The notes beneath the pieces were generated by a model, which saw only the letters and a program-made list of their open reading frames with translations, had not been told where the DNA came from and searched no databases. The translations under genes and the position numbers were made by a program. A DNA stretch of 64,000 nucleotides from Burkholderia contaminans (GTDB taxonomy: Bacteria > Pseudomonadota > Gammaproteobacteria > Burkholderiales > Burkholderiaceae). This document shows positions 1-64,000 of the stretch, one piece after another (the stretch's first letter is position 1; the number at the start of each line of letters is the position of its first letter). The stretch covers positions 2,356,001-2,420,000 of the forward strand of contig NZ_CP090641.1 of the NCBI RefSeq assembly GCF_029633825.1. Direction: 5' to 3'.

Positions 1-7
1 GGTCGGG

Positions 8-601
8 ATGAAAAAGGAAACAGGGTCACCAGGGAGCGCGCCCGATACGCGCGAACGCATTCTGCAAACGGCCAGCGAGCTGTTCTATCGGGAGGGTACG
101 CGCGCGGTCGGCGTGGACCTGATCGTCGCGCAGGCCGGCGTGGCGAAGACGAGCCTCTATCGTCACTTCGCGACGAAGGACGACCTGATCGAAGCGTTCC
201 TGCTGCGCGAGGACGCCGATTTCTGGGCGCATTGGGATGCGGTGGCCGCGCAGTACCGGCGCACGCCGCGCGAGGAACTGGATGCGCAGCTGCAATGGAT
301 CGGCGAGCGCATTGCGCGCCCCGGCTATCGCGGCTGCCCGCAGATCAACATCGCCGCCGAATACGCGGACGGCAACCATCCGGCCCGCAAGGTGGCCGTC
401 GCGCACAAGCAGGAACTCCGGCGCCGGCTGGCCGAGCTGGCGGGGGCGGTCGGCGTCGACGAGCCGGAGACCTTCGCACTGCGGCTCGCGACCGTGATCG
501 ACGGCGCGCTGAGCAGCGGGCAGGCGCTGCATGCGCATGGGCCCGTGGCCTTCCTGCAGGAATTCGCGCAACTGCTGTTGCCGAAGAAGGGCCGGAAGTA
601 A
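8..601 (+). CDS. TetR/AcrR family transcriptional regulator
   Basis: A 197-residue DNA-binding repressor of the TetR family. The N-terminal helix-turn-helix lies at about residues 15-60, with the recognition helix around AGVAKTSLYRHFATKDDL. The C-terminal ligand and dimer domain is divergent, as is usual. It starts 8 bases from the window edge, so its upstream neighbour and promoter cannot be seen. It converges on the MarR gene downstream with a 36-base gap. The ligand and targets are not inferable from sequence; the family assignment is secure. Confidence 0.9.
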   Translation: MKKETGSPGSAPDTRERILQTASELFYREGTRAVGVDLIVAQAGVAKTSLYRHFATKDDLIEAFLLREDADFWAHWDAVAAQYRRTPREELDAQLQWIGERIARPGYRGCPQINIAAEYADGNHPARKVAVAHKQELRRRLAELAGAVGVDEPETFALRLATVIDGALSSGQALHAHGPVAFLQEFAQLLLPKKGRK

Positions 602-637
602 GCCGCCTGGCCGCAGCGATCCGCGCGCCGGCCCGGT

Positions 638-1105
638 TCAATCGCGGGCGGCCGGATCGACCGACAGCGCGCGCAACTGGCCGCGCAACTGATCGACTTC
701 CCCCGGCGCGAACGGCCGTTCGATCTCGGCATGCGTCTGCTGCCACAGCGGAAACGCTTCGGCCAGCAGGTCGTGGCCGGCCTGCGTGAGTTCGAGCAGG
801 CGGCTGCGCCGGTCGTCCGGATCCTGGACGATCGTGACCAGGCCGCGCCGCTCGAGCGGCTTGAGCGCGGCCGTGAGCGTCGTGCGGTCCATCGCGAGCA
901 GCGACGCGACCGATTTCATCGGCGCCGGCCGGGGCCGGTTCAGCGACATCAGCAGCGAAAACTGGCCGTTGGTGAGATCCAGCGGGCGCAGCACATCGTC
1001 GAAGATCCGCGCAAGGTTACGCGCCGCGCGCTGCATGTGCAGGCACAGGCAGCAATCGCGCACCATCAGCGTCGTTTCGAAAGGGAGCTTTTCTTTTCGT
1101 GCCAT
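638..1105 (-). CDS. MarR family transcriptional regulator with N-terminal cysteine cluster
   Basis: A 155-residue winged-helix regulator. The winged helix spans about residues 55-110 and includes the wing motif DPDDRRSRLLELT. Helix 1 carries Cys18, Cys19 and Cys21 (DCCLC), close to where OhrR-type members keep their sensing cysteine. Redox or electrophile sensing is therefore plausible but inferred. It is transcribed divergently from a YCII-domain gene and a glutathione transferase. A perfect palindrome in the 81-base intergenic gap, at 1117-1128, is a good operator candidate. The neighbours suggest control of detoxification. Confidence 0.9.
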   Translation of the reverse strand: MARKEKLPFETTLMVRDCCLCLHMQRAARNLARIFDDVLRPLDLTNGQFSLLMSLNRPRPAPMKSVASLLAMDRTTLTAALKPLERRGLVTIVQDPDDRRSRLLELTQAGHDLLAEAFPLWQQTHAEIERPFAPGEVDQLRGQLRALSVDPAARD

Positions 1106-1116
1106 GTTGCAATTGT

Positions 1117-1128
1117 GTTGATATCAAC
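1117..1128. promoter_or_regulatory. Candidate MarR operator
   Basis: GTTGATATCAAC is a perfect 12-base palindrome located 12 bases upstream of the MarR start codon and 59 bases upstream of the YCII-domain start. The position in a divergent intergenic region and the symmetry fit an autoregulatory MarR operator. Binding is inferred. Confidence 0.6.
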
Positions 1129-1186
1129 CTATCGTGTCAAGGTCGAGGCACGGCAGCCCGTCGCGCCCGTCACCGGAGGAGACAGC

Positions 1187-1555
1187 ATGAGTGCTCAACA
1201 GCAGTTGTATCTCGCGGTATTTCTCGGGACCAAGGACAGCCCGGCCATGAAAGCGTGGATCGCGCTGCCGGACGAGGAGCGGCGCACGCGCGAGCGCGAC
1301 GGCATCGCCGCATGGCATGCGTGGGTCGACCGGCATCGCGACGCGATCGTCGAGATGGGCGGGCCGCTCGGCAAGACGAAGACCATCGATGCCGCCGGCA
1401 TCAAGGACACGGCGAACGCGATGAGCGGCTTTACCGTCGTGCGGGCAGCCTCGCACGAAGCCGCGGCCGCGCTGTTCGAAGGTCATCCGCATTTCACGCT
1501 GTTCCCGGGGGTGGCGGTCGACGTGATGCCGGTGCTGGCGATTCCCGGCGCGTGA
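1187..1555 (+). CDS. YCII-related domain protein
   Basis: A 122-residue small alpha/beta (ferredoxin-like) protein of the YCII/DGPF-related type. It has the typical layout of a short enzyme-like domain ending in a strand-rich segment (HPHFTLFPGVAVDVMPVL). The start at 1187 is chosen because GGAGGAG sits just upstream; an upstream in-frame extension to 731 lies across the MarR gene and is rejected. Members of the family are thought to act as small hydrolases or lyases, but most are uncharacterised. It is probably co-transcribed with the glutathione transferase 88 bases downstream and controlled by the divergent MarR protein. Confidence 0.8.
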   Translation: MSAQQQLYLAVFLGTKDSPAMKAWIALPDEERRTRERDGIAAWHAWVDRHRDAIVEMGGPLGKTKTIDAAGIKDTANAMSGFTVVRAASHEAAAALFEGHPHFTLFPGVAVDVMPVLAIPGA

Positions 1556-1643
1556 GCGACGGGCGCGGCCACGCGTCGTGTATCGGCGATGCGCCGTGGC
1601 CTGCAGGCGGAAGCTTTCCCGACATTCTGGATGGAGACTGGCG

Positions 1644-2261
1644 ATGAAGCTTTACGGATTTGCCGGCACCCGCTCGCAACGCGCGCTGTGGGGGCTGAAG
1701 GAACTGGATGCCGATTTCGAGTTCATCTCGGTGAACCTGCTCCAGGGCGAACACAAGCGGCCCGAATTCCTGCGCCTCAATCCGGCCGGCAAGGTGCCCG
1801 TGCTGGTGGACGGCGACCTCGTGATTCCCGAGTCGGCCGCGATCGTGCTGTATCTCGCGGACAAGTACCCGCAGAAGGCGCTGCTGCCGGTCGATCCGGC
1901 GCTGCGGGCGGAGGCTTACCGGTGGGTCATGTTCGCGGTGACGGAGCTCGAGCAGCCGCTGTGGCGGATCACGCGACACTCGTTCATCTATCCGCCGGAG
2001 AAGCGCTCGCCGGCCGATATCGAGCTGGCGCGCGAGGATTTCAGGACGATGGCCGCGATCCTCGACAAGCATCTCGAAGGCCGCGAATTCATCGTCGGCG
2101 ACACGCTGACGGTGGCCGATTGCGTGACGGCTTACCTGATCGACTGGGCCGGCGAGTGCAACCTGATCGAATCGTTTCCGCAGTTGCGTGCGTATCTCGA
2201 ACGGCTGTATGCGCGGCCGAAGGCGCCGCAGCGGATCGCGGACGCGCGCAAGGCGGCGTGA
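1644..2261 (+). CDS. Glutathione S-transferase family protein
   Basis: A 205-residue cytosolic glutathione transferase. The N-terminal thioredoxin-like domain (about residues 1-80) contains the KVPVL cis-proline segment and the ESAAI glutathione-binding motif. The helical C-terminal domain occupies the rest, and the length is normal for the family. It conjugates glutathione to electrophiles or acts as a glutathione-dependent reductase or isomerase; the substrate is unknown. The start at 1644 begins MKLYGFAG, the canonical first strand. It follows the YCII-domain gene in the same direction, so MarR-controlled detoxification is likely. Confidence 0.9.
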   Translation: MKLYGFAGTRSQRALWGLKELDADFEFISVNLLQGEHKRPEFLRLNPAGKVPVLVDGDLVIPESAAIVLYLADKYPQKALLPVDPALRAEAYRWVMFAVTELEQPLWRITRHSFIYPPEKRSPADIELAREDFRTMAAILDKHLEGREFIVGDTLTVADCVTAYLIDWAGECNLIESFPQLRAYLERLYARPKAPQRIADARKAA

Positions 2262-2389
2262 ACGGGCGGCGGCCGGTCATGCGTTGCATCGGCATGGCAG
2301 ACCGTTACGGTGGTGCGCTCGGCGAGCAGCAGTCGGGCCGCGCTTCAGGATGGTGAAGCGTGCGTCGCGAGCGCGGCGCACGCAAGTGC

Positions 2390-3112
2390 TCACGCCACGC
2401 CGTCAGGCCCGCCGAGCATGCGGCACAGCATCGACAGGTCGCTGAGCGTGACGTGCGGTGTCGCGGCCTGCTGCTGCACGCGCTCCGCTTCCGGATGCGT
2501 ATCGCGCACCACCCACGCCGCCTGAAGCCCCGCATTCAATGCGCCGACGATATCGAGGTGGTAATCGTCGCCGACATGTAGCAGTTCCGCCGGCTGCACG
2601 TCGAGCGCCTGCGCCGCCGCATGGAAGATGCCGGGCTCCGGCTTCGCGACGCCGAACGCCTGCGCGCTGAGCGTCGCACGAAAGAATTCGCCGCCGCCGG
2701 TCAGCCGCAGATCCGCGTTGCCGTTGGTCACCGCGATCAACGGAAACCGCGCGCTCAACCACGCAAGCGCCGGCAACGCATCGTCATAGAATTCGACCCG
2801 GTTGCGTGCGGCATAGAAGGCCGCGTACGCCCGGTCGGTGAGCGCGACATCTTCGTTCGCCCGCTCCAGCGCAAGCCGGATCGAGCCGATTCTCATCGCA
2901 CGGAAGTCGCCGGCGAGGTCGGGGCACAATCGTTCGTATTCCTCACGCAAGTCGCTGAGCGCCTGCTGCGTGGGCAGCACGTGCTCGGTCCCGGGCGCGT
3001 GCTCGATCAGCCACGTGCGCAGCTCCCCTTCGGCCCGTACGACGGACGGTCCGAACGGCCACAGGGTGTCGTCCAGGTCGAACGAGAGCGCGGAAACTTG
3101 GGTGAGACGCAT
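2390..3112 (-). CDS. HAD family hydrolase
   Basis: A 240-residue haloacid-dehalogenase-superfamily hydrolase. Motif I is FDLDDTLWP at about residues 11-19, with Asp nucleophile and acid-base Asp. Motif II is near VTNGN, and motifs III/IV include KPEPGIF and GDDYHLDIVGA. These features predict a phosphatase acting on small phosphorylated metabolites. It lies 22 bases downstream of the ornithine-cyclodeaminase-like gene on the same strand and is probably the last gene of that operon. Substrate unknown. Confidence 0.9.
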   Translation of the reverse strand: MRLTQVSALSFDLDDTLWPFGPSVVRAEGELRTWLIEHAPGTEHVLPTQQALSDLREEYERLCPDLAGDFRAMRIGSIRLALERANEDVALTDRAYAAFYAARNRVEFYDDALPALAWLSARFPLIAVTNGNADLRLTGGGEFFRATLSAQAFGVAKPEPGIFHAAAQALDVQPAELLHVGDDYHLDIVGALNAGLQAAWVVRDTHPEAERVQQQAATPHVTLSDLSMLCRMLGGPDGVA

Positions 3113-3134
3113 GGAGGTTGACGGGGAATTTCGT

Positions 3135-4106
3135 TTACCAGGGCCACGGAATGGAGATTCCGGTGCCGTTTTCGAGGGCCTGCCGATACAGGAAGCGTGC
3201 GACGGTCAGGTCCTGCAGCGCGAGCCCGGTCATGTCGAAGACGGTGATCTCGTGCGGCGCGCGGTCGACCGTCGCGGTTCCCGCGAGGATGTCACCGATT
3301 TCCGTGCGTGGCAAATCCGGCGCCCACTGGCACTCGCCGATGCTGCGCGCCTGGTCGTGATCGTCCACGACGATGCGCGCGCGCTCCAGCACGCCTGCCG
3401 GCAGCTCGCGCTTGCCGGCGGTATCGGTGCCCACGCAGGTCAGGTGGGTGCCCGGCCTGACCGCATCCGCATCGAACAGCGGGCCGCCGCCGGGCGTTGC
3501 CGTGATGACCACGTCGCTGTTGGCCACCGCGTCGTTCCGGTCGCGCGCCACGCCGATCGTGCATCGTTCCCGGAAGGCGGGTTCGAACAGCGGGTCGGGC
3601 TCGCCGCTGACGGTCACGTACTGCACGGTGCACCGTTGCGGCAGCAGCCCGAGCGCGTAGTCGAGCTGGACGCGCGCCTGCACGCCGGTGCCGAACACGC
3701 AGATTCGCGCGCTGTCGCGACGCGCGAGCAGTTGCAGCCCGAGGCCCCCGGCGGCGCCGGTTCGCGCGGTGGTGATCGCATTGCCGTCCATGATGCACAG
3801 CGGCCGGCCCGTGGCCGGGTCGAACAGCGCGACGGTGGCCTGATGCGGTTCGCCGCCGAGCCCGCGGTTGCCGGGCCAGAATCCGGCCGCCTTGAAACCG
3901 AGCAGGTCCTGATTCGCGACATCGCCCGACTTGATGCCGAACACGCCGCCGGTGTGCAGCTTCTCGCGCACCACCGGGAACACGCGTCCGGCCCGTTGGC
4001 TATGCAGCACGAAGGCTTCGCGAACGGCCGCCGTCACTTGCGCGGCCTGGAGGGCGGGCGCGACGGCATCGCGGTCGAGAAGCAGGAGTCGGTCGTCTGT
4101 CGGCAT
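3135..4106 (-). CDS. Ornithine cyclodeaminase / mu-crystallin family protein (first copy)
   Basis: A 323-residue NAD-dependent protein of the ornithine cyclodeaminase/mu-crystallin family. The Rossmann motif FGTGVQA follows the conserved TARTGAAGGL segment. Family members deaminate ornithine to proline, or act as ketimine reductases or alanine dehydrogenases; the exact substrate here is not fixed by sequence. The start MPTDDRLLLL at 4106 is preferred; an upstream ATG at 4172 would run through a perfect inverted repeat at 4154-4173. The gene follows a D-threonine-aldolase-like gene and precedes a HAD gene, suggesting amino acid turnover. A second, divergent family member lies at 13396-14475. 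Confidence 0.88.
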   Translation of the reverse strand: MPTDDRLLLLDRDAVAPALQAAQVTAAVREAFVLHSQRAGRVFPVVREKLHTGGVFGIKSGDVANQDLLGFKAAGFWPGNRGLGGEPHQATVALFDPATGRPLCIMDGNAITTARTGAAGGLGLQLLARRDSARICVFGTGVQARVQLDYALGLLPQRCTVQYVTVSGEPDPLFEPAFRERCTIGVARDRNDAVANSDVVITATPGGGPLFDADAVRPGTHLTCVGTDTAGKRELPAGVLERARIVVDDHDQARSIGECQWAPDLPRTEIGDILAGTATVDRAPHEITVFDMTGLALQDLTVARFLYRQALENGTGISIPWPW

Positions 4107-4153
4107 GTTCGGGCAAGCGCGCTCGGCGCCAGGCAAATCGGGGTGATTTAAAT

Positions 4154-4173
4154 TTTGTCCAGATTTGGACAAA
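4154..4173. promoter_or_regulatory. Inverted repeat upstream of the cyclodeaminase-like gene
   Basis: TTTGTCC and GGACAAA form a perfect 7-base inverted repeat with a 6-base spacer. It lies about 50 bases upstream of the chosen start codon (4106) in an AT-rich stretch between this gene and the aldolase-like gene. It may be an operator for an internal promoter. Confidence 0.4.
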
Positions 4174-4215
4174 TAGTCAATGAATCGACGGGGCGGCGCG
4201 GGGGCGCGGTTTTGC

Positions 4216-5346
4216 TCACCACCCGTAGAAGCGCGGCCACGTCTGCGCGCCGCCGTCTTCGCCGATCGCCTGATACTCGGGATGCTGCGCCCCGGTGGCG
4301 CACGCGTGATTCGGCAGGATGCGCAGGCGGGTGCCGATCGGAAACTGCTGCGCGATGCCGGCGTCGGGCGTGCCCGCGCGCGATACGATCCCGTGCTCCT
4401 GGTTGGCGGCGCTCATCAGGTAGTCGCCGAGCACGTCGCCGTGTTCGGTGCAAACCTGCCCGTAGCCGAAGTCGTGCGCCTGGCGCTGCGTGCCGCGGTC
4501 GCGGCTCATCGCCATCCAGCCTGCGTCGACGATCGCCCAGCCTTTCTCTTCCTGGTGCCCGATGACGGTGGTCAGCACCGACAGCGCGATGTCGGACAGG
4601 TCGCACACGCCGATGTTGTGCATCACGAGGTCGAACATCACGTACACGCCGGCGCGCACTTCGGTGACGCCCTCGAGATGTTCCGCCGCGAGGGCAGTGG
4701 GTGTCGAACCGATGCTCACGACCGGGCAGGGCAGCCCGGCCGCCCGAAGGCGCTCCGCCGCCCGCACGGTGCGGCTGCGTTCCTGTTCTGCGATCGCCGC
4801 CAGCGCGTCGGGCGTGCTGTATTCGTAGCTGGAGCCCGCGTGCGCGAGCACTCCGCCGAGCACCATCCCGCCGTCGGCCAGCGCGCGGCCCACGTCGATC
4901 AGCAGGTCGGCGTCGGGCGGAATCCCCGAGCGGTGGCCGTCGACGTCGACCTCGATCCACACTTCGAAGCGCTCGCCGTGTGCGCGCCCGAATTCGGCGA
5001 TCGCGTGCGCGGCCGGCAGGCTGTCGGCGACGAGTTTCAGGTCGCAACCCTGCCGGCGCAGCGCGAGCGCCTGGCCCAGCTTTGAGGGCACCATGCCGAC
5101 GGCGTAGACGATGTCGCGGATACCGTGCGCGAAAAACTGTTCGGCTTCCTTGAGCGTCGACACCGTGATGCCCTGCGCGCCTGCCGCGATCTGGGCATCG
5201 ACGACTTGCGTGCTTTTGGTGGTCTTGACGTGCGGCCGGAACCTGACGCCGAGCGCGTCCAGATGCGCCTGCATGCGGCCGATGTTGTGCTGCATGCGGC
5301 CGACGTCGATCAGGGCGGCCGGGGTGTTGAGAGTGTGAAGGTCCAC
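4216..5346 (-). CDS. DSD1/D-threonine aldolase family PLP enzyme
   Basis: A 376-residue fold-type III PLP enzyme: alanine-racemase-like N-terminal barrel followed by a D-serine-dehydratase-like beta domain. The PLP lysine is in HVKTTK at about residues 39-44. The C-terminal NHAC motif gives His347 and Cys349, the metal-binding pair of this family. It is predicted to cleave D-threonine or D-3-hydroxyaspartate, or to dehydrate D-serine; sequence alone does not separate these. It lies directly downstream of a LysR gene and upstream of the cyclodeaminase-like gene on the same strand. Confidence 0.88.
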   Translation of the reverse strand: MDLHTLNTPAALIDVGRMQHNIGRMQAHLDALGVRFRPHVKTTKSTQVVDAQIAAGAQGITVSTLKEAEQFFAHGIRDIVYAVGMVPSKLGQALALRRQGCDLKLVADSLPAAHAIAEFGRAHGERFEVWIEVDVDGHRSGIPPDADLLIDVGRALADGGMVLGGVLAHAGSSYEYSTPDALAAIAEQERSRTVRAAERLRAAGLPCPVVSIGSTPTALAAEHLEGVTEVRAGVYVMFDLVMHNIGVCDLSDIALSVLTTVIGHQEEKGWAIVDAGWMAMSRDRGTQRQAHDFGYGQVCTEHGDVLGDYLMSAANQEHGIVSRAGTPDAGIAQQFPIGTRLRILPNHACATGAQHPEYQAIGEDGGAQTWPRFYGW

Positions 5347-5426
5347 GATGCGTTGCCTCGGAAGGTTGCCGATGTGAGCATCGTAGAGGCGTCGATGGAC
5401 TACATGTTTAACGCGTGGCTAATCCG

Positions 5427-5445
5427 GCATTAAATGCAGTTTAAT
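5427..5445. promoter_or_regulatory. Candidate LysR site upstream of the aldolase-like gene
   Basis: ATTAAA-TGCAG-TTTAAT (5429-5445) is a perfect 6-base inverted repeat. It overlaps GCATTAA at 5427-5433, the same half-site as in the dyad before the LysR start (6413-6438). It lies in the 129-base gap between the LysR stop and the aldolase-like start, about 80 bases upstream of the latter. Binding by the adjacent LysR protein is inferred. Confidence 0.5.
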
Positions 5446-5475
5446 CGACTGGATCGCGGGGATGCGCAGTGCGGC

Positions 5476-6402
5476 TCATGCGTTGCCGCGCCATGGCGGC
5501 GGGCTGAGAAAGCGCGTCGCGGCTTCGAGAAACACCCGTTGCCGCGCGGAACGGCCGGTGCGCGACTGCAGCAGCGCCGTCACCGGCGCGGGCGGCAGGT
5601 GCCAGTCGGGCAGCAACCGCACGAGCTTGCCGTTCGCCAGCAGCGGTGCGACGTCCCACTCGGAGCGCTCGACGATCCCGAGCCCGTCCAGCGCCCATTC
5701 CGTGATGACGGTGCCGTCGTTCGACGACAGCGCGCCGCTCACGCGGATCACGGCGGAGCGGCGCGGTTCGCCCTTGACGTCGCCGCCTTGCGAGAAGCGC
5801 CAGCGCGGGATGTCCTCGTCGTTCTCGCGCAGGCACAGGCAGTCGTAGCGGGCCAGGTCGGACGGATGGTTCAGTTCCTTGATTCGGCGTGCGTAGGCGG
5901 GGCTTGCGCACAGGAAGCGTTCGTTGGGCGCGAGCGGATACCCGATCCACGACGACGACTTGAGGCTGCCGACATGAACGACCACGTCGGCGCCCGACGC
6001 GCTGGTCAACGGGCTCTCCGACAGATGGAGCGATATTTCCAGTTTCGGATGCGCGCATTGCAGGTCGCGCACGATCCGGGCGACGTACTTTCTGCCGAAG
6101 CCGAGCGGGGCGACGACGCGCAGCGTGCCCTGCACGTCGCCGTGGTCGCCTGCAATGCTGACCGGCAGCGCCTCCACGCGCTCGAGGATGTCGACGGCTT
6201 CCTGGTACAGCCGCTGCCCTTCGTCGGTCAACGCGATTCCTTTCGACTGCCGCACGGCGAGCCGTGCGTTCAAGCGCGCTTCCATCCGCTGCAGGCGAAT
6301 CGTGACGGCGGGCGGCGTGAGATCGAGCAGCCGCGCGGCCGAGGCCAGCGAGCGCGACGTGCCGATCGCGCGGACGATTCGAAGGTCGTCGAGGTCGAGC
6401 AT
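5476..6402 (-). CDS. LysR family transcriptional regulator
   Basis: A 308-residue LysR-type regulator. The N-terminal winged helix-turn-helix starts MLDLDDLRIVRAIGTSRSL with the DNA-recognition segment up to about residue 60. The periplasmic-binding-like effector domain follows. The start at 6402 matches the family's N-terminus; the longer open frame to 6543 runs through a perfect inverted repeat and is not used. It precedes the aldolase-like and cyclodeaminase-like genes on the same strand, so it probably regulates itself and them in response to an amino acid. Confidence 0.9.
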   Translation of the reverse strand: MLDLDDLRIVRAIGTSRSLASAARLLDLTPPAVTIRLQRMEARLNARLAVRQSKGIALTDEGQRLYQEAVDILERVEALPVSIAGDHGDVQGTLRVVAPLGFGRKYVARIVRDLQCAHPKLEISLHLSESPLTSASGADVVVHVGSLKSSSWIGYPLAPNERFLCASPAYARRIKELNHPSDLARYDCLCLRENDEDIPRWRFSQGGDVKGEPRRSAVIRVSGALSSNDGTVITEWALDGLGIVERSEWDVAPLLANGKLVRLLPDWHLPPAPVTALLQSRTGRSARQRVFLEAATRFLSPPPWRGNA

Positions 6403-6412
6403 TTCATGTCTC

Positions 6413-6438
6413 TTAATGCTGGATGTGCCGAGCATTAA
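6413..6438. promoter_or_regulatory. Perfect 8-base inverted repeat before the LysR gene
   Basis: TTAATGCT (6413-6420) and AGCATTAA (6431-6438) are exact inverted copies with a 10-base spacer, starting 11 bases upstream of the LysR start codon. The position would let the protein repress its own gene. The half-site GCATTAA recurs at 5427-5433. Confidence 0.55.
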
Positions 6439-6588
6439 ACCGCACATTGCGCGGAGAAGCCATCGACGTGGCACCGACAGCGGATGCATGGCGAGCACGC
6501 CGAGCCGCTGGACGCTCACTTCATACCCGTGGCAGTACGGCAATGCAGTACGCTGACGCCCCAGCGTGCGCCGAGCCGCAGGTTCTCG

Positions 6589-6817
6589 ATGAATGTGATT
6601 TCTATCTCATATTGAAAAAGAAATCGCGCTGATCGGTGGACACGATTTCTTCTTGCCCATGCTGAAACATTTCGTGCGCGAGCATCCGGAGATTTGAACG
6701 GGATGCGTTGCCGATCACGTCGACAAAAGCGCGCTGTTTGACGAGCCCGCAGCCGCGCTCGGCATGCTGTCGCGCGAGTTCGAAGCGAAGGCGGCGCGGC
6801 TGCGCAAGCCGCGCTGA
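6589..6817 (+). pseudogene. Possible gene remnant interrupted by a stop
   Basis: One reading frame gives a 36-residue peptide from ATG at 6589 (starting MNVIFLSHIEKEI) to a TGA at 6695. It then continues in the same frame as a protein-like stretch (VADHVDKSALFDEPAAALG onward) to a TGA at 6815. The amphipathic, charged composition on both sides of the stop looks like real protein, unlike the arginine- and alanine-rich shadow frames nearby. No good ribosome-binding site is seen. I do not recognise the family. It may be the end of a decayed gene or a short functional ORF. Confidence 0.35.
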
Positions 6818-7058
6818 CGCAGCGCAGCACGGCCGCAGTACGCGCGCGCCGACGCGGCCGAAACCGTCGCGCCGCGATGGTCTGTCCCCCACTTCTGCCC
6901 GGTTCGCCCGCCACAGGGCAAAATACGGGTTTTCCGCACCCGCGAGGGCGCGACCGAATCACGCGCCGGGCGGCGGCAGTGCGCAGTCCGCACGCCGCCG
7001 CCCGGCGCCCAGGCAAGAAACGCTCGCCATGTCGCGAGCCCACAGGAGTCCAGACCCC

Positions 7059-7652
7059 ATGCCCGAATCCAACCTGTCCTTCTTCGGCCGGCTGTCGCTG
7101 GCCGTCGGCACGTTCTTCTCCGTGCTCGGCAACCGCGAGTTCGCGGCCGGCGTGCTGCGCGTGCGCGATGGCGCCCCGGCAGCGGTCGCGCCGGTGCCTG
7201 CCGCAGCCCCGGCTCCGGCCCCGGCACCCGCCGCCGCGCCCGTGAAGGCGCCGGCGCCCGAGCTGCGCGAAGCGAGCCCGCAGGCCGCCCTGCAACTGCT
7301 CGGCCTGCTGCAGCGCGATGCGCGCTTCATCGACTTCGTCGAGGAAGACATCGCCGGCTACGCGGACGCCGACATCGGCGCGGCCGCGCGCCTCGTGCAC
7401 GACGGCTGCCGTGCCGCGCTGCGCGAACACTTCACGATCATGCCGGTGCGCGACGAAGCCGAAGGCAGCCGCGTGACGCTGCCGGCCGGCTTCGACGCGA
7501 CGGCCGTGCGCGTGACGGGCAACGTGGTCGGCGCCGCGCCGTTCACGGGCACCGTCAGCCATCGCGGCTGGCGGGTCACCGACGTGCGCCTGCCGAAGCT
7601 GACGGGCAGCCACGACGCCTCGGTCGTCGCACCGGCGGAGGTGGAACTGTGA
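7059..7652 (+). CDS. DUF2760 domain-containing protein
   Basis: A 197-residue protein with a short hydrophobic N-terminal segment (about residues 6-30), a proline/alanine-rich linker (about 47-67) and a conserved C-terminal DUF2760 domain. The domain recruits a low-complexity-tethered module of unknown function; it is typically encoded beside Hsp70-like genes. The start at 7059 follows AGGAG at 7043-7047; the in-frame ATG at 7029 is less well placed. Its stop overlaps the GTG start of the Hsp70 gene by 4 bases, indicating translational coupling and a joint role. Confidence 0.85.
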   Translation: MPESNLSFFGRLSLAVGTFFSVLGNREFAAGVLRVRDGAPAAVAPVPAAAPAPAPAPAAAPVKAPAPELREASPQAALQLLGLLQRDARFIDFVEEDIAGYADADIGAAARLVHDGCRAALREHFTIMPVRDEAEGSRVTLPAGFDATAVRVTGNVVGAAPFTGTVSHRGWRVTDVRLPKLTGSHDASVVAPAEVEL

Positions 7653-9490
7653 GCGATCCGCGCTATTCGATCGGTATCGATCTCGGGACGACCCATTGCG
7701 CGCTGTCGTACGTCGACAGCGCCGCGAGCGACGGCGAAACCATCACGCAGCAGGTGCTGCCGATCGCGCAGCTCACCGCGCCCGGCGCGCTGGAGTCGCG
7801 CGACCTGCTGCCGTCGTTCCTTTACCTGCCGCATGAAAGCGAACTCACGCAGGGCGACCTGACGCTGCCGTGGACGGCCTCGCGCGGCTTCGCGGTCGGC
7901 GAAATGGCCCGCACGCGCGGCGCCGGCACGCCGATCCGCCTCGTGTCGAGCGCGAAGAGCTGGCTGTGCCACCCGGGCGTCGATCGCCGCGCGGCGATCC
8001 TGCCGAGCGATGCGCCGCCGGAAGTGTCGCGCGTGTCGCCGCTGGAAAGCTCGATCCGCTACCTGACGCACCTGCGCGAAGCGTGGGACCACACGCATCC
8101 CGACGCGCCGTTCGCCGACCAGGACGTGACGGTCACGATCCCTGCATCGTTCGACCCGGCCGCGCGCGAACTGACGGCCGAGGCCGCCCGCGCCGCCGGC
8201 TACTCGCGCATGACGCTGCTCGAAGAGCCGCAGGCGGCGCTGTACAGCTGGATCCAGAAGAGCCAGGGCGGCTGGCGCAAGCAGGTGCAGGTCGGCGACC
8301 TGATCCTGTGCGTCGACGTCGGCGGCGGCACGACCGACCTGTCGCTGATCGCGGTGGTCGAGCGTGAAGGCAATCTCGAACTGCATCGCGTGGCGGTCGG
8401 CGAGCACATCCTGCTCGGCGGCGACAACATGGACCTCGCGCTTGCGCATATCGTCGCGCGCAAGCTCGCGCAGCAGGGCACGCAGGCCGATCCGTGGCAA
8501 CTGCGCGCGCTCACGTACGCATGCCGTTCCGCGAAGGAAACGCTGCTGTCCGACCCGACGACCGACGCGGTGCCGCTCGTCGTGCCGAGCCGCGGCTCGA
8601 AGCTGATCGGCGGCTCGATCCGCACCGAGCTGACGCGCGCCGAACTCACGCAGACAATCCTCGAAGGCTTCTTCCCGCAAGTCGATGCAGCCGCGCGCCC
8701 GGTGAGCCGCGCGCGCGTCGGCCTGACGCAGCTCGGCCTGCCGTATGCGCAGGACGCGGGCATCACGCGCCATCTCGCGGCGTTCCTCGGCCGCCAGGTC
8801 GCGGCGCTCGACTCGCTCGAAGGCGTGCAGCGCACGCTGCCGCAGGGCGCGACGTTCCTGCATCCGACCGCCGTGCTGTTCAACGGCGGCGTGTTCAAGT
8901 CGGCGCTGCTCACGCAGCGCGTGCTCGATACGCTCAACAGCTGGCTCGCCGCCGAAGGCGCGCCGCCCGCGCGCCTGCTCGAAGGCGCGGATCTCGATCT
9001 GGCGGTCGCGCGCGGCGCGGCTTATTACGGCTACGTGAAGCGCGGCCGAGGCGTGCGCATTCGCGGCGGCACGGCGCGTGCGTACTACGTCGCGATCGAA
9101 TCGGCGATGCCCGCGGTGCCGGGGCTGGAGCCGCCGGTGCAGGCGCTGTGCGTCGCGCCGTTCGGGATGGAGGAAGGCTCGGACGCGGCGCTGCCGCCGC
9201 AGGAGTTCGGCCTTGTCGTCGGCGAACCGGTGCAGTTCCGCTTCTTCGGTTCGTCGGTGCGCCGCCAGGACCAGGTCGGCACGCTGCTCGACTACTGGTC
9301 GCCGGAAGAGTTGCAGGAACTGGAAGAGATCCAGGCGACGCTGCCCGCCGAAGGGCGCACGGTCGGTGAAGTCGTGCCCGTGAAGCTGCATGCGCGCGTG
9401 ACCGAAGCCGGCACGCTCGAACTCGAGGCGATCCCGAGCGGCACGAACGAGCGCTGGAAGGTCGAGTTCGACGTGCGCGGCGCCGCCTGA
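7649..9490 (+). CDS. Hsp70 family protein (short form)
   Basis: A 613-residue DnaK-like ATPase. It shows the phosphate-1 motif IDLGTT (residues 10-15), the phosphate-2 motif VDVGGGTTD (about 222-230) and the adenosine motif NGGVF (about 412). After the nucleotide-binding domain only a shortened beta-rich tail remains, so it lacks a full DnaK substrate lid. It starts at GTG 7649, overlapping the DUF2760 stop by 4 bases. The next gene, five bases downstream, is a longer paralogue. The trio probably forms a specialised chaperone system whose client is unknown. Confidence 0.9.
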   Translation: MSDPRYSIGIDLGTTHCALSYVDSAASDGETITQQVLPIAQLTAPGALESRDLLPSFLYLPHESELTQGDLTLPWTASRGFAVGEMARTRGAGTPIRLVSSAKSWLCHPGVDRRAAILPSDAPPEVSRVSPLESSIRYLTHLREAWDHTHPDAPFADQDVTVTIPASFDPAARELTAEAARAAGYSRMTLLEEPQAALYSWIQKSQGGWRKQVQVGDLILCVDVGGGTTDLSLIAVVEREGNLELHRVAVGEHILLGGDNMDLALAHIVARKLAQQGTQADPWQLRALTYACRSAKETLLSDPTTDAVPLVVPSRGSKLIGGSIRTELTRAELTQTILEGFFPQVDAAARPVSRARVGLTQLGLPYAQDAGITRHLAAFLGRQVAALDSLEGVQRTLPQGATFLHPTAVLFNGGVFKSALLTQRVLDTLNSWLAAEGAPPARLLEGADLDLAVARGAAYYGYVKRGRGVRIRGGTARAYYVAIESAMPAVPGLEPPVQALCVAPFGMEEGSDAALPPQEFGLVVGEPVQFRFFGSSVRRQDQVGTLLDYWSPEELQELEEIQATLPAEGRTVGEVVPVKLHARVTEAGTLELEAIPSGTNERWKVEFDVRGAA

Positions 9491-9495
9491 GCGCG

Positions 9496-12241
9496 ATGAA
9501 GCGCTATACGGTCGGGATCGACCTCGGCACCAGCAATACGGTCGTCGCCTACGTCGAGGCCGGTTCCGACGCGATCCGCGTGTTCGACGTCGAGCAACTG
9601 GTCGGCCCCGGCGCGGTGGCCGCGCAGCCGCTGCTGCCGTCGGTGCGCTATCACCCGGCGGCGGGCGAGCTGCCGCCGGATACGCTGCGGCTGCCGTGGG
9701 CGGCCCACGCGAAAGCGAGCGCGGCTCTGTGCGGCGCCGGCCGTGATCGGCCGCTACGCGCGCACGCTCGGCGCGCAGGTGCCGGGCCGGCTCGTGACGA
9801 GCGCGAAGAGCTGGCTGTCGCACGCGTCGGTCGACCGGCTCGCGGCGATCCTGCCGTGGGGCGCGGCCGACGGCGTCGACAAGGTGTCGCCGGTCGATGC
9901 GAGCGCGAGCTATCTCGCGCATGTGCGCGACGCGTGGGACGCGCGTTTTCCCGATGCACCGCTTGCGAAACAGGACGTGATCCTGACGGTGCCCGCGTCG
10001 TTCGACGACGGCGCGCGCGCATTGACGGTCGAGGCCGCGAAGCGCGCGAAGCTGCCGGCGCTGCGGCTGCTCGAAGAGCCGCAGGCCGCGTTCTACGACT
10101 GGCTGTACGGCCAGCGCGACACGCTGCGCGAGTCGTTCGCCGCCGCTCGCCGCGTGCTGATCTGCGACGTCGGCGGCGGTACGACCGACCTCACGCTCGT
10201 CGATGTCGCGCCGGGCGACGACGGCGAGCCGACGTTCACGCGCGTCGGCGTCGGCAATCACCTGATGCTCGGCGGCGACAACATGGACCTCGCGCTCGCG
10301 CGCCTGGTCGAGTCGCGGCTGACCGAGCCCGGCACGCGGCTGTCCGCCGCGAGCCTGTCGCAGCTCGTCGAGCGTTGCCGGGCCGCGAAGGAGCGGCTGC
10401 TCGGCGACGATGCGCCTGACTCCGTCAACGTCACGCTGCTCGGCGCGGGCAGCAAGCTCGTCGGCGGCGCGCGCTCTGCCGAGCTGACGCGGCAGGAAGT
10501 CGAGCAGATCGTCGTCGACGGGTTCTTTCCGCAGGTCGAAGCCGGCGAACTGCCGCGCCGTGCGCGCGCCGCGATCGTCGAATTCGGGCTGCCCTATGCG
10601 AGCGACGCGGCCGTCACGCGGCACGTTGCCGCGTTCCTGAACCGGCATGCGGAAGGTCCGCTGCCCGACACGCTGCTGCTCAACGGTGGCGTGTTCCGTG
10701 CGGGCGCGCTCGCCGGCCGTCTCGCGCAGACGCTCGGCGCGTGGCGCGGCGCGCCGCTCGACGTGCTGCACAACGCGCATCCGGACGTGGCGGTTGCGCG
10801 CGGCGCGGTGGCCTACGGGCTCGCGCGCGCCGGGCATGCGCCGCGTATCGGCGGCGGTTCCGCGCGCAGCTATTTCCTCGTGCTAGACGATGGCGCCGAA
10901 GGCGCGGCCGCGCGCGGCGTGTGCCTGCTGCCGCGCGGCGCGGAGGAGGGCCACGAGATCCGGCTCGACGATCGCACGTTCGCGCTGCAGCTCGGGCAGC
11001 CGGTGCGTTTCCACCTCGTGTCGACGGTGGCTGACACCGCTTACCGGCCCGGCGATCTCGTCGATCTCGACAGCGGCGATTTCGTGCGGCTGCCGCCGAT
11101 CGCGACGGTCGTCGACGCGAAGGCAGGCGGTGACGCGCGCGAAACGCCGGTGAAGCTCACCGCGTCGCTGACCGAGGTCGGCACGCTCGAAATGCACTGC
11201 ATCGCGACCGACGATGCGTCGCGCCGCTGGCGGCTCGAATTCCAGCTCCGCGGCGATGCGCCCGCGCAGGGCGACGACGCTGCGCCCGCGCGGCATCCGC
11301 GGCTCGACCAGGCGCTCGAACTGATCGAGCGCTCGTTCGGCAGCAAGGCCGCCGGCGTCACGCCGAAAGACACGCGCCGGTTGCGCGCGCAGCTCGAACA
11401 GGTGCTCGGCGCTCGGGAAGAGTGGGACGTCGCGCTCGCGCGTGAATTGTTCGATGCGTTGCTCGCGCGTGCACGCCGCCGCCGGCGCTCGGCCGATCAC
11501 GAGCGTGCGTGGCTGAATCTCGCCGGCTATTGTCTGCGCCCGGGGTTCGGGCATCCGCTCGATGCATGGCGCATCGAGCAGCTGTGGCCGCTGTTCGACG
11601 ACGGCATCCAGTATGTGACCGACGCTCAGGTGTGGTCCGAGTGGTGGACGTTGTGGCGGCGCGTGGCCGGCGGCCTCGACGACGATGCGCAGACGCAGGT
11701 GCGTGACGCGATCGCATTCCTCGAACCGACCGACGACAAGCGGCGCAAGCTGCCGTTCGATCCGGGCAAGGTCGGGCCGGCGGATATGACGCGGCTGTCC
11801 GCGTCGCTCGAGCGACTGCCCGTCGAACGCAAGGTCGAGCTGGCGGAGCGGCTGATTGCGCAATTGCAGAAGCCGGGCGAGCGGGCACTGTGTGCGTGGG
11901 CGCTTGGGCGCATCGGCGCGCGTCGGCCGTTCTACGGCAGCGCGCACAGCGTCGTGCCAGCGGAAATCGCCAACGGCTGGCTCGACGCGCTGTTCGCGCT
12001 CGACTGGAAACAGGTCGAACCGGCGGCGTTCGCGGCTGCCCAGATTGCCCGGATGACCGGAGACCGTTCGCGCGATCTGCCGGACGATACACGCGAGGCC
12101 GTGATCAAGCGCCTGTCGGCTGCGAATGCATCGGCCGCGTGGATCGACATGGTGCGCGAGGCGATTGCGTTCGACGAAGCCGACACGGTGCGCGTGTTCG
12201 GCGAAACGCTGCCGGCGGGGTTGAAGCTGCTCGCCGGGTGA
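9496..12241 (+). pseudogene. Hsp70 family protein with DUF3731-like C-terminus, frameshifted
   Basis: This encodes a second Hsp70-like protein of about 914 residues if read across a frameshift. Frame 1 starts at 9496 with MKRYTVGIDLGTSNTVVAY and holds up to about 9726. Protein similarity then continues in the frame open from about 9731 (APAVIGRYARTLGAQVPG) to the stop at 12241. Dropping one T at 9728 restores Ala-Ala-Arg-Ala-Ala-Pro and a continuous protein. The ATPase motifs CDVGGGTTD and NGGVFRA are intact, and the last 300 residues form a DUF3731-like helical extension. Without correction the product would truncate. A sequencing error is as likely as a real mutation. Confidence 0.75.
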
Positions 12242-12255
12242 CGGAAGTCACGCAA

Positions 12256-12292
12256 CGGATGCTTCTGCCTCGTTCGCAGGACGAAGCATCCG
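12256..12292. terminator. Bidirectional terminator-like hairpin
   Basis: CGGATGCTTC (12256-12265) and GAAGCATCCG (12283-12292) are a perfect 10-base inverted repeat with a 17-base loop that can pair further through TGC/GCA. It lies between the convergent Hsp70 and ctlX genes, where a shared terminator is expected. There is no strong T-run. Confidence 0.5.
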
Positions 12293-12330
12293 GTTGTGTC
12301 GGTCAATGCGCGGCGTGACCGCCGTTTCCT

Positions 12331-13335
12331 TCAGGCAGGCGAAACCGCTTCGCGCTGCCGCTCCATCGATTCGATTTCCGATACATCGCGCGCGGCCGCC
12401 CGCCGCGCGAGATGAATCCCCGCGAGCATGCAGCGCACCGAGCCGCCGGCCAGTTCGATCGTCGGCACGTCGAGCGGCAGCAGCCGTGCCGATCGCTCGA
12501 TCGTCGCGCGCTGCACCGGCGTGAGACAGTCGTACGCGCGCCGCGACAGCGCGAGCACACGCCCTGCCTTGCCTGACAATTCCAGCGTGTTGCCCGCAAA
12601 ATTCGCAATCTGCGATGCATCGAGCGCGATCACGGTGCGACCCGTTTCGGCGAGCCGTTGCGCGATTTCTTCACGACGGCGGCTGTCGGCAATGAGTTCG
12701 AGGCCGACCATCGCGAACTCGGTCGCGACGCTCATCATCACGTTCGTGTGATAGATCGGCCGCCCGTCGGTGTCGGCCGTATCGAAGCAGATCGGCTCGA
12801 AATTGAAGTTCGTGCAGAAGCGTTCGAGCGCGACCGGATCGGCACGGCGCGAACGCGCGGTGTACGCGATCCGCGCGACGTGGTCGAGCACCATCGCGCC
12901 GGTGCCTTCGAGGAACACGTCGTCGTATTCGAGGCCCGAGTAGTCGATCACGTCCTGCACGCGATATTCGGCCTTCAGCATCTCGACGATGTCGGCGCGC
13001 CGCTCGCGACGCCGGTTCGCGCTGAACATCGGATACAGCGCGACGTGGCCGCCCGGGTGCGTCGAGAACCAGTTGTTCGGGAACACGGAGTCGGGCGTGT
13101 CACGCTCGCCGTGGTCGTCGAACACGTGCACGCGCACGCCTGCATCGGCGAGCGCCTGCGCGGCGGCCGTGACTTCGTCGCGCGCGGCCGCGGACACGGA
13201 TGCCGCGCCGTGCGCGCCTTCAGCGGCGGACGTGCGCTGGAACGCGTTGTCGGCCGCGGTCTGCGGGTTCGGCAGGAAGCGGTGCGGCCGGATCATCACG
13301 ACGGAGGCCGGCGCCTGGATCGATACGAGATTCAT
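12331..13335 (-). CDS. ctlX: Citrulline utilisation hydrolase CtlX / arginine deiminase-related protein
   Basis: A 334-residue guanidino-group-modifying enzyme of the amidinotransferase/arginine deiminase fold. Conserved elements include MIRPHRFLPN near the N-terminus, DSVFPNNWFSTH, FLEGTGAMVLDH, the catalytic histidine in YHTNVMMSV, and the catalytic cysteine near the C-terminus in GGSVRCML. CtlX members act on citrulline, releasing ornithine. The gene lies 60 bases downstream of an ornithine cyclodeaminase on the same strand, so the pair would turn citrulline into ornithine and then proline. The length is normal for the family. Confidence 0.88.
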   Translation of the reverse strand: MNLVSIQAPASVVMIRPHRFLPNPQTAADNAFQRTSAAEGAHGAASVSAAARDEVTAAAQALADAGVRVHVFDDHGERDTPDSVFPNNWFSTHPGGHVALYPMFSANRRRERRADIVEMLKAEYRVQDVIDYSGLEYDDVFLEGTGAMVLDHVARIAYTARSRRADPVALERFCTNFNFEPICFDTADTDGRPIYHTNVMMSVATEFAMVGLELIADSRRREEIAQRLAETGRTVIALDASQIANFAGNTLELSGKAGRVLALSRRAYDCLTPVQRATIERSARLLPLDVPTIELAGGSVRCMLAGIHLARRAAARDVSEIESMERQREAVSPA

Positions 13336-13395
13336 GGAAGGCAGGAGCGAAAGGCAACGGGGCCGGGCGGCACACGGGCCGCCCGGGGATGACGG

Positions 13396-14475
13396 TCAGC
13401 GTGCGAGCGCGGCGACGGCTTCGGTCGCGTACGCCGCGTGACCCAGCGCGATCGCGGCCGGGTCGTCGATCAGCGCGAACAGGTTCTTCGGGTCGACGGC
13501 CGGCGGAATCAGCGCGATCTCGACGCCCGCGTTGTGCTGCTGCGCGAGCGCATACAGGTAGCGCAGCGCCGAGTAATCCTCGAGCGCGAAGCCGACCGAG
13601 TCGAACACCGTGACTTCGTCCGCGCGTTCGCGGCCGGTCGTCTCGCCCTGCAGCACGCGCCACAGCTCGGTGACGGGGAAGTCGGCCGGCATCTGCTGGA
13701 TCTCGCCCTCGATGCGCGATTGCGGCTCGAATTCGACGAACACGCGGCCCGCCTGCAGCACGCCCGCCTCGAGTTCGGTCTTGCCCGGGCAATCGCCGCC
13801 CACGGCGTTCAGGTGCATGCCGGGTTCGATCATGTCGGCCGTGACGATCGTCGCGTACGCCTTGTCGGCGGTGACGGTCGTCACGATGTCGGCGCCGCGC
13901 ACGGCGTCGGCGGTCGACGCGGCGCGCACCACGCGCAACGTGGGGTACGCGGCGAGGTTCTGCACGAGCTTGTCGGTCGCGCGCGGATCGACGTCGAACA
14001 CGCGGATTTCGTCGATGCCGAGCAGCGTGTGGAACGCGATCGCCTGGAATTCGCTCTGCGCGCCGTTGCCGATCAGCGCCATCGTGCGCGAATCGGGGCG
14101 GGCGAGGGCTTGCGCGGCGAGCACCGACGTGGCGGCCGTGCGCAGCGCGGTGGTCAGCGTGAGTTCGGCGAGCAGCAGCGGGTAGCCGGTATCGACTTCG
14201 GCGAGCGCGCCGAACGCCATCACCGTGTGCATCCCGCGCGCGGCGTTGACGGGGTGGCCGTTCACGTACTTGAACGCGAACAGCGACGCGTTCGCGACGG
14301 GCATCAGTTCGATCACGCCGTCGCGCGAGTGGCACGCGACGCGCGGCGACTTGTCGAAATCGGCCCACTGCAGGTAATCGGCGCGCAGCGTGTCGACGAG
14401 CTCGCTGAGGAAGGTCGTGACGCCGGTTTTGGCGATCAGTCGGGCGGTGGCGGGAACGTCGAGGAAGCGGGTCAT
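13396..14475 (-). CDS. Ornithine cyclodeaminase
   Basis: A 359-residue NAD-dependent enzyme converting L-ornithine to L-proline and ammonia. The central Rossmann motif is IGNGAQSEF. ARSKPD-like substrate segments and an alanine-rich C-terminal helix are present, and the length fits true bacterial ornithine cyclodeaminases better than the 323-residue copy at 3135-4106. It is followed by ctlX and divergent from an Lrp/AsnC regulator. A large dyad lies 19 bases upstream of the start. The context makes ornithine the likely substrate. Confidence 0.9.
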   Translation of the reverse strand: MTRFLDVPATARLIAKTGVTTFLSELVDTLRADYLQWADFDKSPRVACHSRDGVIELMPVANASLFAFKYVNGHPVNAARGMHTVMAFGALAEVDTGYPLLLAELTLTTALRTAATSVLAAQALARPDSRTMALIGNGAQSEFQAIAFHTLLGIDEIRVFDVDPRATDKLVQNLAAYPTLRVVRAASTADAVRGADIVTTVTADKAYATIVTADMIEPGMHLNAVGGDCPGKTELEAGVLQAGRVFVEFEPQSRIEGEIQQMPADFPVTELWRVLQGETTGRERADEVTVFDSVGFALEDYSALRYLYALAQQHNAGVEIALIPPAVDPKNLFALIDDPAAIALGHAAYATEAVAALAR

Positions 14476-14493
14476 GCGTCTGTCTCCTGTCGA

Positions 14494-14523
14494 CCCGAGT
14501 TAGCGCTTTAGCGCTTACTCGGG
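14494..14523. promoter_or_regulatory. Extended dyad upstream of the ornithine cyclodeaminase gene
   Basis: CCCGAGT-T-AGCGC, a TTTA centre, then GCGCT-T-ACTCGGG form a 30-base dyad with a single internal T/T mismatch. It starts 19 bases upstream of the start codon, so in the minus-strand transcript it would fold as a hairpin near the ribosome-binding site. It may be an operator or a translational control element. Confidence 0.5.
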
Positions 14524-14718
14524 TCCCATGCTTTGCAAATTCTCAGTGCCGGTACGGGTGTCCCTGGCGTTCTGGTCGACCGGGCGGTGCCTGGGCGCGC
14601 GTCCTGGCTTCCTGGAAAGCGGCCGCTCGGCCTGTCGCGCCGGTCGATAGAGTCATTATTTCCGCGAGTCGAGCCAACAAAAAGGCGGCAAAAGTGGCAG
14701 ATTTATCGATAGACTTGG

Positions 14719-14746
14719 CAAATTGCTGGACAGATTTGGCAATTTG
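14719..14746. promoter_or_regulatory. Candidate Lrp/AsnC operator
   Basis: CAAATTG (14719-14725) and CAATTTG (14740-14746) are exact inverted copies with a 14-base spacer. They are embedded in two direct copies of a TTGGCAA-type word. The site sits in the divergent promoter region, about 76 bases upstream of the Lrp/AsnC start. Regulation of both directions is inferred. Confidence 0.5.
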
Positions 14747-14821
14747 ACCAGGTTGCATGCATCGGAATGCAAAGGTTCCGGCACGCTGCGGCCGGTTCAC
14801 GTTCAACAGGAAGGCTCGTTC

Positions 14822-15253
14822 ATGATCACGCTCGACGACGTCGACCGGCAGCTCATCGCGCTGCTGCGCGACAACGCGCGACTGCCCGTCGTCGCGCTGG
14901 CGAAGGAATTGCGCGTCGCGCGCGCGACCGTGCAGAACCGGCTGACGCGGCTGGAGAAGCACGGCGTGATCGTCGGCTATACGGTGCGGCTCAAGCCGGC
15001 GGCCGAACGGCACCGGATCCGCGCGCTGATGTCGATCGCCGTGCAGGGCAATCGCGGCGCGGAAGTGGTGAAAGTGCTGCGCGGGCATCCGAACGTCGCG
15101 TCGATCCACAGCACCAACGGGCGCTGGGATCTCGTCGCCGAGCTGCATGCCGATTCGCTCGAGCACTTCGATCGCGTGCTCGGCGCGATTCGTCTGATCG
15201 ACGGGATCGCGAATACCGAGACGAGTATTTTGCTGTCGACGCACAAGGCGTGA
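14822..15253 (+). CDS. Lrp/AsnC family transcriptional regulator
   Basis: A 143-residue regulator. The N-terminal helix-turn-helix (about residues 5-55, with VARATVQNRLTRLEKHGVI) is followed by a RAM ligand-binding domain (about 65-140). The start at 14822 follows AGGAAG; the longer frame to 14723 crosses the putative operator. It is divergent from ornithine cyclodeaminase and ctlX, which makes it their likely regulator, sensing ornithine, citrulline or a related amino acid. Confidence 0.9.
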   Translation: MITLDDVDRQLIALLRDNARLPVVALAKELRVARATVQNRLTRLEKHGVIVGYTVRLKPAAERHRIRALMSIAVQGNRGAEVVKVLRGHPNVASIHSTNGRWDLVAELHADSLEHFDRVLGAIRLIDGIANTETSILLSTHKA

Positions 15254-15656
15254 CGCGGGCGCGGGGCGACCTGACTGCGTGGCTGCCAAAGCGCCCGGCC
15301 GCGGATGGATTGGCCACGCAGCGGTTGCGAATCAAGGCGGTCGGCACGAAATGCGCCGCGTCGCGCCGTTGTCCGATATCCATTTCGATCGCGCCATGGC
15401 GAATTGAAGGCGGGCCGGCTTCACCTGGCGTACCAGCAATCGTTTGCCGCGCGACGCACTACAGGAGCCGTGAACCGCCGGGCAGGCAGCGCGCTGTCCG
15501 GCTTCGGCATACGGGTCTGACCAATCGCTCGGGAATTACGCTAATTAATGTCAGAAAGTCAAAACTTCGCCACTCTGTAGTCGATCGGGCGTGCTAGTCT
15601 GAAACGGCAATACGATGTAATGCAAAAAGTTCTTTATAAAACTACAGATCAATAAC
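15254..15656. other. Intergenic region with AT-rich promoter-like end
   Basis: These 403 bases hold no convincing gene. The first 250 bases are GC-rich. The last 130, before the methyltransferase-like gene, are clearly AT-rich (for example TTCTTTATAAAACTACAG around 15631-15648). That shift suggests promoter sequence and possibly DNA of different origin. Confidence 0.5.
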
Positions 15657-16358
15657 ATGGCACAGGCGATACAGGATGCAAGTGGTCGGGGAACGCGCAC
15701 GCCAGGTACGCCGGCGGTGCACGCTACGGCTACAGGCGAGGAATCGGAGCCGATCAGTCTGATCGAGCTCGGCGCTCGAGTGTGTTCGGTGACGGTGCTG
15801 GGCCTGTTTGCCTATTCGATCTATCTGCAGTGGCGAATGAATCCGGGCCGGATCACGCTGATCCTGCTGCTGGTTTCAGCCGTACTGACCGTCGGATTCT
15901 CGGCTTTTGCAAAATTGCCGAGGCGACGCGACTGGCATCCCGTCGCGGTGTGCTTTTCTATCGGCGGCACGTTCTATTACCTCGCCTACCAACTGACCGC
16001 CAGTACCCACCTGATTCCGGAGTGGGCCGGGGGCGGCATTCAAATCGTCGGGATTGCGTGGCACTTGTTCGCAAAGCTGTCGCTGGGCCGCTCGTTCGGT
16101 CTGCTGCCGGCCAACCGCGGGGTCGTGTCGTCCGGTGCGTACCGCTTCATGCGCCACCCGATCTATGCCGGTTACCTGCTGTCTGAAATCGGTTTCCTGC
16201 TCACCAACTTCAGTACCCGAAACCTGGTCATGATCGGCACCTGGATGCTGTTGCAGATCGGGAGAATCGTGCTGGAGGAACGTGTGCTGTCGGACGACGA
16301 AGATTATCGTGCGTACAAGTCGCAGGTTCGATATCGACTGATTCCGGGCGTGTTCTGA
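15657..16358 (+). CDS. Isoprenylcysteine carboxyl methyltransferase (ICMT/PEMT-like) family membrane protein
   Basis: A 233-residue integral membrane protein with about five hydrophobic segments. The C-terminal SAM-binding region has the hallmark RHPIYAGYLL at about residues 166-175 and the later EERVLSDDEDYRAYKSQV motif, both diagnostic of the ICMT/phospholipid-methyltransferase superfamily. It probably methylates a lipid or small hydrophobic acceptor in the inner membrane; the acceptor is unknown. It stands alone, convergent with the alkylhydroperoxidase gene. The coding sequence is less GC-extreme than its neighbours. Confidence 0.85.
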   Translation: MAQAIQDASGRGTRTPGTPAVHATATGEESEPISLIELGARVCSVTVLGLFAYSIYLQWRMNPGRITLILLLVSAVLTVGFSAFAKLPRRRDWHPVAVCFSIGGTFYYLAYQLTASTHLIPEWAGGGIQIVGIAWHLFAKLSLGRSFGLLPANRGVVSSGAYRFMRHPIYAGYLLSEIGFLLTNFSTRNLVMIGTWMLLQIGRIVLEERVLSDDEDYRAYKSQVRYRLIPGVF

Positions 16359-16465
16359 CGGGCATGCCGAAAGCTCCCCACTCCCGACCCTAGGTGACGC
16401 GCCCGAGCGTGAGACCCGGCGCAGCCTTGCACGCCGGTTCACGTCAGGCCAACTGCCCGGAATGG

Positions 16466-17059
16466 TCAGGCGCCGGCCGCCGGCTCCGGAAACACCGGTT
16501 CGCCCAGCGTCAGCATCAACCGGTTCGCCCACGCGAAGATCGCGACCGCGTGCGACAGGTCGAGAATCTCCTCATGCGTCAGCCCTTCGGCTTCCAGTGC
16601 GGCGATATCGCTTGCATCGACCGCATCGGGCCGCTCCGTCAGCGCAATCGCATAGCGAATGATCGCCCGTTCGCGCGCCGTCGTGCCGGCCGTCGCCGGA
16701 TCGTCGAACACCTGCTCGATCGCGTCGGTGCGCTTCGCGAGCTGGGTAAAGCGCTGCGCATGCACGGACGCGCAGTACACGCAGCCGTTCACGCGCGACA
16801 CGGCCGTGCTCGCCAGTTCGCGCTCCGCGCGCGACAGTCCGCCGGAGCCGTACATGATTGCGTTGAATACGCCCGAGCGCTGCCGCAGGATCTCGGGAAG
16901 ATGGACGAGCAGCAGGTAATAGTCGGACGTCTTTGCTTGCGGGTGGCTCGCTTCGAGCACGGCCAGCTGATCGGGCGTCGCGGCATCGAGCGACACGGTG
17001 TCGAGCCATGCACGCCAGCCGAGCGTGTCGGACGTGAAGCCGTGCGTGGTCGTCGTCAT
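16466..17059 (-). CDS. Alkylhydroperoxidase domain protein (Avi_7169-type, CMD fold)
   Basis: A 197-residue carboxymuconolactone-decarboxylase-fold protein with the redox motif NGCVYCASVHAQRF near residues 90-103 (CxxC followed by His). This is the AhpD-type peroxidase site. The remaining helices match peroxidase-related CMD proteins. It is probably a thiol peroxidase or a redox partner for the flavin monooxygenase encoded upstream. Its start overlaps the stop of the second CMD gene by 4 bases. It is the last gene of the LysR-led minus-strand operon. Confidence 0.87.
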   Translation of the reverse strand: MTTTTHGFTSDTLGWRAWLDTVSLDAATPDQLAVLEASHPQAKTSDYYLLLVHLPEILRQRSGVFNAIMYGSGGLSRAERELASTAVSRVNGCVYCASVHAQRFTQLAKRTDAIEQVFDDPATAGTTARERAIIRYAIALTERPDAVDASDIAALEAEGLTHEEILDLSHAVAIFAWANRLMLTLGEPVFPEPAAGA

Positions 17060-17586
17060 GCGGCCTCCGTTGCAGCACGTGCCTGAAGCGCCTGCGCGGC
17101 CACCGCGACGCGCAACTGATACGTAACGAACGCCACGAGCTGCGACAGCGCAACGATCGCGGGCGTCGTGAGTCCGGCCGACTTCAGCGCGTCGAGATCG
17201 GACGGGCGTGCATCGACCGGGGAGCGCGTCAGCAGGCGTGCATGCGTCAGGATCGCGCCGATGCGGCGGGGCAACGTGTCGAATGCATCGGCGTCCGCGC
17301 GGGCGATATCGTCGAGCGTGCCGCCAGCGTCGACCAGTCGTGCGCGATAGGTGTCTGCCAGCACGCGAGCGTTCGATTTTTCTGCAACATACCGCGCCGC
17401 GTGCAGTCGTTCGATCAACGAAAGGTCGGGCAACGCGGGATCGAACAGCGCCGCTTCGCTCAGCCGCGTATGGAGCAGCACCTTGTCGCGTGCGCGACGC
17501 AGCGCGGCGACGGCGTCGCCTTCGCGCAGGCCGGCCACCGCGTCGATCGTGTCCGGCGCAGCGGCCGGCGTGATGGATTCAGTCAT
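17056..17586 (-). CDS. CMD domain protein (Avi_7170-type)
   Basis: A 176-residue all-helical CMD-fold relative that lacks the CxxC redox pair, so it is unlikely to be a peroxidase by itself. This family is encoded next to the Avi_7169-type alkylhydroperoxidase proteins, as here, where the two genes overlap by 4 bases. A structural or complex-forming role with the redox-active partner is the simplest inference. It lies 45 bases downstream of the flavin monooxygenase gene. Confidence 0.85.
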   Translation of the reverse strand: MTESITPAAAPDTIDAVAGLREGDAVAALRRARDKVLLHTRLSEAALFDPALPDLSLIERLHAARYVAEKSNARVLADTYRARLVDAGGTLDDIARADADAFDTLPRRIGAILTHARLLTRSPVDARPSDLDALKSAGLTTPAIVALSQLVAFVTYQLRVAVAAQALQARAATEAA

Positions 17587-17631
17587 CGTTTCGGGTTCCC
17601 TTCGTCGTCAATGTGATCGATGGACGCGCGC

Positions 17632-19068
17632 TCATGCGTCGGCGTCGTGCCATTCGTCGCCCTGCAGTTCGGCGTTCGCGTACGCGACGAGTGCGTCGTA
17701 GTGGCGATCGCGGTCCGCGTCGAACAGCCGGCTCGCAATCCCGCGCGCGAGCCGCTTGGCGCCCGCGCTGATGGCCGGGATATCGCCGGACAGCTTGCCG
17801 TGGCTCAGGCTCGCGGCATGGTTGAAGCAGTGGATCCGCGTGATGGCCGCGCACGCGCCGGGCTCGCGTTCCTGGAACGCGAACGCGGGGCCGAGATCGG
17901 GCGACTCGGCGAGCTCGTCGATCCACGCGCCCGGCTCCGGTCGGTAGCGATCCTTCCAGCGCCGCACCTGCGCGCCGAACGACGCGAATTCCGCGCGCGT
18001 CGTCCAGTCCGAATGAAAGCCGGTCGCGAAGATCAGGAAGTCGACGGTGTAGCGCCCGCGCGGCGTCGTCACATCGAGTCCGTCCGCGTGCCCGGCGAGC
18101 GTCTCGATCGGGCTGTTCGCGTGGAAATGCGCATGCGCGTGGCGCGACACACGCAGCACGCTGTCGCGCGGCGGCGGCGTTTGCGACGTCAGCGCGTAAT
18201 GCATGAAGCGCCATTTCGTCGCGTCGTCGAGATCGGCGTACCCGTGCACGAGGCCCGGGCTGCCGATGCCCGTCAGCTTGTTGATGCGCGGAATGTCCGC
18301 GCGGCGGAAGAACAGGTCGACGCGTGCGGCGCCCGCTTCGAGCGCGGTGCCCGCGTTGTCGAACGCGGATGCGCCCGCGCCGACCACGCCGACACGCTTG
18401 CCCGCGAGTGCCGCGAAATCGATCGGCTCGGACGAATGGGCCCAGCGGGTGCGCGGCGCGCGTTGCGCGACGGGCGGTACGTACGGGCCGCCGAGCCCGT
18501 CGCGGCCGGTGGCGAGCACCACGTGCCGTGCGAGCAGGGTCTGCGCTTCGCCGTTGCCGCGCACGTCGAGTGCGAGCAGGCCGTCGTCGCGCGGGCGCAG
18601 CGCGACGAGCGTGGTGTCGTTGCGCACCTGCAGGTCGAGCACGCGCCGGTACCAGCGCAGGTAGTCCATCCATTGGGTGCGCGGAATCTTGTAGAGCGCG
18701 TCCCAGGCATCGCGGCCGTATTGTGCTTCGAACCACGCGCGGAACGTCAGCGCAGGCAATCCGAGCGCGGGCCCCGCGAGCTGCTTCGGCGAGCGCAGCG
18801 TGTCCATTCGCGCGAACGTGACCCACGGCCCTTCGTAGCCGGCCGGCGCGCGGTCGATCACGCACTGGTTGTCGATGCCGAGCAGGCGCAGTTCGGCGGC
18901 CGCCGCAAGCCCGGCCATGCCGCCGCCGACGATCGCGACGTCGAGCACGCGTGTGCCGTCGGCCTCGCGCGGCGGCACCCACGATGGAGCCGGCAGGTCG
19001 AGCCAGCGCAGGTCTTGCGCGAGCCGGGCTTCGAGTGCCTGCAATTTATCGGGCGTCGTCGTTGTCAT
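17632..19068 (-). CDS. Flavin-containing monooxygenase-like NAD(P)/FAD protein
   Basis: A 478-residue FAD- and NADPH-binding oxygenase-like protein. The FAD motif VGGGMAGLAAA is near residues 46-56, and a second dinucleotide motif VGAGASAF is near 220. The C-terminal half keeps the FATGFHSDW segment of flavin monooxygenases. It could oxidise a nitrogen- or sulfur-containing substrate. Its start overlaps the LysR stop by 4 bases, and it precedes two CMD genes. Together with the divergent ABC importer this suggests uptake and oxidation of one compound. Confidence 0.85.
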   Translation of the reverse strand: MTTTTPDKLQALEARLAQDLRWLDLPAPSWVPPREADGTRVLDVAIVGGGMAGLAAAAELRLLGIDNQCVIDRAPAGYEGPWVTFARMDTLRSPKQLAGPALGLPALTFRAWFEAQYGRDAWDALYKIPRTQWMDYLRWYRRVLDLQVRNDTTLVALRPRDDGLLALDVRGNGEAQTLLARHVVLATGRDGLGGPYVPPVAQRAPRTRWAHSSEPIDFAALAGKRVGVVGAGASAFDNAGTALEAGAARVDLFFRRADIPRINKLTGIGSPGLVHGYADLDDATKWRFMHYALTSQTPPPRDSVLRVSRHAHAHFHANSPIETLAGHADGLDVTTPRGRYTVDFLIFATGFHSDWTTRAEFASFGAQVRRWKDRYRPEPGAWIDELAESPDLGPAFAFQEREPGACAAITRIHCFNHAASLSHGKLSGDIPAISAGAKRLARGIASRLFDADRDRHYDALVAYANAELQGDEWHDADA

Positions 19069-20081
19069 GCGGCCTCCGGGCGTGTACGGCGTGCACGCGT
19101 CGTGCCGGCTGCGCCGCGCGGTGCGCGCCCGGCGCGCAGCCGGTCGCCGCGCAGCAGCGCGTCGTGTGCGGCGGCGTCGTGAAAGATCACGTCGTCGAGC
19201 AGCGCGTGCGTCGTACGGTGCAGCGCGTCGAGCAGCGCATCGATGGCGGACGTGCGTGCCTTGCCGGCCGGCGTCGCGACGCCGAACGCGAACGGAATGT
19301 CGACATCGAGCGGGCGGGAGACGACACCCTCCACCGGCAGCGCCGCGCCCGTCGCCGGATCGACGATGCCGATCCCGATACCCGCACGCGCGGCCATCAC
19401 CGCATTCAGCGACGCATTGGTTTCGATGAACACGCGTGCATCGACCCGCGCGGCCGCGAATGCCGCATCGATCCGCTGGCGCAGCCGGTGGCGGTTCGCG
19501 ACCGTCACGATGCGGCGGCGTGCGAGATCGCGCAGCGCGATGCGCGGCTGCGCCGCGAGCGGGTCGCCGGCAGGCAGCACGGCGACGCACGGCGTCTGCG
19601 CGATCCAGTGCACGTCGAGCCCCGCGTGCGCCATCGGCAACGTGACGACGCCGATATCGGCCGTGCCGGCCAGCACCTCGTGCACGACATGCTCGGCCGA
19701 TTCGCTGCGTATCTGGTAGTGGGGCGCCTGCATGCCGTCGGGCAGCGCGGCGAGCGCGGCCGGCACGAGCGTGGCCGCGAGCGAAGGGGTGGCCGCGATG
19801 CGCACGGGCTCGGCGGTTTCATCGCCGAGCGCCCGGGCGCGCGCCTCGATCGCGCGCAGGCCGACCAGCGAGCGTTCGACTTCCTCGTAGAGCAGAAACG
19901 CGCGCCGCGTCGGCGTGACGCGCGGGCCGTGCCGGTCGAACAGCGCGTAGCCGAGATCGGCTTCGAGCTCCTGGATCTGCCGCGTGACGGCCGGCTGCGA
20001 GCGGCCGAGCAGTTCGCCCGCGCCGGTCACGCTGCCGGCCGACATGACCGCGGAAAAGGCTTCGAGTTGATGCAGCTCCAT
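19065..20081 (-). CDS. LysR family transcriptional regulator
   Basis: A 338-residue LysR regulator beginning MELHQLEAFSAVMSAGSVTG, with the helix-turn-helix up to about residue 60 and an effector-binding domain after about 90. It is the first gene of the minus-strand operon with the flavin monooxygenase and CMD genes, overlapping the monooxygenase start by 4 bases. It is divergent from the ABC importer, so it probably controls both directions in response to the imported compound. Confidence 0.9.
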   Translation of the reverse strand: MELHQLEAFSAVMSAGSVTGAGELLGRSQPAVTRQIQELEADLGYALFDRHGPRVTPTRRAFLLYEEVERSLVGLRAIEARARALGDETAEPVRIAATPSLAATLVPAALAALPDGMQAPHYQIRSESAEHVVHEVLAGTADIGVVTLPMAHAGLDVHWIAQTPCVAVLPAGDPLAAQPRIALRDLARRRIVTVANRHRLRQRIDAAFAAARVDARVFIETNASLNAVMAARAGIGIGIVDPATGAALPVEGVVSRPLDVDIPFAFGVATPAGKARTSAIDALLDALHRTTHALLDDVIFHDAAAHDALLRGDRLRAGRAPRGAAGTTRARRTRPEAA

Positions 20082-20435
20082 GACACCTTCCGATGATGCG
20101 ATTTGCGCATTGTAGAAGTGTGAGCATGCGTGATTCATATAATGATTTTTGCTATCGACAGCGCGAAAGCTGCGAAGGGCCCGACCGTTGCGATGGCCGG
20201 TGGTGCGTGCGTGAGCGCAGGTTGCGATCGGCGCCGTGAGCGAAACGTCAATCGAATCAACGTGCTGCGGTGCCTGCCGATGCATCGCGCGCGGCAGGGT
20301 GTGCGGATGGCCGCTCGCGAGCATCGCCGCTTCGCGCCGCGCACGATATCGATATGCGCAAAACTTCGTTGGATCGTCCTGAACCGGGTGGTTACATGCC
20401 CTCACTCTTTTCGACTGACTGAAGCTGGGGGACGC
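20082..20435. other. Divergent promoter region
   Basis: These 354 bases separate the LysR operon from the ABC importer. An AT-rich core at about 20125-20160 includes TATAAT at 20138-20143. No gene-like frame is seen; the open frame starting at 20130 merely leads into the binding-protein gene. Confidence 0.5.
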
Positions 20436-21629
20436 ATGAACGTTTCGGGGAACGACGCACGCGGGGCATGGCGACGCGTGCTGGGCACGGTGGCGGCGCT
20501 CGCTGCCGCATGGGGCTTGTCGACGGGCAGCGCGCTCGCGGCGGGCGTGTCGGGCGAGCCGGTGGTGATCGGCGTGAGCGGTCCGCTCACGGGCCAGGAC
20601 GCGCAGTACGGCGAACAATGGAAGCGCGGCTTCGATCTCGCGCTCGACGAGATCAACGGCAGCGGCGGCATTCACGGCCGGCCGCTCGCGGTCGACTTCC
20701 AGGACAGCCGCAGCGATCCGCGCCAGGCGGTGGCGATCGCGCAGAAGTTCGTCGCCGATCCGCGCATCGCGATCGAGCTGGGCGACTTCTCCAGCGCGAC
20801 GTCGATGGCCGCATCGCCGATCTACCAGCGCGGGCAACTGATCCAGTTCGGCTTCACGAACTCGCATCCGGATTTCACGAAGGGCGGCGACTATCTGTGG
20901 AGCACCGCGCTGAGTCAGGCCGAGGAGCAGCCGCTGCTCGCGCGCTACGCGGTGAAGGAACTCGGCTTCAAGCGGATCGCGGTGCTGTACCTGAACACCG
21001 ACTGGGGCCGCACCAGCAAGGACATCTTCGCGAAGGCGGTGACGGGGCTCGGCGCCCAGGTCGTCGCGGCCGAAGGCTATCAGCCGGCGGAGAAGGATTT
21101 CCGCTCGACGCTCGTGCGCATCGGCGAATCGAAGCCCGATTCGATCGTGCTGATCTCGTATTACGCGGACGGTGCGCAGATCGTGCGTCAGGCGCGTACA
21201 TCGGGGCTCACGCTGCCGATCGCGGCGGTCGGTTCGGTGTACTCGCCGAAGTTCCTCGAACTGGGCGGCACGGCCGTCGAAGGCGTCTATACGGAATCGA
21301 ACTTCTTCCCGGCCGAACCGCGCCCCGAGGTGCAAGCGTTCGTGCAGCGCTATCGCGCGAAATTCCACGCCGATCCCGATTCGTTCGTCGCGCGTGCATA
21401 CGACGCGCTGATCCTGTCGGCGGAAGTGCTGCGCCGCTACGGCACGACGCGCCAGGCCGCGCACGACGGCTTCGCAAAGATCAGCGACGTGCCGAGCGTG
21501 ATCTTCGGCAAGGTGCGCTTCGATCCGCAGACGCGTCGCGTTGCCGGCGCGCGCACCGTGTACCTGGTCGTGAAGCAGGGGCAGTGGGCGCTGTGGGACG
21601 GCGCGAAACCGCAGCTCGCCGCGCGTTGA
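20436..21629 (+). CDS. ABC transporter substrate-binding protein (branched-chain amino acid / Peripla_BP_6 type)
   Basis: A 397-residue periplasmic binding protein. A basic N-terminus and hydrophobic signal segment (about residues 12-35, ending ALAAG) precede the mature domain, which begins near [20 protein letters not shown]. The two-lobed type I fold is recognisable. The start at 20436 follows GGGGGA and gives a sensible signal peptide. It is the first gene of an importer operon; the ligand may be an amino acid-like or aromatic acid substrate. Its divergent partner is the LysR/monooxygenase operon. Confidence 0.9.
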
Positions 21630-21669
21630 GCCTGGCGCTGAACAGCATGCATGTAACGGACGCATCGTG

Positions 21670-23481
21670 ATGGCTTCCTGGCTCGACTACACGCTCAACG
21701 GCCTCATCGTCGGCAACATCTACGCGCTGCTCGCGGTCGGGCTCGCGCTGATCTTCGGCGTGTCGCACCTGATCAACTTCGCGCACGGCTCGGTCTACAT
21801 GGTCGGCGCGTTCATCGGCTGGCTGTGCCTGACGCGCTTCGGGCTGCCGCTGCCGGCGGCGCTTGCGGCGGTCGTCGTCGGCTGCGGCGCGCTCGGCATC
21901 GCGATCGAGCGGATCGGGCTGCGGCCGCTGCGCCATGCGGCACGCATCGCGCCGCTGCTCGCGACGATCGGCATCAGCTTCATCCTCGACCAGCTCGCAC
22001 AGCTCGCGTTCGGGGCCGACCCGCGCGCGGTGCCGACGCCGCTGCCCGACTGGCACGTACGGATCGCCGGCGCGACGCTCGGCTCGCTCGACCTGTTGAT
22101 CGCGGGCATCGGCATCGCGGCGGCCGCGCTGCTGTACGGCTTCCTGCGCTTCACGCGGCTCGGCTGGGCCGTGCGCGCGACCGCGCAGGATCGCGACGCG
22201 GCGCTGCAGATGGGGGTCGACGTCGACCGCGTGAACCAGACCGTGTTCGCGATCGCGTGCGCGCTCGGCGGCGTGAGCGGGCTGCTGGTCGGCATGTACT
22301 ACAACAGCATCGATCCGGCGATGGGCTTCCAGGCCACGCTGAAGGGCGTGGTCGCGCTGCTGATCGGCGGGCTCGGCAACGTGCCGGGCGCGATCGCGGG
22401 CAGCCTGCTGCTCGGTCTCGTCGAAAGCTACGGCGTCGCGCTGTTCGGCACCAGCTACCGTGACCTGTTCGCGTTCGGGCTGCTGATCGTGTTCCTCGTG
22501 TGGCGGCCGAACGGGCTCTTCAGCGCGAACCGCGCGCTGCCGCCCGAGCCGATGACGGGCACTTTCCTCGCGGCCGCGAAGGCCGTGCGCGTGCCGCGTC
22601 CGGTGCTCGTCGTGCTGATCGTGGCGGCGGCCGTGCTGCCGTGGCTCGGCGCATCGCCGTACGTGCTGCAGACGCTGACCAACGCGTGGCTGTACGGGCT
22701 GCTCGCGCTGAGCCTCACGCTGGTGGCGGGCACGGTCGGGCAGATCTCGCTCGGCCACGCGGCGCTGCTCGTGATCGGCGCATATGCGTCGGCGCTGCTG
22801 TCGTCGGATCTCGGCTGGTCGCCGGCCGTGACGATCCCGTGCGCGGGCGTGATCACCGCCGTGCTCGGCACGCTGCTCGTCTATCCGGCGTTCCGGCTGC
22901 GCGGGCATTACGTATCGATCGCGACGCTCGGTATCGGCGAAGTGGTGAGCCTCGTGATCCTGAACTGGGACGGCCTCACGCGCGGCCCGCTCGGCATCAC
23001 GGGCATCGCGCCGCTGCCTTGGGCGACGACCGCGCGCGCCGCGTACTGGTTCACGTTCGCGGTGCTCGTCGTGTTCGCGCTCGTGCAGGTGCGGCTGCTG
23101 CGCTCGCATCTCGGCCGCACGCTGCGCGCGGTGCGCGAGGACGACGTCGCCGCGCGTGCGCACGGCATCGCACCGAACCGCTACAAGGCGATCGCGTTCG
23201 CGGTCGGCGGCGTCGCGGCCGGCGTGAGCGGCGGGATCGCCGCGCATCTGTACAGCTACATCAATCACCAGACCTTCGATTCGCAGGTGTCGATCCTCGC
23301 ATTGACGATGGTGATCCTCGGCGGCTTGGGCAACGTGCTCGGCGGCATCGTCGGCGCGATCGCGCTGATCGGGCTGCCCGAGCTGTTCCGCTGGGCGGCC
23401 GACTACCGGATGCTGATCTACGGCCTCGTGCTGTTGCTGCTCGTCCGGTTCCGGCCGCAGGGCCTGCTCGGCACGGTGTGA
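21670..23481 (+). CDS. Fused branched-chain-type ABC permease (LivH-LivM fusion)
   Basis: A roughly 603-residue inner-membrane protein joining two permease halves. The N-terminal LivH-like half (about 1-285) has the [17 protein letters not shown] motif. The C-terminal LivM-like half (about 310-603) has the [17 protein letters not shown] coupling-helix region. Each half has several membrane segments. A GTG at 21667 directly precedes the ATG at 21670 and could also serve as the start. Fusion of the two permeases into one chain is less common than separate genes. It forms the channel for the importer encoded around it. Confidence 0.9.
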
Positions 23482-23492
23482 GGAGGAACGCG

Positions 23493-24350
23493 ATGACCAC
23501 CAACCGACCCTTGCTCGACGTGCAGGGCCTGACGCGCCGCTTCGACGGCGTGACCGCGCTCGACGGCGCGAGCCTGTCCCTTGCCGATGGCGAACTGCTG
23601 AGCGTGATCGGGCCGAACGGCGCGGGCAAATCGACGCTGTTCAACCTGATCGCGGGCGCCGACCGGCCCGATGCCGGCCGCGTGACGTTCGACGGCCGCG
23701 ACATCACGGGCACCGCGCCCGAGCGCCTCGCGACGCTCGGCATCGCGCGCACGTTCCAGCACGGCCGTGTGTTCGGCAACCTGAGCGTGCTCGACAACGT
23801 GCTGATCGGCGCACATGCGCGGCTGCGCGCGGCCCGGCCGGGCTGGCCCGCGCTGGGTGCCGCGGCCGAGGTGCTGCGCGCGCTCGTGCGGCCCGCGGCG
23901 GTGCGGCGCGAGGAAGCCGCGCTGCGCGACGAGGCGCGCGCGATCGTCGCCGGGTTCGGCGAGCGGCTCACGCCGCGCATCGATCATCCGGCGCACAGCC
24001 TGTCGTATGCGAACCGGCGTCGCGTGGAGATCGGCCGCGCGCTCGCGCTGCATCCGCGGCTGCTGCTGCTCGACGAACCGACGGCCGGGATGAACGAGAC
24101 GGAGACCGCCGAGATGCTGCAACTGATCCAGTCGCTGAAGGCGCGCGGCCTGACGATCCTGCTGATCGAACACAAGCTCGAACTCGTGATGCGCGTGTCC
24201 GACCGCGTGATGGTGCTCGACAACGGCGTGAAGATCGCCGAAGGCGCGCCGCGCGACGTGCGGCACGACCCGCGCGTGATCGAGGCGTACCTCGGCCGCC
24301 GGCATGCGGGTGGCGCGCCGGCCGACCGCACGGCACAGGCGGCCGCATGA
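23493..24350 (+). CDS. ABC transporter ATP-binding protein, LivG type
   Basis: A 285-residue ATPase. Walker A is GPNGAGKST (about residues 38-46), Walker B is LLLLDEPTAG, and the switch histidine follows in LLIEHKLE. The signature region reads HSLSYANRRRVEIGRAL, a variant of the usual LSYGQQR form. The start at 23493 follows AGGAGGAA. It powers the importer with the neighbouring LivF-type protein, whose start overlaps this stop. Confidence 0.9.
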   Translation: MTTNRPLLDVQGLTRRFDGVTALDGASLSLADGELLSVIGPNGAGKSTLFNLIAGADRPDAGRVTFDGRDITGTAPERLATLGIARTFQHGRVFGNLSVLDNVLIGAHARLRAARPGWPALGAAAEVLRALVRPAAVRREEAALRDEARAIVAGFGERLTPRIDHPAHSLSYANRRRVEIGRALALHPRLLLLDEPTAGMNETETAEMLQLIQSLKARGLTILLIEHKLELVMRVSDRVMVLDNGVKIAEGAPRDVRHDPRVIEAYLGRRHAGGAPADRTAQAAA

Positions 24351-25110
24351 CCGCACTCTCTTCCGGACCCGACACGACCATGACCGACGCGCTGCTGAAA
24401 CTCGAACACCTCGACACGTTCTACGGGCCGGTGCAGGTGCATTTCGACGTGAACTTCGAAGTCGGCCGCGGGCAGATCGTCAGCCTGCTCGGCGGCAACG
24501 CGAGCGGCAAGTCGACGACGATGAAGCTGATCCTCGGCTGATGCGGCCGCGCCGCGGCGTCGTGCGCTTCGACGGCGACGACGTGACGGCGCTCGCGACG
24601 CCGCAGCGCGTGCGGCGCGGGATCGCCGCCGTGCCCGAGGCGCGGCGGCTGTTCGGCGACATGAGCGTGCGCGAGAACCTGCTGATGGGCGCGTACACGC
24701 GTGGCGACCGCGCGGCAGTGGCGGAAGACTACGAGCGCGTGCTCGACCTGTTTCCGCGCGTGCGCGAGCGGCTGACGCAGCGCGCGGGCACGCTGTCGGG
24801 CGGCGAGCAGCAGATGCTCGCGATGGCCCGGGCGCTGATGGCGCGGCCGAAGCTGATCTGCATGGACGAGCCGACGATGGGGTTGTCGCCGCTCTATGTC
24901 GACAAGGTGCTCGAGCTGATCGACGCGATCAACCGGCAGGGCGTGACCGTGTTCATGGTCGAGCAGAACGCGAGCCTCGCGCTGGAAATCGCGCACTACG
25001 GGTACGTGCTGCAGACGGGGCGCGTCGTGCTCGAAGGGCCCGCGAAGGCGCTGCTCGACGACGAGCGCGTACGCGATGCGTATCTCGGCGGGGAGGCGGT
25101 GGCGGCGTAG
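24347..25110 (+). pseudogene. ABC transporter ATP-binding protein, LivF type, frameshifted
   Basis: A LivF-like ATPase split by one missing base. The first frame (from 24347, or ATG 24380 MTDALLKLEHLDTFYGPV) holds Walker A GGNASGKST and ends in a TGA at 24539-24541 just after KLILG. The protein then continues in another frame as LMRPRRGVVRFDGDDV through the signature SGGEQQM and Walker B LICMDEPTMGLSP to 25110. Adding one C in GGCTGATGC near 24537 restores KLILGLMRP. Without correction the importer would lack its second ATPase. A sequencing error and a true mutation are both possible. Confidence 0.78.
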
Positions 25111-25122
25111 CGGGGGCGTTTC

Positions 25123-25677
25123 TTATCGTGTCGCGTTCGCTGCTTCGGTCTTGCCCTGAAGCCTGCGCGCGGGTTCCGTCCGGTGCAGGTGGACGGCATA
25201 GGTGTCCCACGGCAGCCTGATGTTCTTCCCCGAACGCGCGACTGCCTGGGTCATCAGCCTTCCGGCCTCGCCGCGATGGTAGCCGCCGTGCGTGACCACA
25301 TGGGTCAGCATCTCTTCGCGTGTCATATAGCCGTTGTCGCCGTCGGTGAACGCAAACGGAATCGATTCGGCCAGCATCGCGGGCGTGGCGGCTTCGACAT
25401 GGTCGAGATACCAGCGATCGAGCGCGGCGAAGGCCGCACGCAGCGCGTCGGGTTCCGGCGTGTCGGGCGTGTTGTCGGATGCGAAGCCATGACGTTCGCC
25501 GGTCAGGTGGGCGGCGAAAATCCTGTTCACGACGAGGCAATGGTTCATCAGCCGCAGCGCGAGATGGCGCTCGTCGGCATGTTCCACTGCATCGAGCCCC
25601 GCGATGGCCGTCAGCATTTCGTCATTCGCCCAGGCCTGGTAGCGCAGCATGCGGGACAGGAGTGCGTTCTCGCTCAT
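25123..25677 (-). CDS. DinB family protein
   Basis: A 184-residue four-helix-bundle protein of the DinB/YfiT type. The metal-binding histidines are placed as in the family: an early one in MNHCLVVNRIFAAHL (about residues 46-60) and two in HVVTHGGYHRGE (about 135-146). Members are metal-dependent thiol S-transferases or of unknown activity. It begins at 25677 (MSENALLSRMLRYQ) and is divergent from a TetR gene 67 bases away, which may regulate it. Confidence 0.85.
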   Translation of the reverse strand: MSENALLSRMLRYQAWANDEMLTAIAGLDAVEHADERHLALRLMNHCLVVNRIFAAHLTGERHGFASDNTPDTPEPDALRAAFAALDRWYLDHVEAATPAMLAESIPFAFTDGDNGYMTREEMLTHVVTHGGYHRGEAGRLMTQAVARSGKNIRLPWDTYAVHLHRTEPARRLQGKTEAANATR

Positions 25678-25744
25678 GGTCGTGTCCTTGTGGGTTTCAC
25701 CTAAAATGTGAGCCTCGCCACCATTATTTTCGGTCGGAGCCCGC

Positions 25745-26389
25745 ATGTCCACTCGCGTTTCCGAAGCTGCCGCCGCGATGCGCAAAGCCCCGCGCCAGGC
25801 GCGTTCGCGCGCGACCGTCGACGTGATCGTCACGGCCGGGGCTCGCGTTCTGGATATGCACGGGTGGGCCGGATTCACGACCAACGAGGTCGCGGAAGTT
25901 GCCGGTGTCAGCATCGGTTCCGTGTATCAGTATTTCCCGAACAAGCTCGCGTTGGTCGATGCGATCCGGCGCCGGCATTTCGACGACGTGCTGGCCGTGC
26001 TGCAGCGCGCGCACGACCGTCAGGCAAGCCCGAGGCGTCTCGTCGAACGCTTGATCGCCGACCTGATCGCCGTGCATCGCGATTACCCGTCGCTGCACCG
26101 GGCACTGCTCGATCTTCCCGATCCGGGTGGCGTGAAGGCCGTATACGACGCGTTCCAGAAGGAATATTTGCACCGCTATGCGCTGATCGTTGCTGCCTGT
26201 CGCGGGCGGCCATCGGTCAAGGCCGATGCGATGACGGCGCAGGTGCTGTCATCCGCGCTCGAAGGCATCGTGCACAACGCGGCCCGACGCGGGCTGCTGG
26301 ACGATCCGAAACTGAAGCGCGAACTCGTCAGGCTGGCGTGCGGCTACCTCGAAGATCCCCGCGACGGCGCGACGAGGGCGCGCGAGTGA
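25745..26389 (+). CDS. TetR/AcrR family transcriptional regulator
   Basis: A 214-residue TetR-type repressor. The N-terminal DNA-binding domain spans about residues 18-65, with GVSIGSVYQYFPNKLALVD as the recognition region. The effector domain follows. An internal ATG at residue 12 would remove an acidic-neutral tail and cannot be excluded. It is divergent from the DinB gene with a short gap, the usual arrangement of a TetR protein with its target. Confidence 0.9.
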   Translation: MSTRVSEAAAAMRKAPRQARSRATVDVIVTAGARVLDMHGWAGFTTNEVAEVAGVSIGSVYQYFPNKLALVDAIRRRHFDDVLAVLQRAHDRQASPRRLVERLIADLIAVHRDYPSLHRALLDLPDPGGVKAVYDAFQKEYLHRYALIVAACRGRPSVKADAMTAQVLSSALEGIVHNAARRGLLDDPKLKRELVRLACGYLEDPRDGATRARE

Positions 26390-26467
26390 GCCGACGCAAA
26401 AATCATGACGGACACCGAAATTCAGGTAGATTGACGCTTTTCTGATCTCGTACGCCACGGGCGCACC

Positions 26468-26914
26468 ATGTTGACCTATTCCGTTCAGAAAGTCGGCTAC
26501 GCATTCGAGCAACTGGATCCGCAGGGCGCGACGGACTACCCGTCGTTCACGCAGGCGTTCGACGCATTCCCGTGGGCAGCGCAGCATGCCGAATGGAACG
26601 ACACGCGGGACGGCCCGTTGCCGGCCCTCGTGCTGCAGCATGCCGACGATCAGCGGGAGCTGTGGGTGACCGCGCTGAGCGATGCGCATGCGGACGGCTT
26701 CCAGCTGAATGCGGTCTCGATGCGGATGAAGAAGGGGCTGTTCGGGATCGGCAAGGGCAAGCTGGAGCAGCACGTCGAGACGATCGACGTCAGGAAGCGC
26801 ACCGACGTCGACACGTTGTGCCGGCTGTTCTGCGATCGTCAGTACGACGAGCTGGACCGGGCGGTGGCGCAGCACGTGGAGCGCAATCACTTCGAAGACG
26901 GCAGCGACGATTGA
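26468..26914 (+). CDS. Hypothetical protein
   Basis: A 148-residue soluble protein that I cannot assign. It has no membrane segment, signal peptide or recognisable catalytic motif. The middle (MRMKKGLFGIGKGKLEQHVETIDV) is basic; the ends are acidic. Composition and codon use look like a real gene. It follows a TetR gene on the same strand (78-base gap) and faces a histidine kinase gene convergently. Confidence 0.7.
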   Translation: MLTYSVQKVGYAFEQLDPQGATDYPSFTQAFDAFPWAAQHAEWNDTRDGPLPALVLQHADDQRELWVTALSDAHADGFQLNAVSMRMKKGLFGIGKGKLEQHVETIDVRKRTDVDTLCRLFCDRQYDELDRAVAQHVERNHFEDGSDD

Positions 26915-26967
26915 GCGCCCACTGCGCACGCGCCTGAACCGGCGCGATCCGTCGACTCATGCCTGCG

Positions 26968-28377
26968 CTATGACGCTCCCATCGCGCGCGGAAACGTCAA
27001 CACCACCGCAAACCCGGCCGCCTCGGGAAACGCAAACCCGACGCGCCCGCCGTGCGCCTTCATCACTTCCTGCACGATCGCGAGCCCGAGTCCCGACCCC
27101 GTGCGCCGCTCGCTGCCGTCCGGCGCGATCCGCACGAACGGCTGCAGCGCGGCATCCCAGTGCTCGCGTGGAATCCCGCGGCCGTTGTCGGTGACGGTCA
27201 GCGTCACGGCATCGCCCGCGTTGCCCTGCGTCGCGACCGACACGACGATGTCGTCCGCATGCCCGTGCAGCAGCGCGTTGTGCAGCACGTTCGACAGCGC
27301 TTCCTGCAGGCTGATCGCATCGCCGTCGATCCACGCGAGCGGCGCGTCGCTCGCGAACGCAACGGCCACGTCGCGCTCGCCGGCGAGCGGTATCGTGCGG
27401 CCCAGGACCTCTTTCGCGAGCGCGACGAGGTCGACCGGTTGCAGCGGCACGGCCTCGGTGCGATGGATCACCATCGCATGATTGAGCAACTGGCCGGTGA
27501 GCCGCCCGACGTCCGAAGAGGTCGCACGCAACGCGTCGAGCCGGGCCGCGTGACGCGCCGGGTCTGCCTCGCCGTCGAGCAGCTCGATCTGCGCGTCGAG
27601 CCGCGCGAGCGGCGTGCGCATCTGGTGCGCGGCATCGGCGATGAAGCGCTGCATCGCGTTGATCCGCTCGGCGAGGCGGTGCATCAGCCCGTTGATCGAC
27701 CCGATGATCGCGTCGATCTCGCTCGGCGTGTCGACGGCCACCGGCCGCAGGTCGGCCGGGTCGCGCGCGGCGATGATCGTGCCGATCTGCGCGAGCGGGC
27801 GCAGCCCGCGCCGGATCGCGAGGCCGCTCGCGCCGATCGCGAGCACGCTCATCAGCAGGATCAGCGTCCACACCTTGAAACTCATTTCGTTCGTCAGTTG
27901 CTGGCGCGCGTTGGTGGTCTGCGCGACCGTCACGAGCGCCCAGCCCGGCGTGCTTTCCTCGGGCATGTAGCGCGCGATCGTCGCGGTGCGCACCCGGTGC
28001 CCCTGGTAGACGGCATTCGCGAACGCGGGGCCCTGTTTCGCGGCGGCGAGCGTCGCGGGGCTCGCGAGGTCGTTGTAGCCGGCCACGACGATGCCGCGCG
28101 AATCGACCACCTTGTAGTAGACGAGGTCGTAGCGCGACAGCGTCGACAGCGCGGCCACCGGCGGATTCAGCGCGAGCACGCCGCCTTGCACGTAGAGGTT
28201 TTCGGCGACCTGGATCGATGCGCCCGCAAGCAACTGGTCGTACGCGCGTTCGGCCGCGACGCCCGCGTAGTAGCGCGCGATCGCCGCGAGCGCGAGCGCG
28301 CCGGTCGCGACGACGAGCGCGATGAAGAGCAGCGTGCGTCCGAACAGCGTCCTCGGGAACCAGTCAGTGCGCCGCAA
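26968..28377 (-). CDS. Sensor histidine kinase, TctE-like
   Basis: A 469-residue membrane kinase. Two membrane segments (about residues 14-34 and 168-188) flank a periplasmic sensor domain of the two-component sensor N-terminal type. A HAMP-like region follows. The phosphoacceptor His lies in FIADAAHQMRTPL (about 250), with N box NVLHNALLHG, G1 DNGRGIP and G2 GSGLGLAI. It overlaps the response regulator by 14 bases. The TctE resemblance suggests sensing of carboxylates; the divergent solute-binding/MFS genes are the likely targets. Confidence 0.9.
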   Translation of the reverse strand: MRRTDWFPRTLFGRTLLFIALVVATGALALAAIARYYAGVAAERAYDQLLAGASIQVAENLYVQGGVLALNPPVAALSTLSRYDLVYYKVVDSRGIVVAGYNDLASPATLAAAKQGPAFANAVYQGHRVRTATIARYMPEESTPGWALVTVAQTTNARQQLTNEMSFKVWTLILLMSVLAIGASGLAIRRGLRPLAQIGTIIAARDPADLRPVAVDTPSEIDAIIGSINGLMHRLAERINAMQRFIADAAHQMRTPLARLDAQIELLDGEADPARHAARLDALRATSSDVGRLTGQLLNHAMVIHRTEAVPLQPVDLVALAKEVLGRTIPLAGERDVAVAFASDAPLAWIDGDAISLQEALSNVLHNALLHGHADDIVVSVATQGNAGDAVTLTVTDNGRGIPREHWDAALQPFVRIAPDGSERRTGSGLGLAIVQEVMKAHGGRVGFAFPEAAGFAVVLTFPRAMGAS

Positions 28378-29029
28378 TCTGGTACCCCATCCCGCGCGCG
28401 GTACGGATTTCGACCGAGCTGCCCTGCAGCTTCTTGCGCACGCGCGTCACGTACTGCTCGACCGCGTTCGTGGTCGGCTCGTTGCCGAAGCTGAACAGCT
28501 GGTTCAGCAGTTCGTCCTTCGAGAAGATCCGCTGCGGGCGGCTCGCGAGGATTTCGAGCAGCGCGAATTCCTGGCGCGACAGCGACAGCGGCTGGCCGTC
28601 GAGTTCCGCGAGGCGGCTGCTGCGGTCGATCACGAGGCCGCCGAGCGTCAGCACGTCGTTCGCGTGGCCGCTGTTGCGGCGCAGCAGTGCCTGCACGCGC
28701 GCATCGAGCTCGCGGTAGTCGAACGGCTTCACCAGGTAGTCGTCGGCGCCGAGGCCGAGGCCGCTCACGCGGTCGTCGATCGCCGAGCGCGCGGTGACGA
28801 GCAGCACGGGCGTCGTGCTGCCCGACGCGCGCAGGTGGCGCAGCACCGTGAAGCCGTCCATGCCGGGCAGGTTCGCGTCGAGCACGACGAGGTCGAAGCG
28901 CTCGACGCGCAGCAGCCCGTGCGCGGTCGCGCCGTCGGTTTCGAGATCGACGGCATGGCCGAGCCGCGCCAGGCGGTTGCGGATCGCCGCGCCGATTTCG
29001 GCATCGTCCTCCACGACGAGAATGCGCAT
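28364..29029 (-). CDS. OmpR-family response regulator, TctD-like
   Basis: A 221-residue response regulator. The receiver domain (about 1-120) has the phosphoacceptor in VVLDANLPGMDGF (Asp about residue 51) and the conserved lysine in LVKPFDYREL. The C-terminal winged helix includes RIFSKDELLNQLF and AVEQYVTRVRKKL. It is upstream of and overlaps the kinase. It probably activates the divergent solute-binding protein and MFS genes. Confidence 0.92.
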   Translation of the reverse strand: MRILVVEDDAEIGAAIRNRLARLGHAVDLETDGATAHGLLRVERFDLVVLDANLPGMDGFTVLRHLRASGSTTPVLLVTARSAIDDRVSGLGLGADDYLVKPFDYRELDARVQALLRRNSGHANDVLTLGGLVIDRSSRLAELDGQPLSLSRQEFALLEILASRPQRIFSKDELLNQLFSFGNEPTTNAVEQYVTRVRKKLQGSSVEIRTARGMGYQIAAH

Positions 29030-29175
29030 GGTGCCGTTTCGCAGGTGGGTGGGTTAGGGGTTTTCCCGGGGCCGGGATGTCAGCATTTTCTCAGACTCGG
29101 TCGATAACCTGTGTCGAGCCGGATGCAGCACGCAAGGACGGCATTAATACCAGAAATATTCAAGGAGACGGCAAC

Positions 29176-29271
29176 ATGCAGCATGTCACGGGCACGACGA
29201 CCGCGCGGCATGGCGCGACGCGGGCCTTCGCACGGCCGTTTGCCGTCCGTCGCACGGCGGCACGTGCATGA
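29176..29271 (+). CDS. Possible 31-residue upstream peptide
   Basis: A short ORF begins at ATG 29176 after GGAGA (29163-29167) and ends with a TGA that overlaps the ATG of the next gene (ATGA at 29268-29271). The peptide starts MQHVTGTTTARHGATRAF and is arginine-rich. Its spacing and stop/start overlap suggest translational coupling with the binding-protein gene. No homology is recognised and the ORF is small, so confidence is low. Confidence 0.35.
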   Translation: MQHVTGTTTARHGATRAFARPFAVRRTAARA

Positions 29272-30284
29272 CGACGTCGCCGCGCCGCCGCGCATTGATC
29301 GCTGCCGGCCTCGGCGTGCTCGCCGCGCCCGCGCTCGTGCGCGCGAAGCCGCGCGCGGTGCGGATTTCCAAAGGCTATGGCGTGCTGTATCTGCCGCTGC
29401 TCGTGATGGAGAAGCAGCGGCTGTTCGAGCGGCACGCGGCGCGCCACGGCGTGCGCGACGTTGCGGTCGACTGGGTGCTGCTCGACGGCGGCAATTCCGT
29501 CAACGACGCGATGATGGCCGGCACGCTCGATTTCGCGGGCGCCGGCGCACCGGGTTTCATCGAGCTGTGGGCGCGGGCGCGCGGCATTCCGAACGTTGAG
29601 GTGATCGGCATCAGCGGCTTGTCGACCACGTCGCTGTCGCTGAACGCGAACCGGCCGGGGCTCGTGTCGCTGCGCGACTTCACGCCGGCCGACCGGATCG
29701 CGGTGCCGGGCATCCGCACGTCGCTGTCGGCGGTGGTGCTGCAGATGGTCGCGAGCCGGCAACTCGGCCCGAAGCATTTCGCGCAGCTCGATTCGATCAC
29801 CGTGAACCTGCCGCATCCGCAGGCGATGCAGGCGCTGATCCGCCGCGAGAACGGCGTCACCGCGCACTTCACGTCGCCGCCGTTCTCGACCCTCGAGCTG
29901 CGGCAGCCGGGCATCCACCGCGTCGTGAATTCGGTCGACGTGCTCGGCCCGATGACGCTCGACGTCGTGTTCGCGCCGAAGCGGCTCGTCGATACGGAGC
30001 CCGCGCTGGCCGTGGCGTTTCTCGGCGCGCTCGACGAAGCGACCCGGCTGATCGCGCAGGACCCGCGCGCGGCGGCTGCACTCTATGCGGCGTCGTCGGG
30101 CGTCGGCGTGTCGCACGACGACGTGATGCGGATGCTTGCCGCACCGGACACGCGCTTCTCGGTGCTGCCGAACCAGCTGATGGACTACGTCGAATTCCTG
30201 TACCTCGCCGGCACGATCAAGGCGAAGCCGCGTGCGTGGCACGAGATGTTCGCGCCGATGCTCGACGACTACCGGTCGCGCTGA
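29268..30284 (+). CDS. ABC-type substrate-binding protein, NitT/TauT/SsuA-like, without a nearby ABC transporter
   Basis: A 338-residue periplasmic binding protein. The N-terminus (SPRRRALIAAGLGVLAAPALVRA) is a basic-hydrophobic export signal with an arginine-rich start. The body has the class seen in aliphatic sulfonate, nitrate and taurine binding proteins (MMAGTLDFAGAGAP). No permease or ATPase follows; an MFS gene does. The protein may serve a transporter encoded elsewhere or act in sensing through the divergent TctDE-like system. Confidence 0.87.
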   Translation: MTTSPRRRALIAAGLGVLAAPALVRAKPRAVRISKGYGVLYLPLLVMEKQRLFERHAARHGVRDVAVDWVLLDGGNSVNDAMMAGTLDFAGAGAPGFIELWARARGIPNVEVIGISGLSTTSLSLNANRPGLVSLRDFTPADRIAVPGIRTSLSAVVLQMVASRQLGPKHFAQLDSITVNLPHPQAMQALIRRENGVTAHFTSPPFSTLELRQPGIHRVVNSVDVLGPMTLDVVFAPKRLVDTEPALAVAFLGALDEATRLIAQDPRAAAALYAASSGVGVSHDDVMRMLAAPDTRFSVLPNQLMDYVEFLYLAGTIKAKPRAWHEMFAPMLDDYRSR

Positions 30285-30394
30285 CGCCGCCGCGCACTTT
30301 CATCGAAACACCACGCGCCCGTGCGTTCGCCGCGCACGGAGCTGATTCAACTGACAAGCAACCCCATGCAACCGTTTCACGCAAGGAGCCTCAA

Positions 30395-31705
30395 GTGAAC
30401 GCCACTGAAACCCTGGACCCCGCGTCCGCCGAAGAGCAGCGCATCATGTCGAAGATGGCGCGGCGCCTGATGCCCATCCTCGTCGTGATGTTCCTGATCG
30501 CGTTCATCGACCGGCAGAACGTCGGCTTCGCGAAGCTGCAGATGGTGCACAGCCTCGGGATGACGGAAGCCGCGTTCGGGCTCGCGTCGTCGCTGTTCTT
30601 CATCGGCTACCTGCTGTTCGAGGTGCCGAGCACGCTCGCGCTGCATCGCTACGGCGCGCGCGTATGGCTCGCGCGGATCATGCTGACGTGGGGGCTCATC
30701 ACGGTGCTGATGGGCTTCACGACGTCGATGCCCGCGTTCTGCGCGCTGCGCTTCGTGCTCGGCATCGCCGAAGCCGGCTTCTATCCGGGCGTGATCTACT
30801 ACCTGACGCTGTGGTTTCCGCAGAGCTATCGCGCGAAGGTGCTCGGCATCTTCACGCTCGGCAGCGCGCTCGCGAACATGCTCGGCTCGCTGGTCGGCGG
30901 CGTGCTGCTGAGCCTGAACGGCGTGTGGGGGCTCGCGGGCTGGCAGTGGGTGTTCGTGGCGACGGGCATCCCGGCGGTGATCGTAGCGATCGTCGTGTTC
31001 CGCGTGCTGCCCGCGTCGGTGCGCGACGCACGTTTCCTCGACGACCGCGAGAAGCAGATCGTCGAGGCCGCGCTCGAACGCGAGAAGCCCGCGCAGGCCG
31101 AGCATGGGCAGCCGTGGAAGGCGCTGCTCGATCCGCGCGTGATGCTGTTCGCGGCGACCTACATGCTGATGTCGACGTCGCTGTACGGCGTGACGTACTG
31201 GCTGCCGACGCTCGTGAAGTCGTTCGGCGTGTCGAGCAGCACGAACGGATTCCTGAGCATGCTGCCGTGGGCGCTCGCGGTGGTGCTGCTGGTGTGGCTG
31301 CCGGCGAAACTGCGCCGCGCGAAGAGCATCCTGCGCACGATCGCGATCGTCGCGGCGCTCGGCGCGCTCGGCTTCCTGCTGAGCCTCGTGCTGCCGTCGA
31401 CGCCGCTGCGCTTCATCGCACTGGTGCTCGGCGGCGCATGCATTCCGCTGCTGTATCCGTGCTTCTGGTCGATGCCGCCGCGCTACTTCACCGGTGCGCG
31501 CGCGGCGGCGAGCGTCGCGGCGATCAACTCGATCGGCAACCTCGGCGGCTTCTTCAGCCAGAACCTGATGCCGTTTGCCGGCAAGGTGACGGGCACCGCG
31601 TTCGGGCCGATGATCGTGCCGATCGTGTGTCTCGCGCTGCTCGGGATCGGCGCGCTGGTCGCGTGGACGCGGTCGGAACGGGGGATGGTGGCGGCGCGGG
31701 CGTGA
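30395..31705 (+). CDS. MFS transporter, anion:cation symporter type
   Basis: A 436-residue membrane carrier with twelve predicted membrane segments. The N-terminal pattern (LIAFIDRQNVGFAKLQM) is the family signature of the anion:cation symporter group, which moves organic anions such as tartrate, phthalate or glucarate. The GTG start at 30395 follows AAGGAG. It lies 110 bases downstream of the binding-protein gene and is probably co-transcribed; the divergent TctDE-like system fits regulation by its substrate. Confidence 0.9.
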   Translation: MNATETLDPASAEEQRIMSKMARRLMPILVVMFLIAFIDRQNVGFAKLQMVHSLGMTEAAFGLASSLFFIGYLLFEVPSTLALHRYGARVWLARIMLTWGLITVLMGFTTSMPAFCALRFVLGIAEAGFYPGVIYYLTLWFPQSYRAKVLGIFTLGSALANMLGSLVGGVLLSLNGVWGLAGWQWVFVATGIPAVIVAIVVFRVLPASVRDARFLDDREKQIVEAALEREKPAQAEHGQPWKALLDPRVMLFAATYMLMSTSLYGVTYWLPTLVKSFGVSSSTNGFLSMLPWALAVVLLVWLPAKLRRAKSILRTIAIVAALGALGFLLSLVLPSTPLRFIALVLGGACIPLLYPCFWSMPPRYFTGARAAASVAAINSIGNLGGFFSQNLMPFAGKVTGTAFGPMIVPIVCLALLGIGALVAWTRSERGMVAARA

Positions 31706-31717
31706 GGGGGCGCGGCG

Positions 31718-32398
31718 TTACCGCTTCATCGACTGGTTCCCGACGACCGTGAAGTTGGCTGAAGCGTGCGTATTCGACAGCAGGTATTCGAGCGCGTGGA
31801 TGTCGGGGGCGGTCGTCGTGAAATGCCTGTCGCCGTCGAAGATGAAGTTCCATGTGATGATGCTGCGGCTGGTGCCGGGATCGTCGACGTGAATCTCCTT
31901 CAGCGATGCGAGGGGATACGCGCGTTCGTGCCAGTCGAACAGGTGCCGGACGTAGAGGTGGTCCGGCGTGACGATCTCGTAGCGCCTGAGGAACGGTATC
32001 GCGATGAGGAGGAGCACCGTCGTGAGGATCAGCCACGAGCGGGCTGCGCGCCACAGGACGGCCCGTGCCGACGGGCGGCCGCGCACCATGACGCGGTAGC
32101 GCGCGGAGGTGGGTTGCACGATGAGCGCGGTGCCGAACCACCACGCGATCGCGACGAACCCGAGCGGCACGTTCATGAACGGCACCGAAAACGCGCCGAC
32201 GAAGCTCGTTGGAAAATCCAGGAGCCGCGCGGTCGATACGAACCCGAGACCGATATAGCTGCCGGCCGGATGCGGGATGAACACGGCCGTTGTCAGGGCC
32301 TGCAGTGCGAGCAGGACGGGCCAGCATAGGAGTGATACGGCGAGCCAGCCGGCCATGGCGGCGAGAAAGAAGAGTGGATAGCTCAGGATGGATTTCAT
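31718..32398 (-). CDS. Hypothetical membrane protein
   Basis: A 226-residue protein with at least three strongly hydrophobic segments: about residues 6-40, 57-85 and 106-122. The C-terminal half (from about 130) is more soluble, with a domain ending WNFIFDGDRHFTTT. The start at 32398 (MKSILSYPLF) is preferred over an upstream ATG at 32542 because the added N-terminus is basic and non-hydrophobic. I do not recognise the family. It converges on the MFS gene. Confidence 0.65.
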   Translation of the reverse strand: MKSILSYPLFFLAAMAGWLAVSLLCWPVLLALQALTTAVFIPHPAGSYIGLGFVSTARLLDFPTSFVGAFSVPFMNVPLGFVAIAWWFGTALIVQPTSARYRVMVRGRPSARAVLWRAARSWLILTTVLLLIAIPFLRRYEIVTPDHLYVRHLFDWHERAYPLASLKEIHVDDPGTSRSIITWNFIFDGDRHFTTTAPDIHALEYLLSNTHASANFTVVGNQSMKR

Positions 32399-32624
32399 CG
32401 TGGCGACAGTGGGACCATCGGCAGGCGTATTGACGTGAGAGCGAGGCGGGACGGTGACAAATTGTAGCGTTGTGCCGAAGCGGATCATGCGGGCAATGTC
32501 GCCTTGTGCTGGCCGGCGGCCGAGCACCACCATGAAACGCATCCGTCATGGTCGGCGGGCTGGCATTTTGTGCATTCTGCCGATGCGATACGATGCGTCG
32601 CATATGTTGCGGATGGAGTGTGCG

Positions 32625-32816
32625 ATGAAAACGACGACGATGGATCGGCCGGGTGATGGCATTTCGCGCCGACGCATGCAGCGCGAGTTTGTCGCGCGAG
32701 GCGTAGCAGCGCGCGACGAGGCGCGACGGTCCGGTGAATACATCGATGCCGCGCACGTCCTTGCGGAACTCGAGCGCATGCTGGAAGCGGCGCGCGCGAC
32801 GAAGGCCGTCAATTGA
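32625..32816 (+). CDS. Orphan antitoxin-like small protein
   Basis: A 63-residue protein with a disordered N-terminus and an amphipathic C-terminal half (VARGVAARDEARRSGEYIDA, then AHVLAELERMLEAARA). This resembles type II antitoxins that pair with RelE/ParE toxins. The frame that follows at 32813 begins TTG and reads as low-complexity arginine-rich sequence, not as a toxin. It may therefore be an unpaired antitoxin or a regulator remnant. Confidence 0.55.
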   Translation: MKTTTMDRPGDGISRRRMQREFVARGVAARDEARRSGEYIDAAHVLAELERMLEAARATKAVN

Positions 32817-32902
32817 GCCGGCGGATCAGGGGTGGACTTTACCGGGCGGACAGCGATCGTCGCTGTTCGGCACCCACCCGCGCCACCGCCTTCGCCGGGT
32901 AC

Positions 32903-34705
32903 CTACCCGCGCGACCCCCCATCCCCGCCATGCGCGACCGTCACCGGCGCAGGCGACAGCGGAATCTCCACCTCGACCGTCGTCCCTTCGCCGAGCGTCG
33001 TCGCGATCCGCAGCGTGCCGCCGACGAGATACGCGCGCTCGCGTAATCCGACCAGCCCGAACGATCCCGACTTGCGCGGCACGCCGGGATCGAATCCCGT
33101 GCCGTCGTCGCGAATCGTCAGTTCGATCGCATTGCTCGCATGCACGAGTTCGACGCTCGCATGCGACGCGGCCGCGTGCCGCGCGACATTCGCGAGCGCT
33201 TCCTGCGCGATGCGGAACACCGCCGTCGCGTAAGGCTCGGCGAGCTGCAGCTCCGGCGGGTCGACATGCAACGTGCAGTCGATGCCGTGACGGTGCCGGA
33301 AATCCTCCACGAGCCACTGCATTGCCGCGGCGAAGCCGAGATCGTCGAGCATCAGCGGGCGCAGGTCCGACGCGATGCGGCGCGTCGCGGCCACGGCGCC
33401 GCGCGCCAGCGCATGCATCGCCGCGATCTTGCGCGCCAGCAGCGCATCGTCCGGCGGCACGCGGTCGATCAGCCATTCGAGATCGTTTTTCAGCGTCGCG
33501 AGCGTCTGCGCGAGTTCGTCATGCAGCTCGCGTGCAATGCGGCGCTGCTCCGCTTCGCGTGCGCTCGCGCTGATCGCGGCGATCTCGCGCAACTCCTCGC
33601 GCGACGCCTGCAACGCCCGCTCGGCCCGCACGCGGTCCTCGACTTCGCGCCGCAGGTCGCGGTTCGACGCGCTCAGTTGCGCGGTGCGCGCGGCGACGCG
33701 CTGTTCGAGCCGTTCGTTCGCGTCGTTCAACTGCGCGCTCTTCTGCACGACGAGCAGATGCTGGTAGCGTGCACCGGCCAGCGCGCGCACCGTCTGCGCA
33801 TGCAGCCGGCCGTTCTCGAACAGCATCGCGAACAGCACGACGCCGGACGCGACGAGACCGTACGCGCGTCCCGCGTAGAAGCCGAGGTCGTAGCGCCCGT
33901 GATTCAGCATCGACGACAGCGCGATGTCGAACAGCCACGCGACGAGCACCGTCATGACCCACAGGTCGAGCACGGAATGGCGCCGCCGCCGCTGCCACAT
34001 CAGCATCAGTGCGATCAGATTCAGCCCCCAGACGACCGTGATCGCGTTCGTCATCGTCGCGGCCATCCGGTTGCCGTTCATGATGCGCGGCAGCAGGTCG
34101 TGGCCGGCCGTGGCAAGCAGCGCGAGCGCGACCGTCGCGCCGACCGCGGCCACGATGCACAGCCCGATGGGAATCGCCGCGCGGCGCTGCGGGCCCGGGA
34201 TCGGGCCCGGCGCACGCGACTTCGCGCGCAGCAGCGCATACGCGGCGACTGCCAGCGGAAAGCCGCTGTGCCAGAACACGTACAACCAGGCGGTGGTCTG
34301 GTCGCCGGCGCCGAGCAGGCCGGTCGGCGCGAACAGCCCGGGAAAGGTCAGCATGTGGGTGCCGGCCATGAAGCCCGTGAACAGGTAGCCGCCCGCGAGC
34401 ACGAGCAGCGGCCGCTGGCGCAGGATCGCGTACTGGCCGAGCAGCAGGCCGGCGGTCACCATGTCGTTGACGACGATCGCCGACTGGTACACGGGGATGA
34501 ATGCCCATCCCGGCGCAAGCGGCCTGCCCGCGAACGGCGCCAGCGCGGCGAAGATCACGGCGGAGATGAGCACGGTCGCGAGCGCGAGCCGCCGTTCGCG
34601 CCGGCCCGGCGGCAGCGACGACATGAACAGGCGCGACGCGTCCGTGTCGTCGTCGTCCGGGGGCGAGGGCGGGGATGAGGGCGGGACGCGGAAGGCGGCG
34701 GTCAT
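32903..34705 (-). CDS. MASE4-type membrane sensor histidine kinase (NarX/DegS class)
   Basis: A 600-residue kinase. The N-terminal half (about residues 35-280) has seven or more membrane segments of the MASE4 type. A coiled-coil linker (about 300-365) leads to a HisKA_3 dimerisation domain with the acceptor His in RRIARELHDELAQTL, then a compact ATPase domain (EALANVARHAAASHA; DDGTGFDPG). It overlaps the response regulator start region by 4 bases and would phosphorylate it. The proline/aspartate-rich N-terminal tail is unusual but short. Confidence 0.9.
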   Translation of the reverse strand: MTAAFRVPPSSPPSPPDDDDTDASRLFMSSLPPGRRERRLALATVLISAVIFAALAPFAGRPLAPGWAFIPVYQSAIVVNDMVTAGLLLGQYAILRQRPLLVLAGGYLFTGFMAGTHMLTFPGLFAPTGLLGAGDQTTAWLYVFWHSGFPLAVAAYALLRAKSRAPGPIPGPQRRAAIPIGLCIVAAVGATVALALLATAGHDLLPRIMNGNRMAATMTNAITVVWGLNLIALMLMWQRRRRHSVLDLWVMTVLVAWLFDIALSSMLNHGRYDLGFYAGRAYGLVASGVVLFAMLFENGRLHAQTVRALAGARYQHLLVVQKSAQLNDANERLEQRVAARTAQLSASNRDLRREVEDRVRAERALQASREELREIAAISASAREAEQRRIARELHDELAQTLATLKNDLEWLIDRVPPDDALLARKIAAMHALARGAVAATRRIASDLRPLMLDDLGFAAAMQWLVEDFRHRHGIDCTLHVDPPELQLAEPYATAVFRIAQEALANVARHAAASHASVELVHASNAIELTIRDDGTGFDPGVPRKSGSFGLVGLRERAYLVGGTLRIATTLGEGTTVEVEIPLSPAPVTVAHGGDGGSRG

Positions 34706-35346
34706 GCGTCGCCGCCGGGGTCGAGTTCGTGGCGCACCGCGTAGCGCACCAGCGCGGCTTCGTGCGGCAGTTCCATCTTCTCGAGGATCCGTGTCTTGTA
34801 CGTGCTGACCGTCTTCGCGCTGAGCGCGAGTTCGGTCGCGATCTGCGTGACGGTCTGGCCCGCGACGATGCGGCGCATCACGTCGAACTCGCGCGCGGAC
34901 AGCCGCTCGTGCGGCAGCGTCGCGGCCGGTGTGCGCAACGTGAGCGCGAGGCTCTCGGCCGCCGACGGGCTCACGTAGACGCCGCCCGCAGCCACCTTGC
35001 CGACCGCCTCGACGAGCTCGGCGGTTGCGCTGTCCTTCGTCAGGTAGCCGGTCGCGCCGGCCTTGAACGCGCGCGCCGCGTACTGCGCCTCCGCATGCAT
35101 CGTCAGCACGAGCGTGCGCAGCGACGGCGCGTGGCGTTTCACCAGCCGGATCAGCTCGATGCCGGTCGGCGCGGGCATCGACAGGTCGAGCAGCAGCACG
35201 TCGGCGGCGCCGCGCTCGACCAGCGCAAGCGTGGCCGAGCCATCGCTCGCCTCGCCGACGATTTCGAAACCGCCGGCCGTTTCCAGGATGTGACGCAGTC
35301 CGTCCCGCATGACTGCGTGATCGTCAGCCAGAATTACCCTGATCAT
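34702..35346 (-). CDS. NarL/FixJ-family response regulator
   Basis: A 214-residue response regulator. Receiver domain: phosphoacceptor in DVLLLDLSMPAPTG (Asp about residue 54) and conserved Lys in GYLTKDSA. C-terminal LuxR helix-turn-helix: LSAREFDVMRRIVAG and LSAKTVSTYKTRI. It is upstream of its kinase with a 4-base overlap. A dyad-rich region at 35437-35552 precedes it and may carry autoregulatory sites. Confidence 0.92.
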   Translation of the reverse strand: MIRVILADDHAVMRDGLRHILETAGGFEIVGEASDGSATLALVERGAADVLLLDLSMPAPTGIELIRLVKRHAPSLRTLVLTMHAEAQYAARAFKAGATGYLTKDSATAELVEAVGKVAAGGVYVSPSAAESLALTLRTPAATLPHERLSAREFDVMRRIVAGQTVTQIATELALSAKTVSTYKTRILEKMELPHEAALVRYAVRHELDPGGDA

Positions 35347-35440
35347 CTAGCGATCCTCTTCGGGATGACGCCGCGCACTGCTGTCCGGTGTTCGCCACGG
35401 CCGTTCTTCTGACCAATATATTCCGCCGAATCCGAAAACG

Positions 35441-35487
35441 GTACACATTCGGGAAATTTTCGAGATAGCCGATCAGGGAATGTGTAC
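35441..35487. promoter_or_regulatory. Perfect 10-base inverted repeat in the regulator promoter
   Basis: GTACACATTC (35441-35450) and GAATGTGTAC (35478-35487) are exact inverted copies with a 27-base spacer, about 95-140 bases upstream of the NarL-type gene. The spacing of about 3.5 helical turns between half-site centres could allow cooperative dimer binding. Confidence 0.5.
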
Positions 35488-35500
35488 TGAAACGAAATAA

Positions 35501-35552
35501 TTCCCGGGAAAAAGTACGTGGCAGAGCAGGCGGGAATCAGGGTATTCCCTGA
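35501..35552. promoter_or_regulatory. Second pair of palindromes
   Basis: TTCCCGGGAA (35501-35510) is a perfect 10-base palindrome. TCAGGG-TATT-CCCTGA (35537-35552) is a perfect 6-base inverted repeat. Both lie nearer the zincin-like gene. They could be operators or a small hairpin in a transcript. Confidence 0.4.
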
Positions 35553-35669
35553 ATATTTTCGAGCCTTGGAAAGGGCGGCGCGTCGCGTCGCGAGCCGCCC
35601 CGCGAACCTCCACGTTTCGGGACTAAACTGGTGCCCGATGCCACACCAACCGTCCCCGGGAGCCCCGTG

Positions 35670-36122
35670 ATGATCGATCTTGCCGATATCCTGCCGTCCG
35701 CACTGCCCGCAGCCGTCGCGTGGGCCGAAGCCGAGGCGGCGCGCGGGATCGCGCAGGGTGCGCCGCTGACGCCCGGGCAAGCCGACGATGCGCGCACGGT
35801 GGGCGTCGCGCAGCCGGAGCGGATCCGCGTGGTGATCGTCGACCGCATGCCGTTCCCCGAGGTGCCGTCGCTCGCCGCGATCGCCCGCGACACGGGGCTT
35901 CTGGCGCCGGGGACGATCGGGCTCACGCTCGGCCATGCGGTGTATGTGCTGCGCGGGCAGGACACGCGCCGCCTGCTGACCCACGAATTCCGCCACGTGC
36001 ATCAGTACGAGGCCGCCGGCTCGATCGGCGCGTTTCTCGCGCGCTATCTGCAGGAGATCGCGACGGTCGGCTACCACGACGCGCCGCTCGAGGCCGACGC
36101 GCGGCAGCACGAGTTCGATTGA
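35670..36122 (+). CDS. Small zincin-like hypothetical protein
   Basis: A 150-residue soluble protein. It contains HEFRHVHQYE, an HExxH metallopeptidase motif with His105, Glu106 and His109, in a context like DUF4157-type zincins. No signal peptide is seen. A hydrolytic or structural metal role is possible; the substrate is unknown. ATG 35670 is used; a GTG directly upstream at 35667 is equally in frame. The next gene (DedA/PAP2/LssY) follows at 36225. Confidence 0.7.
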   Translation: MIDLADILPSALPAAVAWAEAEAARGIAQGAPLTPGQADDARTVGVAQPERIRVVIVDRMPFPEVPSLAAIARDTGLLAPGTIGLTLGHAVYVLRGQDTRRLLTHEFRHVHQYEAAGSIGAFLARYLQEIATVGYHDAPLEADARQHEFD

Positions 36123-36224
36123 TCCGCCCCGCCGGCGCGACCGCGCGCACCGCCCGATGAACATTCACGATGCCGCCGCCGACCTGGTGTACGCACACCG
36201 GGGCGCTCCGCCGAGGCGCGTGCG

Positions 36225-38243
36225 ATGAGCGACACGATCCACGCGTGGATCGGCGCGATCGGCGCACATCCGCTGCTCGTGCTTGCGATCGTGTTCGTGG
36301 CGGCCTGCGCGGAGGCGATCGCGCTGATCGGCACGGTCGTGCCGGCCGGCGCCGTGATGTTCGCGGCCGGTGCGCTGATCGGCGCGGGCGCGCTCGACGG
36401 CTGGACGACCATCGGTGTCGCGGCGGTCGGCGCCGTGATCGGCGACGGGATCAGCTACGAACTCGGGCGGCACTATCGCGGCGTGATCCGCAACGCATGG
36501 GCGCGCTTAGGCTACGCGGCCGCCTTCGCGCGCGGCGAGGAATTCGTGCTGCGCCATGGCATGAAGAGCATCGTGCTCGCGCGTTTTCTTGCGCCGGTGC
36601 GCGCGGTCGTGCCGGTCGTCGTTGGCTGCGCGACGCTGCCGCGGCGGTCGTTCTATCCGGTCAACGTCGTCTCGGCGCTCATCTGGGCGCCCGTGCACGT
36701 CGCGCCGGGCATCCTGTTCGGGGCGTCGGCCGCGCTGGCCGCGGCGATCAGCGTGCGGGTCGCCGTGATCCTGCTGGTCGTCGCGGCGCTGGTCGCGCTC
36801 GTGTGGATCGGCGTGCGCGTCGCATTGCGGCGCGGCTGGCCGCTGCTGCGCCGTGCGCTCGTCGAAGGCGTGCACGCCTGCGCGCGCCGCTGGCCGCGGT
36901 TCGGCGCGCGGCTGCACGACGCGATCGCCTACGTGCGCGGCCTGCCGGGCGCGGTGCCGGTGCTTGCGCTGCTGTTCATCGGCTGCGTGTGGCTGTTCGC
37001 GGGCCTCGTGCAGGATGTCGTCGCGAACGATCCGCTGATGCACGCGGACATCGCGCTGTATGCGTTCCTGCAGAACCTGCGCACGCCACCGGTGGATGCC
37101 ACGATGCGCGCGCTTGCCGTGCTGCACGGGCACGATACGGGGCTGATCGTCGCGGCCGCGTTTCTCGTCTGGCTGTTGATCCATCGCTGCTGGCTGACGG
37201 CTGCGTGGTGGCTCGTGACGGTCGGCGTCGCCGTCGTGCTCGTGCCGGTGTTCGGCGCGGGCCCACCCGGTGCGACGCCCGCGAGCCTGCCGCCCGGTGC
37301 GCTGCACGTGCCGCTGCCCGATGCCGAAGCGGCGTTCGCGATTCTCGCGAGCAGCGGCCTCGGCTGGGTGCTCGCGCGCGACCGGCCCGCGCGGTGGCGG
37401 ATCCCGGTCGTGACGGCGGTGGTGTTGTGGATCGTGCTCGGCGGCTTTGCGCGGCTGTATGTGGGCGACACGTGGCTGTCGGGCCTGCTGGGCGGCTGGA
37501 GCCTCGGGCTCGCCTGGTTTGCGCTGCTGGCCGGCGCTTTTGCGTACTGGCGCGTGCGCGAGCACGTGCAGCCGAGGGGCGCGCTCGTCGCGGTGATGGT
37601 GGTGCTCGCGACGGCCGGCGTGTGGACGGTGCCCGCGCAATGGCAGCTCGACCGCGCGGCGCGCCCGCATGTCGGCGACGTGGTCGCGATGACCGTCGAC
37701 CAGTGGCTGCGCGGTGGGTGGCAGCGCGTGCCGGTGAGGCGCACCGAGATCGGCGGCGACCGCGAGGAATATCTGCCGCTGCAATGGAGCGCGACGTCGG
37801 ACACGCTCGACCGGCATCTCGCACAGGCCGGCTGGCAGCGCGCGACGCCGTGGTCGCCGGCCACCGCGCTGCGCTGGCTGCTGCCGCAGGCGCCGGCCGA
37901 TGCGCTGCCGGTGCTGCCGCGCTATACGCACGGCGAAAGCACGCGCCGCGTGTTCGTCCGCTTCGATCCGGCGCAGCCGGAAAGCCGCCTCGTGCTGCGG
38001 CTGTGGCGTTATCCGTACGTGCTGCAGGATGCGCTCGGCATGCGGCCGTTGTGGTACGGCGCGCTGTATCGCGAAACGCTGCACCGCCCGGCACGGCTGA
38101 TGACTACCGTACGCACGACGACGGTCGACGATGCGGCGACGATTGCGAAGGCGCTGGCGGTCGAGCCGGCGATCGAGCATCCGCCGGCTGGGATGACGAA
38201 CGCGCCGGCGGAGATGCTGCTGGTGTGGATGGTTCGGCCGTGA
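36225..38243 (+). CDS. DedA / PAP2-like / LssY C-terminal multidomain membrane protein
   Basis: A 672-residue membrane protein. Residues about 1-200 form a DedA/SNARE-associated (VTT) domain with the ARFLAPVRAVVPVVVG region. Residues about 240-440 form a PAP2-like domain. Residues about 450-672 match an LssY-type C-terminal domain. The PAP2 catalytic motifs are degenerate: PSGH is replaced by sequence around LPDAEAAFA (about 363), and the SRxxxxxHxxxD block reads ARLYVGDTWLSG (about 407-418). The phosphatase part is therefore probably inactive. Confidence 0.87.
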   Translation: MSDTIHAWIGAIGAHPLLVLAIVFVAACAEAIALIGTVVPAGAVMFAAGALIGAGALDGWTTIGVAAVGAVIGDGISYELGRHYRGVIRNAWARLGYAAAFARGEEFVLRHGMKSIVLARFLAPVRAVVPVVVGCATLPRRSFYPVNVVSALIWAPVHVAPGILFGASAALAAAISVRVAVILLVVAALVALVWIGVRVALRRGWPLLRRALVEGVHACARRWPRFGARLHDAIAYVRGLPGAVPVLALLFIGCVWLFAGLVQDVVANDPLMHADIALYAFLQNLRTPPVDATMRALAVLHGHDTGLIVAAAFLVWLLIHRCWLTAAWWLVTVGVAVVLVPVFGAGPPGATPASLPPGALHVPLPDAEAAFAILASSGLGWVLARDRPARWRIPVVTAVVLWIVLGGFARLYVGDTWLSGLLGGWSLGLAWFALLAGAFAYWRVREHVQPRGALVAVMVVLATAGVWTVPAQWQLDRAARPHVGDVVAMTVDQWLRGGWQRVPVRRTEIGGDREEYLPLQWSATSDTLDRHLAQAGWQRATPWSPATALRWLLPQAPADALPVLPRYTHGESTRRVFVRFDPAQPESRLVLRLWRYPYVLQDALGMRPLWYGALYRETLHRPARLMTTVRTTTVDDAATIAKALAVEPAIEHPPAGMTNAPAEMLLVWMVRP

Positions 38244-38259
38244 GTGGGCGGTGTGCCGC

Positions 38260-38589
38260 TTAGGCGTGCACCGGCTGCGCGGGGACGACGGACAGGCGCA
38301 GGCCGACGGTCTTGAGCACCGCGAGCAGGGTTTTCAGTGTCGGGTTGCCGTTCGGGGAAAGGGTGCGATACAGCGATTCGCGGCTGATGCCGGCTTCGGC
38401 CGCGACGGCGCCGAGCCCGCCGTACGCTTCCGCGACGGTACGCAGCGCGAGCAGGCCGGCCGCGCGGTTGTCGGGATCGTCGAGCGACTCCATCGCGACG
38501 CGCAGATAGGCCACCGCGAGTTCGCGGTCGGCGCCGAGTTCGGCGACTTCCGCGTCGTGGTGCGATACCGCACCTTTGAGCTTGGTCAT
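38260..38589 (-). CDS. Antitoxin, HI1420-type helix-turn-helix protein
   Basis: A 109-residue protein. The C-terminal helix-turn-helix (about residues 55-100, AAEAGISRESLYRTLSPNG followed by TLKTLLAVLKTVGLRL) is characteristic of HI1420-type addiction module antitoxins. It overlaps the toxin stop by 4 bases (toxin first). It should neutralise the toxin and repress the operon by binding the palindrome at 38919-38936. Confidence 0.87.
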   Translation of the reverse strand: MTKLKGAVSHHDAEVAELGADRELAVAYLRVAMESLDDPDNRAAGLLALRTVAEAYGGLGAVAAEAGISRESLYRTLSPNGNPTLKTLLAVLKTVGLRLSVVPAQPVHA

Positions 38590-38918
38590 GTTTGCCTCCG
38601 TTTCCAGTTCGACCAGTGTTCCTTGGCGCGCCTGATGTCGTCGGGCTGACTGCTTTTGTCGCCACCTGACAGCAACAGCACCAGTGCGCCGCCGTACCGC
38701 CCGAAATACACGCGATAGCCGGCGCCGACGTGGACGCGCAGTTCGATCACGCCTTCGCCGACAGACTCGCAATCGCCGAAGTTGCCTGTCTGCACGCGGC
38801 GCAGGCGTTCGCGAATCCGTGCCTGCGCAAGCTTGTCGCGCACAGCGTTCAACCATTCGGTGAAAGGCTCGCGACCATCGTCGCGCTGGTAGCGAAGAAG
38901 TTCGAACTTGGAGAGCAT
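38586..38918 (-). CDS. Type II toxin, HI1419/RelE-ParE-like
   Basis: A 110-residue addiction module killer protein. The fold marks are FTEWLNAVRDKLAQARI and RVYFGRYGGALVLLLSGGDK, as in HI1419-type RelE-superfamily toxins, followed by a C-terminal KEHWSNWKRR tail. It probably acts as a ribosome-dependent mRNA endonuclease. It precedes its antitoxin gene. The start codon directly abuts an 18-base palindrome with no clear ribosome-binding site. Confidence 0.88.
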   Translation of the reverse strand: MLSKFELLRYQRDDGREPFTEWLNAVRDKLAQARIRERLRRVQTGNFGDCESVGEGVIELRVHVGAGYRVYFGRYGGALVLLLSGGDKSSQPDDIRRAKEHWSNWKRRQT

Positions 38919-38936
38919 TGTAACTTATAAGCTACA
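38919..38936. promoter_or_regulatory. Operator palindrome abutting the toxin start codon
   Basis: TGTAACTTATAAGCTACA is symmetric at 16 of 18 positions, with a perfect CTTATAAG core. It touches the toxin ATG (38916-38918). It probably is the toxin-antitoxin operator and overlaps the promoter -10 region. Confidence 0.6.
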
Positions 38937-39285
38937 AAAAGGAAGCGTGGTAAATGGCGTGGCCGTGCGAGCTGCCGGGTGGTGTGCGCGGGGCGTGCGC
39001 GCATTGTCGAGGCGGGGCAACACGCAACACCGCATGCGCGTTGCTGCGCATACGGTGCCTTCGGAGTGCGGGATTTCAGGCCGCGAAGCCGGCTTCCCGG
39101 ACGAAGGTCATTCTTTCATCCGGGGCGCGGGGAGACGATTCGGCCGGATGGCCAAGGTCAATGGCGCGGTGACGGGCACGCGCGGCGGGTGGGGTGCATG
39201 GGGAACAGCATGAACAACAAGCCTGTCGGTGCCGGCGCGTCGCGCCTGGCGAGCCGACAGGCCTCCTGACGTTACTGCTTCATCG
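38937..39285. other. Intergenic region without a gene
   Basis: Beyond the toxin operator I see no coding frame with natural composition in these 349 bases. The region ends between two minus-strand units, so it should hold the toxin-antitoxin promoter and the end of the Baeyer-Villiger transcript. Confidence 0.5.
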
Positions 39286-41736
39286 TTACGCCGTCGCCGC
39301 CACCCGCTGCGCCGCAAACCCCGCCAGCGTCCGCAACGCATCGCGCGCCGACCGCAGGTAAAACGCCTGCAGATGAAACACATGCCAGCGCGCCGCATGA
39401 ATCTCCAGCCGGCACGGCACGCCGCAGGCCTGCGCATGACGGGCCAGCCGCTGCGCATCCGACAGCAGGACCTCCTGGTCGCCGGCCTGGACGAGCATCG
39501 GCGGCAGGCCCCGCAGGTCGGTGTCGAGCGGGCCGCGGGCCGCTACCGTACAGGCGCCGTGATACCAGCGCAGCCCCTGTTCGAGCCAGCCGCGGCGGAT
39601 CATCGGATCGTCGTGACGGCGCGTAGCCAGCGTCGCGCCGCCGAGCGCGGGATCGGTCACGGGCGAGATCAGCAGCAGCGCGGCGGCAGCCGGCTCGCCG
39701 CGCTCGCGCAGCGCGATGGCCAGTGCCAGCGCCAGCGCACCGCCGGCCGAATCGCCGGCGATCACGATCCGGTGCGGCGCATGGCCCTGCGCGCGCATGG
39801 CATCGTAGACGGCCAGTGCATCGTCGAGCGCGGCCGGGCGCGGATGCTCGGGGGCCAGCCGGTAATCGGGCACCCACACCGGCAGGCCGGCCTCGTTCGC
39901 GAGCCGCGTCGTCACGCCGCGATGCGTGTGCGGGCCGCCGAGACAGAATGCGCCGCCGTGCAGATAGAGGATCGCGCCGCCCGTGTCGCCGCGTTTCGGC
40001 GCCACGACTTCGACCGGCACGCGGTGCGCGGACGTGCGGTAGCGCAGCGAGCCGCTCGTGCCCGGCATCAGCGGCGACAGCAGCGCAACGACGCGGCGCT
40101 GCATGCGCGCGCCGAACGGCGGCCCGATCAGCGGCCGGAAGGCCACCCGCAGGAAGCCGCGCAGCGAGGCGGCCGTGAGGGCCTCCAGCCGGCCGGCGGG
40201 CGGCGCGATCACCACGTCGCGCGCCGGTGCGACCGACCCGGGCAGCGGATGCGTGAAGCGGTAGGCGGACATCCCGGTGAAGCGCGTGATCCACCGGTAG
40301 GTCAGCGTGAAGCCCGGCCAGTTCGTGCTGTTGTGACCCGACGCATCGACATACCAGCTCTTGCAGCTGTTCCACACCGAACCTTCGAGCCGTTGCTGCA
40401 CATGCACGTTGAAGCGCCGGTAGCGGCGCGCGTCGACGTCGATCTCGCGCGCACCGTCGCGCCGCATTGCACGCAGGCAGCGCATCACGTGCGCGATCTG
40501 GCTTTCGAGCATGTACACGATCGAGTTGTGGCCGAGGTTGGTGTTCGGGCCGTACAGCATGAAGAAGTTCGGAAAGCCGGGCACCGTGAGCCCGAGATAC
40601 GCCTGCGCACCGCGCCGCCACGCGTCGTTCAGGTCGAGCCCGTCGCGGCCCGTGATGCGCATCGGCGACAGGAACTCGGTCGCCGCGAAACCCGTGCCGT
40701 ACACGATCGCGTCGACCGGATGGTGCACGCCGTCGGCGGTCTCGATGCCGTCCGCCGTCACGCGCCGGATCGGCTGCGTGACGAGTTCGACGTTGTCGCG
40801 GCTCATCGCGGTAAGGTAGTCGCTCGACAGCAGGATGCGCTTGCAGCCGATCGGGTAGTCGGGGGTGAGTCGCGCGCGCAACGCGGGGTCCGGCACGTCG
40901 CGTGCGAGCAGCGCGTGGAACGGCCGGCCGACCGCGACCTTCATCAACGTGTGCAGTCGCGTGAACGCGATCGCGCGCGATTCGTAGCGCAGGTAGATCG
41001 AGGCGCGATGCAGCTTCATCGCCCACGGCAACCGGCGGAACAGCGCTTTCTCCCACGGGCGGTACGCGCGGTCGGGGCGCGGCATCACATAGGCCGGCGA
41101 ACGCTGGAATACGACCAGCTGCTTCACGTCGCCCGCGATCGCCGGGACGAACTGGATCGCCGACGCACCGGTGCCCACGACCGCCACGCGCTTGGCCGTA
41201 AGCGAATAGTCGTGATCCCAGTGCGCGGAGTGGAACGCGCGGCCGCGAAACGTGTCGATGCCGGGCAGGTCGGGCATCGCGGGGCGGCTCAACTGCCCGG
41301 TGCCGCTGACGAGCAAGGCGGCGCTGAGCGTCGTGCCGTCGGCGAGCGTGACGCGCCACAGCGCAGCGGCTTCGTCGTAGTGGGCGTGTGCGACCTCGGC
41401 GCCGAAACGCAGGTAGCGTGCGAGCCCGTACTTGCGCGCGCAATGCTGCAGGTACGCATGGATTTCGGGCTGCGGCGCGAACACGCGCGACCACGCCGGA
41501 TTGGGCTCGAACGAAAACGAGTACAGGTGCGAGGGCACGTCGCAGGTGGCGCCCGGGTAGCGGTTGTCGCGCCATACGCCGCCGACATCGTGCGAGCGTT
41601 CGACGATCGTGAAGTCGTGGATGCCGGCGCGTTGCAGCGCGATCGCCATGCCGATGCCGGCGAAGCCGGCACCGATGATGATCGCCGCGAGCGGGGCGGC
41701 GGAGTCGGCGGCGCAAGCGGTATCAGGCGACAACAT
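39286..41736 (-). CDS. Baeyer-Villiger monooxygenase fused to an alpha/beta hydrolase
   Basis: An 816-residue two-domain enzyme. The N-terminal flavin monooxygenase (about 1-500) has the FAD motif GAGFAG (22-27), the Baeyer-Villiger fingerprint FRGRAFHSAHW (about 162-172) and the NADPH motif VGTGASAI. The C-terminal alpha/beta hydrolase (about 560-816) has HGG (about 589), the nucleophile elbow GDSAGG (about 652), and a late catalytic His near ARWHVFHLQ. It would turn a ketone into an ester or lactone and hydrolyse it. It overlaps the GMC dehydrogenase gene by 14 bases. Confidence 0.9.
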   Translation of the reverse strand: MLSPDTACAADSAAPLAAIIIGAGFAGIGMAIALQRAGIHDFTIVERSHDVGGVWRDNRYPGATCDVPSHLYSFSFEPNPAWSRVFAPQPEIHAYLQHCARKYGLARYLRFGAEVAHAHYDEAAALWRVTLADGTTLSAALLVSGTGQLSRPAMPDLPGIDTFRGRAFHSAHWDHDYSLTAKRVAVVGTGASAIQFVPAIAGDVKQLVVFQRSPAYVMPRPDRAYRPWEKALFRRLPWAMKLHRASIYLRYESRAIAFTRLHTLMKVAVGRPFHALLARDVPDPALRARLTPDYPIGCKRILLSSDYLTAMSRDNVELVTQPIRRVTADGIETADGVHHPVDAIVYGTGFAATEFLSPMRITGRDGLDLNDAWRRGAQAYLGLTVPGFPNFFMLYGPNTNLGHNSIVYMLESQIAHVMRCLRAMRRDGAREIDVDARRYRRFNVHVQQRLEGSVWNSCKSWYVDASGHNSTNWPGFTLTYRWITRFTGMSAYRFTHPLPGSVAPARDVVIAPPAGRLEALTAASLRGFLRVAFRPLIGPPFGARMQRRVVALLSPLMPGTSGSLRYRTSAHRVPVEVVAPKRGDTGGAILYLHGGAFCLGGPHTHRGVTTRLANEAGLPVWVPDYRLAPEHPRPAALDDALAVYDAMRAQGHAPHRIVIAGDSAGGALALALAIALRERGEPAAAALLLISPVTDPALGGATLATRRHDDPMIRRGWLEQGLRWYHGACTVAARGPLDTDLRGLPPMLVQAGDQEVLLSDAQRLARHAQACGVPCRLEIHAARWHVFHLQAFYLRSARDALRTLAGFAAQRVAATA

Positions 41737-43438
41737 GGCGGGTTTCCTCGTGCTGGATGGCATCGTGCGCGGCACGCACGGCAGGAGCGGTGTCGCGATC
41801 CGTCGCTGTCCTGACGGTTTCGTCTTGCGGCTGTACCGACGTGCGGCACACGCCGCGGATCAGGTCGACGGCCTTCTCGGCGATCATGATCGTCGGCGCA
41901 TTGGTGTTGCCGCCGATGAGTGTCGGCATCACCGACGCATCGACGATGCGCAGCCCCTGCAGGCCGTGCACGCGCAGTTGCGGATCGACGACGGCGAGCG
42001 CGTCGTGCCCCATCCGGCACGTGCCGACCGGGTGATACACGGTGTCGGTACGCTGCCGCAGCACGTCGCGGATTTCGTCGTCGGTGTCGACGTTCGCGGT
42101 GAACAGGTCGCGCGTGGTCCAGCCGGCGAGTGCCGGCGCTTCCATCAGCCGGCGTGTGAGGCGGAAGCCCGCGACCATGTCGTCGAGGTCGCGCGGGTCG
42201 TCGAAGAACGCGGGATCGATGCGCGGCGGCGCGAGCGGATCGGCGCTGCTCAGCGTGACCGAGCCGCGGCTGCGCGGGCGCAGCAGGCACACGTGGCACG
42301 ACAGCCCGTGGCCGGCGTGCAGCTTGCGCGCGTGATCGTCGACGAGCGCGACGACGAAGTGCAGCTGGATGTCCGGCGCGTCGAGTTCGGCGCGCGTCTT
42401 CAGGAAGCCGCCGCCTTCCGCGAAATTCGACGTCAGCATCCCGCGCCGTTCGCGGCGAAAACGCACCAGCTCGCGCAGCATGCGCAGGCCGCCGCCCGCG
42501 GACACGCCCATCGTGTCGACGCTGCGCGTGCGGTAGCCGAAGATGAAATCCGGATGATCCTGCAGGTTGCGTCCGACGCCGGGCAGGTCGGCGTGCACGG
42601 CGATGCCCTGTTGCTGGAGCGCGCGGCCCGGGCCGACACCCGACAGCATCAGCAACTGCGGTGTTTGCAGGGCGCCGGCCGCGAGCACGACTTCACGCCG
42701 CGCGCGCAGCGTGCGGACCTCGCCGCGCTGCCGCACCTCGACGCCGATCGCACGCGTGCCGTCGAACAGGATGCGCAGCACCTGCGCGTGCGTCTCGACC
42801 GTCAGGTTGTCGCGGCGGCCGACGTGCGGCAGCAGGTACGCGCGCGCCGCGCTCCACCGTTCGCCGTGCTTCTGCGTGACCTGGTAGATGCCGATGCCTT
42901 CCTGCTGCGCGCCGTTGAAATCGTCGGTGAGCGGCAGGCCGGCCTGCTGCGCGGCTTCGAGGTAGCGTGCATGGAACGGGTTGCCGGTGCGCAGGTCGCT
43001 CACCCACAGCGGGCCGTCGCGGCCGTGCCACGCATCGTCGAAGCGCTCGTTGTGCTCGCTCAGGCGGAAGTACGGCAGGACGTCGTCGTAGCGCCAGCCT
43101 TCGTTGCCGAGCGCGGCCCAGCCGTCGTAGTCGACGCGATGGCCGCGGATATAGACCATCGCGTTGATGGCCGACGAACCGCCCAGCACCTTGCCGCGCG
43201 GCTGGTAGCCGATGCGCCCGCCGAGGCCAGGCTGCGGCACCGTGTCGAAGGCCCAGTTGTTGATGCGGGTCGGCATCATCGCGACCGCGCCGGTCGGCAC
43301 GTTGACGAGCGTGCCGTCGCCGCGGCCGCCGGCCTCGAGCACGCAGACGGTCACGGCCGGGTCCTCGGTCAGCCGCCCGGCGACGACGCTGCCGCCCGAA
43401 CCGCCGCCCACGACGATGTAGTCGAAAGTCTTGCTCAT
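41723..43438 (-). CDS. GMC family oxidoreductase (choline dehydrogenase-like)
   Basis: A 571-residue FAD enzyme. The dinucleotide motif VVGGGSGGSVVAGRL opens the protein (residues about 9-23). Family signatures GSSAINAMVYIRGH and the C-terminal HPVGTCRMG with NTNAPTIMIAEKAVDLI are present, including the active-site His/Asn region. It should oxidise an alcohol to an aldehyde or ketone. It is upstream of and overlaps the Baeyer-Villiger/hydrolase fusion, so the two probably form one pathway. The divergent AraC gene is the likely regulator. Confidence 0.9.
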   Translation of the reverse strand: MSKTFDYIVVGGGSGGSVVAGRLTEDPAVTVCVLEAGGRGDGTLVNVPTGAVAMMPTRINNWAFDTVPQPGLGGRIGYQPRGKVLGGSSAINAMVYIRGHRVDYDGWAALGNEGWRYDDVLPYFRLSEHNERFDDAWHGRDGPLWVSDLRTGNPFHARYLEAAQQAGLPLTDDFNGAQQEGIGIYQVTQKHGERWSAARAYLLPHVGRRDNLTVETHAQVLRILFDGTRAIGVEVRQRGEVRTLRARREVVLAAGALQTPQLLMLSGVGPGRALQQQGIAVHADLPGVGRNLQDHPDFIFGYRTRSVDTMGVSAGGGLRMLRELVRFRRERRGMLTSNFAEGGGFLKTRAELDAPDIQLHFVVALVDDHARKLHAGHGLSCHVCLLRPRSRGSVTLSSADPLAPPRIDPAFFDDPRDLDDMVAGFRLTRRLMEAPALAGWTTRDLFTANVDTDDEIRDVLRQRTDTVYHPVGTCRMGHDALAVVDPQLRVHGLQGLRIVDASVMPTLIGGNTNAPTIMIAEKAVDLIRGVCRTSVQPQDETVRTATDRDTAPAVRAAHDAIQHEETRHVVA

Positions 43439-43765
43439 GGATTCGTCCTCCGAGGGTCGATGGATCAAGCGGGGCGCGGCAGCGTGCACGGGCGGCCGGT
43501 GTGCGCCGGGCGGGGCGTGCGTGGCGGCGCGGGGGCGCGGGCGGACGCGGCGAACGTGGTGAATTCGGCGCGCCGGCATGTGAAGCGGGCTGCGTGATCG
43601 GTCGGGCGACTCGGTCGCATGGTGTCTCCTCCGGAGGGCGATGGCGTCGTTCGGGCGACGACTGGATGACGCCGATGGTGCTGGCCGCATGGGAAAACAC
43701 CAATGCTGCTTCGGGACAATTGTTTTAGTATTTGGGCCAAATCGGCGCTTCGAGGGTTTCTCCGC
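43439..43765. other. Divergent promoter region between GMC and AraC genes
   Basis: These 327 bases hold the promoters of the GMC/Baeyer-Villiger operon and the AraC gene, and the possible leader ORF. An AT-richer segment at about 43690-43745 lies just before the AraC start. Confidence 0.5.
43465..43620 (-). CDS. Possible 51-residue leader ORF with strong ribosome-binding site
   Basis: A small ORF starts at ATG 43620 behind GGAGGAGA (43625-43632 on the plus strand complement). It ends 26 bases before the GMC dehydrogenase start. The peptide begins MRPSRPTDHAARFTC and is proline-, alanine- and arginine-rich. The Shine-Dalgarno match is much better than chance, but composition gives no support for a folded protein. 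It may be a regulatory leader for the operon. Confidence 0.3.
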   Translation of the reverse strand: MRPSRPTDHAARFTCRRAEFTTFAASARAPAPPRTPRPAHTGRPCTLPRPA

Positions 43766-44797
43766 ATGAGCTTCTGGGATTTCACCCGGAGTCCGGCCAG
43801 TGCCCGGCTGCTGGTCGATTTCGGCGACGAACGTGGCGTGCCGCACACGACGCTGCTGGCCGGCACCGGGCTCGCCGACGCGCAGCTCGACGATCCGAAA
43901 GTCGAGGTGACGGCCGCGCAGGAATTGCGGCTGACCGGCAACCTGCTGCGCGCGCTCGGGCGCGCGCCGGGCCTCGGGTTCGAGGTCGGCCGGCGCTATC
44001 ACTTCTCCGCGTACGGGGTGTGGGGCTACGGGCTGATCGCCAGCGCGACCGCACGCGACGCGCTCGCGCTGGCGCTGCGCTTCCTGCCGCTTACCTATGC
44101 GTTCACGGTGATCACCTACCGCGAGGAAGACGGCACGTGCGAGCTCGGTTTCGGCGCGCCGGAACTCGATGGCCCGCTGAGCCGGTTCCTCGTCGAGCGC
44201 GACATGGCGGCCGCGGCCGTGCTGCTGCAGGAAATCGGCGACGACACATTCGCGTTGTCGCGCTTCACGGTGCAGGCGGCGCGCACGCCCGCCATGGCGG
44301 TGCCGCGCATCGCCGGCGTCGAGCCGGTCTTTTCGGCGCGCGCGAACAGCCTCGCTTTCGACCGCGTGTTTCTCGACCGGCTGCTGCCGCACGCGAATCC
44401 GCTGACGGTGTCGATGTGCGAACAGATGTGCGGCCAGTTGCTCGAAGCACGGCGTGCGCGCGTGGGCACGTCGGAGATGGTGCGCCAGTACCTGAGCGCG
44501 ACGCCCGGCCCCGCGCCGTTCTCGCTCGAGGACATGGCGCGGCTGATGAACACGAGCCCGCGCACGCTCAAGCGCCGGCTGCACGAGGAGGGCACGACGT
44601 TCCGGGCGTTGCTCGCGCAAGCGCGCGGCGCGATGGCCGAGACGTTGCTCGGCGACGCGCGCCTGTCGCTCGCCGAAGTGGCGGAGCGGCTCGGCTTCAG
44701 CGACCTGTCGAGCTTCTCGCAGGCGTTCAAGCGCTGGTACGGCGTGCCGCCGGGCGCATATCGCAGCGCGGCGCAACGGGAAGGCGGCCGTTCCTGA
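43766..44797 (+). CDS. AraC family transcriptional regulator
   Basis: A 343-residue regulator. The N-terminal domain (about 20-200) is the arabinose-binding-like AraC type. The C-terminal double helix-turn-helix (about 250-335) includes DMARLMNTSPRTLKRRLHEEG and the signature LAEVAERLGFSDLSSFSQAF. The start at 43766 is the first ATG giving the family N-terminus (MSFWDFTRSP). It is divergent from the GMC/Baeyer-Villiger operon and should activate it in response to a hydrophobic or alcohol substrate. Confidence 0.9.
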   Translation: MSFWDFTRSPASARLLVDFGDERGVPHTTLLAGTGLADAQLDDPKVEVTAAQELRLTGNLLRALGRAPGLGFEVGRRYHFSAYGVWGYGLIASATARDALALALRFLPLTYAFTVITYREEDGTCELGFGAPELDGPLSRFLVERDMAAAAVLLQEIGDDTFALSRFTVQAARTPAMAVPRIAGVEPVFSARANSLAFDRVFLDRLLPHANPLTVSMCEQMCGQLLEARRARVGTSEMVRQYLSATPGPAPFSLEDMARLMNTSPRTLKRRLHEEGTTFRALLAQARGAMAETLLGDARLSLAEVAERLGFSDLSSFSQAFKRWYGVPPGAYRSAAQREGGRS

Positions 44798-44852
44798 ATC
44801 ACGGTACGATCGCTGGCATTCCTGCCGACAGTCCAATCACGAGAGAGCCCGC

Positions 44853-45362
44853 ATGATCACGATTCGCCCGATGACCGACGACGACTTTCCGCGCTTCTGG
44901 CCGACCTATCGCGCCATCGTCGCTGCTCAGGAAACCTACGCATTCGATCCTGCGCCCACACAGGAAGCGGCGCGCGCATTGTGGCTCGATGCGCCGCTCT
45001 GCACGTGGATCGCCGAAGAGGACGGCGTGGTCCTGGGTTCGTACTACCTGAAGGCGAACGCAGGCGGCCCCGGCAATCACGTGAGCAACTGCGGCTACAT
45101 GGTGAGCGAGGCCGCGCGCGGCCGTGGCGTCGCGCGCCTGATGTGCGAGCACTCGCAGCAGGTCGCGCGCGAGCGCGGCTTCCTCGCGATGCAGTTCAAC
45201 TCGGTGGTGTCGACGAACGAGGTGGCGGTCGCGCTGTGGCAGAAGCTGGGATTTGAAATCGTCGGACGCCTGCCGCGTGCGTATCGTCACGCGCGGCTCG
45301 GCTTCGTCGACAGCCTGGTCATGTACAAGTGGCTCGGCGACCCGCAGGCCGCCGAAGCCTGA
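44853..45362 (+). CDS. GNAT family N-acetyltransferase
   Basis: A 169-residue acetyl-CoA-dependent transferase. The acetyl-CoA binding motif A is the segment SEAARGRGVARLMCEHSQQ (about residues 87-106), and the C-terminal motif B region follows. It shares the fold of aminoglycoside and amino acid acetyltransferases. It is convergent with the metalloenzyme gene at 45379. No target can be predicted. Confidence 0.88.
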   Translation: MITIRPMTDDDFPRFWPTYRAIVAAQETYAFDPAPTQEAARALWLDAPLCTWIAEEDGVVLGSYYLKANAGGPGNHVSNCGYMVSEAARGRGVARLMCEHSQQVARERGFLAMQFNSVVSTNEVAVALWQKLGFEIVGRLPRAYRHARLGFVDSLVMYKWLGDPQAAEA

Positions 45363-45378
45363 GCGCGCAGCCGTTTCG

Positions 45379-46332
45379 TCAGACGGCGAACGCGCCGTCG
45401 AACACGATCCGCTCGTCGAGCGCGAGCGTGCCGCGCGCGAAGATCAGGTCGAGATGATGGCTGCCGTTTTCGCCGCCGCCGAGCCCGAGGTGCAGGCCCG
45501 GATGGCGTTCCTCGAACCCCGCGTTGCGGCCGTACAGCCCGCGAATCCCGAGGTTCGTGCCGATGCCGAATTCCTCGATCCGCCGGTGATTCGGATGCCG
45601 GTCGAGATAAGTCGAGAAGTCGCGCCGGAAGCCTTCGTTGCCGGTGTCGAACCCGACGATCGTACTGTTCTCGACCCGCAGCGTGGCGAGCTGCTCGGCC
45701 ACCTTGTACTTGATCGCGAACGGCACGGTGCCGAGAAACGTGCCGCTGAAGACGACCGAGCCGTTGAGGTCGGTGACGTGCGTCGCGATCTCGCCGGGCA
45801 CGACGTCGAGGTTGCCCATTCCGTCCACGCTCGTCCATTTCTGGTCCGGCGCAAGCGAGCCCGTCAGCGTGTTGCCGGCTTCGTCGATGAAGCGGATCTG
45901 CGACGCGTGCGCGGCCGCGTCGATCAGCCGGCCGTTGCGCGCCGCGATGTCGTCGAGCGATTCGGCGAACGCCTCGTCGAGATGCGGTCCGTAATCCTTG
46001 AACAGCACCGACTTGCTCCAGTGCTCGACGATCGCAGGACGGATCGCGGCGAGGAACGGCGGCCCGCTCGGCGACGGCGTGGGCAGGCACGACGAGTCGT
46101 ACAGCAGCACGAACAGATCGGCACGATCGAGCGCGGCGGCAATGTCGGCGGGTGGGGTGCTTTCGAGGCAGAGTGTGGTCGCGTCGAGCGAATCGGGCAG
46201 GGCGGAAAACGCGCGCAACGCGATGTCGCGGTTGCGGGTGTCATGGCCGACCAGCAGTTTTCCCGACTCGCCGCGCGCCAGCTTGTCGCGCAGCGCGGGG
46301 TGGAAGCCCAGTGCGCGGTGCAGGTTCAGCAT
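45379..46332 (-). CDS. M29-aminopeptidase/NicX-like metalloenzyme
   Basis: A 317-residue soluble protein related to M29 aminopeptidases and to the iron enzyme NicX (2,5-dihydroxypyridine dioxygenase). Candidate metal ligands are Glu181 (VPGE), Glu254 (EEFGIGTN), His281 (HLGLGGG), and His293/Asp295 (HHLD). The spacing differs from classical M29 enzymes, so the activity is open: peptidase, ring-cleavage oxygenase or peptide modification. It lies 58 bases after the 40-residue peptide gene, separated from it by a strong hairpin. Translation starts after CGGAGA. Confidence 0.7.
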   Translation of the reverse strand: MLNLHRALGFHPALRDKLARGESGKLLVGHDTRNRDIALRAFSALPDSLDATTLCLESTPPADIAAALDRADLFVLLYDSSCLPTPSPSGPPFLAAIRPAIVEHWSKSVLFKDYGPHLDEAFAESLDDIAARNGRLIDAAAHASQIRFIDEAGNTLTGSLAPDQKWTSVDGMGNLDVVPGEIATHVTDLNGSVVFSGTFLGTVPFAIKYKVAEQLATLRVENSTIVGFDTGNEGFRRDFSTYLDRHPNHRRIEEFGIGTNLGIRGLYGRNAGFEERHPGLHLGLGGGENGSHHLDLIFARGTLALDERIVFDGAFAV

Positions 46333-46349
46333 GCGTGTCTCCGGAAACG

Positions 46350-46373
46350 GCGGAAGGGCCGCAGCCCTTCCGC
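46350..46373 (-). terminator. Strong hairpin between the peptide and the metalloenzyme genes
   Basis: GCGGAAGGGC (46350-46359) and GCCCTTCCGC (46364-46373) form a perfect 10-base stem with a 4-base CGCA loop. It lies in the 58-base gap after the peptide stop. No strong T-run follows on the minus strand, so it may partly terminate transcription or protect the upstream mRNA end, giving more peptide than enzyme. Confidence 0.65.
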
Positions 46374-46390
46374 GAGAACGGGTGGCCCGC

Positions 46391-46513
46391 TCAGACCGGC
46401 CAGAGCGCGGTGCCGAACGGCACCACGGCGTCCTCGACCATCATGTCGACGGCCTCGGGGTGCGTGTCTTCCTGCATCCAGTCAAGCAATTCGATCTGCT
46501 GAGTGTCCTGCAT
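46391..46513 (-). CDS. Short acidic peptide, RiPP-precursor-like (40 residues)
   Basis: A 40-residue ORF with ribosome-binding site AGGAG seven bases upstream of its ATG. It starts MQDTQQIELLDWMQEDTH. The first 29 residues are strongly acidic and leader-like; the last 11 are hydrophobic (VVPFGTALWPV) and core-like, with Trp, Phe, Thr and two Pro. A sigma70-like promoter, a hairpin after the gene and a following metalloenzyme resemble a RiPP gene set. I do not recognise the family, and RiPP status is inference. Confidence 0.6.
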   Translation of the reverse strand: MQDTQQIELLDWMQEDTHPEAVDMMVEDAVVPFGTALWPV

Positions 46514-46570
46514 GTCAATTCTCCTGTGGTGAACATGAGTGATTCAACATGAAAGCGCGGCTAAAAAGTT

Positions 46571-46612
46571 GCCACTCCTCATCACGCATTTCGTGAATGC
46601 GCGGCGAGTGGC
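46571..46612. promoter_or_regulatory. Nested inverted repeats in the peptide gene leader
   Basis: GCCACTC (46571-46577) and GAGTGGC (46606-46612) enclose GCATT (46586-46590) and AATGC (46596-46600). Both pairs are perfect and share one symmetry centre within two bases. It overlaps the expected transcription start, so it can be an operator or a 5' leader stem-loop. Confidence 0.5.
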
Positions 46613-46616
46613 GTTG

Positions 46617-46645
46617 ATATTAGTCTGACGAATTTGCGAAAGCAA
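46617..46645 (-). promoter_or_regulatory. Sigma70-like promoter of the peptide gene
   Basis: On the minus strand, TTGCTT (-35) and TAATAT (-10) are separated by exactly 17 bases. Transcription would start near 46609 and leave an approximately 95-base leader before the peptide ATG at 46513. The leader begins in the dyad at 46571-46612. Confidence 0.5.
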
Positions 46646-46907
46646 TGCGTTGCAAGGTTTTTAGCCGAGACGTGCTAAACACGGCGGATTTGTGGATCAC
46701 GTGCCGTAATACAGGGATAAAGCGAATGACGGATTCGATGTCATTTTTTCAATGAAATCGAATCTCGATCGATGCATTGCATCCGGCGATTTTTCATCGG
46801 GAATTCAATCGCCGCGATCATCGTGATCGAAGGCGTTCGCCGCGACCGTGCATGCGCGTGAACGTGTCGTCGATCATCGGCGGCGCGTCGGCGGCTCGAC
46901 GCCCGTG

Positions 46908-47363
46908 TCAACCGAGCAGCGCCTTGCCGAGCGGCTTGGCCGGCTCGGACCGCAGCACCAGCGACGTCGTGACCGCGCCGAAGCGGGCAATCGCATCGAT
47001 GATGGTTTCCAGTTGTCCCGGTGTCGGCACCAGGACCTTCAGCAGGAAGCAATCCTCGCCGGTCATCCGGTGGACCTCGATGACGTGCGGCATTTCCCCG
47101 AACGCGCGCAGCGCCGGCTTGATGTGTTCGTGCGTCGTCTTCAACCGGATGATGGCCATCATCCCCAACCCCAGCGCGGCCGGGTCGATCCGTGCGCCAT
47201 AGCCCGAGATGATGCCGCGCTCTTCGAGGCGCTTGACGCGCTCCGACGTGGCCGGCTGCGACAGGCCGATACGGCGCCCCACTTCGGACAGCGGCATCCG
47301 CGCGTTTTCCTGCAGCGCCTCGAGGATCGACAGATCCAGGCGATCGAGCTCTCCGTTCGACAT
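46908..47363 (-). CDS. Lrp/AsnC family transcriptional regulator
   Basis: A 151-residue regulator with an N-terminal helix-turn-helix (MPLSEVGRRIGLSQPATSER at about 23-42) and a RAM ligand-binding domain (about 70-140). It starts at 47361-47363. It is divergent from an RBBP9-type hydrolase and upstream of the peptide cassette on the same strand. A nearly perfect long inverted repeat lies in the divergent gap at 47387-47416. Confidence 0.9.
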   Translation of the reverse strand: MSNGELDRLDLSILEALQENARMPLSEVGRRIGLSQPATSERVKRLEERGIISGYGARIDPAALGLGMMAIIRLKTTHEHIKPALRAFGEMPHVIEVHRMTGEDCFLLKVLVPTPGQLETIIDAIARFGAVTTSLVLRSEPAKPLGKALLG

Positions 47364-47386
47364 GTCCGCTTTCCCGTTCCGTTAAT

Positions 47387-47416
47387 TCATCGGCATATTG
47401 TCTCAATATCCGATGA
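47387..47416. promoter_or_regulatory. Near-perfect inverted repeat between AsnC and hydrolase genes
   Basis: TCATCGG-C-ATATTG (47387-47400) and CAATATCCGATGA (47404-47416) are inverted copies with a single extra C and a TCT spacer. It lies 24 bases upstream of the AsnC start and 65 bases upstream of the hydrolase start. An AsnC-family operator is the natural reading. Confidence 0.55.
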
Positions 47417-47480
47417 TTTGCCATTCCCGGCCGGTTGCCGGCAAGCCAGACTGCGAGCTCGCTTATTCATGGAGACGGAG

Positions 47481-48026
47481 ATGGACCAGACGATCGTGAT
47501 CGTGCCGGGGATCGGCAACTCGGGACCGGATCATTGGCAGAGCCACTGGGAGGCCGCGCTGCCGGGCGCCGTGCGCATGGCGCCGGCGTCATGGGATGCG
47601 CCCGACCTGCGCGACTGGATGGCGGCGCTCGATGAAGCCGTTGCGCAAGCCGCGACGCCGCCGGTGTTGATCTGTCATTCGCTGGGTTGCCTGCTGTTCG
47701 CGCACTGGCGTGCGGCGTCGACGCGCGTCGTGCGCGGTGTGTGGCTCGCGGCGGTGCCCGATCCGGGCGGCCCGCGTTTTCCGGTTGCGGCCAGGGCGTT
47801 CGCGGATGTACCGGGCGGCGATTTCGGTGACGCGCCGGTGCTGGCGGCCGCCAGTTCGGATGACGGGTACGACCCGTCCGGGCGCGGTATTGCGTGGGCG
47901 AGCGAGCGTGGCGCGACGCCGTTGCTGCTCGGCGCGCGCGGCCATCTCAATACGGAAGCGGGATTGGGGGAATGGCCCGAGGGACGCGCGCTGTTGACCG
48001 CTTTTATGGCCGGATTGCGGCGGTAG
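47481..48026 (+). CDS. RBBP9/YdeN-type alpha/beta hydrolase
   Basis: A 181-residue serine hydrolase. The conserved opening IVIVPGIGNSGPDHWQSHWE, the nucleophile in ICHSLGCLLFAHW (Ser about residue 74) and the C-terminal RGHLNTEAGLG histidine motif match the family. Start 47481 follows GGAG with a 6-base gap; 47469 in the same frame would put the SD too close. The substrate is unknown. Its divergent partner is the AsnC regulator. Confidence 0.88.
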   Translation: MDQTIVIVPGIGNSGPDHWQSHWEAALPGAVRMAPASWDAPDLRDWMAALDEAVAQAATPPVLICHSLGCLLFAHWRAASTRVVRGVWLAAVPDPGGPRFPVAARAFADVPGGDFGDAPVLAAASSDDGYDPSGRGIAWASERGATPLLLGARGHLNTEAGLGEWPEGRALLTAFMAGLRR

Positions 48027-48252
48027 CGCGGGCAAATTGCCGACCTGCTCGCGCGACGGCCCGCGGCGGGCGAGGCATGGACGATCCGGCTGCTGCGGCC
48101 GGGTTCCTGTTGGCCACGCATGCCGGCCCGCGACGGCTCAAGTATGATCGCTCGACAGAATCGGAAGCCTCGACAGTCGGGATCGCCGCGTGCGGAACAC
48201 CGGTGCCGCCGTCACGATGCGTCGCGGCTTCGAACGACACAGGAGACACGCG

Positions 48253-49527
48253 ATGCGCGCAGCGCCGCAACCGGAACATGCCGGCCCGTCGCGGCCGGGC
48301 ACCGGCGCGACCAGCACCTACCCGGACCGTGACCGTGACCCCGATCGCATCGCCGCGTGGCGGCTCGCGATCTGCCTGTCGCTCGGCAGCGCGATCGCGC
48401 TCGGCCTCGCGCGTTTTTCGTATGCGCTGCTGCTGCCGCCGATGAAGGCCGATCTCGGCTGGACGTTCGCGCAGGCCGGCGCGCTGAACACGGCGAACGC
48501 GGCCGGCTACCTGGTCGGTGCCCTCGCGTTTCCGTTGCTGTCGCGGCGCTGGCGAGCCGGCTCGCTGCTCGCGGCCGGGTGCGTGCTGACCGCGTTGCTG
48601 ATGGCCGCGTGCGGGCTCACGTCCGGCATGCACGCGCTGCTCGTGCAGCGGCTCGCGACCGGCGTCGGCAGCGCGCTGATCTTCATCAGCGGCGGCGTGC
48701 TGGCCGCGCGGCTCGCATCTGCATCGCCGCGCGACGCGGGTTTGCTGCTCGGCCTCTACTACGGCGGCACCGGATGGGGCATCGTCGCCGCGTCGCTGCT
48801 CGTGCCGGCGACACTCTCACGCGGTGTGCATGGCTGGCAGCCCGCGTGGTTCGCGCTCGCGTTCGCGTGCGTGCTGTTCTCGGCGGTGGCCGTGTCGGCT
48901 GCACGCCGCATCGAGCGCGTGCATGCGGCTCCGACCGTACCGCGGGACGGTGCGGCGCCCGCCGCGACCGCGAGCCCCGCGCGCTTCGCACTCGCGCTGG
49001 CCGGTTACGGCCTGTTCGGCGTCGGCTATATCGGCTACATGACCTTCATCGTCGCGCTGCTGCGCGGCGCGGGAATGAGCGGCACGGTGGTCGCCGCGTT
49101 CTACGTGATGCTCGGCGTCGCGACCGTCGTGTCGGCGCGGCTGTGGTCGGGGCTGCTCGACCGGATGCGCGGCGGCCAGGCGCTTGCCGTGCTCAACGCG
49201 CTGCTCGGCATCGCGACGCTGATGCCGGCGATGTTCGTGCATCCGGTGGCCGCGTTCGCGTCGGGCGTGCTGTTCGGCGCGACGTTCCTGTCGGCCGTCG
49301 CGTCGACGACGGCCTTCGTGCGCCACAACCTGCCGCCCGACGGCTGGGCGAAGGGGATCAGCGCGTTCACGACGGTCTTCGCATTCGGGCAGATCGCCGG
49401 GCCGGTCGCGATCGGCTGGGTGTCGGACAGTGCAGGGCTCGCGCGCGGGCTCGTGTACTCGGCGCTGACGCTGTTCGCGGGCGCCGCGCTCGCGGCCGGG
49501 CAGCGCGCGTTGCGTGCCGCCGCGTAA
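48253..49527 (+). CDS. MFS transporter (YbfB/YjiJ-like)
   Basis: A 424-residue carrier with about twelve membrane segments after a 35-residue hydrophilic N-terminus. It has the ALGLARFSYALLLPPMK segment typical of the YbfB/YjiJ-like group. The start at 48253 follows AGGAGA. It converges with iacG, so a transport role for the iac pathway is possible but unproven. Confidence 0.87.
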   Translation: MRAAPQPEHAGPSRPGTGATSTYPDRDRDPDRIAAWRLAICLSLGSAIALGLARFSYALLLPPMKADLGWTFAQAGALNTANAAGYLVGALAFPLLSRRWRAGSLLAAGCVLTALLMAACGLTSGMHALLVQRLATGVGSALIFISGGVLAARLASASPRDAGLLLGLYYGGTGWGIVAASLLVPATLSRGVHGWQPAWFALAFACVLFSAVAVSAARRIERVHAAPTVPRDGAAPAATASPARFALALAGYGLFGVGYIGYMTFIVALLRGAGMSGTVVAAFYVMLGVATVVSARLWSGLLDRMRGGQALAVLNALLGIATLMPAMFVHPVAAFASGVLFGATFLSAVASTTAFVRHNLPPDGWAKGISAFTTVFAFGQIAGPVAIGWVSDSAGLARGLVYSALTLFAGAALAAGQRALRAAA

Positions 49528-49547
49528 TCACGCGCGAGAGGCGGCAT

Positions 49548-50093
49548 TCACCGCACGCACGCGGTGCGCGACACGCGATGGAACGCACGGCTGAAGTAGA
49601 TCAGGCTGTCGCCGTCGTCGCGCACGCGGATCGACGTCGCCTCGATGAACATCACCGAATGCGAGCCGACTTCCTTCATGTCGGCGATCGTGCCCTGCAG
49701 GCTCGCGAGCGCGTCGCGCAGCACGGGCACGTCCTGCTCGCCGCGATCCCACACGGGCAGGTCGAAGCGCCGCTCCATCGGCAGGTCGGTGAGCCCCGCG
49801 AAATGCCGCGCGAGCTGCTCGTGTTCGGCTGGCAGCACGTTGATGCAGACGTGGCGGTTGCGTTCGAACGTCGCACGCATCGCGCTCGACCGGTTCAGGC
49901 ACACGAGCAGCGTCGGCGGCGTGTCGGTGACGGAGCACACGGCGCTCGCGGTGATGCCGCAGCGGCCGTGCGGCCCGGCGGTGGTGATCACGTTGACGGC
50001 CGCACCGAGGTGGGCCATCGCTTGCCGGAAGGCCTTCTGTGCGTCGGTCGGTTCGACGCGTGCCGGTCGCTGGATATCGGTCGTGGAAGACAT
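49548..50093 (-). CDS. iacG: Flavin reductase of the iac pathway
   Basis: A 181-residue flavin reductase of the HpaC/FMN-binding split-barrel type (GITASAVCSVTDTPPTLLVCL). It supplies reduced flavin, probably to IacA, in indole-3-acetate oxidation. Gene context supports the name: it lies beside iacE, iacH, iacI, iacB and iacA on the same strand, though a response-regulator gene on the opposite strand separates it from them. Confidence 0.85.
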   Translation of the reverse strand: MSSTTDIQRPARVEPTDAQKAFRQAMAHLGAAVNVITTAGPHGRCGITASAVCSVTDTPPTLLVCLNRSSAMRATFERNRHVCINVLPAEHEQLARHFAGLTDLPMERRFDLPVWDRGEQDVPVLRDALASLQGTIADMKEVGSHSVMFIEATSIRVRDDGDSLIYFSRAFHRVSRTACVR

Positions 50094-50444
50094 GGGCGCT
50101 CCTGGTTGGACGAATGCGGCGATCGCGTGGCGCTGCCGGTGCAGCGCGGATCGCCGACGATGATCCAAGCGTACGACGCGAAAATGCCGGCGACCATTCG
50201 CACGATTGACGATGGAGATGGCGTTCTCGCCAACGCGTCTAAAGGTTCTACCTAGATGCGCGCCGCACCGCGCGAAAATATCGGAGATTGCACGTTCATG
50301 CGGCACGTGAAGGGGTTTTCAGCGGGTTTTCGGCTCGTTATGATGTGCCGCACACCCCCAGCGAACGACGCGCGCGACGAGCCGGAACCGGCCCCGTATG
50401 CGGCGCGTGCGATACCGATACTGATATTCAATGAGACACCCGCG
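50094..50444. other. Divergent region between iacG and the FixJ-like gene
   Basis: These 351 bases should hold promoters for iacG (minus) and the response regulator (plus). I see no gene and no strong dyad. An internal open frame continuing from the response regulator start to 50256 is rejected as an unused upstream extension. Confidence 0.5.
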
Positions 50445-51077
50445 ATGACGTCACCCGCACCGATCGTATACATCGTCGACGACGACAACGGCATGCGGAC
50501 GTCGCTCGCGTGGCTGCTCGAATCGGTCGGCATCGCGTCCGAGGGGTTCGCGAACGCCACCGATTTCCTCGCGCGCTTCGACGTGAACCTGCCTGCGTGC
50601 CTGGTGCTCGACGTGCGGATGCCGGAGAAGAGCGGCTTCGACGTGCAGGCGGAACTGAACGCGCGTGGCGCGACGCTGCCGGTGATCTTCGTCAGCGGGC
50701 ACGGCGATATCCCGATGTCCGTGCGTGCGCTGCAGAACGGCGCGATCGATTTCGTCGAGAAGCCGTACAACTCGCAGCAGATGCTCGAGCGCGTGCAACG
50801 CGCGCTGCGGCTCGCGCAGCAGCGGCATGCGGTGGGCCAGCGTCACCGCGAACTGCGCCAGCGGCTCGATGCGCTGACCGCGCGCGAGAAGGAAGTGCTG
50901 CGCGGCGTGGTGGACGGCAAGGGCAGCAAGCAGATCGCGTCGGATCTGTCGATCAGCGTGAAGACCGTCGACGTGCATCGCGCGAGCATCAAGGAGAAGC
51001 TCGGCGCGACGTCGATCGCCGCGCTCGTGCGCGACGTGATGGTCGTGTGGGGCGACGACGGGGAAGCGTCGCGTTAG
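50445..51077 (+). CDS. FixJ-like response regulator
   Basis: A 210-residue response regulator: receiver domain with the phosphoacceptor in CLVLDVRMPEKSGF (Asp about 57) and the conserved Lys in VEKPYNSQQ, and a LuxR-type helix-turn-helix with LTAREKEVLRGVVDG. It matches the FixJ class. Its PAS-domain kinase partner is not adjacent but lies at 55512-57002 on the other side of the iacABIHE block. Regulation of iac by this pair is inferred. Confidence 0.9.
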   Translation: MTSPAPIVYIVDDDNGMRTSLAWLLESVGIASEGFANATDFLARFDVNLPACLVLDVRMPEKSGFDVQAELNARGATLPVIFVSGHGDIPMSVRALQNGAIDFVEKPYNSQQMLERVQRALRLAQQRHAVGQRHRELRQRLDALTAREKEVLRGVVDGKGSKQIASDLSISVKTVDVHRASIKEKLGATSIAALVRDVMVVWGDDGEASR

Positions 51078-51129
51078 CGCGTCGCCGGAGCTTCGGCGAC
51101 GCGCTAACGCAATGCACGGCGCTCAGCGC

Positions 51130-51873
51130 TCAGCGCATGTACAACCCGCCGTTGATGTCCCAGCATGCGCCGTTCGCGAAATGCGCGTCGCCCGACGCGA
51201 GCAGCACGGCCGCATCCGCAACGAAGCCGGCCGAGCCGAGCTTGCCGCCCGGCAGGCTCGCGAGCACCTGACGCAGCTTCTCCGGCGCGACGCTTTCATA
51301 CACGATCGGCAAGTCGAGCGGGCCCGGCGAGATCGCGTTGACGGTCACGCCGCGGGCAGCGAGATCGCGCGCGAACACCTTGGTGAGCGTCAGCGTGCCG
51401 CCCTTGGCGGCCGCGTAGTGCGCGCCCGTCGCCGAGCCGCCGTTCTGCCCGGCGAGCGACGCGATGTTGACGATGCGGCCCGCGCCGCGTGTCGCGAAGT
51501 ACTGGCCGAACACCTGGCAGCCGAACAGCACGCTGCGCAGGTTCACGTCGATCACCTGGTCGAACTGCTCGGCCGTGATCTCCATCGCGGGGACGACCTT
51601 CGATGCGCCCGCGTTGTTCACGAGCACGTCGATCGCGCCCCAGCGCGCGACGAGCGCATCGCGCGCGGCTTCGAAATCGCGTTTCGACGTGACGTCGAGC
51701 GGCAGCGCGATCGCGCGTTCGCCGCTCGGGTCGAGTTCGCGTGCGTGCGCCTCAATGGCGTCGGCGGCGATATCGGCCAGCGCGACACGGTAGCCGGCCG
51801 CATGAAAACGTTCGGCGATGACGGCGCCGAGCCCGCGCGCGGCGCCGGTGACGAGGACGACTCGGTCTGACAT
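51130..51873 (-). CDS. iacE: Short-chain dehydrogenase of the iac pathway
   Basis: A 247-residue NAD(P)-dependent SDR. The motif VTGAARGLGAVIA is at residues 8-20, the catalytic YxxxK is in GAHYAAAKGGTL, and the NNAG motif is present. In the iac pathway this enzyme oxidises an early hydroxylated indole-acetate intermediate. It is last in the iacA-B-I-H-E operon, downstream of the amidase gene. Confidence 0.87.
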   Translation of the reverse strand: MSDRVVLVTGAARGLGAVIAERFHAAGYRVALADIAADAIEAHARELDPSGERAIALPLDVTSKRDFEAARDALVARWGAIDVLVNNAGASKVVPAMEITAEQFDQVIDVNLRSVLFGCQVFGQYFATRGAGRIVNIASLAGQNGGSATGAHYAAAKGGTLTLTKVFARDLAARGVTVNAISPGPLDLPIVYESVAPEKLRQVLASLPGGKLGSAGFVADAAVLLASGDAHFANGACWDINGGLYMR

Positions 51874-51932
51874 GGTGTGTGCTTCCGTGGTTCGCGAGCG
51901 CGCATCCGACGATGTCGCGCCCGCATCGTGGT

Positions 51933-53057
51933 TCATGAGGCGAGTGCCGCTTCGAAGTGTGCCGCAATGGCGCAGACATGTTCGTCCGCCCCCTTGCGGC
52001 CGATGATTTGCAGGCCGGCCTTCAGCGGCGAACCGGCGAGCGGCAGCGGCAGGCTGAGTGCCGGATGGCCGCTCAGGTTGAACGGCCGGATCAGCGACGA
52101 CATCGCGATCACCGATACGCCATCGCGCGCCTGCTGCAGCGTGATCGGCAGCGCGGGCAGCGTCGGCAGCACGAGCACGTCCGCACGCTCGAGCGCGGCG
52201 TCGACCTGTGCGGTGAAGCGTGCGCGCACGGCTTCGGCTTCCTTCAATGCCGCAGGCGTGGTCGTCGCGGCCGCACGCAATCGTGCATCGAGGTCGGCGC
52301 CGAGCTTGCCGGTTTCGACGAGATGGCCGAATGCGCGCGACGTTTCCGCGTTGATCACGGTGAGCCCTGCGGCGAATGAAGCCGGCATTTCGTCGAGCAC
52401 GACCGCGTGCGCGTGCAGGCCCGACGCGCGTACGGCCGCGTCGAGCGCGGCGGCGATGGCCGGGTCGGCATCGACCGTGACGTGCGCCACCGTACAGCCT
52501 GCCGCCGAGGCAGCCGCTTGTGCACGATCGAACCCCGGCGCGATCGCGGCCATTGCCGCAACCAGCGTGCGGATATCGCGGGCGAACGGCCCGACGCAAT
52601 CGAGCGTCGTTTCGGCGGGCGCGACGCCGCGCCGCGACACGCGGCCGAACGTCGGCTTCAGTCCGGCCACGCCGCAGCAGGCAGCCGGCCCGCGGATCGA
52701 GCCGCCCGTGTCGGTGCCGAGCGCCGCATCGACCATGCCGAGTCCGACGAGCGAAGCGGAGCCGCTCGACGAGCCGCCCGGAATGCGCGTCGCGTCCTGC
52801 GGATTGACCGGCGTGCCCGTGTAGTCGTTGATGCCGGTCATGCCGAATGCAAGCTCGTGCATGTTCGCCTTGCCGGCGATCTGCCAGCCCGCGTCGAGCA
52901 GCAGGCGGACGACGTCCGCGTGTTGCACGGCCGGCGGGGCGTCGGCGAGCGCACGGCTCGCCGCGCGGGTCGGATAGCCTGCGATGTCGATCGTGTCCTT
53001 GATCGCGATCGTGGGGCCGGGGCCGCCGAGCGTGAAGGTGTCGATGAAGCCTGTCAT
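51933..53057 (-). CDS. iacH: Amidase of the iac pathway
   Basis: A 374-residue amidase-signature enzyme. The Ser-cisSer-Lys catalytic set is visible: Lys in AIKDTIDIAG, cis-Ser in GGSSSGSAS, and nucleophile Ser in GTDTGGSIRGPA. It is shorter than many amidases but complete. In the iac cluster the amidase is a secondary enzyme whose exact step is not settled. Start MTGFIDTFTL at 53057. It follows iacI on the same strand. Confidence 0.85.
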   Translation of the reverse strand: MTGFIDTFTLGGPGPTIAIKDTIDIAGYPTRAASRALADAPPAVQHADVVRLLLDAGWQIAGKANMHELAFGMTGINDYTGTPVNPQDATRIPGGSSSGSASLVGLGMVDAALGTDTGGSIRGPAACCGVAGLKPTFGRVSRRGVAPAETTLDCVGPFARDIRTLVAAMAAIAPGFDRAQAAASAAGCTVAHVTVDADPAIAAALDAAVRASGLHAHAVVLDEMPASFAAGLTVINAETSRAFGHLVETGKLGADLDARLRAAATTTPAALKEAEAVRARFTAQVDAALERADVLVLPTLPALPITLQQARDGVSVIAMSSLIRPFNLSGHPALSLPLPLAGSPLKAGLQIIGRKGADEHVCAIAAHFEAALAS

Positions 53058-53088
53058 GGTCGGTATCGTGAGCAAGCGTTGGAAAGCA

Positions 53089-53610
53089 TCAGGACCGTGG
53101 CGCGGCGGCGATCGGCCAGGGGCCGTCGAGCACGCGTTCGGTGCGGAAATGGCGGATCAGCCACGCAGAGCCGTCGCCGGCCGGCGCGAAATCGACGGTC
53201 AGCCGCGCGGCGATCAGTTCGGCCGAGCCGTCCGCGTAGCGCGACGCCTGCAGCATGATCCAGCGGCCGCGCGCGCTCGCGTTGCCGGCGCCGATCTCGA
53301 TCGACTCGGAGGTCAGGAAGTGCAGGTTCGCCGCGAAATGCGGATCGGGCGGCAGGTAGCGGCCCAGCATCGCGACGATCGCGGCCGTGCCTTCGAGGCG
53401 GCCGAACTTGCGCGCATACTGCGGGCCGATGCCTTCCCACACGGCATCGGGCGTGAACAGCCCGGCGAGCGCCGGGCCGTCGCCTGCATCCTCGGGCACG
53501 TCGCACAGCGCCATGTAGCGCGTGATCGTCGCGCGCACCGCGCGCTCGGCGTCGAGCGCCGCCAGGCGCTGCGCGAGCGCATCGATCAGGCCGGGAGACG
53601 GGGCGGTCAT
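53089..53610 (-). CDS. iacI: SnoaL-like protein of the iac pathway
   Basis: A 173-residue protein of the SnoaL/nuclear transport factor 2 fold, comparable in length to ring-hydroxylating dioxygenase beta subunits. The motif LAGLFTPDAVWEGIGPQY and the C-terminal IRHFRTERV are typical. The gene lies 8 bases downstream of iacB and 31 bases before iacH on the same strand. Its enzymatic contribution in the pathway is not defined. Confidence 0.83.
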   Translation of the reverse strand: MTAPSPGLIDALAQRLAALDAERAVRATITRYMALCDVPEDAGDGPALAGLFTPDAVWEGIGPQYARKFGRLEGTAAIVAMLGRYLPPDPHFAANLHFLTSESIEIGAGNASARGRWIMLQASRYADGSAELIAARLTVDFAPAGDGSAWLIRHFRTERVLDGPWPIAAAPRS

Positions 53611-53618
53611 CGCGCGCC

Positions 53619-53996
53619 TCACGCCGCCGGCTTCGCGGCCGGCGGCACCGTCAGCGCACGGCCGACGCGCGCCTCGATCTTGCCGTAGCGCCACAGGTTG
53701 TATTCGCCGACCGGCGTCGTGCGATACAGGTTGCACACGGCGACCGTCGTGTCGAAGTCGGCGACGTCGGCCATGATGTAGAAGGTCCACGGCGCGCCGT
53801 CGGCCTGGCCGACCACGAGGCGGTCGTCATCCATCACGCCGAGCACGCGCACGCCGGGCATCGCTTCGACGGCGGCGAGCATCGCGCCGTACGCCTGCCA
53901 CACCTCGCCGATCTTCTCGCGCGGCAGGTCGAAGAAGTTTTGCGACACGCCGCAGCAGAACAGGACGCGCAGCGGCAGCGGATTCGAATCGGACAT
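53619..53996 (-). CDS. iacB: Hypothetical protein of the iac cluster
   Basis: A 125-residue soluble protein with a beta-rich pattern but no motif I can name (conserved look: LFCCGVSQNFFDLPREKIGE). The position directly after iacA and before iacI, and the length, match IacB of indole-acetate clusters, whose function is undetermined. The genes around it are separated by short gaps, supporting one operon. Confidence 0.8.
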   Translation of the reverse strand: MSDSNPLPLRVLFCCGVSQNFFDLPREKIGEVWQAYGAMLAAVEAMPGVRVLGVMDDDRLVVGQADGAPWTFYIMADVADFDTTVAVCNLYRTTPVGEYNLWRYGKIEARVGRALTVPPAAKPAA

Positions 53997-54098
53997 CTGA
54001 GGTTCTCCGGAGGAAACGGTTGAGGGGACGAGCCGGCCGGCGAAGGTGCTTCGGCATCGGCGTCATGCGTGTTCAAAAAGGCTTCGGGCAAACGCGGG

Positions 54099-55292
54099 TT
54101 ACAGGTAGCCGGGAAACGGCGTGACGCCGGTGAACACCGCGCCGGCGCCGTCGAAGTTGCCTTCGCCGAGGAACGCGTGCTGCGTGACGACCATCGCATC
54201 GCGCAGCAGCCGCTGCAGCGGGTGCGTGCGATAGATCGCCGCCGTGCCGCCGAGGCGGTACGCGCGTTCGACGACGCTCGCGCCTTCGCGTGCGATCTGC
54301 GTGGCCGCGAGCCGCAGCAGGCTGACCTGGTCGGGCGTCACCGGGTTGCCGGCGAGGATCGATTGCCACACCCCGTCGGTTGCGTCGTAGAAGAACGCGC
54401 GCGCCGAGCGCAGTTGCGCTTCGGCCTTCGCGAGTTCGATGCGGTAGTACGCGCGATCGGCGAGGCGCGGTGCGCCCGTCGTCGTCTGCCGGCCGCCCGA
54501 CATCCGGTTCACGACGTCGAGCGCCGCGCGTGCGAGGCCGAGGTTCACGACGGCCAGCACCTGCGCCGCATACGCGACGGTCGGATAGCGGTACAGCGGC
54601 TCGTCGACGGTCGGCTCGCCGCCGCGCACGAAGGTCCATGCTTCGGGCACGAAGCGGTCGTCCACGCGCAGGTCGTGGCTGCCGGTGCCCTGCATGCCGA
54701 CCACGCTCCAGTTCTCGACGATCTCGACTTCGGCGGCACGGAACACGGCCGTGCGCGGCTTGTTCGGCGCGGCGTCCTGCGCACCCGGCACGGCGATGCC
54801 GACGCCGAGCCAGTCGGCCCCCTTGCAGCCGCTCGCGAATTTCCACGTGCCGTTCACGCGCCAGCCGCCCGCTGCGGGCTGGGCCGGCTGCACCGGGAAC
54901 AGGCCGCCCGCGAACACCTGGTCGGGGCCGCTCGCATACAGTTCGGCCTGGGTGTCGAGCGGCAGCGCGGCGAGATACACGTTCGCGGAGCCGAAGCTCG
55001 CGACCCACGCGGCCGAGCCGTCGGCAGTCGCGATCCGTTCGATCATGTCGAGGAACGCGGCGGGCGCGAGCGCATCGCCGCCGAAGCGGCGCGGCGTGCC
55101 CGCGCGATAGATGCCGGCCTCCTTGAACAAGGCGATCACGTCGCGCGGCACGTGCGACAGGCGGTCGAATTCTTCGCGGCGCGCGGCAACCGTCTCGATC
55201 ACGGCGTCGAGCGGCGACAGCCGGGCGGCCGGTTCGCCGGCCGCGCGGGAAGCGCTCGGTGCGGTGTCGAGGGCGAGGGCGACGTGGGGCAT
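54099..55292 (-). CDS. iacA: Flavin-dependent indole-3-acetate monooxygenase (acyl-CoA dehydrogenase fold)
   Basis: A 397-residue protein of the acyl-CoA dehydrogenase fold, with the ATADGSAAWVASFGSAN substrate/FAD segment and a C-terminal HxxxR-rich helical bundle. IacA hydroxylates indole-3-acetate with reduced flavin from IacG. The start MPHVALALD at 55292 is preferred over an upstream ATG. It opens the iacA-B-I-H-E operon; the FixL-like kinase gene is divergent from it. Confidence 0.88.
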   Translation of the reverse strand: MPHVALALDTAPSASRAAGEPAARLSPLDAVIETVAARREEFDRLSHVPRDVIALFKEAGIYRAGTPRRFGGDALAPAAFLDMIERIATADGSAAWVASFGSANVYLAALPLDTQAELYASGPDQVFAGGLFPVQPAQPAAGGWRVNGTWKFASGCKGADWLGVGIAVPGAQDAAPNKPRTAVFRAAEVEIVENWSVVGMQGTGSHDLRVDDRFVPEAWTFVRGGEPTVDEPLYRYPTVAYAAQVLAVVNLGLARAALDVVNRMSGGRQTTTGAPRLADRAYYRIELAKAEAQLRSARAFFYDATDGVWQSILAGNPVTPDQVSLLRLAATQIAREGASVVERAYRLGGTAAIYRTHPLQRLLRDAMVVTQHAFLGEGNFDGAGAVFTGVTPFPGYL

Positions 55293-55511
55293 GGCTGTCT
55301 CCTGGGGCGGATTGGGGTTCGAATGCGGGGTGGTCACGACGATGCAACCAGTCTAGAAACGCCGAAAACGCGCAGCAATTGGTGCGTTGGGCCGTGCGAC
55401 TGGTGAGGTTCCGTGCCGCACTAAAGAAATCTTCAGATGCGGGCGGCGCGCGCCGGTGCTATGTTGGGTTTCCGGCCGCGCGATGCCGCGCGGCCTCATC
55501 CGAAGCCGATC

Positions 55512-57002
55512 ATGAGTTTTCCCGACGAAGACGATTTCCACCGGTTGCTCGACGCGCTGACGACCTGCGTGCTGCTGCACGACGCGCACACCAAGGCGAT
55601 CGTGTGGGCGAACCGCGCCGCGTGCATCGCGCTCGGCTTTTCCGTCGAGGAACTGCTGCCGCTGAAGGCGCCGGACATGACGCGCCCCGAACCGAAATAC
55701 CAGCGCGAGATCGCCGTGAGCGCGTGGGACCGCGCGCTCGTCGACGGGCCGCAGGTGTACGAGTGGTGCTACCGGTCGCGCACGGGCGTCGACATGCTGT
55801 CCGAGGCGACCGCCACCTACGTGCCGCTGCGCGGGCGCGACGTCGTGATGGTGCAGTTCCGCGACATCAGCGCGGAAGAGGCGGTGCGGCAGCAACTGCG
55901 CCGCTACGAGGCGCGGCTGCGCGAATTCATGCAGGACCTCGACGAAGGCATCGCGGTCGTCACGCCGCACGGCGGCGTGCAGTTCATCAGCGAGTCGGGC
56001 CGCCGCGTGCTCGGCCTCGCGCCCGACGAAGCGCTCGGCGAGGTGCTCGACTACTGTTCCGAGGCCGACCGCGACCGGCTCGTCGCGCAACTGCGCGATG
56101 CGCCGTCCGCGTATCCGTCCGCGCCGCAGCGCTACCGGATCGTGCGGCGCGACGGCTCGCCGTGCTGGCTGCGCATCCTGTGCCGGCAGGTCGCGATCGA
56201 GGACGATCTCGACGGGCTGCTCGTGCAGTTCCGCGACGTGAGCGACGAAGTCGCGATCGAGGAGGCGCGCCGCGCGGAAGCGCGCATGCTCGAACACGCG
56301 GGCCGTTACAACGCGATGGGCGAGATGGCGAGCGTGATCGCGCACGAGCTGAGCCAGCCGCTCGCGGCCGTGCGCAATTTCATCGAAGGCGCGGTGCAGC
56401 GGCTGAACGGGCGCGGCGCGATCGACGACGCGATCTGGGGGCTGCGCAGCGCGGACCGGCAGGCCGAGCATGCGGCGCTGATCATCAAGAGCGTGCGCGA
56501 GTTCATCGTGAAGCGCGAGCCGGTCGTCGCGCTCGCCGACCTGCGCGACATCCTCGCGGACGTCGCGTATTTCATCGAGCTGCGCGCGAAGGAAGCCGGC
56601 GTGACGGTCACGATCGTGCAGGCCGACGAGCCGCTGCCGATCCGCTGCGAGCGCGTGCTGATCGGGCAGGTGATCCTGAACCTCGCGTTCAATGCGATCG
56701 AGGCGTTCGCCGGTTGCGAGCGTGTGCCGCGCATGCTGACGCTCGGTACCGCGAACGTCGGCGGGGATGCCGAGCTGCGCGCGATCGACAACGGCCCGGG
56801 GATCGCGGCCGATGCGCACGACCGGCTGTTCGACGGTTTCTCGTCGTCGAAGGCCGGCGGGAACGGCATCGGGCTGTCGCTGTGCAAGAGCATCGTCACG
56901 CGCCACGGCGGCCGGATCGCTGCGAGCCCGGCCGATGGCGGCGGGCTCGACTGCCGCGTGACGCTGCCGCTCGCCGGGATGAACGCGAATGCAAGCGCAT
57001 AG
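55512..57002 (+). CDS. FixL-like PAS sensor histidine kinase
   Basis: A 496-residue cytoplasmic kinase. Two PAS-like regions cover about residues 5-115 and 130-255. The acceptor His is in MASVIAHELSQPLAAV (about 276), with N box NLAFNAIEAF, G1 DNGPGI and G2 KAGGNGIGLSL. No membrane segment is seen, so it senses an intracellular signal. It pairs in class with the response regulator at 50445-51077, although iacABIHE lies between them. Confidence 0.88.
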   Translation: MSFPDEDDFHRLLDALTTCVLLHDAHTKAIVWANRAACIALGFSVEELLPLKAPDMTRPEPKYQREIAVSAWDRALVDGPQVYEWCYRSRTGVDMLSEATATYVPLRGRDVVMVQFRDISAEEAVRQQLRRYEARLREFMQDLDEGIAVVTPHGGVQFISESGRRVLGLAPDEALGEVLDYCSEADRDRLVAQLRDAPSAYPSAPQRYRIVRRDGSPCWLRILCRQVAIEDDLDGLLVQFRDVSDEVAIEEARRAEARMLEHAGRYNAMGEMASVIAHELSQPLAAVRNFIEGAVQRLNGRGAIDDAIWGLRSADRQAEHAALIIKSVREFIVKREPVVALADLRDILADVAYFIELRAKEAGVTVTIVQADEPLPIRCERVLIGQVILNLAFNAIEAFAGCERVPRMLTLGTANVGGDAELRAIDNGPGIAADAHDRLFDGFSSSKAGGNGIGLSLCKSIVTRHGGRIAASPADGGGLDCRVTLPLAGMNANASA

Positions 57003-57079
57003 TCGCGGGGGCGTGCGCGATGCCGCCGCCACCCGGCGGTCGTCGCGCACGAGCGGGCAGGCTCGCATGCCGCGCATGG

Positions 57080-57466
57080 TCAGCGCCCCAGCGCCCGCGC
57101 GGTCTGGCCGCCGATGCCGAAGTCGGTGTTCGGAATGTCCTTGATGATCACGCGGGTGGCTTGCAGCGGTGCGTCGAGCACGCTGGCGCTCGTCTCCGAC
57201 AGCGCGGCGATCAGCGCACGCTTCTGTTCATCGGTGCGGCCCGCGATCAGGATCGCGACGATCACCGGCAGCGACGGCGGCGCGCCGTCCGCGGCGCTGC
57301 GCCCGCCCAGGCCGATGTGCGTCGCGGGCAATTCGGTCAGCAGCACGCGCACCGATTCGGTCGGCGCACCGATCGAATCGACGGTCGCGCCGGTCAGCCG
57401 TGCGATCAGTTCGGCCTTGCGGGCGTCGTCATGGCCGGCCGGCAGGAAAACTTCGAGTGTGGGCAT
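57080..57466 (-). CDS. Two-domain tautomerase in the iac locus
   Basis: A 128-residue protein with two tandem 4-oxalocrotonate-tautomerase-like halves (about 1-60 and 66-128). It begins Met-Pro, so Pro1 would be the catalytic base after Met removal. The second half has no N-terminal proline of its own, so one active site is expected per chain. It follows iacC-D at a distance across a tandem-repeat array, and probably acts on a keto/enol ring-cleavage product. Confidence 0.8.
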   Translation of the reverse strand: MPTLEVFLPAGHDDARKAELIARLTGATVDSIGAPTESVRVLLTELPATHIGLGGRSAADGAPPSLPVIVAILIAGRTDEQKRALIAALSETSASVLDAPLQATRVIIKDIPNTDFGIGGQTARALGR

Positions 57467-57478
57467 GGTCGTCGGGAA

Positions 57479-57707
57479 AGGTGAAGGTGACCGGCTCACC
57501 TTTGCGTTTGCGGCGGTGAACCGGTCGGTGCTTACAGGTGAAGGTGACCGGCTCACCGTTGCAGCGGGCGGTGGTGAACCGGTGGTCGCGTGCAGGTGAA
57601 GGTGGCCGGCCCACCGTTGCGTTTGCGGCGGTGAACCGGTGGGTGCTTAAAGGTGAAGGTGACCGGCTCACCGTTGCGCGGGCGATGGCGAACCTGCGGC
57701 CGCTTAC
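57479..57707. repeat. Four-copy tandem repeat of about 57 bases
   Basis: Copies start at 57479, 57536, 57594 and 57651, each beginning AGGTGAAGGTG. Unit lengths are 57, 58, 57 and about 56 bases. Each carries a near-palindrome GGTGA-CCGGC-TCACC that could fold in the minus transcript. The array lies between the iacD stop (57704) and the tautomerase start (57466) and includes the iacD end in the last copy. Confidence 0.85.
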
Positions 57708-58207
57708 AGCAGGAAGCCGATCGCGCTGAGCGCTTCGGTCGAATCGATCAGGCGCACGACCTTCTCGGCGATCCGCATCTCGCCTTCGGCGTCGACGTGC
57801 AGCTTGTGCGTGACATCGGCCGCGAACAGCGTCGCGACGCCGCGTTTGTACGCGACGACGACCTGCGCCGATTTCAGCTCGACGGTGCCGGCGCTGCCGC
57901 TTTCCAGCGTGAAGCGCGACACGGTGCGCACGGTGCGCGCCGCGTCGGTCGCCGACGCCGAATAGCCGGACACCATCCGCTGCACGCGCTTCTCGCGCAT
58001 GTCCTGGTCGTCGAACACGTAGTTCAGCGTCGCGGCGAAATCGGTCGTGTCGGGATCGATCGGCACCACGTAGTGGCCGGCGGGATCCCACAGGTCGAGC
58101 CACGCGCGATAGTCGCGGCGGTCGAGCATCTCGGCTTCGCGCCACACGAATTCGACCGCGCGGGCGAAGGTCTGCTCGGAAAAGAGGGCGTTGCGGTCGT
58201 CCATCAT
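57704..58207 (-). CDS. iacD: Rieske dioxygenase small subunit of the iac pathway
   Basis: A 167-residue ring-hydroxylating dioxygenase beta subunit (SnoaL-like cone fold), with the MLDRRDYRAWLDLWDPAG segment. The start ATG at 58207 overlaps the iacC stop by 4 bases; a second ATG follows immediately at 58204. It forms the oxygenase with IacC. The 3' end is part of the four-copy repeat. Confidence 0.88.
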   Translation of the reverse strand: MMDDRNALFSEQTFARAVEFVWREAEMLDRRDYRAWLDLWDPAGHYVVPIDPDTTDFAATLNYVFDDQDMREKRVQRMVSGYSASATDAARTVRTVSRFTLESGSAGTVELKSAQVVVAYKRGVATLFAADVTHKLHVDAEGEMRIAEKVVRLIDSTEALSAIGFLL

Positions 58208-59487
58208 TGTTGCTCCATCATCTTGCGCCATTGCTGGTAGGCCTCGCGCATGCCGGTTTCGTCGGTCGCATGGGCGGTCTTTTCGCCGTTCGCGGCGGTC
58301 GTCTCGCGGTTCAGCCCGCGATTCACGAGGATCGGCACGTCGGGGCCTGCGTGCGCGCCGCGCTGTACGCGCTCCCATGCTTCCGCGTCGTCGGGGCTGC
58401 CGAAGCCGAACGGGCCCTGGAAGTGCTCGTGAATGCGCAGCCGCTCGCGGTTCGCTTCGTCGGGGCCGCCGTCCATCGCGAGCGCAACATGGCGGATCTC
58501 GGTTTCGTTCGCGGAGATCGGCCGCAGCACGCGGAAGAACGCCATCGACAGCGCGAGGTTCGGGAACAGGTTCAGGTTGAAGCCGACGCCCATCAGCGAG
58601 CGCACGATGCGGCGCACTTGTTCCGGCGAGTGGCGCTCGGCGAGCTTCGCCGCGAGCGGCGCGAAGCGCTCGGGCAGCGGCGCACCGTCGTCTTCGTCGA
58701 GGTCGATCAGCTCCGGCATCAGCACCGCGAGGCTGTGGCCGTTGCCGAGCCCGCGGCAGAACGCATCCTCGCTCGTCATGAAGCTCGTGATCGCGGCGGC
58801 CGTCTCGTCGTCGATCGACTTCATCCACGACTTGTGCACGACCGGGAAGTGATAGAGGTCGGTTGTGTTCTCGAGCTGGATCTTCCAGTTGCCCTTGAAC
58901 TTGAACTTGTGCTCGCCGTTCGCCTTGATCGGGTAGCCGGCGCCCTGTTTCATGAACAGGTCGATCCACGGCTTCGCGCCGCCGAGGAAATCCTCGAGCG
59001 GTTCGATGTCGTCGTTGAAGCTCGCGAAGATCAGCCCCTGGTACACGCCGACGCGCAGCTTCACGAGCGGCAGGTCGCCTTTCTCGCACACGCCTTCGTA
59101 GCCGTCGCCGTACGGCAGCGCGCGCAGCGTGCCGTCGAGTGCGTACGACCAGCTGTGATACGGGCACGTGAAGCCCTTCGCGTTGCCCTTGTGCGATTCG
59201 CACACGGTCGCGCCGCGATGGCGGCAGCGGTTCTGCAGCACGTTGATCTCGCCGGTCTTGTCGCGCACGACGATCACCGGCTGCCGGCCGATCGTCGTCG
59301 TGATGAAGTCGCCCGGGTTCGGCAGCTCGCTTTCGTGCGCGACCCAGATCCAGGTGCGGTAGAAGATGCGGTCGAGCTCGGCTTCGAACAGCGCGGGATC
59401 GTGATACATCGCGGGCGCGATGCGGTCGGGTTGCGCGAGGCCGTGCAACGCGCTGGTGTCGATCGTCTGGTAGGAAATGTCGCTCAT
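58204..59487 (-). CDS. iacC: Rieske dioxygenase large subunit of the iac pathway
   Basis: A 427-residue oxygenase subunit. The Rieske ligands are in CRHRG and the later CPYHSW (CxH and CxxH). The mononuclear iron ligands are in LENTTDLYHFPVVHKSW (Asp, two His). It oxygenates an intermediate of the indole-acetate route with electrons from the IacF reductase. The start at 59487 (MSDISYQTID) is preferred over an upstream in-frame ATG. It is divergent from a LysR gene. Confidence 0.9.
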   Translation of the reverse strand: MSDISYQTIDTSALHGLAQPDRIAPAMYHDPALFEAELDRIFYRTWIWVAHESELPNPGDFITTTIGRQPVIVVRDKTGEINVLQNRCRHRGATVCESHKGNAKGFTCPYHSWSYALDGTLRALPYGDGYEGVCEKGDLPLVKLRVGVYQGLIFASFNDDIEPLEDFLGGAKPWIDLFMKQGAGYPIKANGEHKFKFKGNWKIQLENTTDLYHFPVVHKSWMKSIDDETAAAITSFMTSEDAFCRGLGNGHSLAVLMPELIDLDEDDGAPLPERFAPLAAKLAERHSPEQVRRIVRSLMGVGFNLNLFPNLALSMAFFRVLRPISANETEIRHVALAMDGGPDEANRERLRIHEHFQGPFGFGSPDDAEAWERVQRGAHAGPDVPILVNRGLNRETTAANGEKTAHATDETGMREAYQQWRKMMEQQ

Positions 59488-59625
59488 CGTTGTGTGGGGA
59501 AAGAGTCGCGAAATCGGGCCGCGTCGCGCGCGGTGTCGAGTACCCAGTCTCGTCTTCCACTGCATATCCGTCAAATTGATCTAAAATTGGCTTGTCAATA
59601 AATACGGCAAATGATGGAGGCTACG

Positions 59626-60546
59626 ATGACATCGGTCGATCATCTCGATCTGAACCTGTTGCGCGTATTCCAGGCGATCGTCGAGGAACGCAGCCTGACG
59701 AAGGCCGGCGAGCGGCTCGCGCTGTCGCAGCCGGCCGTCAGCTATTCGCTCGGCCGGCTGCGCACGCTGTTCGACGATCCGCTGTTCGTGCGCACGCGCT
59801 CGGGCATGCAGCCGACGCCGGTCGCGCTCGAGCTCGCGGGGATCGTCGGCAAGGCGCTCGACATGGTGCGCGTGGCGCTGCGCTACGCGGAGCGCTTCGA
59901 CCCGGCCACCAGCACACGCACGTTCCGGTTGTCGTTGTCGGATGCGGGCGAGATGGCGTACCTGCCGGCGATCTGCCAGGCGCTGCGCGAGCGCGCGCCG
60001 CGCGTGACGTTGAGCGTGCAGCCGCTGCCGGTGGAGGAGATCGAGGAAGCGCTGCGCGCGAGCCGGCTGGATTTCGCGATCGGCAACCTGCCGGAGCTGA
60101 TGCCGAGCACGCGTCACCAGACGCTGTTCGAGGAAACCTACGTATGCATGACGGGCCGCCGGCGCGGGGTGCCGAGCGGCGCCGCGCTGAGCCTCGACCA
60201 GTTCGTGCGCGCCGCGCACGTCAACGTGAAATCGGTCGAGCACAGCCACCACGCGCTCGACGATGCGCTGCGCGCGCAGGGCGTGGGCCGCAACATCGCG
60301 CTCGAAGTGCCGCACTTCGTCGCGCTGCCGAGCGTGCTGTCGGTCACGGATCTCTATGCGACGCTGCCGAAGCGGCTCGCGCAGATCCTGAACCGCGACA
60401 ATGCGTTTCGCCTCTATGCGCTGCCCGTCACGCTGCCGCCCGCGCCGGTGACGATGCACTGGCACGAGCATTTTCATGAAGACGAAGGCAACGCGTGGAT
60501 GCGCACGCTGCTGGCCGAGCTTGTCGCGCGGTTCGACGATGCGTGA
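59626..60546 (+). CDS. LysR family transcriptional regulator of the iac locus
   Basis: A 306-residue LysR protein. The start MTSVDHLDLNLLRVFQAIVE follows GGAGG; the helix-turn-helix reaches about residue 65, the effector domain follows. It is divergent from iacC-D and upstream of iacF (opposite strand), so it may regulate these. Its last codons (EGNAWMRTLLAELVARFDDA) are the first unit of a four-copy tandem repeat that extends beyond the stop. Confidence 0.88.
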   Translation: MTSVDHLDLNLLRVFQAIVEERSLTKAGERLALSQPAVSYSLGRLRTLFDDPLFVRTRSGMQPTPVALELAGIVGKALDMVRVALRYAERFDPATSTRTFRLSLSDAGEMAYLPAICQALRERAPRVTLSVQPLPVEEIEEALRASRLDFAIGNLPELMPSTRHQTLFEETYVCMTGRRRGVPSGAALSLDQFVRAAHVNVKSVEHSHHALDDALRAQGVGRNIALEVPHFVALPSVLSVTDLYATLPKRLAQILNRDNAFRLYALPVTLPPAPVTMHWHEHFHEDEGNAWMRTLLAELVARFDDA

Positions 60547-60770
60547 TCCACGAGGGCGAGCGCAACGCGTAGGTGCGCGCGTTGTCGGCCGAGATCGGCG
60601 AGCGATTGGACGACTCGTGGACCTACGAGGTGAGGGCAACGCATGGATGCGCACGCTGCTGGCCGAGCTTGTCGCGCGTTTCGATGACGCGTGACCCATG
60701 ACGCGGAGGGCAACGCATGGATGCGCGCGTTGCTGGTCGCGTTTGTCGAGAGATTCGACGGCGCGAGACG
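60478..60770. repeat. Tandem copies of the LysR gene's 3' end
   Basis: Four degenerate units of about 75 bases start near 60478, 60553, 60628 and 60704. The first is the end of the LysR gene. Copy 3 is the closest match to it (its frame reads MRTLLAELVARFDDA and a stop); copies 2 and 4 are more diverged. The array fills the gap to iacF and points to local tandem duplication. Confidence 0.85.
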
Positions 60771-60808
60771 TCCTGAACGGGCGTTGCTCGTGCCGCGCGC
60801 GTCAGTGA

Positions 60809-61786
60809 TCAGAGATCCAGAACGAGCACCGCCGAGCGCGCACGCGACACGCAGCAGCAGATCACCGTGTTGCCCGCGCGCTCGGCTTTGCTGAGGCAAT
60901 GGTCGCGATGATCGGGCTCGCCGTCGATCACGGGCACCATGCAGGTGCCGCACACGCCTTCGCCGCATGACGTGTCGACCTCGATGCCGATGCGCGCGAG
61001 TGCGTCGACGATCGACGTGTCGGGCGCGACGCGCACCGATTGCCCGCTGCGCTGCAGGCGCACTTCGAAACCGTCGGCGGCATCCGTGCTGCCCGCAGCG
61101 GCGGCAGCAGGTTCCGCCGCGAACCGTTCGAGATGGATCGAATCTTCGGGCAAGCGCGCCGCGGCCGCCGCGACGACCGCATCCATGAACGGTCCCGGGC
61201 CGCACGTATAGACGTGGGCGTGCGCGTCGACCGATTCGACGCAGCGGCCCAGCTCGGCCGCAAGCGCGTCGGGCTCGACACCGTAGTGGAACGTCACATG
61301 CGACGCGAACGGCTCGGCCGCGAGTTCGTCGACGAAGGCCGCATGTTCACGGCTGCGTGCGAAGTAGTGCAGCCGATAGCGCGCGCCGCGCTTGTGCAGC
61401 GCATACGCCATCGACAGCAGCGGCGTGATGCCGATGCCGGCCGCGATCAGCACGTGCTCGCTCGCGCTATCCGTCAGACGAAACAGGTTGCGCGGCGCGC
61501 CGATCGACAGCTCGGCGCCGATCTGCACGTCGTCGTGCAGCGAACGCGAGCCGCCGCGCGACTGCGCTTCCTTCTTCACCGCGAACAGGTAGCTGCCGCG
61601 CTCGTCGGGGTTGCCGCACAGCGAGTATTGCCGCGTGACGCCGGACGGCGCGGTCACGTCGATATGGGCGCCGGGTTCGTACGCGTCGAACGGCTGGCCG
61701 TCGACGCGCGAAACCCGGAAACAGCGGATGTCCTGCGCCGCGTCGATCAGCGCGTCGATCCGGACTTGGTGGCGGTTCGCTTGCAT
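60809..61786 (-). CDS. iacF: Ferredoxin reductase component of the iac oxygenase
   Basis: A 325-residue three-domain reductase: FAD domain (about 1-100, RQYSLCGNPDERG), NAD domain (about 105-225) and C-terminal plant-type [2Fe-2S] ferredoxin with SCGEGVCGTCMVPV and a final Cys in ICCCVSR. It passes electrons from NADH to the IacC/D oxygenase. The start at 61786 (MQANRHQVRID) opens the FAD domain. It lies downstream of an MFS gene on the same strand. Confidence 0.9.
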   Translation of the reverse strand: MQANRHQVRIDALIDAAQDIRCFRVSRVDGQPFDAYEPGAHIDVTAPSGVTRQYSLCGNPDERGSYLFAVKKEAQSRGGSRSLHDDVQIGAELSIGAPRNLFRLTDSASEHVLIAAGIGITPLLSMAYALHKRGARYRLHYFARSREHAAFVDELAAEPFASHVTFHYGVEPDALAAELGRCVESVDAHAHVYTCGPGPFMDAVVAAAAARLPEDSIHLERFAAEPAAAAAGSTDAADGFEVRLQRSGQSVRVAPDTSIVDALARIGIEVDTSCGEGVCGTCMVPVIDGEPDHRDHCLSKAERAGNTVICCCVSRARSAVLVLDL

Positions 61787-61942
61787 GGGTAAATCCGTGG
61801 GGTAGGAGGAAAGCGGCGCGGCAAATACCGCGCCGTCGTGCGATCGAGAATAGGGACGGGCATCGCATAAATCAAATCGATTAAAAAGCGATGCCTGAAT
61901 CAGTTAGATGGATGATGGTCGGGGCGCGATTGCACCTGATGT

Positions 61943-63340
61943 TCAGCGCGCGGCGATCGCGTTGCCCGCGTCGGCCGTGTGCGGCGCGGCGGCCGACGCA
62001 TGGCCGCGTTCGCGATCGAGGCTGCGGCGATAGTGCCGGCACCCGGCGGCGAGCAGCAGCGCGGCGAGCGTGGCCGCCGCGACGTTGACGATCGACATCG
62101 AATGACCGACCGCCGCCGGCGCGCCGAACACGCGGTCGGTGAACAGCGCGACGACGGTCGTGCCGATCCCGAGCGCGATCAGGTTCGACACGAGCAGGAA
62201 CAGCGCGGAGATCTGCGCGCGCATCTGGTTCGGCGCGAGCGTCTGCATCGCGGCGGTGGACGTCGGCATCGGGAACGACGCGAAGAACATCGCGACGACG
62301 AGCATCGCGAGCGACGCATGCAGCGAATCGAGCTGCGTGAACAGCGTCGCGGGGATCACCATGCACGCGGCGCCGATCGCGCCGGCGCGCATCGGCGCAT
62401 CGCTGCGGCCGCGCTTGAGCAGCCAGTCGTTGAGCCAGCCGCCGCAGAACACGCCGGCCGTGTTCGCGACCAGCAGCACGATGCCGAGCGTGTAGCCGGC
62501 TTCGACGGCCGTCATCCCGAAGCGGCGGATATAGAACGCGGGCGTCCAGCTCAGCAGGCAGTACAGCGTCATCGCGTAGAACGAGAAGCCGAGGTAGTGA
62601 CACGAGAAGGTCGCGCGATGCGTGCCGACGAAACGCAGCGAATCGCGCATCGACACGCGCCGCACGGCGCCCGAGCGATCCTGCGCGAGCCCCTTGCGTT
62701 GCGGGTCGCGCACGGTCGCGGCGAACAGCAGTGCCACGAGGATTCCCGGCAGCCCGACGATCAGGAACGTGACCTGCCACGCATGCACCTGGCCGACCAC
62801 CGGCAGCGTGAACGCGCTCGCATGCTTGAGCAGCGCGATCACGTAGCCGCCGATCAGGAACGCGACACCGCCGCCGATGAACGAGCCGAGCGAATACACG
62901 GCGATCGCGCGCCCGAACTTCTCCTTCGGGAAGTAGTCGGCGAGCATCGAATACGCGCCGGGCGACAGCGCGGCTTCGCCCACGCCGACGCCCATCCGCG
63001 CGATGAACATCTGAACGAAATGCTGGCTGAGCCCGCACGCGGCGGTCGCGACGCTCCACAGCGCGATGCCGAGCGAGATGATCCGCGGCCGCGCGTAACG
63101 ATCGGCGAGATAGGCGACGGGCAGCCCCATCACCGCATAGAACAGCGAGAACGCGAAACCGTTCAGCAGGCTGAACTGCGTGTCGGACAGGTGCAGGTCG
63201 CGCTTGATCGGCTCGATCATCAGCACGAGGACCTGGCGGTCGACGAACGAAAAGACGTACGCGAGCATGCAGATGACGACGACATACCATTCGTACGTAT
63301 AGCGCTTGCCGTCGGCAGCGCGGGCCGTGGATGCGGACAT
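61943..63340 (-). CDS. MFS transporter of the iac locus
   Basis: A 465-residue carrier with about twelve membrane segments. The FVDRQVLVLMIEPIKRDLHL segment and the C-terminal helix pattern match the aromatic acid/anion symporter group. The start at 63340 (MSASTARAADGKR) is preferred over a longer frame to 63469. It precedes iacF in the same direction (156-base gap), so import of indole-3-acetate or an intermediate is plausible. Confidence 0.87.
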   Translation of the reverse strand: MSASTARAADGKRYTYEWYVVVICMLAYVFSFVDRQVLVLMIEPIKRDLHLSDTQFSLLNGFAFSLFYAVMGLPVAYLADRYARPRIISLGIALWSVATAACGLSQHFVQMFIARMGVGVGEAALSPGAYSMLADYFPKEKFGRAIAVYSLGSFIGGGVAFLIGGYVIALLKHASAFTLPVVGQVHAWQVTFLIVGLPGILVALLFAATVRDPQRKGLAQDRSGAVRRVSMRDSLRFVGTHRATFSCHYLGFSFYAMTLYCLLSWTPAFYIRRFGMTAVEAGYTLGIVLLVANTAGVFCGGWLNDWLLKRGRSDAPMRAGAIGAACMVIPATLFTQLDSLHASLAMLVVAMFFASFPMPTSTAAMQTLAPNQMRAQISALFLLVSNLIALGIGTTVVALFTDRVFGAPAAVGHSMSIVNVAAATLAALLLAAGCRHYRRSLDRERGHASAAAPHTADAGNAIAAR

Positions 63341-63750
63341 GCGGATTCTCCAGGAGCGGGCGGTGGAAACGCGCGGCAGCGGCCTGGCGGGCCGGGCGCC
63401 GTCGCGGCGCGAAAGCGTGCGGGGGCACGTGTCGGAGACGCAGCGTAGTCGGCCAAATCCGGCCGCCATAGCCGGAGTGACAGCCGCGCCACACGGGCAT
63501 TTACCGACCCGGATAAAGAAAACACCAGGGTCTCGCGCGCCGGCCGCCGCGCAGCGCGCCTGCGGCGGGGCGCGCGTGCATCATGCGGCGCATCTATAAG
63601 CGTTATAGAGCGCATTGCGTCGACGTCCGAAATTGTCGTTCCTAGACTCGGCCCGTTTTTGATCGGCAGCGTTGGCCCTTTGCGGCGAACGCGCTTCATG
63701 CCACGCGGCGCGATGCCGACCGGCGCCGCAAACTCTACGGGACGACGACG
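63341..63750. other. Divergent promoter region between the MFS and porin genes
   Basis: A 410-base stretch with no convincing gene. A perfect palindrome CTATAA-GCG-TTATAG sits at 63594-63608. It is followed by a TTGTCG/TAGACT-like element near 63633-63657, plausibly the porin promoter. Confidence 0.5.
63594..63608. promoter_or_regulatory. Palindrome upstream of the porin gene
   Basis: CTATAAGCGTTATAG is a perfect inverted repeat of two 6-base arms with a GCG centre, 143 bases upstream of the porin start. Operator function is inferred. Confidence 0.45.
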
Positions 63751-64000
63751 ATGAACCAACCGAACGGGCGGGCCGACCGGCTTGCCGTACCGCTTGCCGC
63801 GCTGCTTGCCTGCGCGGCGCTGCCCGCATTCGCGCAATCGAGCGTGACGCTCTACGGCCGCATCGACACCGCGATCGAATACGCGAACGCCGGGCCGAAC
63901 CACGTGACGCGCATGGGCAGCGGCAACCTGTGGGCGTCGCAGTGGGGGCTGAAGGGTGTCGAGGATCTCGGCGGCGGCTACGCGACGATCTTCAAGCTGG
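63751..64000 (+). CDS. Gram-negative porin, 3' truncated by the window edge
   Basis: The first 83 residues of an outer-membrane porin. A signal peptide (about residues 11-29, ending PAFAQ) precedes the mature start SSVTLYGRIDTAIEYA, the classical first strand of the 16-stranded porin family, followed by SGNLWASQWGLKGVEDLGGG. The gene runs off the right end. It starts next to the iac MFS gene and may admit the same substrates. Confidence 0.9.
   Translation, partial: MNQPNGRADRLAVPLAALLACAALPAFAQSSVTLYGRIDTAIEYANAGPNHVTRMGSGNLWASQWGLKGVEDLGGGYATIFKL

What the first reader, a model, noticed from the sequence alone, without database searches (positions are those of the whole stretch)
46391..46513. 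A 40-residue RiPP-precursor-like peptide gene
The ORF has a good ribosome-binding site, an acidic leader-like N-terminus and a hydrophobic C-terminus with Trp, Phe, Thr and two Pro. It is followed by a metalloenzyme gene. I know of no named family for it.
Basis: partly seen in the sequence, partly recalled or inferred. Interest (0 to 1): 0.78.

Follow-up and report, generated by a model that had tools for sequence, protein, structure and literature searches.

The report
Two-gene crocagin-like peptide-product cassette
A 40-residue peptide gene and the gene beside it are kept together as a pair in Burkholderia, Pseudomonas, Photorhabdus, Xenorhabdus, Chromobacterium and others, and the pair likely makes a small natural product, with the neighbour's predicted metal-binding protein likely modifying the nearly unchanging tail of the peptide.

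Summary
The 40-aa ORF at 46513-46391 (-) has AGGAG 7 nt before its ATG, evolves under purifying selection, and lies beside the 317-aa gene 46332-45379 (-). In same-genus genomes 49 of 49 peptide matches lie 60-113 nt from an enzyme match. Of 80 named loci (best 80 of 240; seven named genera and an unnamed Enterobacterales), 78 carry the peptide beside the enzyme; the other two are cut by contig ends. Two Xenorhabdus loci carry it after the enzyme, which argues against a regulatory leader ORF. The tail is almost frozen (VVPFGTA[L/M]W), Thr35 and Trp38 invariant. The enzyme model (pLDDT 94.7) has the fold of NicX, M29 aminopeptidases and crocagin proteins CgnB/CgnE; five of six CgnB zinc ligands align with invariant residues, the sixth is inferred. 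Best reading: a stand-alone RiPP cassette with one CgnB-type metalloprotein and no CgnC or second copy nearby. The chemistry I propose (Thr35 dehydration, then ring closure by Trp38) is inferred. The 2023 crocagin paper already reported single-copy homologues with intact metal sites and candidate precursors, so this is a variant of a known kind.

The parts
46391..46513 (-). 40-aa precursor-like peptide gene (stop codon included)
46430..46513 (-). residues 1-28: acidic, helix-prone leader-like part (helices 9-14 and 19-28 in a low-confidence model); the leader/core border is inferred
   Evidence: alignment; model, mean pLDDT 62.4
46394..46429 (-). residues 29-40: AVVPFGTALWPV, core-like tail; Thr35 and Trp38 invariant
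46521..46525 (-). AGGAG ribosome-binding site of the peptide gene
   Evidence: read directly; consensus only
46350..46373 (-). 10-bp perfect RNA hairpin between the two genes; comparable hairpins occur in 53 of 71 distinct spacers
45379..46332 (-). 317-aa CgnB/CgnE-type protein; candidate metal ligands E181 (inferred), E254, E275, H281, H293, D295

Best explanation
The peptide gene and its neighbour are a conserved two-gene unit in which the 40-residue peptide is likely a RiPP precursor and the neighbour, a protein with a predicted crocagin CgnB-type fold, is predicted to bind two metal ions and likely to dehydrate the peptide's invariant Thr35 so that invariant Trp38 would close a ring. Shown here: pair conservation, selection on the peptide, the frozen tail with invariant Thr and Trp, the predicted fold, the invariant ligand residues, and that no specific further gene recurs beside the pair across genera outside one subclade. 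Inferred: that the proteins are translated, that the acidic N-terminal part is a leader bound by the protein, that the tail is the substrate, that metals are bound, and the chemistry. The reasoning for the chemistry: in crocagin, CgnC first hydroxylates Tyr C-beta, and CgnB is then proposed to use its metals for a beta-elimination, after which the Trp indole adds. Thr already carries a beta-hydroxyl, so a CgnB-type protein could act without a CgnC partner. Release of the tail would need a peptidase encoded elsewhere.
For: Pairing: 49 of 49 same-genus peptide matches adjoin an enzyme match (60-113 nt); of 61 same-genus genomes 47 have both, 13 neither, and one (82% complete) an enzyme fragment only; none of the 40 other genomes of that search has either. 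78 of 80 named loci have the pair, two are cut by contig ends. Peptide and enzyme distances correlate over 24 loci (r 0.85; 0 of 2000 permutations reach it, though shared ancestry inflates this), and Paraburkholderia humisilvae's pair is nearest to Pseudomonas in both genes. Tail: Thr35 and Trp38 in 88 of 88 distinct tails (see the full report for the selection). Fold: the only nine PDB chains at Foldseek E<=0.001 are NicX, AmpT, AmpS, CgnB and CgnE. Ligands: the alignment to CgnB (6zsv) places E254, E275, H281, H293 and D295 on CgnB E252, E274, H280, H291 and D293 (CgnB numbers from PMC10070186); all five are invariant in 27 of 27 rows. CgnE, which shows no metal, has lost the E274 and H280 positions (PMC10070186, parts 1-4 of 6 read).
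Confidence: 0.5

Rival explanations
1. RiPP pair with oxidative chemistry: the protein works like NicX, as an Fe(II) dioxygenase acting on the indole of Trp38.
Against: NicX binds one Fe(II) through His265, Ser302, His318 and Asp320 (PMC7910607, passages). At the positions I infer to match His265 and Ser302 this family has Glu254 and His281, the CgnB two-metal pattern; NicX itself was not aligned residue by residue. It does not explain the invariant Thr35.
Confidence: 0.2
2. RiPP pair in which the protein is a metallopeptidase that trims or releases the peptide; any modification is made elsewhere.
Against: Pfam Peptidase_M29 has no match at E<=0.01 in the whole genome; CgnB and CgnE showed no aminopeptidase activity (PMC10070186); a trimming enzyme does not explain the frozen tail.
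Confidence: 0.12
3. Regulatory leader ORF: the ribosome translating the peptide controls expression of the enzyme through the hairpin between the genes.
For: A hairpin follows the peptide gene in 53 of 71 distinct spacers beyond what shuffles give, sometimes with a U run; Trp-Pro lies beside the stop codon in most tails.
Against: In Xenorhabdus L112 and L116 the peptide lies after the enzyme, and in L116 the next gene (a GNAT) is convergent. Amino acids are conserved along most of the peptide, not only near the stop. No Rfam family matches at E<=0.1.
Confidence: 0.07
4. The peptide is an unmodified small subunit or regulator of the protein.
For: Strict pairing and co-variation of the two genes; nothing here shows a modification.
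Against: CgnB/CgnE relatives bind a precursor peptide that is modified (PMC10070186); the strongest conservation is in a tail that the model leaves unstructured (low confidence).
Confidence: 0.11

Closest known systems
Crocagin biosynthesis: CgnA with CgnB/CgnE (Chondromyces crocatus)
   Same: Short precursor beside a protein of the CgnB fold; five aligned metal ligands; Trp near the precursor's C-terminus.
   Different: No CgnC-like dioxygenase and no second CgnB/E copy recur beside the pair (one copy in the own genome); acidic instead of basic leader; tail ...TALWPV instead of Ile-Tyr-Trp; no significant sequence similarity to CgnB (E 1.4).
NicX, 2,5-dihydroxypyridine dioxygenase
   Different: Catabolic small-molecule enzyme with mononuclear Fe(II) (PMC7910607); its His265/Ser302 ligands are inferred to be Glu/His here; a partner peptide is not described in the passages seen.
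Peptidase family M29 (AmpT, AmpS, PepS)
   Different: No Peptidase_M29 profile match in the genome; here paired with a peptide gene.
Single-copy CgnB/CgnE homologues mined by Adam et al. 2023
   Same: All single-copy homologues reported there keep the metal site; homologues were found in Beta- and Gammaproteobacteria among others, and candidate precursors were reported.
   Different: The main text does not name Burkholderia, Pseudomonas or Photorhabdus; its supplements could not be read, so these very peptides may be listed there.

Membership tests
RiPP | short ribosomal precursor gene beside a dedicated processing gene, conserved together | tested here: met
   49 of 49 same-genus matches; 78 of 80 named loci; translation itself untested
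RiPP | post-translationally modified core released as product | not testable with these tools
   needs mass spectrometry
CgnB/CgnE peptide-binding family | CgnB/CgnE fold over the whole protein | tested here: met
CgnB/CgnE peptide-binding family | dinuclear metal ligand set of CgnB | tested here: met
   five of six ligands aligned and invariant in 27 of 27 rows; CgnB E161 matched to E181 by inference only; the alignment has E 1.4; metal binding itself untested
CgnB/CgnE peptide-binding family | significant sequence similarity to CgnB/CgnE | tested here: inconclusive
   only PDB match is CgnB at E 1.4, none at E<=1. PF26231 and the name 'Crocagin biosynthetic protein CgnE/B domain' are attached to close homologues; that accession is absent from the Pfam copy here
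Crocagin pathway | CgnC-type dioxygenase and a second CgnB/E copy in the cluster | tested here: not met
   one enzyme match in the own genome; no such gene among those recurring across genera within up to about 8 kb in 38 loci; a non-recurring dioxygenase was not searched for with a CgnC sequence
Crocagin pathway | precursor ending in Tyr-Trp | tested here: not met
   all 88 distinct tails end T-x-x-W plus at least one residue, mostly P or A
Peptidase family M29 | match to the Peptidase_M29 profile | tested here: not met
   no match at E<=0.01 in the own genome; 4 of 14 control genomes match
NicX dioxygenase | mononuclear Fe(II) site His265/Ser302/His318/Asp320 | tested here: inconclusive
   fold shared; ligand correspondence inferred through CgnB, not aligned directly

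The most novel reading that the evidence does not exclude
This is a minimal, self-contained RiPP pathway: one 40-residue precursor and one dinuclear-metal enzyme that dehydrates Thr and ties it to Trp with no dioxygenase, kinase or glutamyl-tRNA, giving an almost identical compound in many Proteobacteria, more like a conserved signal or cofactor than a variable antibiotic.
Probability: 0.25. Interest if true: 0.88.

Novelty: new variant of a known kind. Interest (0 to 1): 0.62.

Why it matters
CgnB's proposed catalytic role in crocagin formation has been hard to isolate, because it works with CgnC and CgnE and its metal-site mutants were insoluble (PMC10070186). Here a protein with that predicted fold and conserved ligand residues stands alone with one peptide, so its function can be tested with two genes. 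The tail is nearly frozen from Burkholderia to Photorhabdus, unlike most variable RiPP cores (recalled), which hints at a conserved role for the product. Where the peptides carry names they are mostly 'hypothetical protein' or, in UniRef, 'Mercuric reductase', so readers may pass them by.

Tried and rejected
Pfam and NCBIfam scans of peptide and enzyme: no family at E<=0.1; enzyme and relatives rescanned at looser cut-offs, nothing relevant. PDB search by sequence: nothing for the single protein at E<=1 or the profile at E<=1; at E<=10 only CgnB. Sigma-70 promoter and terminator scans: none found, against shuffle means of 0.4 and 2.2. Viral contigs gave no relative of the enzyme, the phage collection none of the peptide and viral structures no match at E<=0.001, so no sign of a phage origin. 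Plasmid collection: three Burkholderia replicons of 3.2-3.5 Mb, large enough to be chromosomes. Literature: no paper holds PFGTALW, PFGTAMW or PF26231; none holds RiPP, precursor peptide, leucyl aminopeptidase and Burkholderia together, nor RiPP, peptidase M29 and precursor peptide, nor six broader terms. 'Crocagin' is in 23 papers, 20 listed, one on its biosynthesis by title; CgnB or CgnE as words are in 140 papers, 20 listed, one relevant; one further paper holds crocagin only in its references (passages). These searches cover open-licence PMC only, and the crocagin supplements were not readable.

Results against the reading: not every spacer has an unusual stem; 53 of 71 distinct spacers had a perfect stem that at most 5 of 100 shuffles reached, and four of the 14 folded spacers had z above -1 (L105, L106, L123, L138). 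In the class sample (369 genomes) the peptide profile matched G000, G420 and one weak place in G295 (E 0.0086, inside a 626-aa frame, taken as chance); the enzyme matched G000, G420 and a stop-broken copy in G127 without a peptide seen. In the phylum sample (398 genomes) the enzyme matched 8; a pattern search saw the peptide beside it in 6, one (G742) lies at a contig end and one (G837) is a distant relative without a peptide. The peptide profile was not run on that sample. Flanking genes that recur in two to four genera do exist (generic ABC ATPases, permease, LysR, response regulator, GNAT, SDR). GNAT genes stand next to the pair in Burkholderia, Xenorhabdus and one Enterobacterales, but are only 26-28% identical over about 90-100 residues; I left them out.

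Full report
What is there. The finding's ORF is real in sequence: 46513-46391 on the minus strand, 40 codons, with AGGAG 7 nt before the ATG. The next gene on that strand, 46332-45379, encodes 317 aa. An Lrp/AsnC regulator gene lies upstream on the same strand (47363-46908; Pfam) and a GNAT gene converges from downstream (44853-45362).

Conservation of the pair. In 101 genomes (own and relatives) the peptide matches 47 and the enzyme 48, all in the same genus. All 49 peptide places (two genomes have two) lie 60-113 nt from an enzyme place (coordinates). Of 61 same-genus genomes 47 have both, 13 have neither, and one 82%-complete assembly has an enzyme fragment only. Three genomes (G016, G041, G049) carry a diverged pair, peptide 50-53% and enzyme 47-49% identical to the window's. 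A scan of named genomes found 240 loci encoding a relative, of which the best 80 were kept. The peptide lies upstream in 76 of these, 57-239 nt from the enzyme; in two Xenorhabdus loci (L112, L116) it lies downstream; in L100 and L114 the contig ends within 185 nt of the enzyme on the side where relatives carry the peptide. The named genera are Burkholderia, Paraburkholderia, Photorhabdus, Chromobacterium, Xenorhabdus, Klebsiella and Pseudomonas; one locus is from an unnamed Enterobacterales.

Little else is shared. Clustering of all ORFs of 70 aa or more in the flanks (up to about 8 kb) of 38 of the 80 loci gave 13 clusters that span two or more genera. Besides the enzyme, a longer-frame form of the peptide, and frames that look antisense to real genes, they are generic: ABC ATPases, an amino-acid permease, LysR, response regulator, GNAT and SDR proteins, mostly away from the pair. 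The exception is one subclade (L106, L109, L110, L111, L121) with a third gene of about 480 aa just downstream, which has weak TPR and Glyco_transf_9 matches below cut-off. In Pseudomonas the pair sits beside an amino-acid permease-like gene and a gene I recognise as rluB-like; in Photorhabdus near a riboflavin synthase-like gene (those names are my reading of the sequences).

Selection. Across 30 Burkholderia copies pN/pS is 0.143 for the peptide and 0.050 for residues 28-40, against 0.193 for the enzyme over 26 ungapped rows. Synonymous change is also lower in the tail. In the 28-row alignment W12, M25, T35 and W38 are invariant. Of 171 peptides (93 database proteins and 78 loci) one fragment without a terminal Trp was dropped; the other 170 give 88 distinct tails, in which Thr35 and Trp38 are always present, P32 in 85, F33 in 85, A36 in 80 and W12 in 81. 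The locus peptides had been picked with a pattern that requires [FV][GA]T-x-x-W, so they cannot show variation there; the database proteins had not. After the Trp the peptide runs on for one or two variable residues (P, A or S, then V, L, F or nothing in most).

Hairpin. The spacer between peptide and enzyme folds into a strong hairpin in the window (z -2.3), and in other genera into hairpins of unrelated sequence. 53 of 71 distinct spacers have a perfect stem that at most 5 of 100 shuffles reach; the rest do not, some because of single mismatches. I read this as an element that could set different levels of precursor and enzyme, which is inference.

What the literature says. Adam et al. 2023 (PMC10070186; parts 1-4 of 6 read, and a term search) show that CgnB and CgnE bind the precursor CgnA, that CgnB holds two zinc ions and CgnE shows none, and that CgnB, CgnC and CgnE together make the crocagin core. 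They favour a scheme in which CgnC hydroxylates Tyr C-beta and CgnB eliminates water with its metals, after which Trp adds. They report homologues in about 100 genomes, including Beta- and Gammaproteobacteria, say that every genome with a single copy has an intact metal site, and list RiPPER candidate precursors in supplements I could not open. The cassette seen here is therefore a variant inside a family they founded, and may be among their candidates.

How it most likely works. The peptide would be made in excess over the protein, its acidic helix-prone front half bound by the protein, and its flexible tail placed at the metals. Thr35 would lose water and Trp38 would add to the resulting double bond, giving a Thr-Ala-Leu-Trp ring. 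The appeal is that it explains why the two residues invariant in the tail are a beta-hydroxy amino acid and Trp, and why no CgnC is needed. A precedent for joining a side chain to a dehydrated Thr is the histidine-to-butyrine crosslink (PMC10206099, title and start of abstract). The weak point is that Thr is not activated as beta-hydroxy-Tyr is. I put about 0.8 on a precursor/processing pair and about 0.3 on this specific chemistry; the 0.5 in the form is for the statement as a whole.

Against a regulatory ORF. The order swap in Xenorhabdus, the amino-acid conservation along most of the peptide and the convergent gene after the peptide in L116 are hard to reconcile with a cis-acting leader. 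In L112 a TetR-like gene (my reading) does follow on the same strand about 560 nt on.

Mobility. Among 24 loci compared, the Paraburkholderia humisilvae pair is nearest to Pseudomonas, and the Burkholderia second-copy pair is nearest to pairs of Paraburkholderia and Enterobacterales, for both peptide and enzyme, so the two genes appear to move together. Of the 12 loci whose neighbours were printed, Paraburkholderia rhizosphaerae disagrees: its enzyme is nearest to Burkholderia, its peptide slightly nearer to Chromobacterium.

Noticed in passing
L106:9019-10455, L109:1793-3214, L110:9151-10590, L111:9006-10469, L121 (downstream of the enzyme): A third gene of about 480 aa follows the enzyme in one subclade; weak TPR and Glyco_transf_9 matches suggest a glycosyltransferase-like protein.
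   Followed up: partly
peptide relatives P0153, P0156, P0159, P0162, P0165, P0167, P0181, P0187, P0195: UniRef names these 39-62 aa peptides 'Mercuric reductase', an apparent misannotation.
   Followed up: no
window 44853-45362 (+); L108:9086-9628 (-); L106:6542-7045 (-): GNAT-type acetyltransferase genes stand next to the pair in Burkholderia and Xenorhabdus (convergent, downstream) and upstream of it in an Enterobacterales; they are only 26-28% identical, so this may be chance.
   Followed up: partly
L145 and L146 (genome G127): An enzyme relative split by stop codons, with no peptide seen beside it.
   Followed up: no
L153 (genome G837): A distant, longer relative (402-aa frame) from elsewhere in the phylum, keeping the GELGLGTN, GIHLG and HIDL motifs, without a peptide of this kind.
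   Followed up: no
G016:C3:517710-517823, G041:C19:32888-33001, G049:C26:114243-114356: Three Burkholderia genomes carry a diverged pair, in G016 and G041 as a second copy.
   Followed up: partly
window 43703-44797 (+): AraC-type regulator resembling QhpR below the NCBIfam cut-off (161.5 bits against 250), beside a minus-strand ORF that I read as a GMC oxidoreductase.
   Followed up: no
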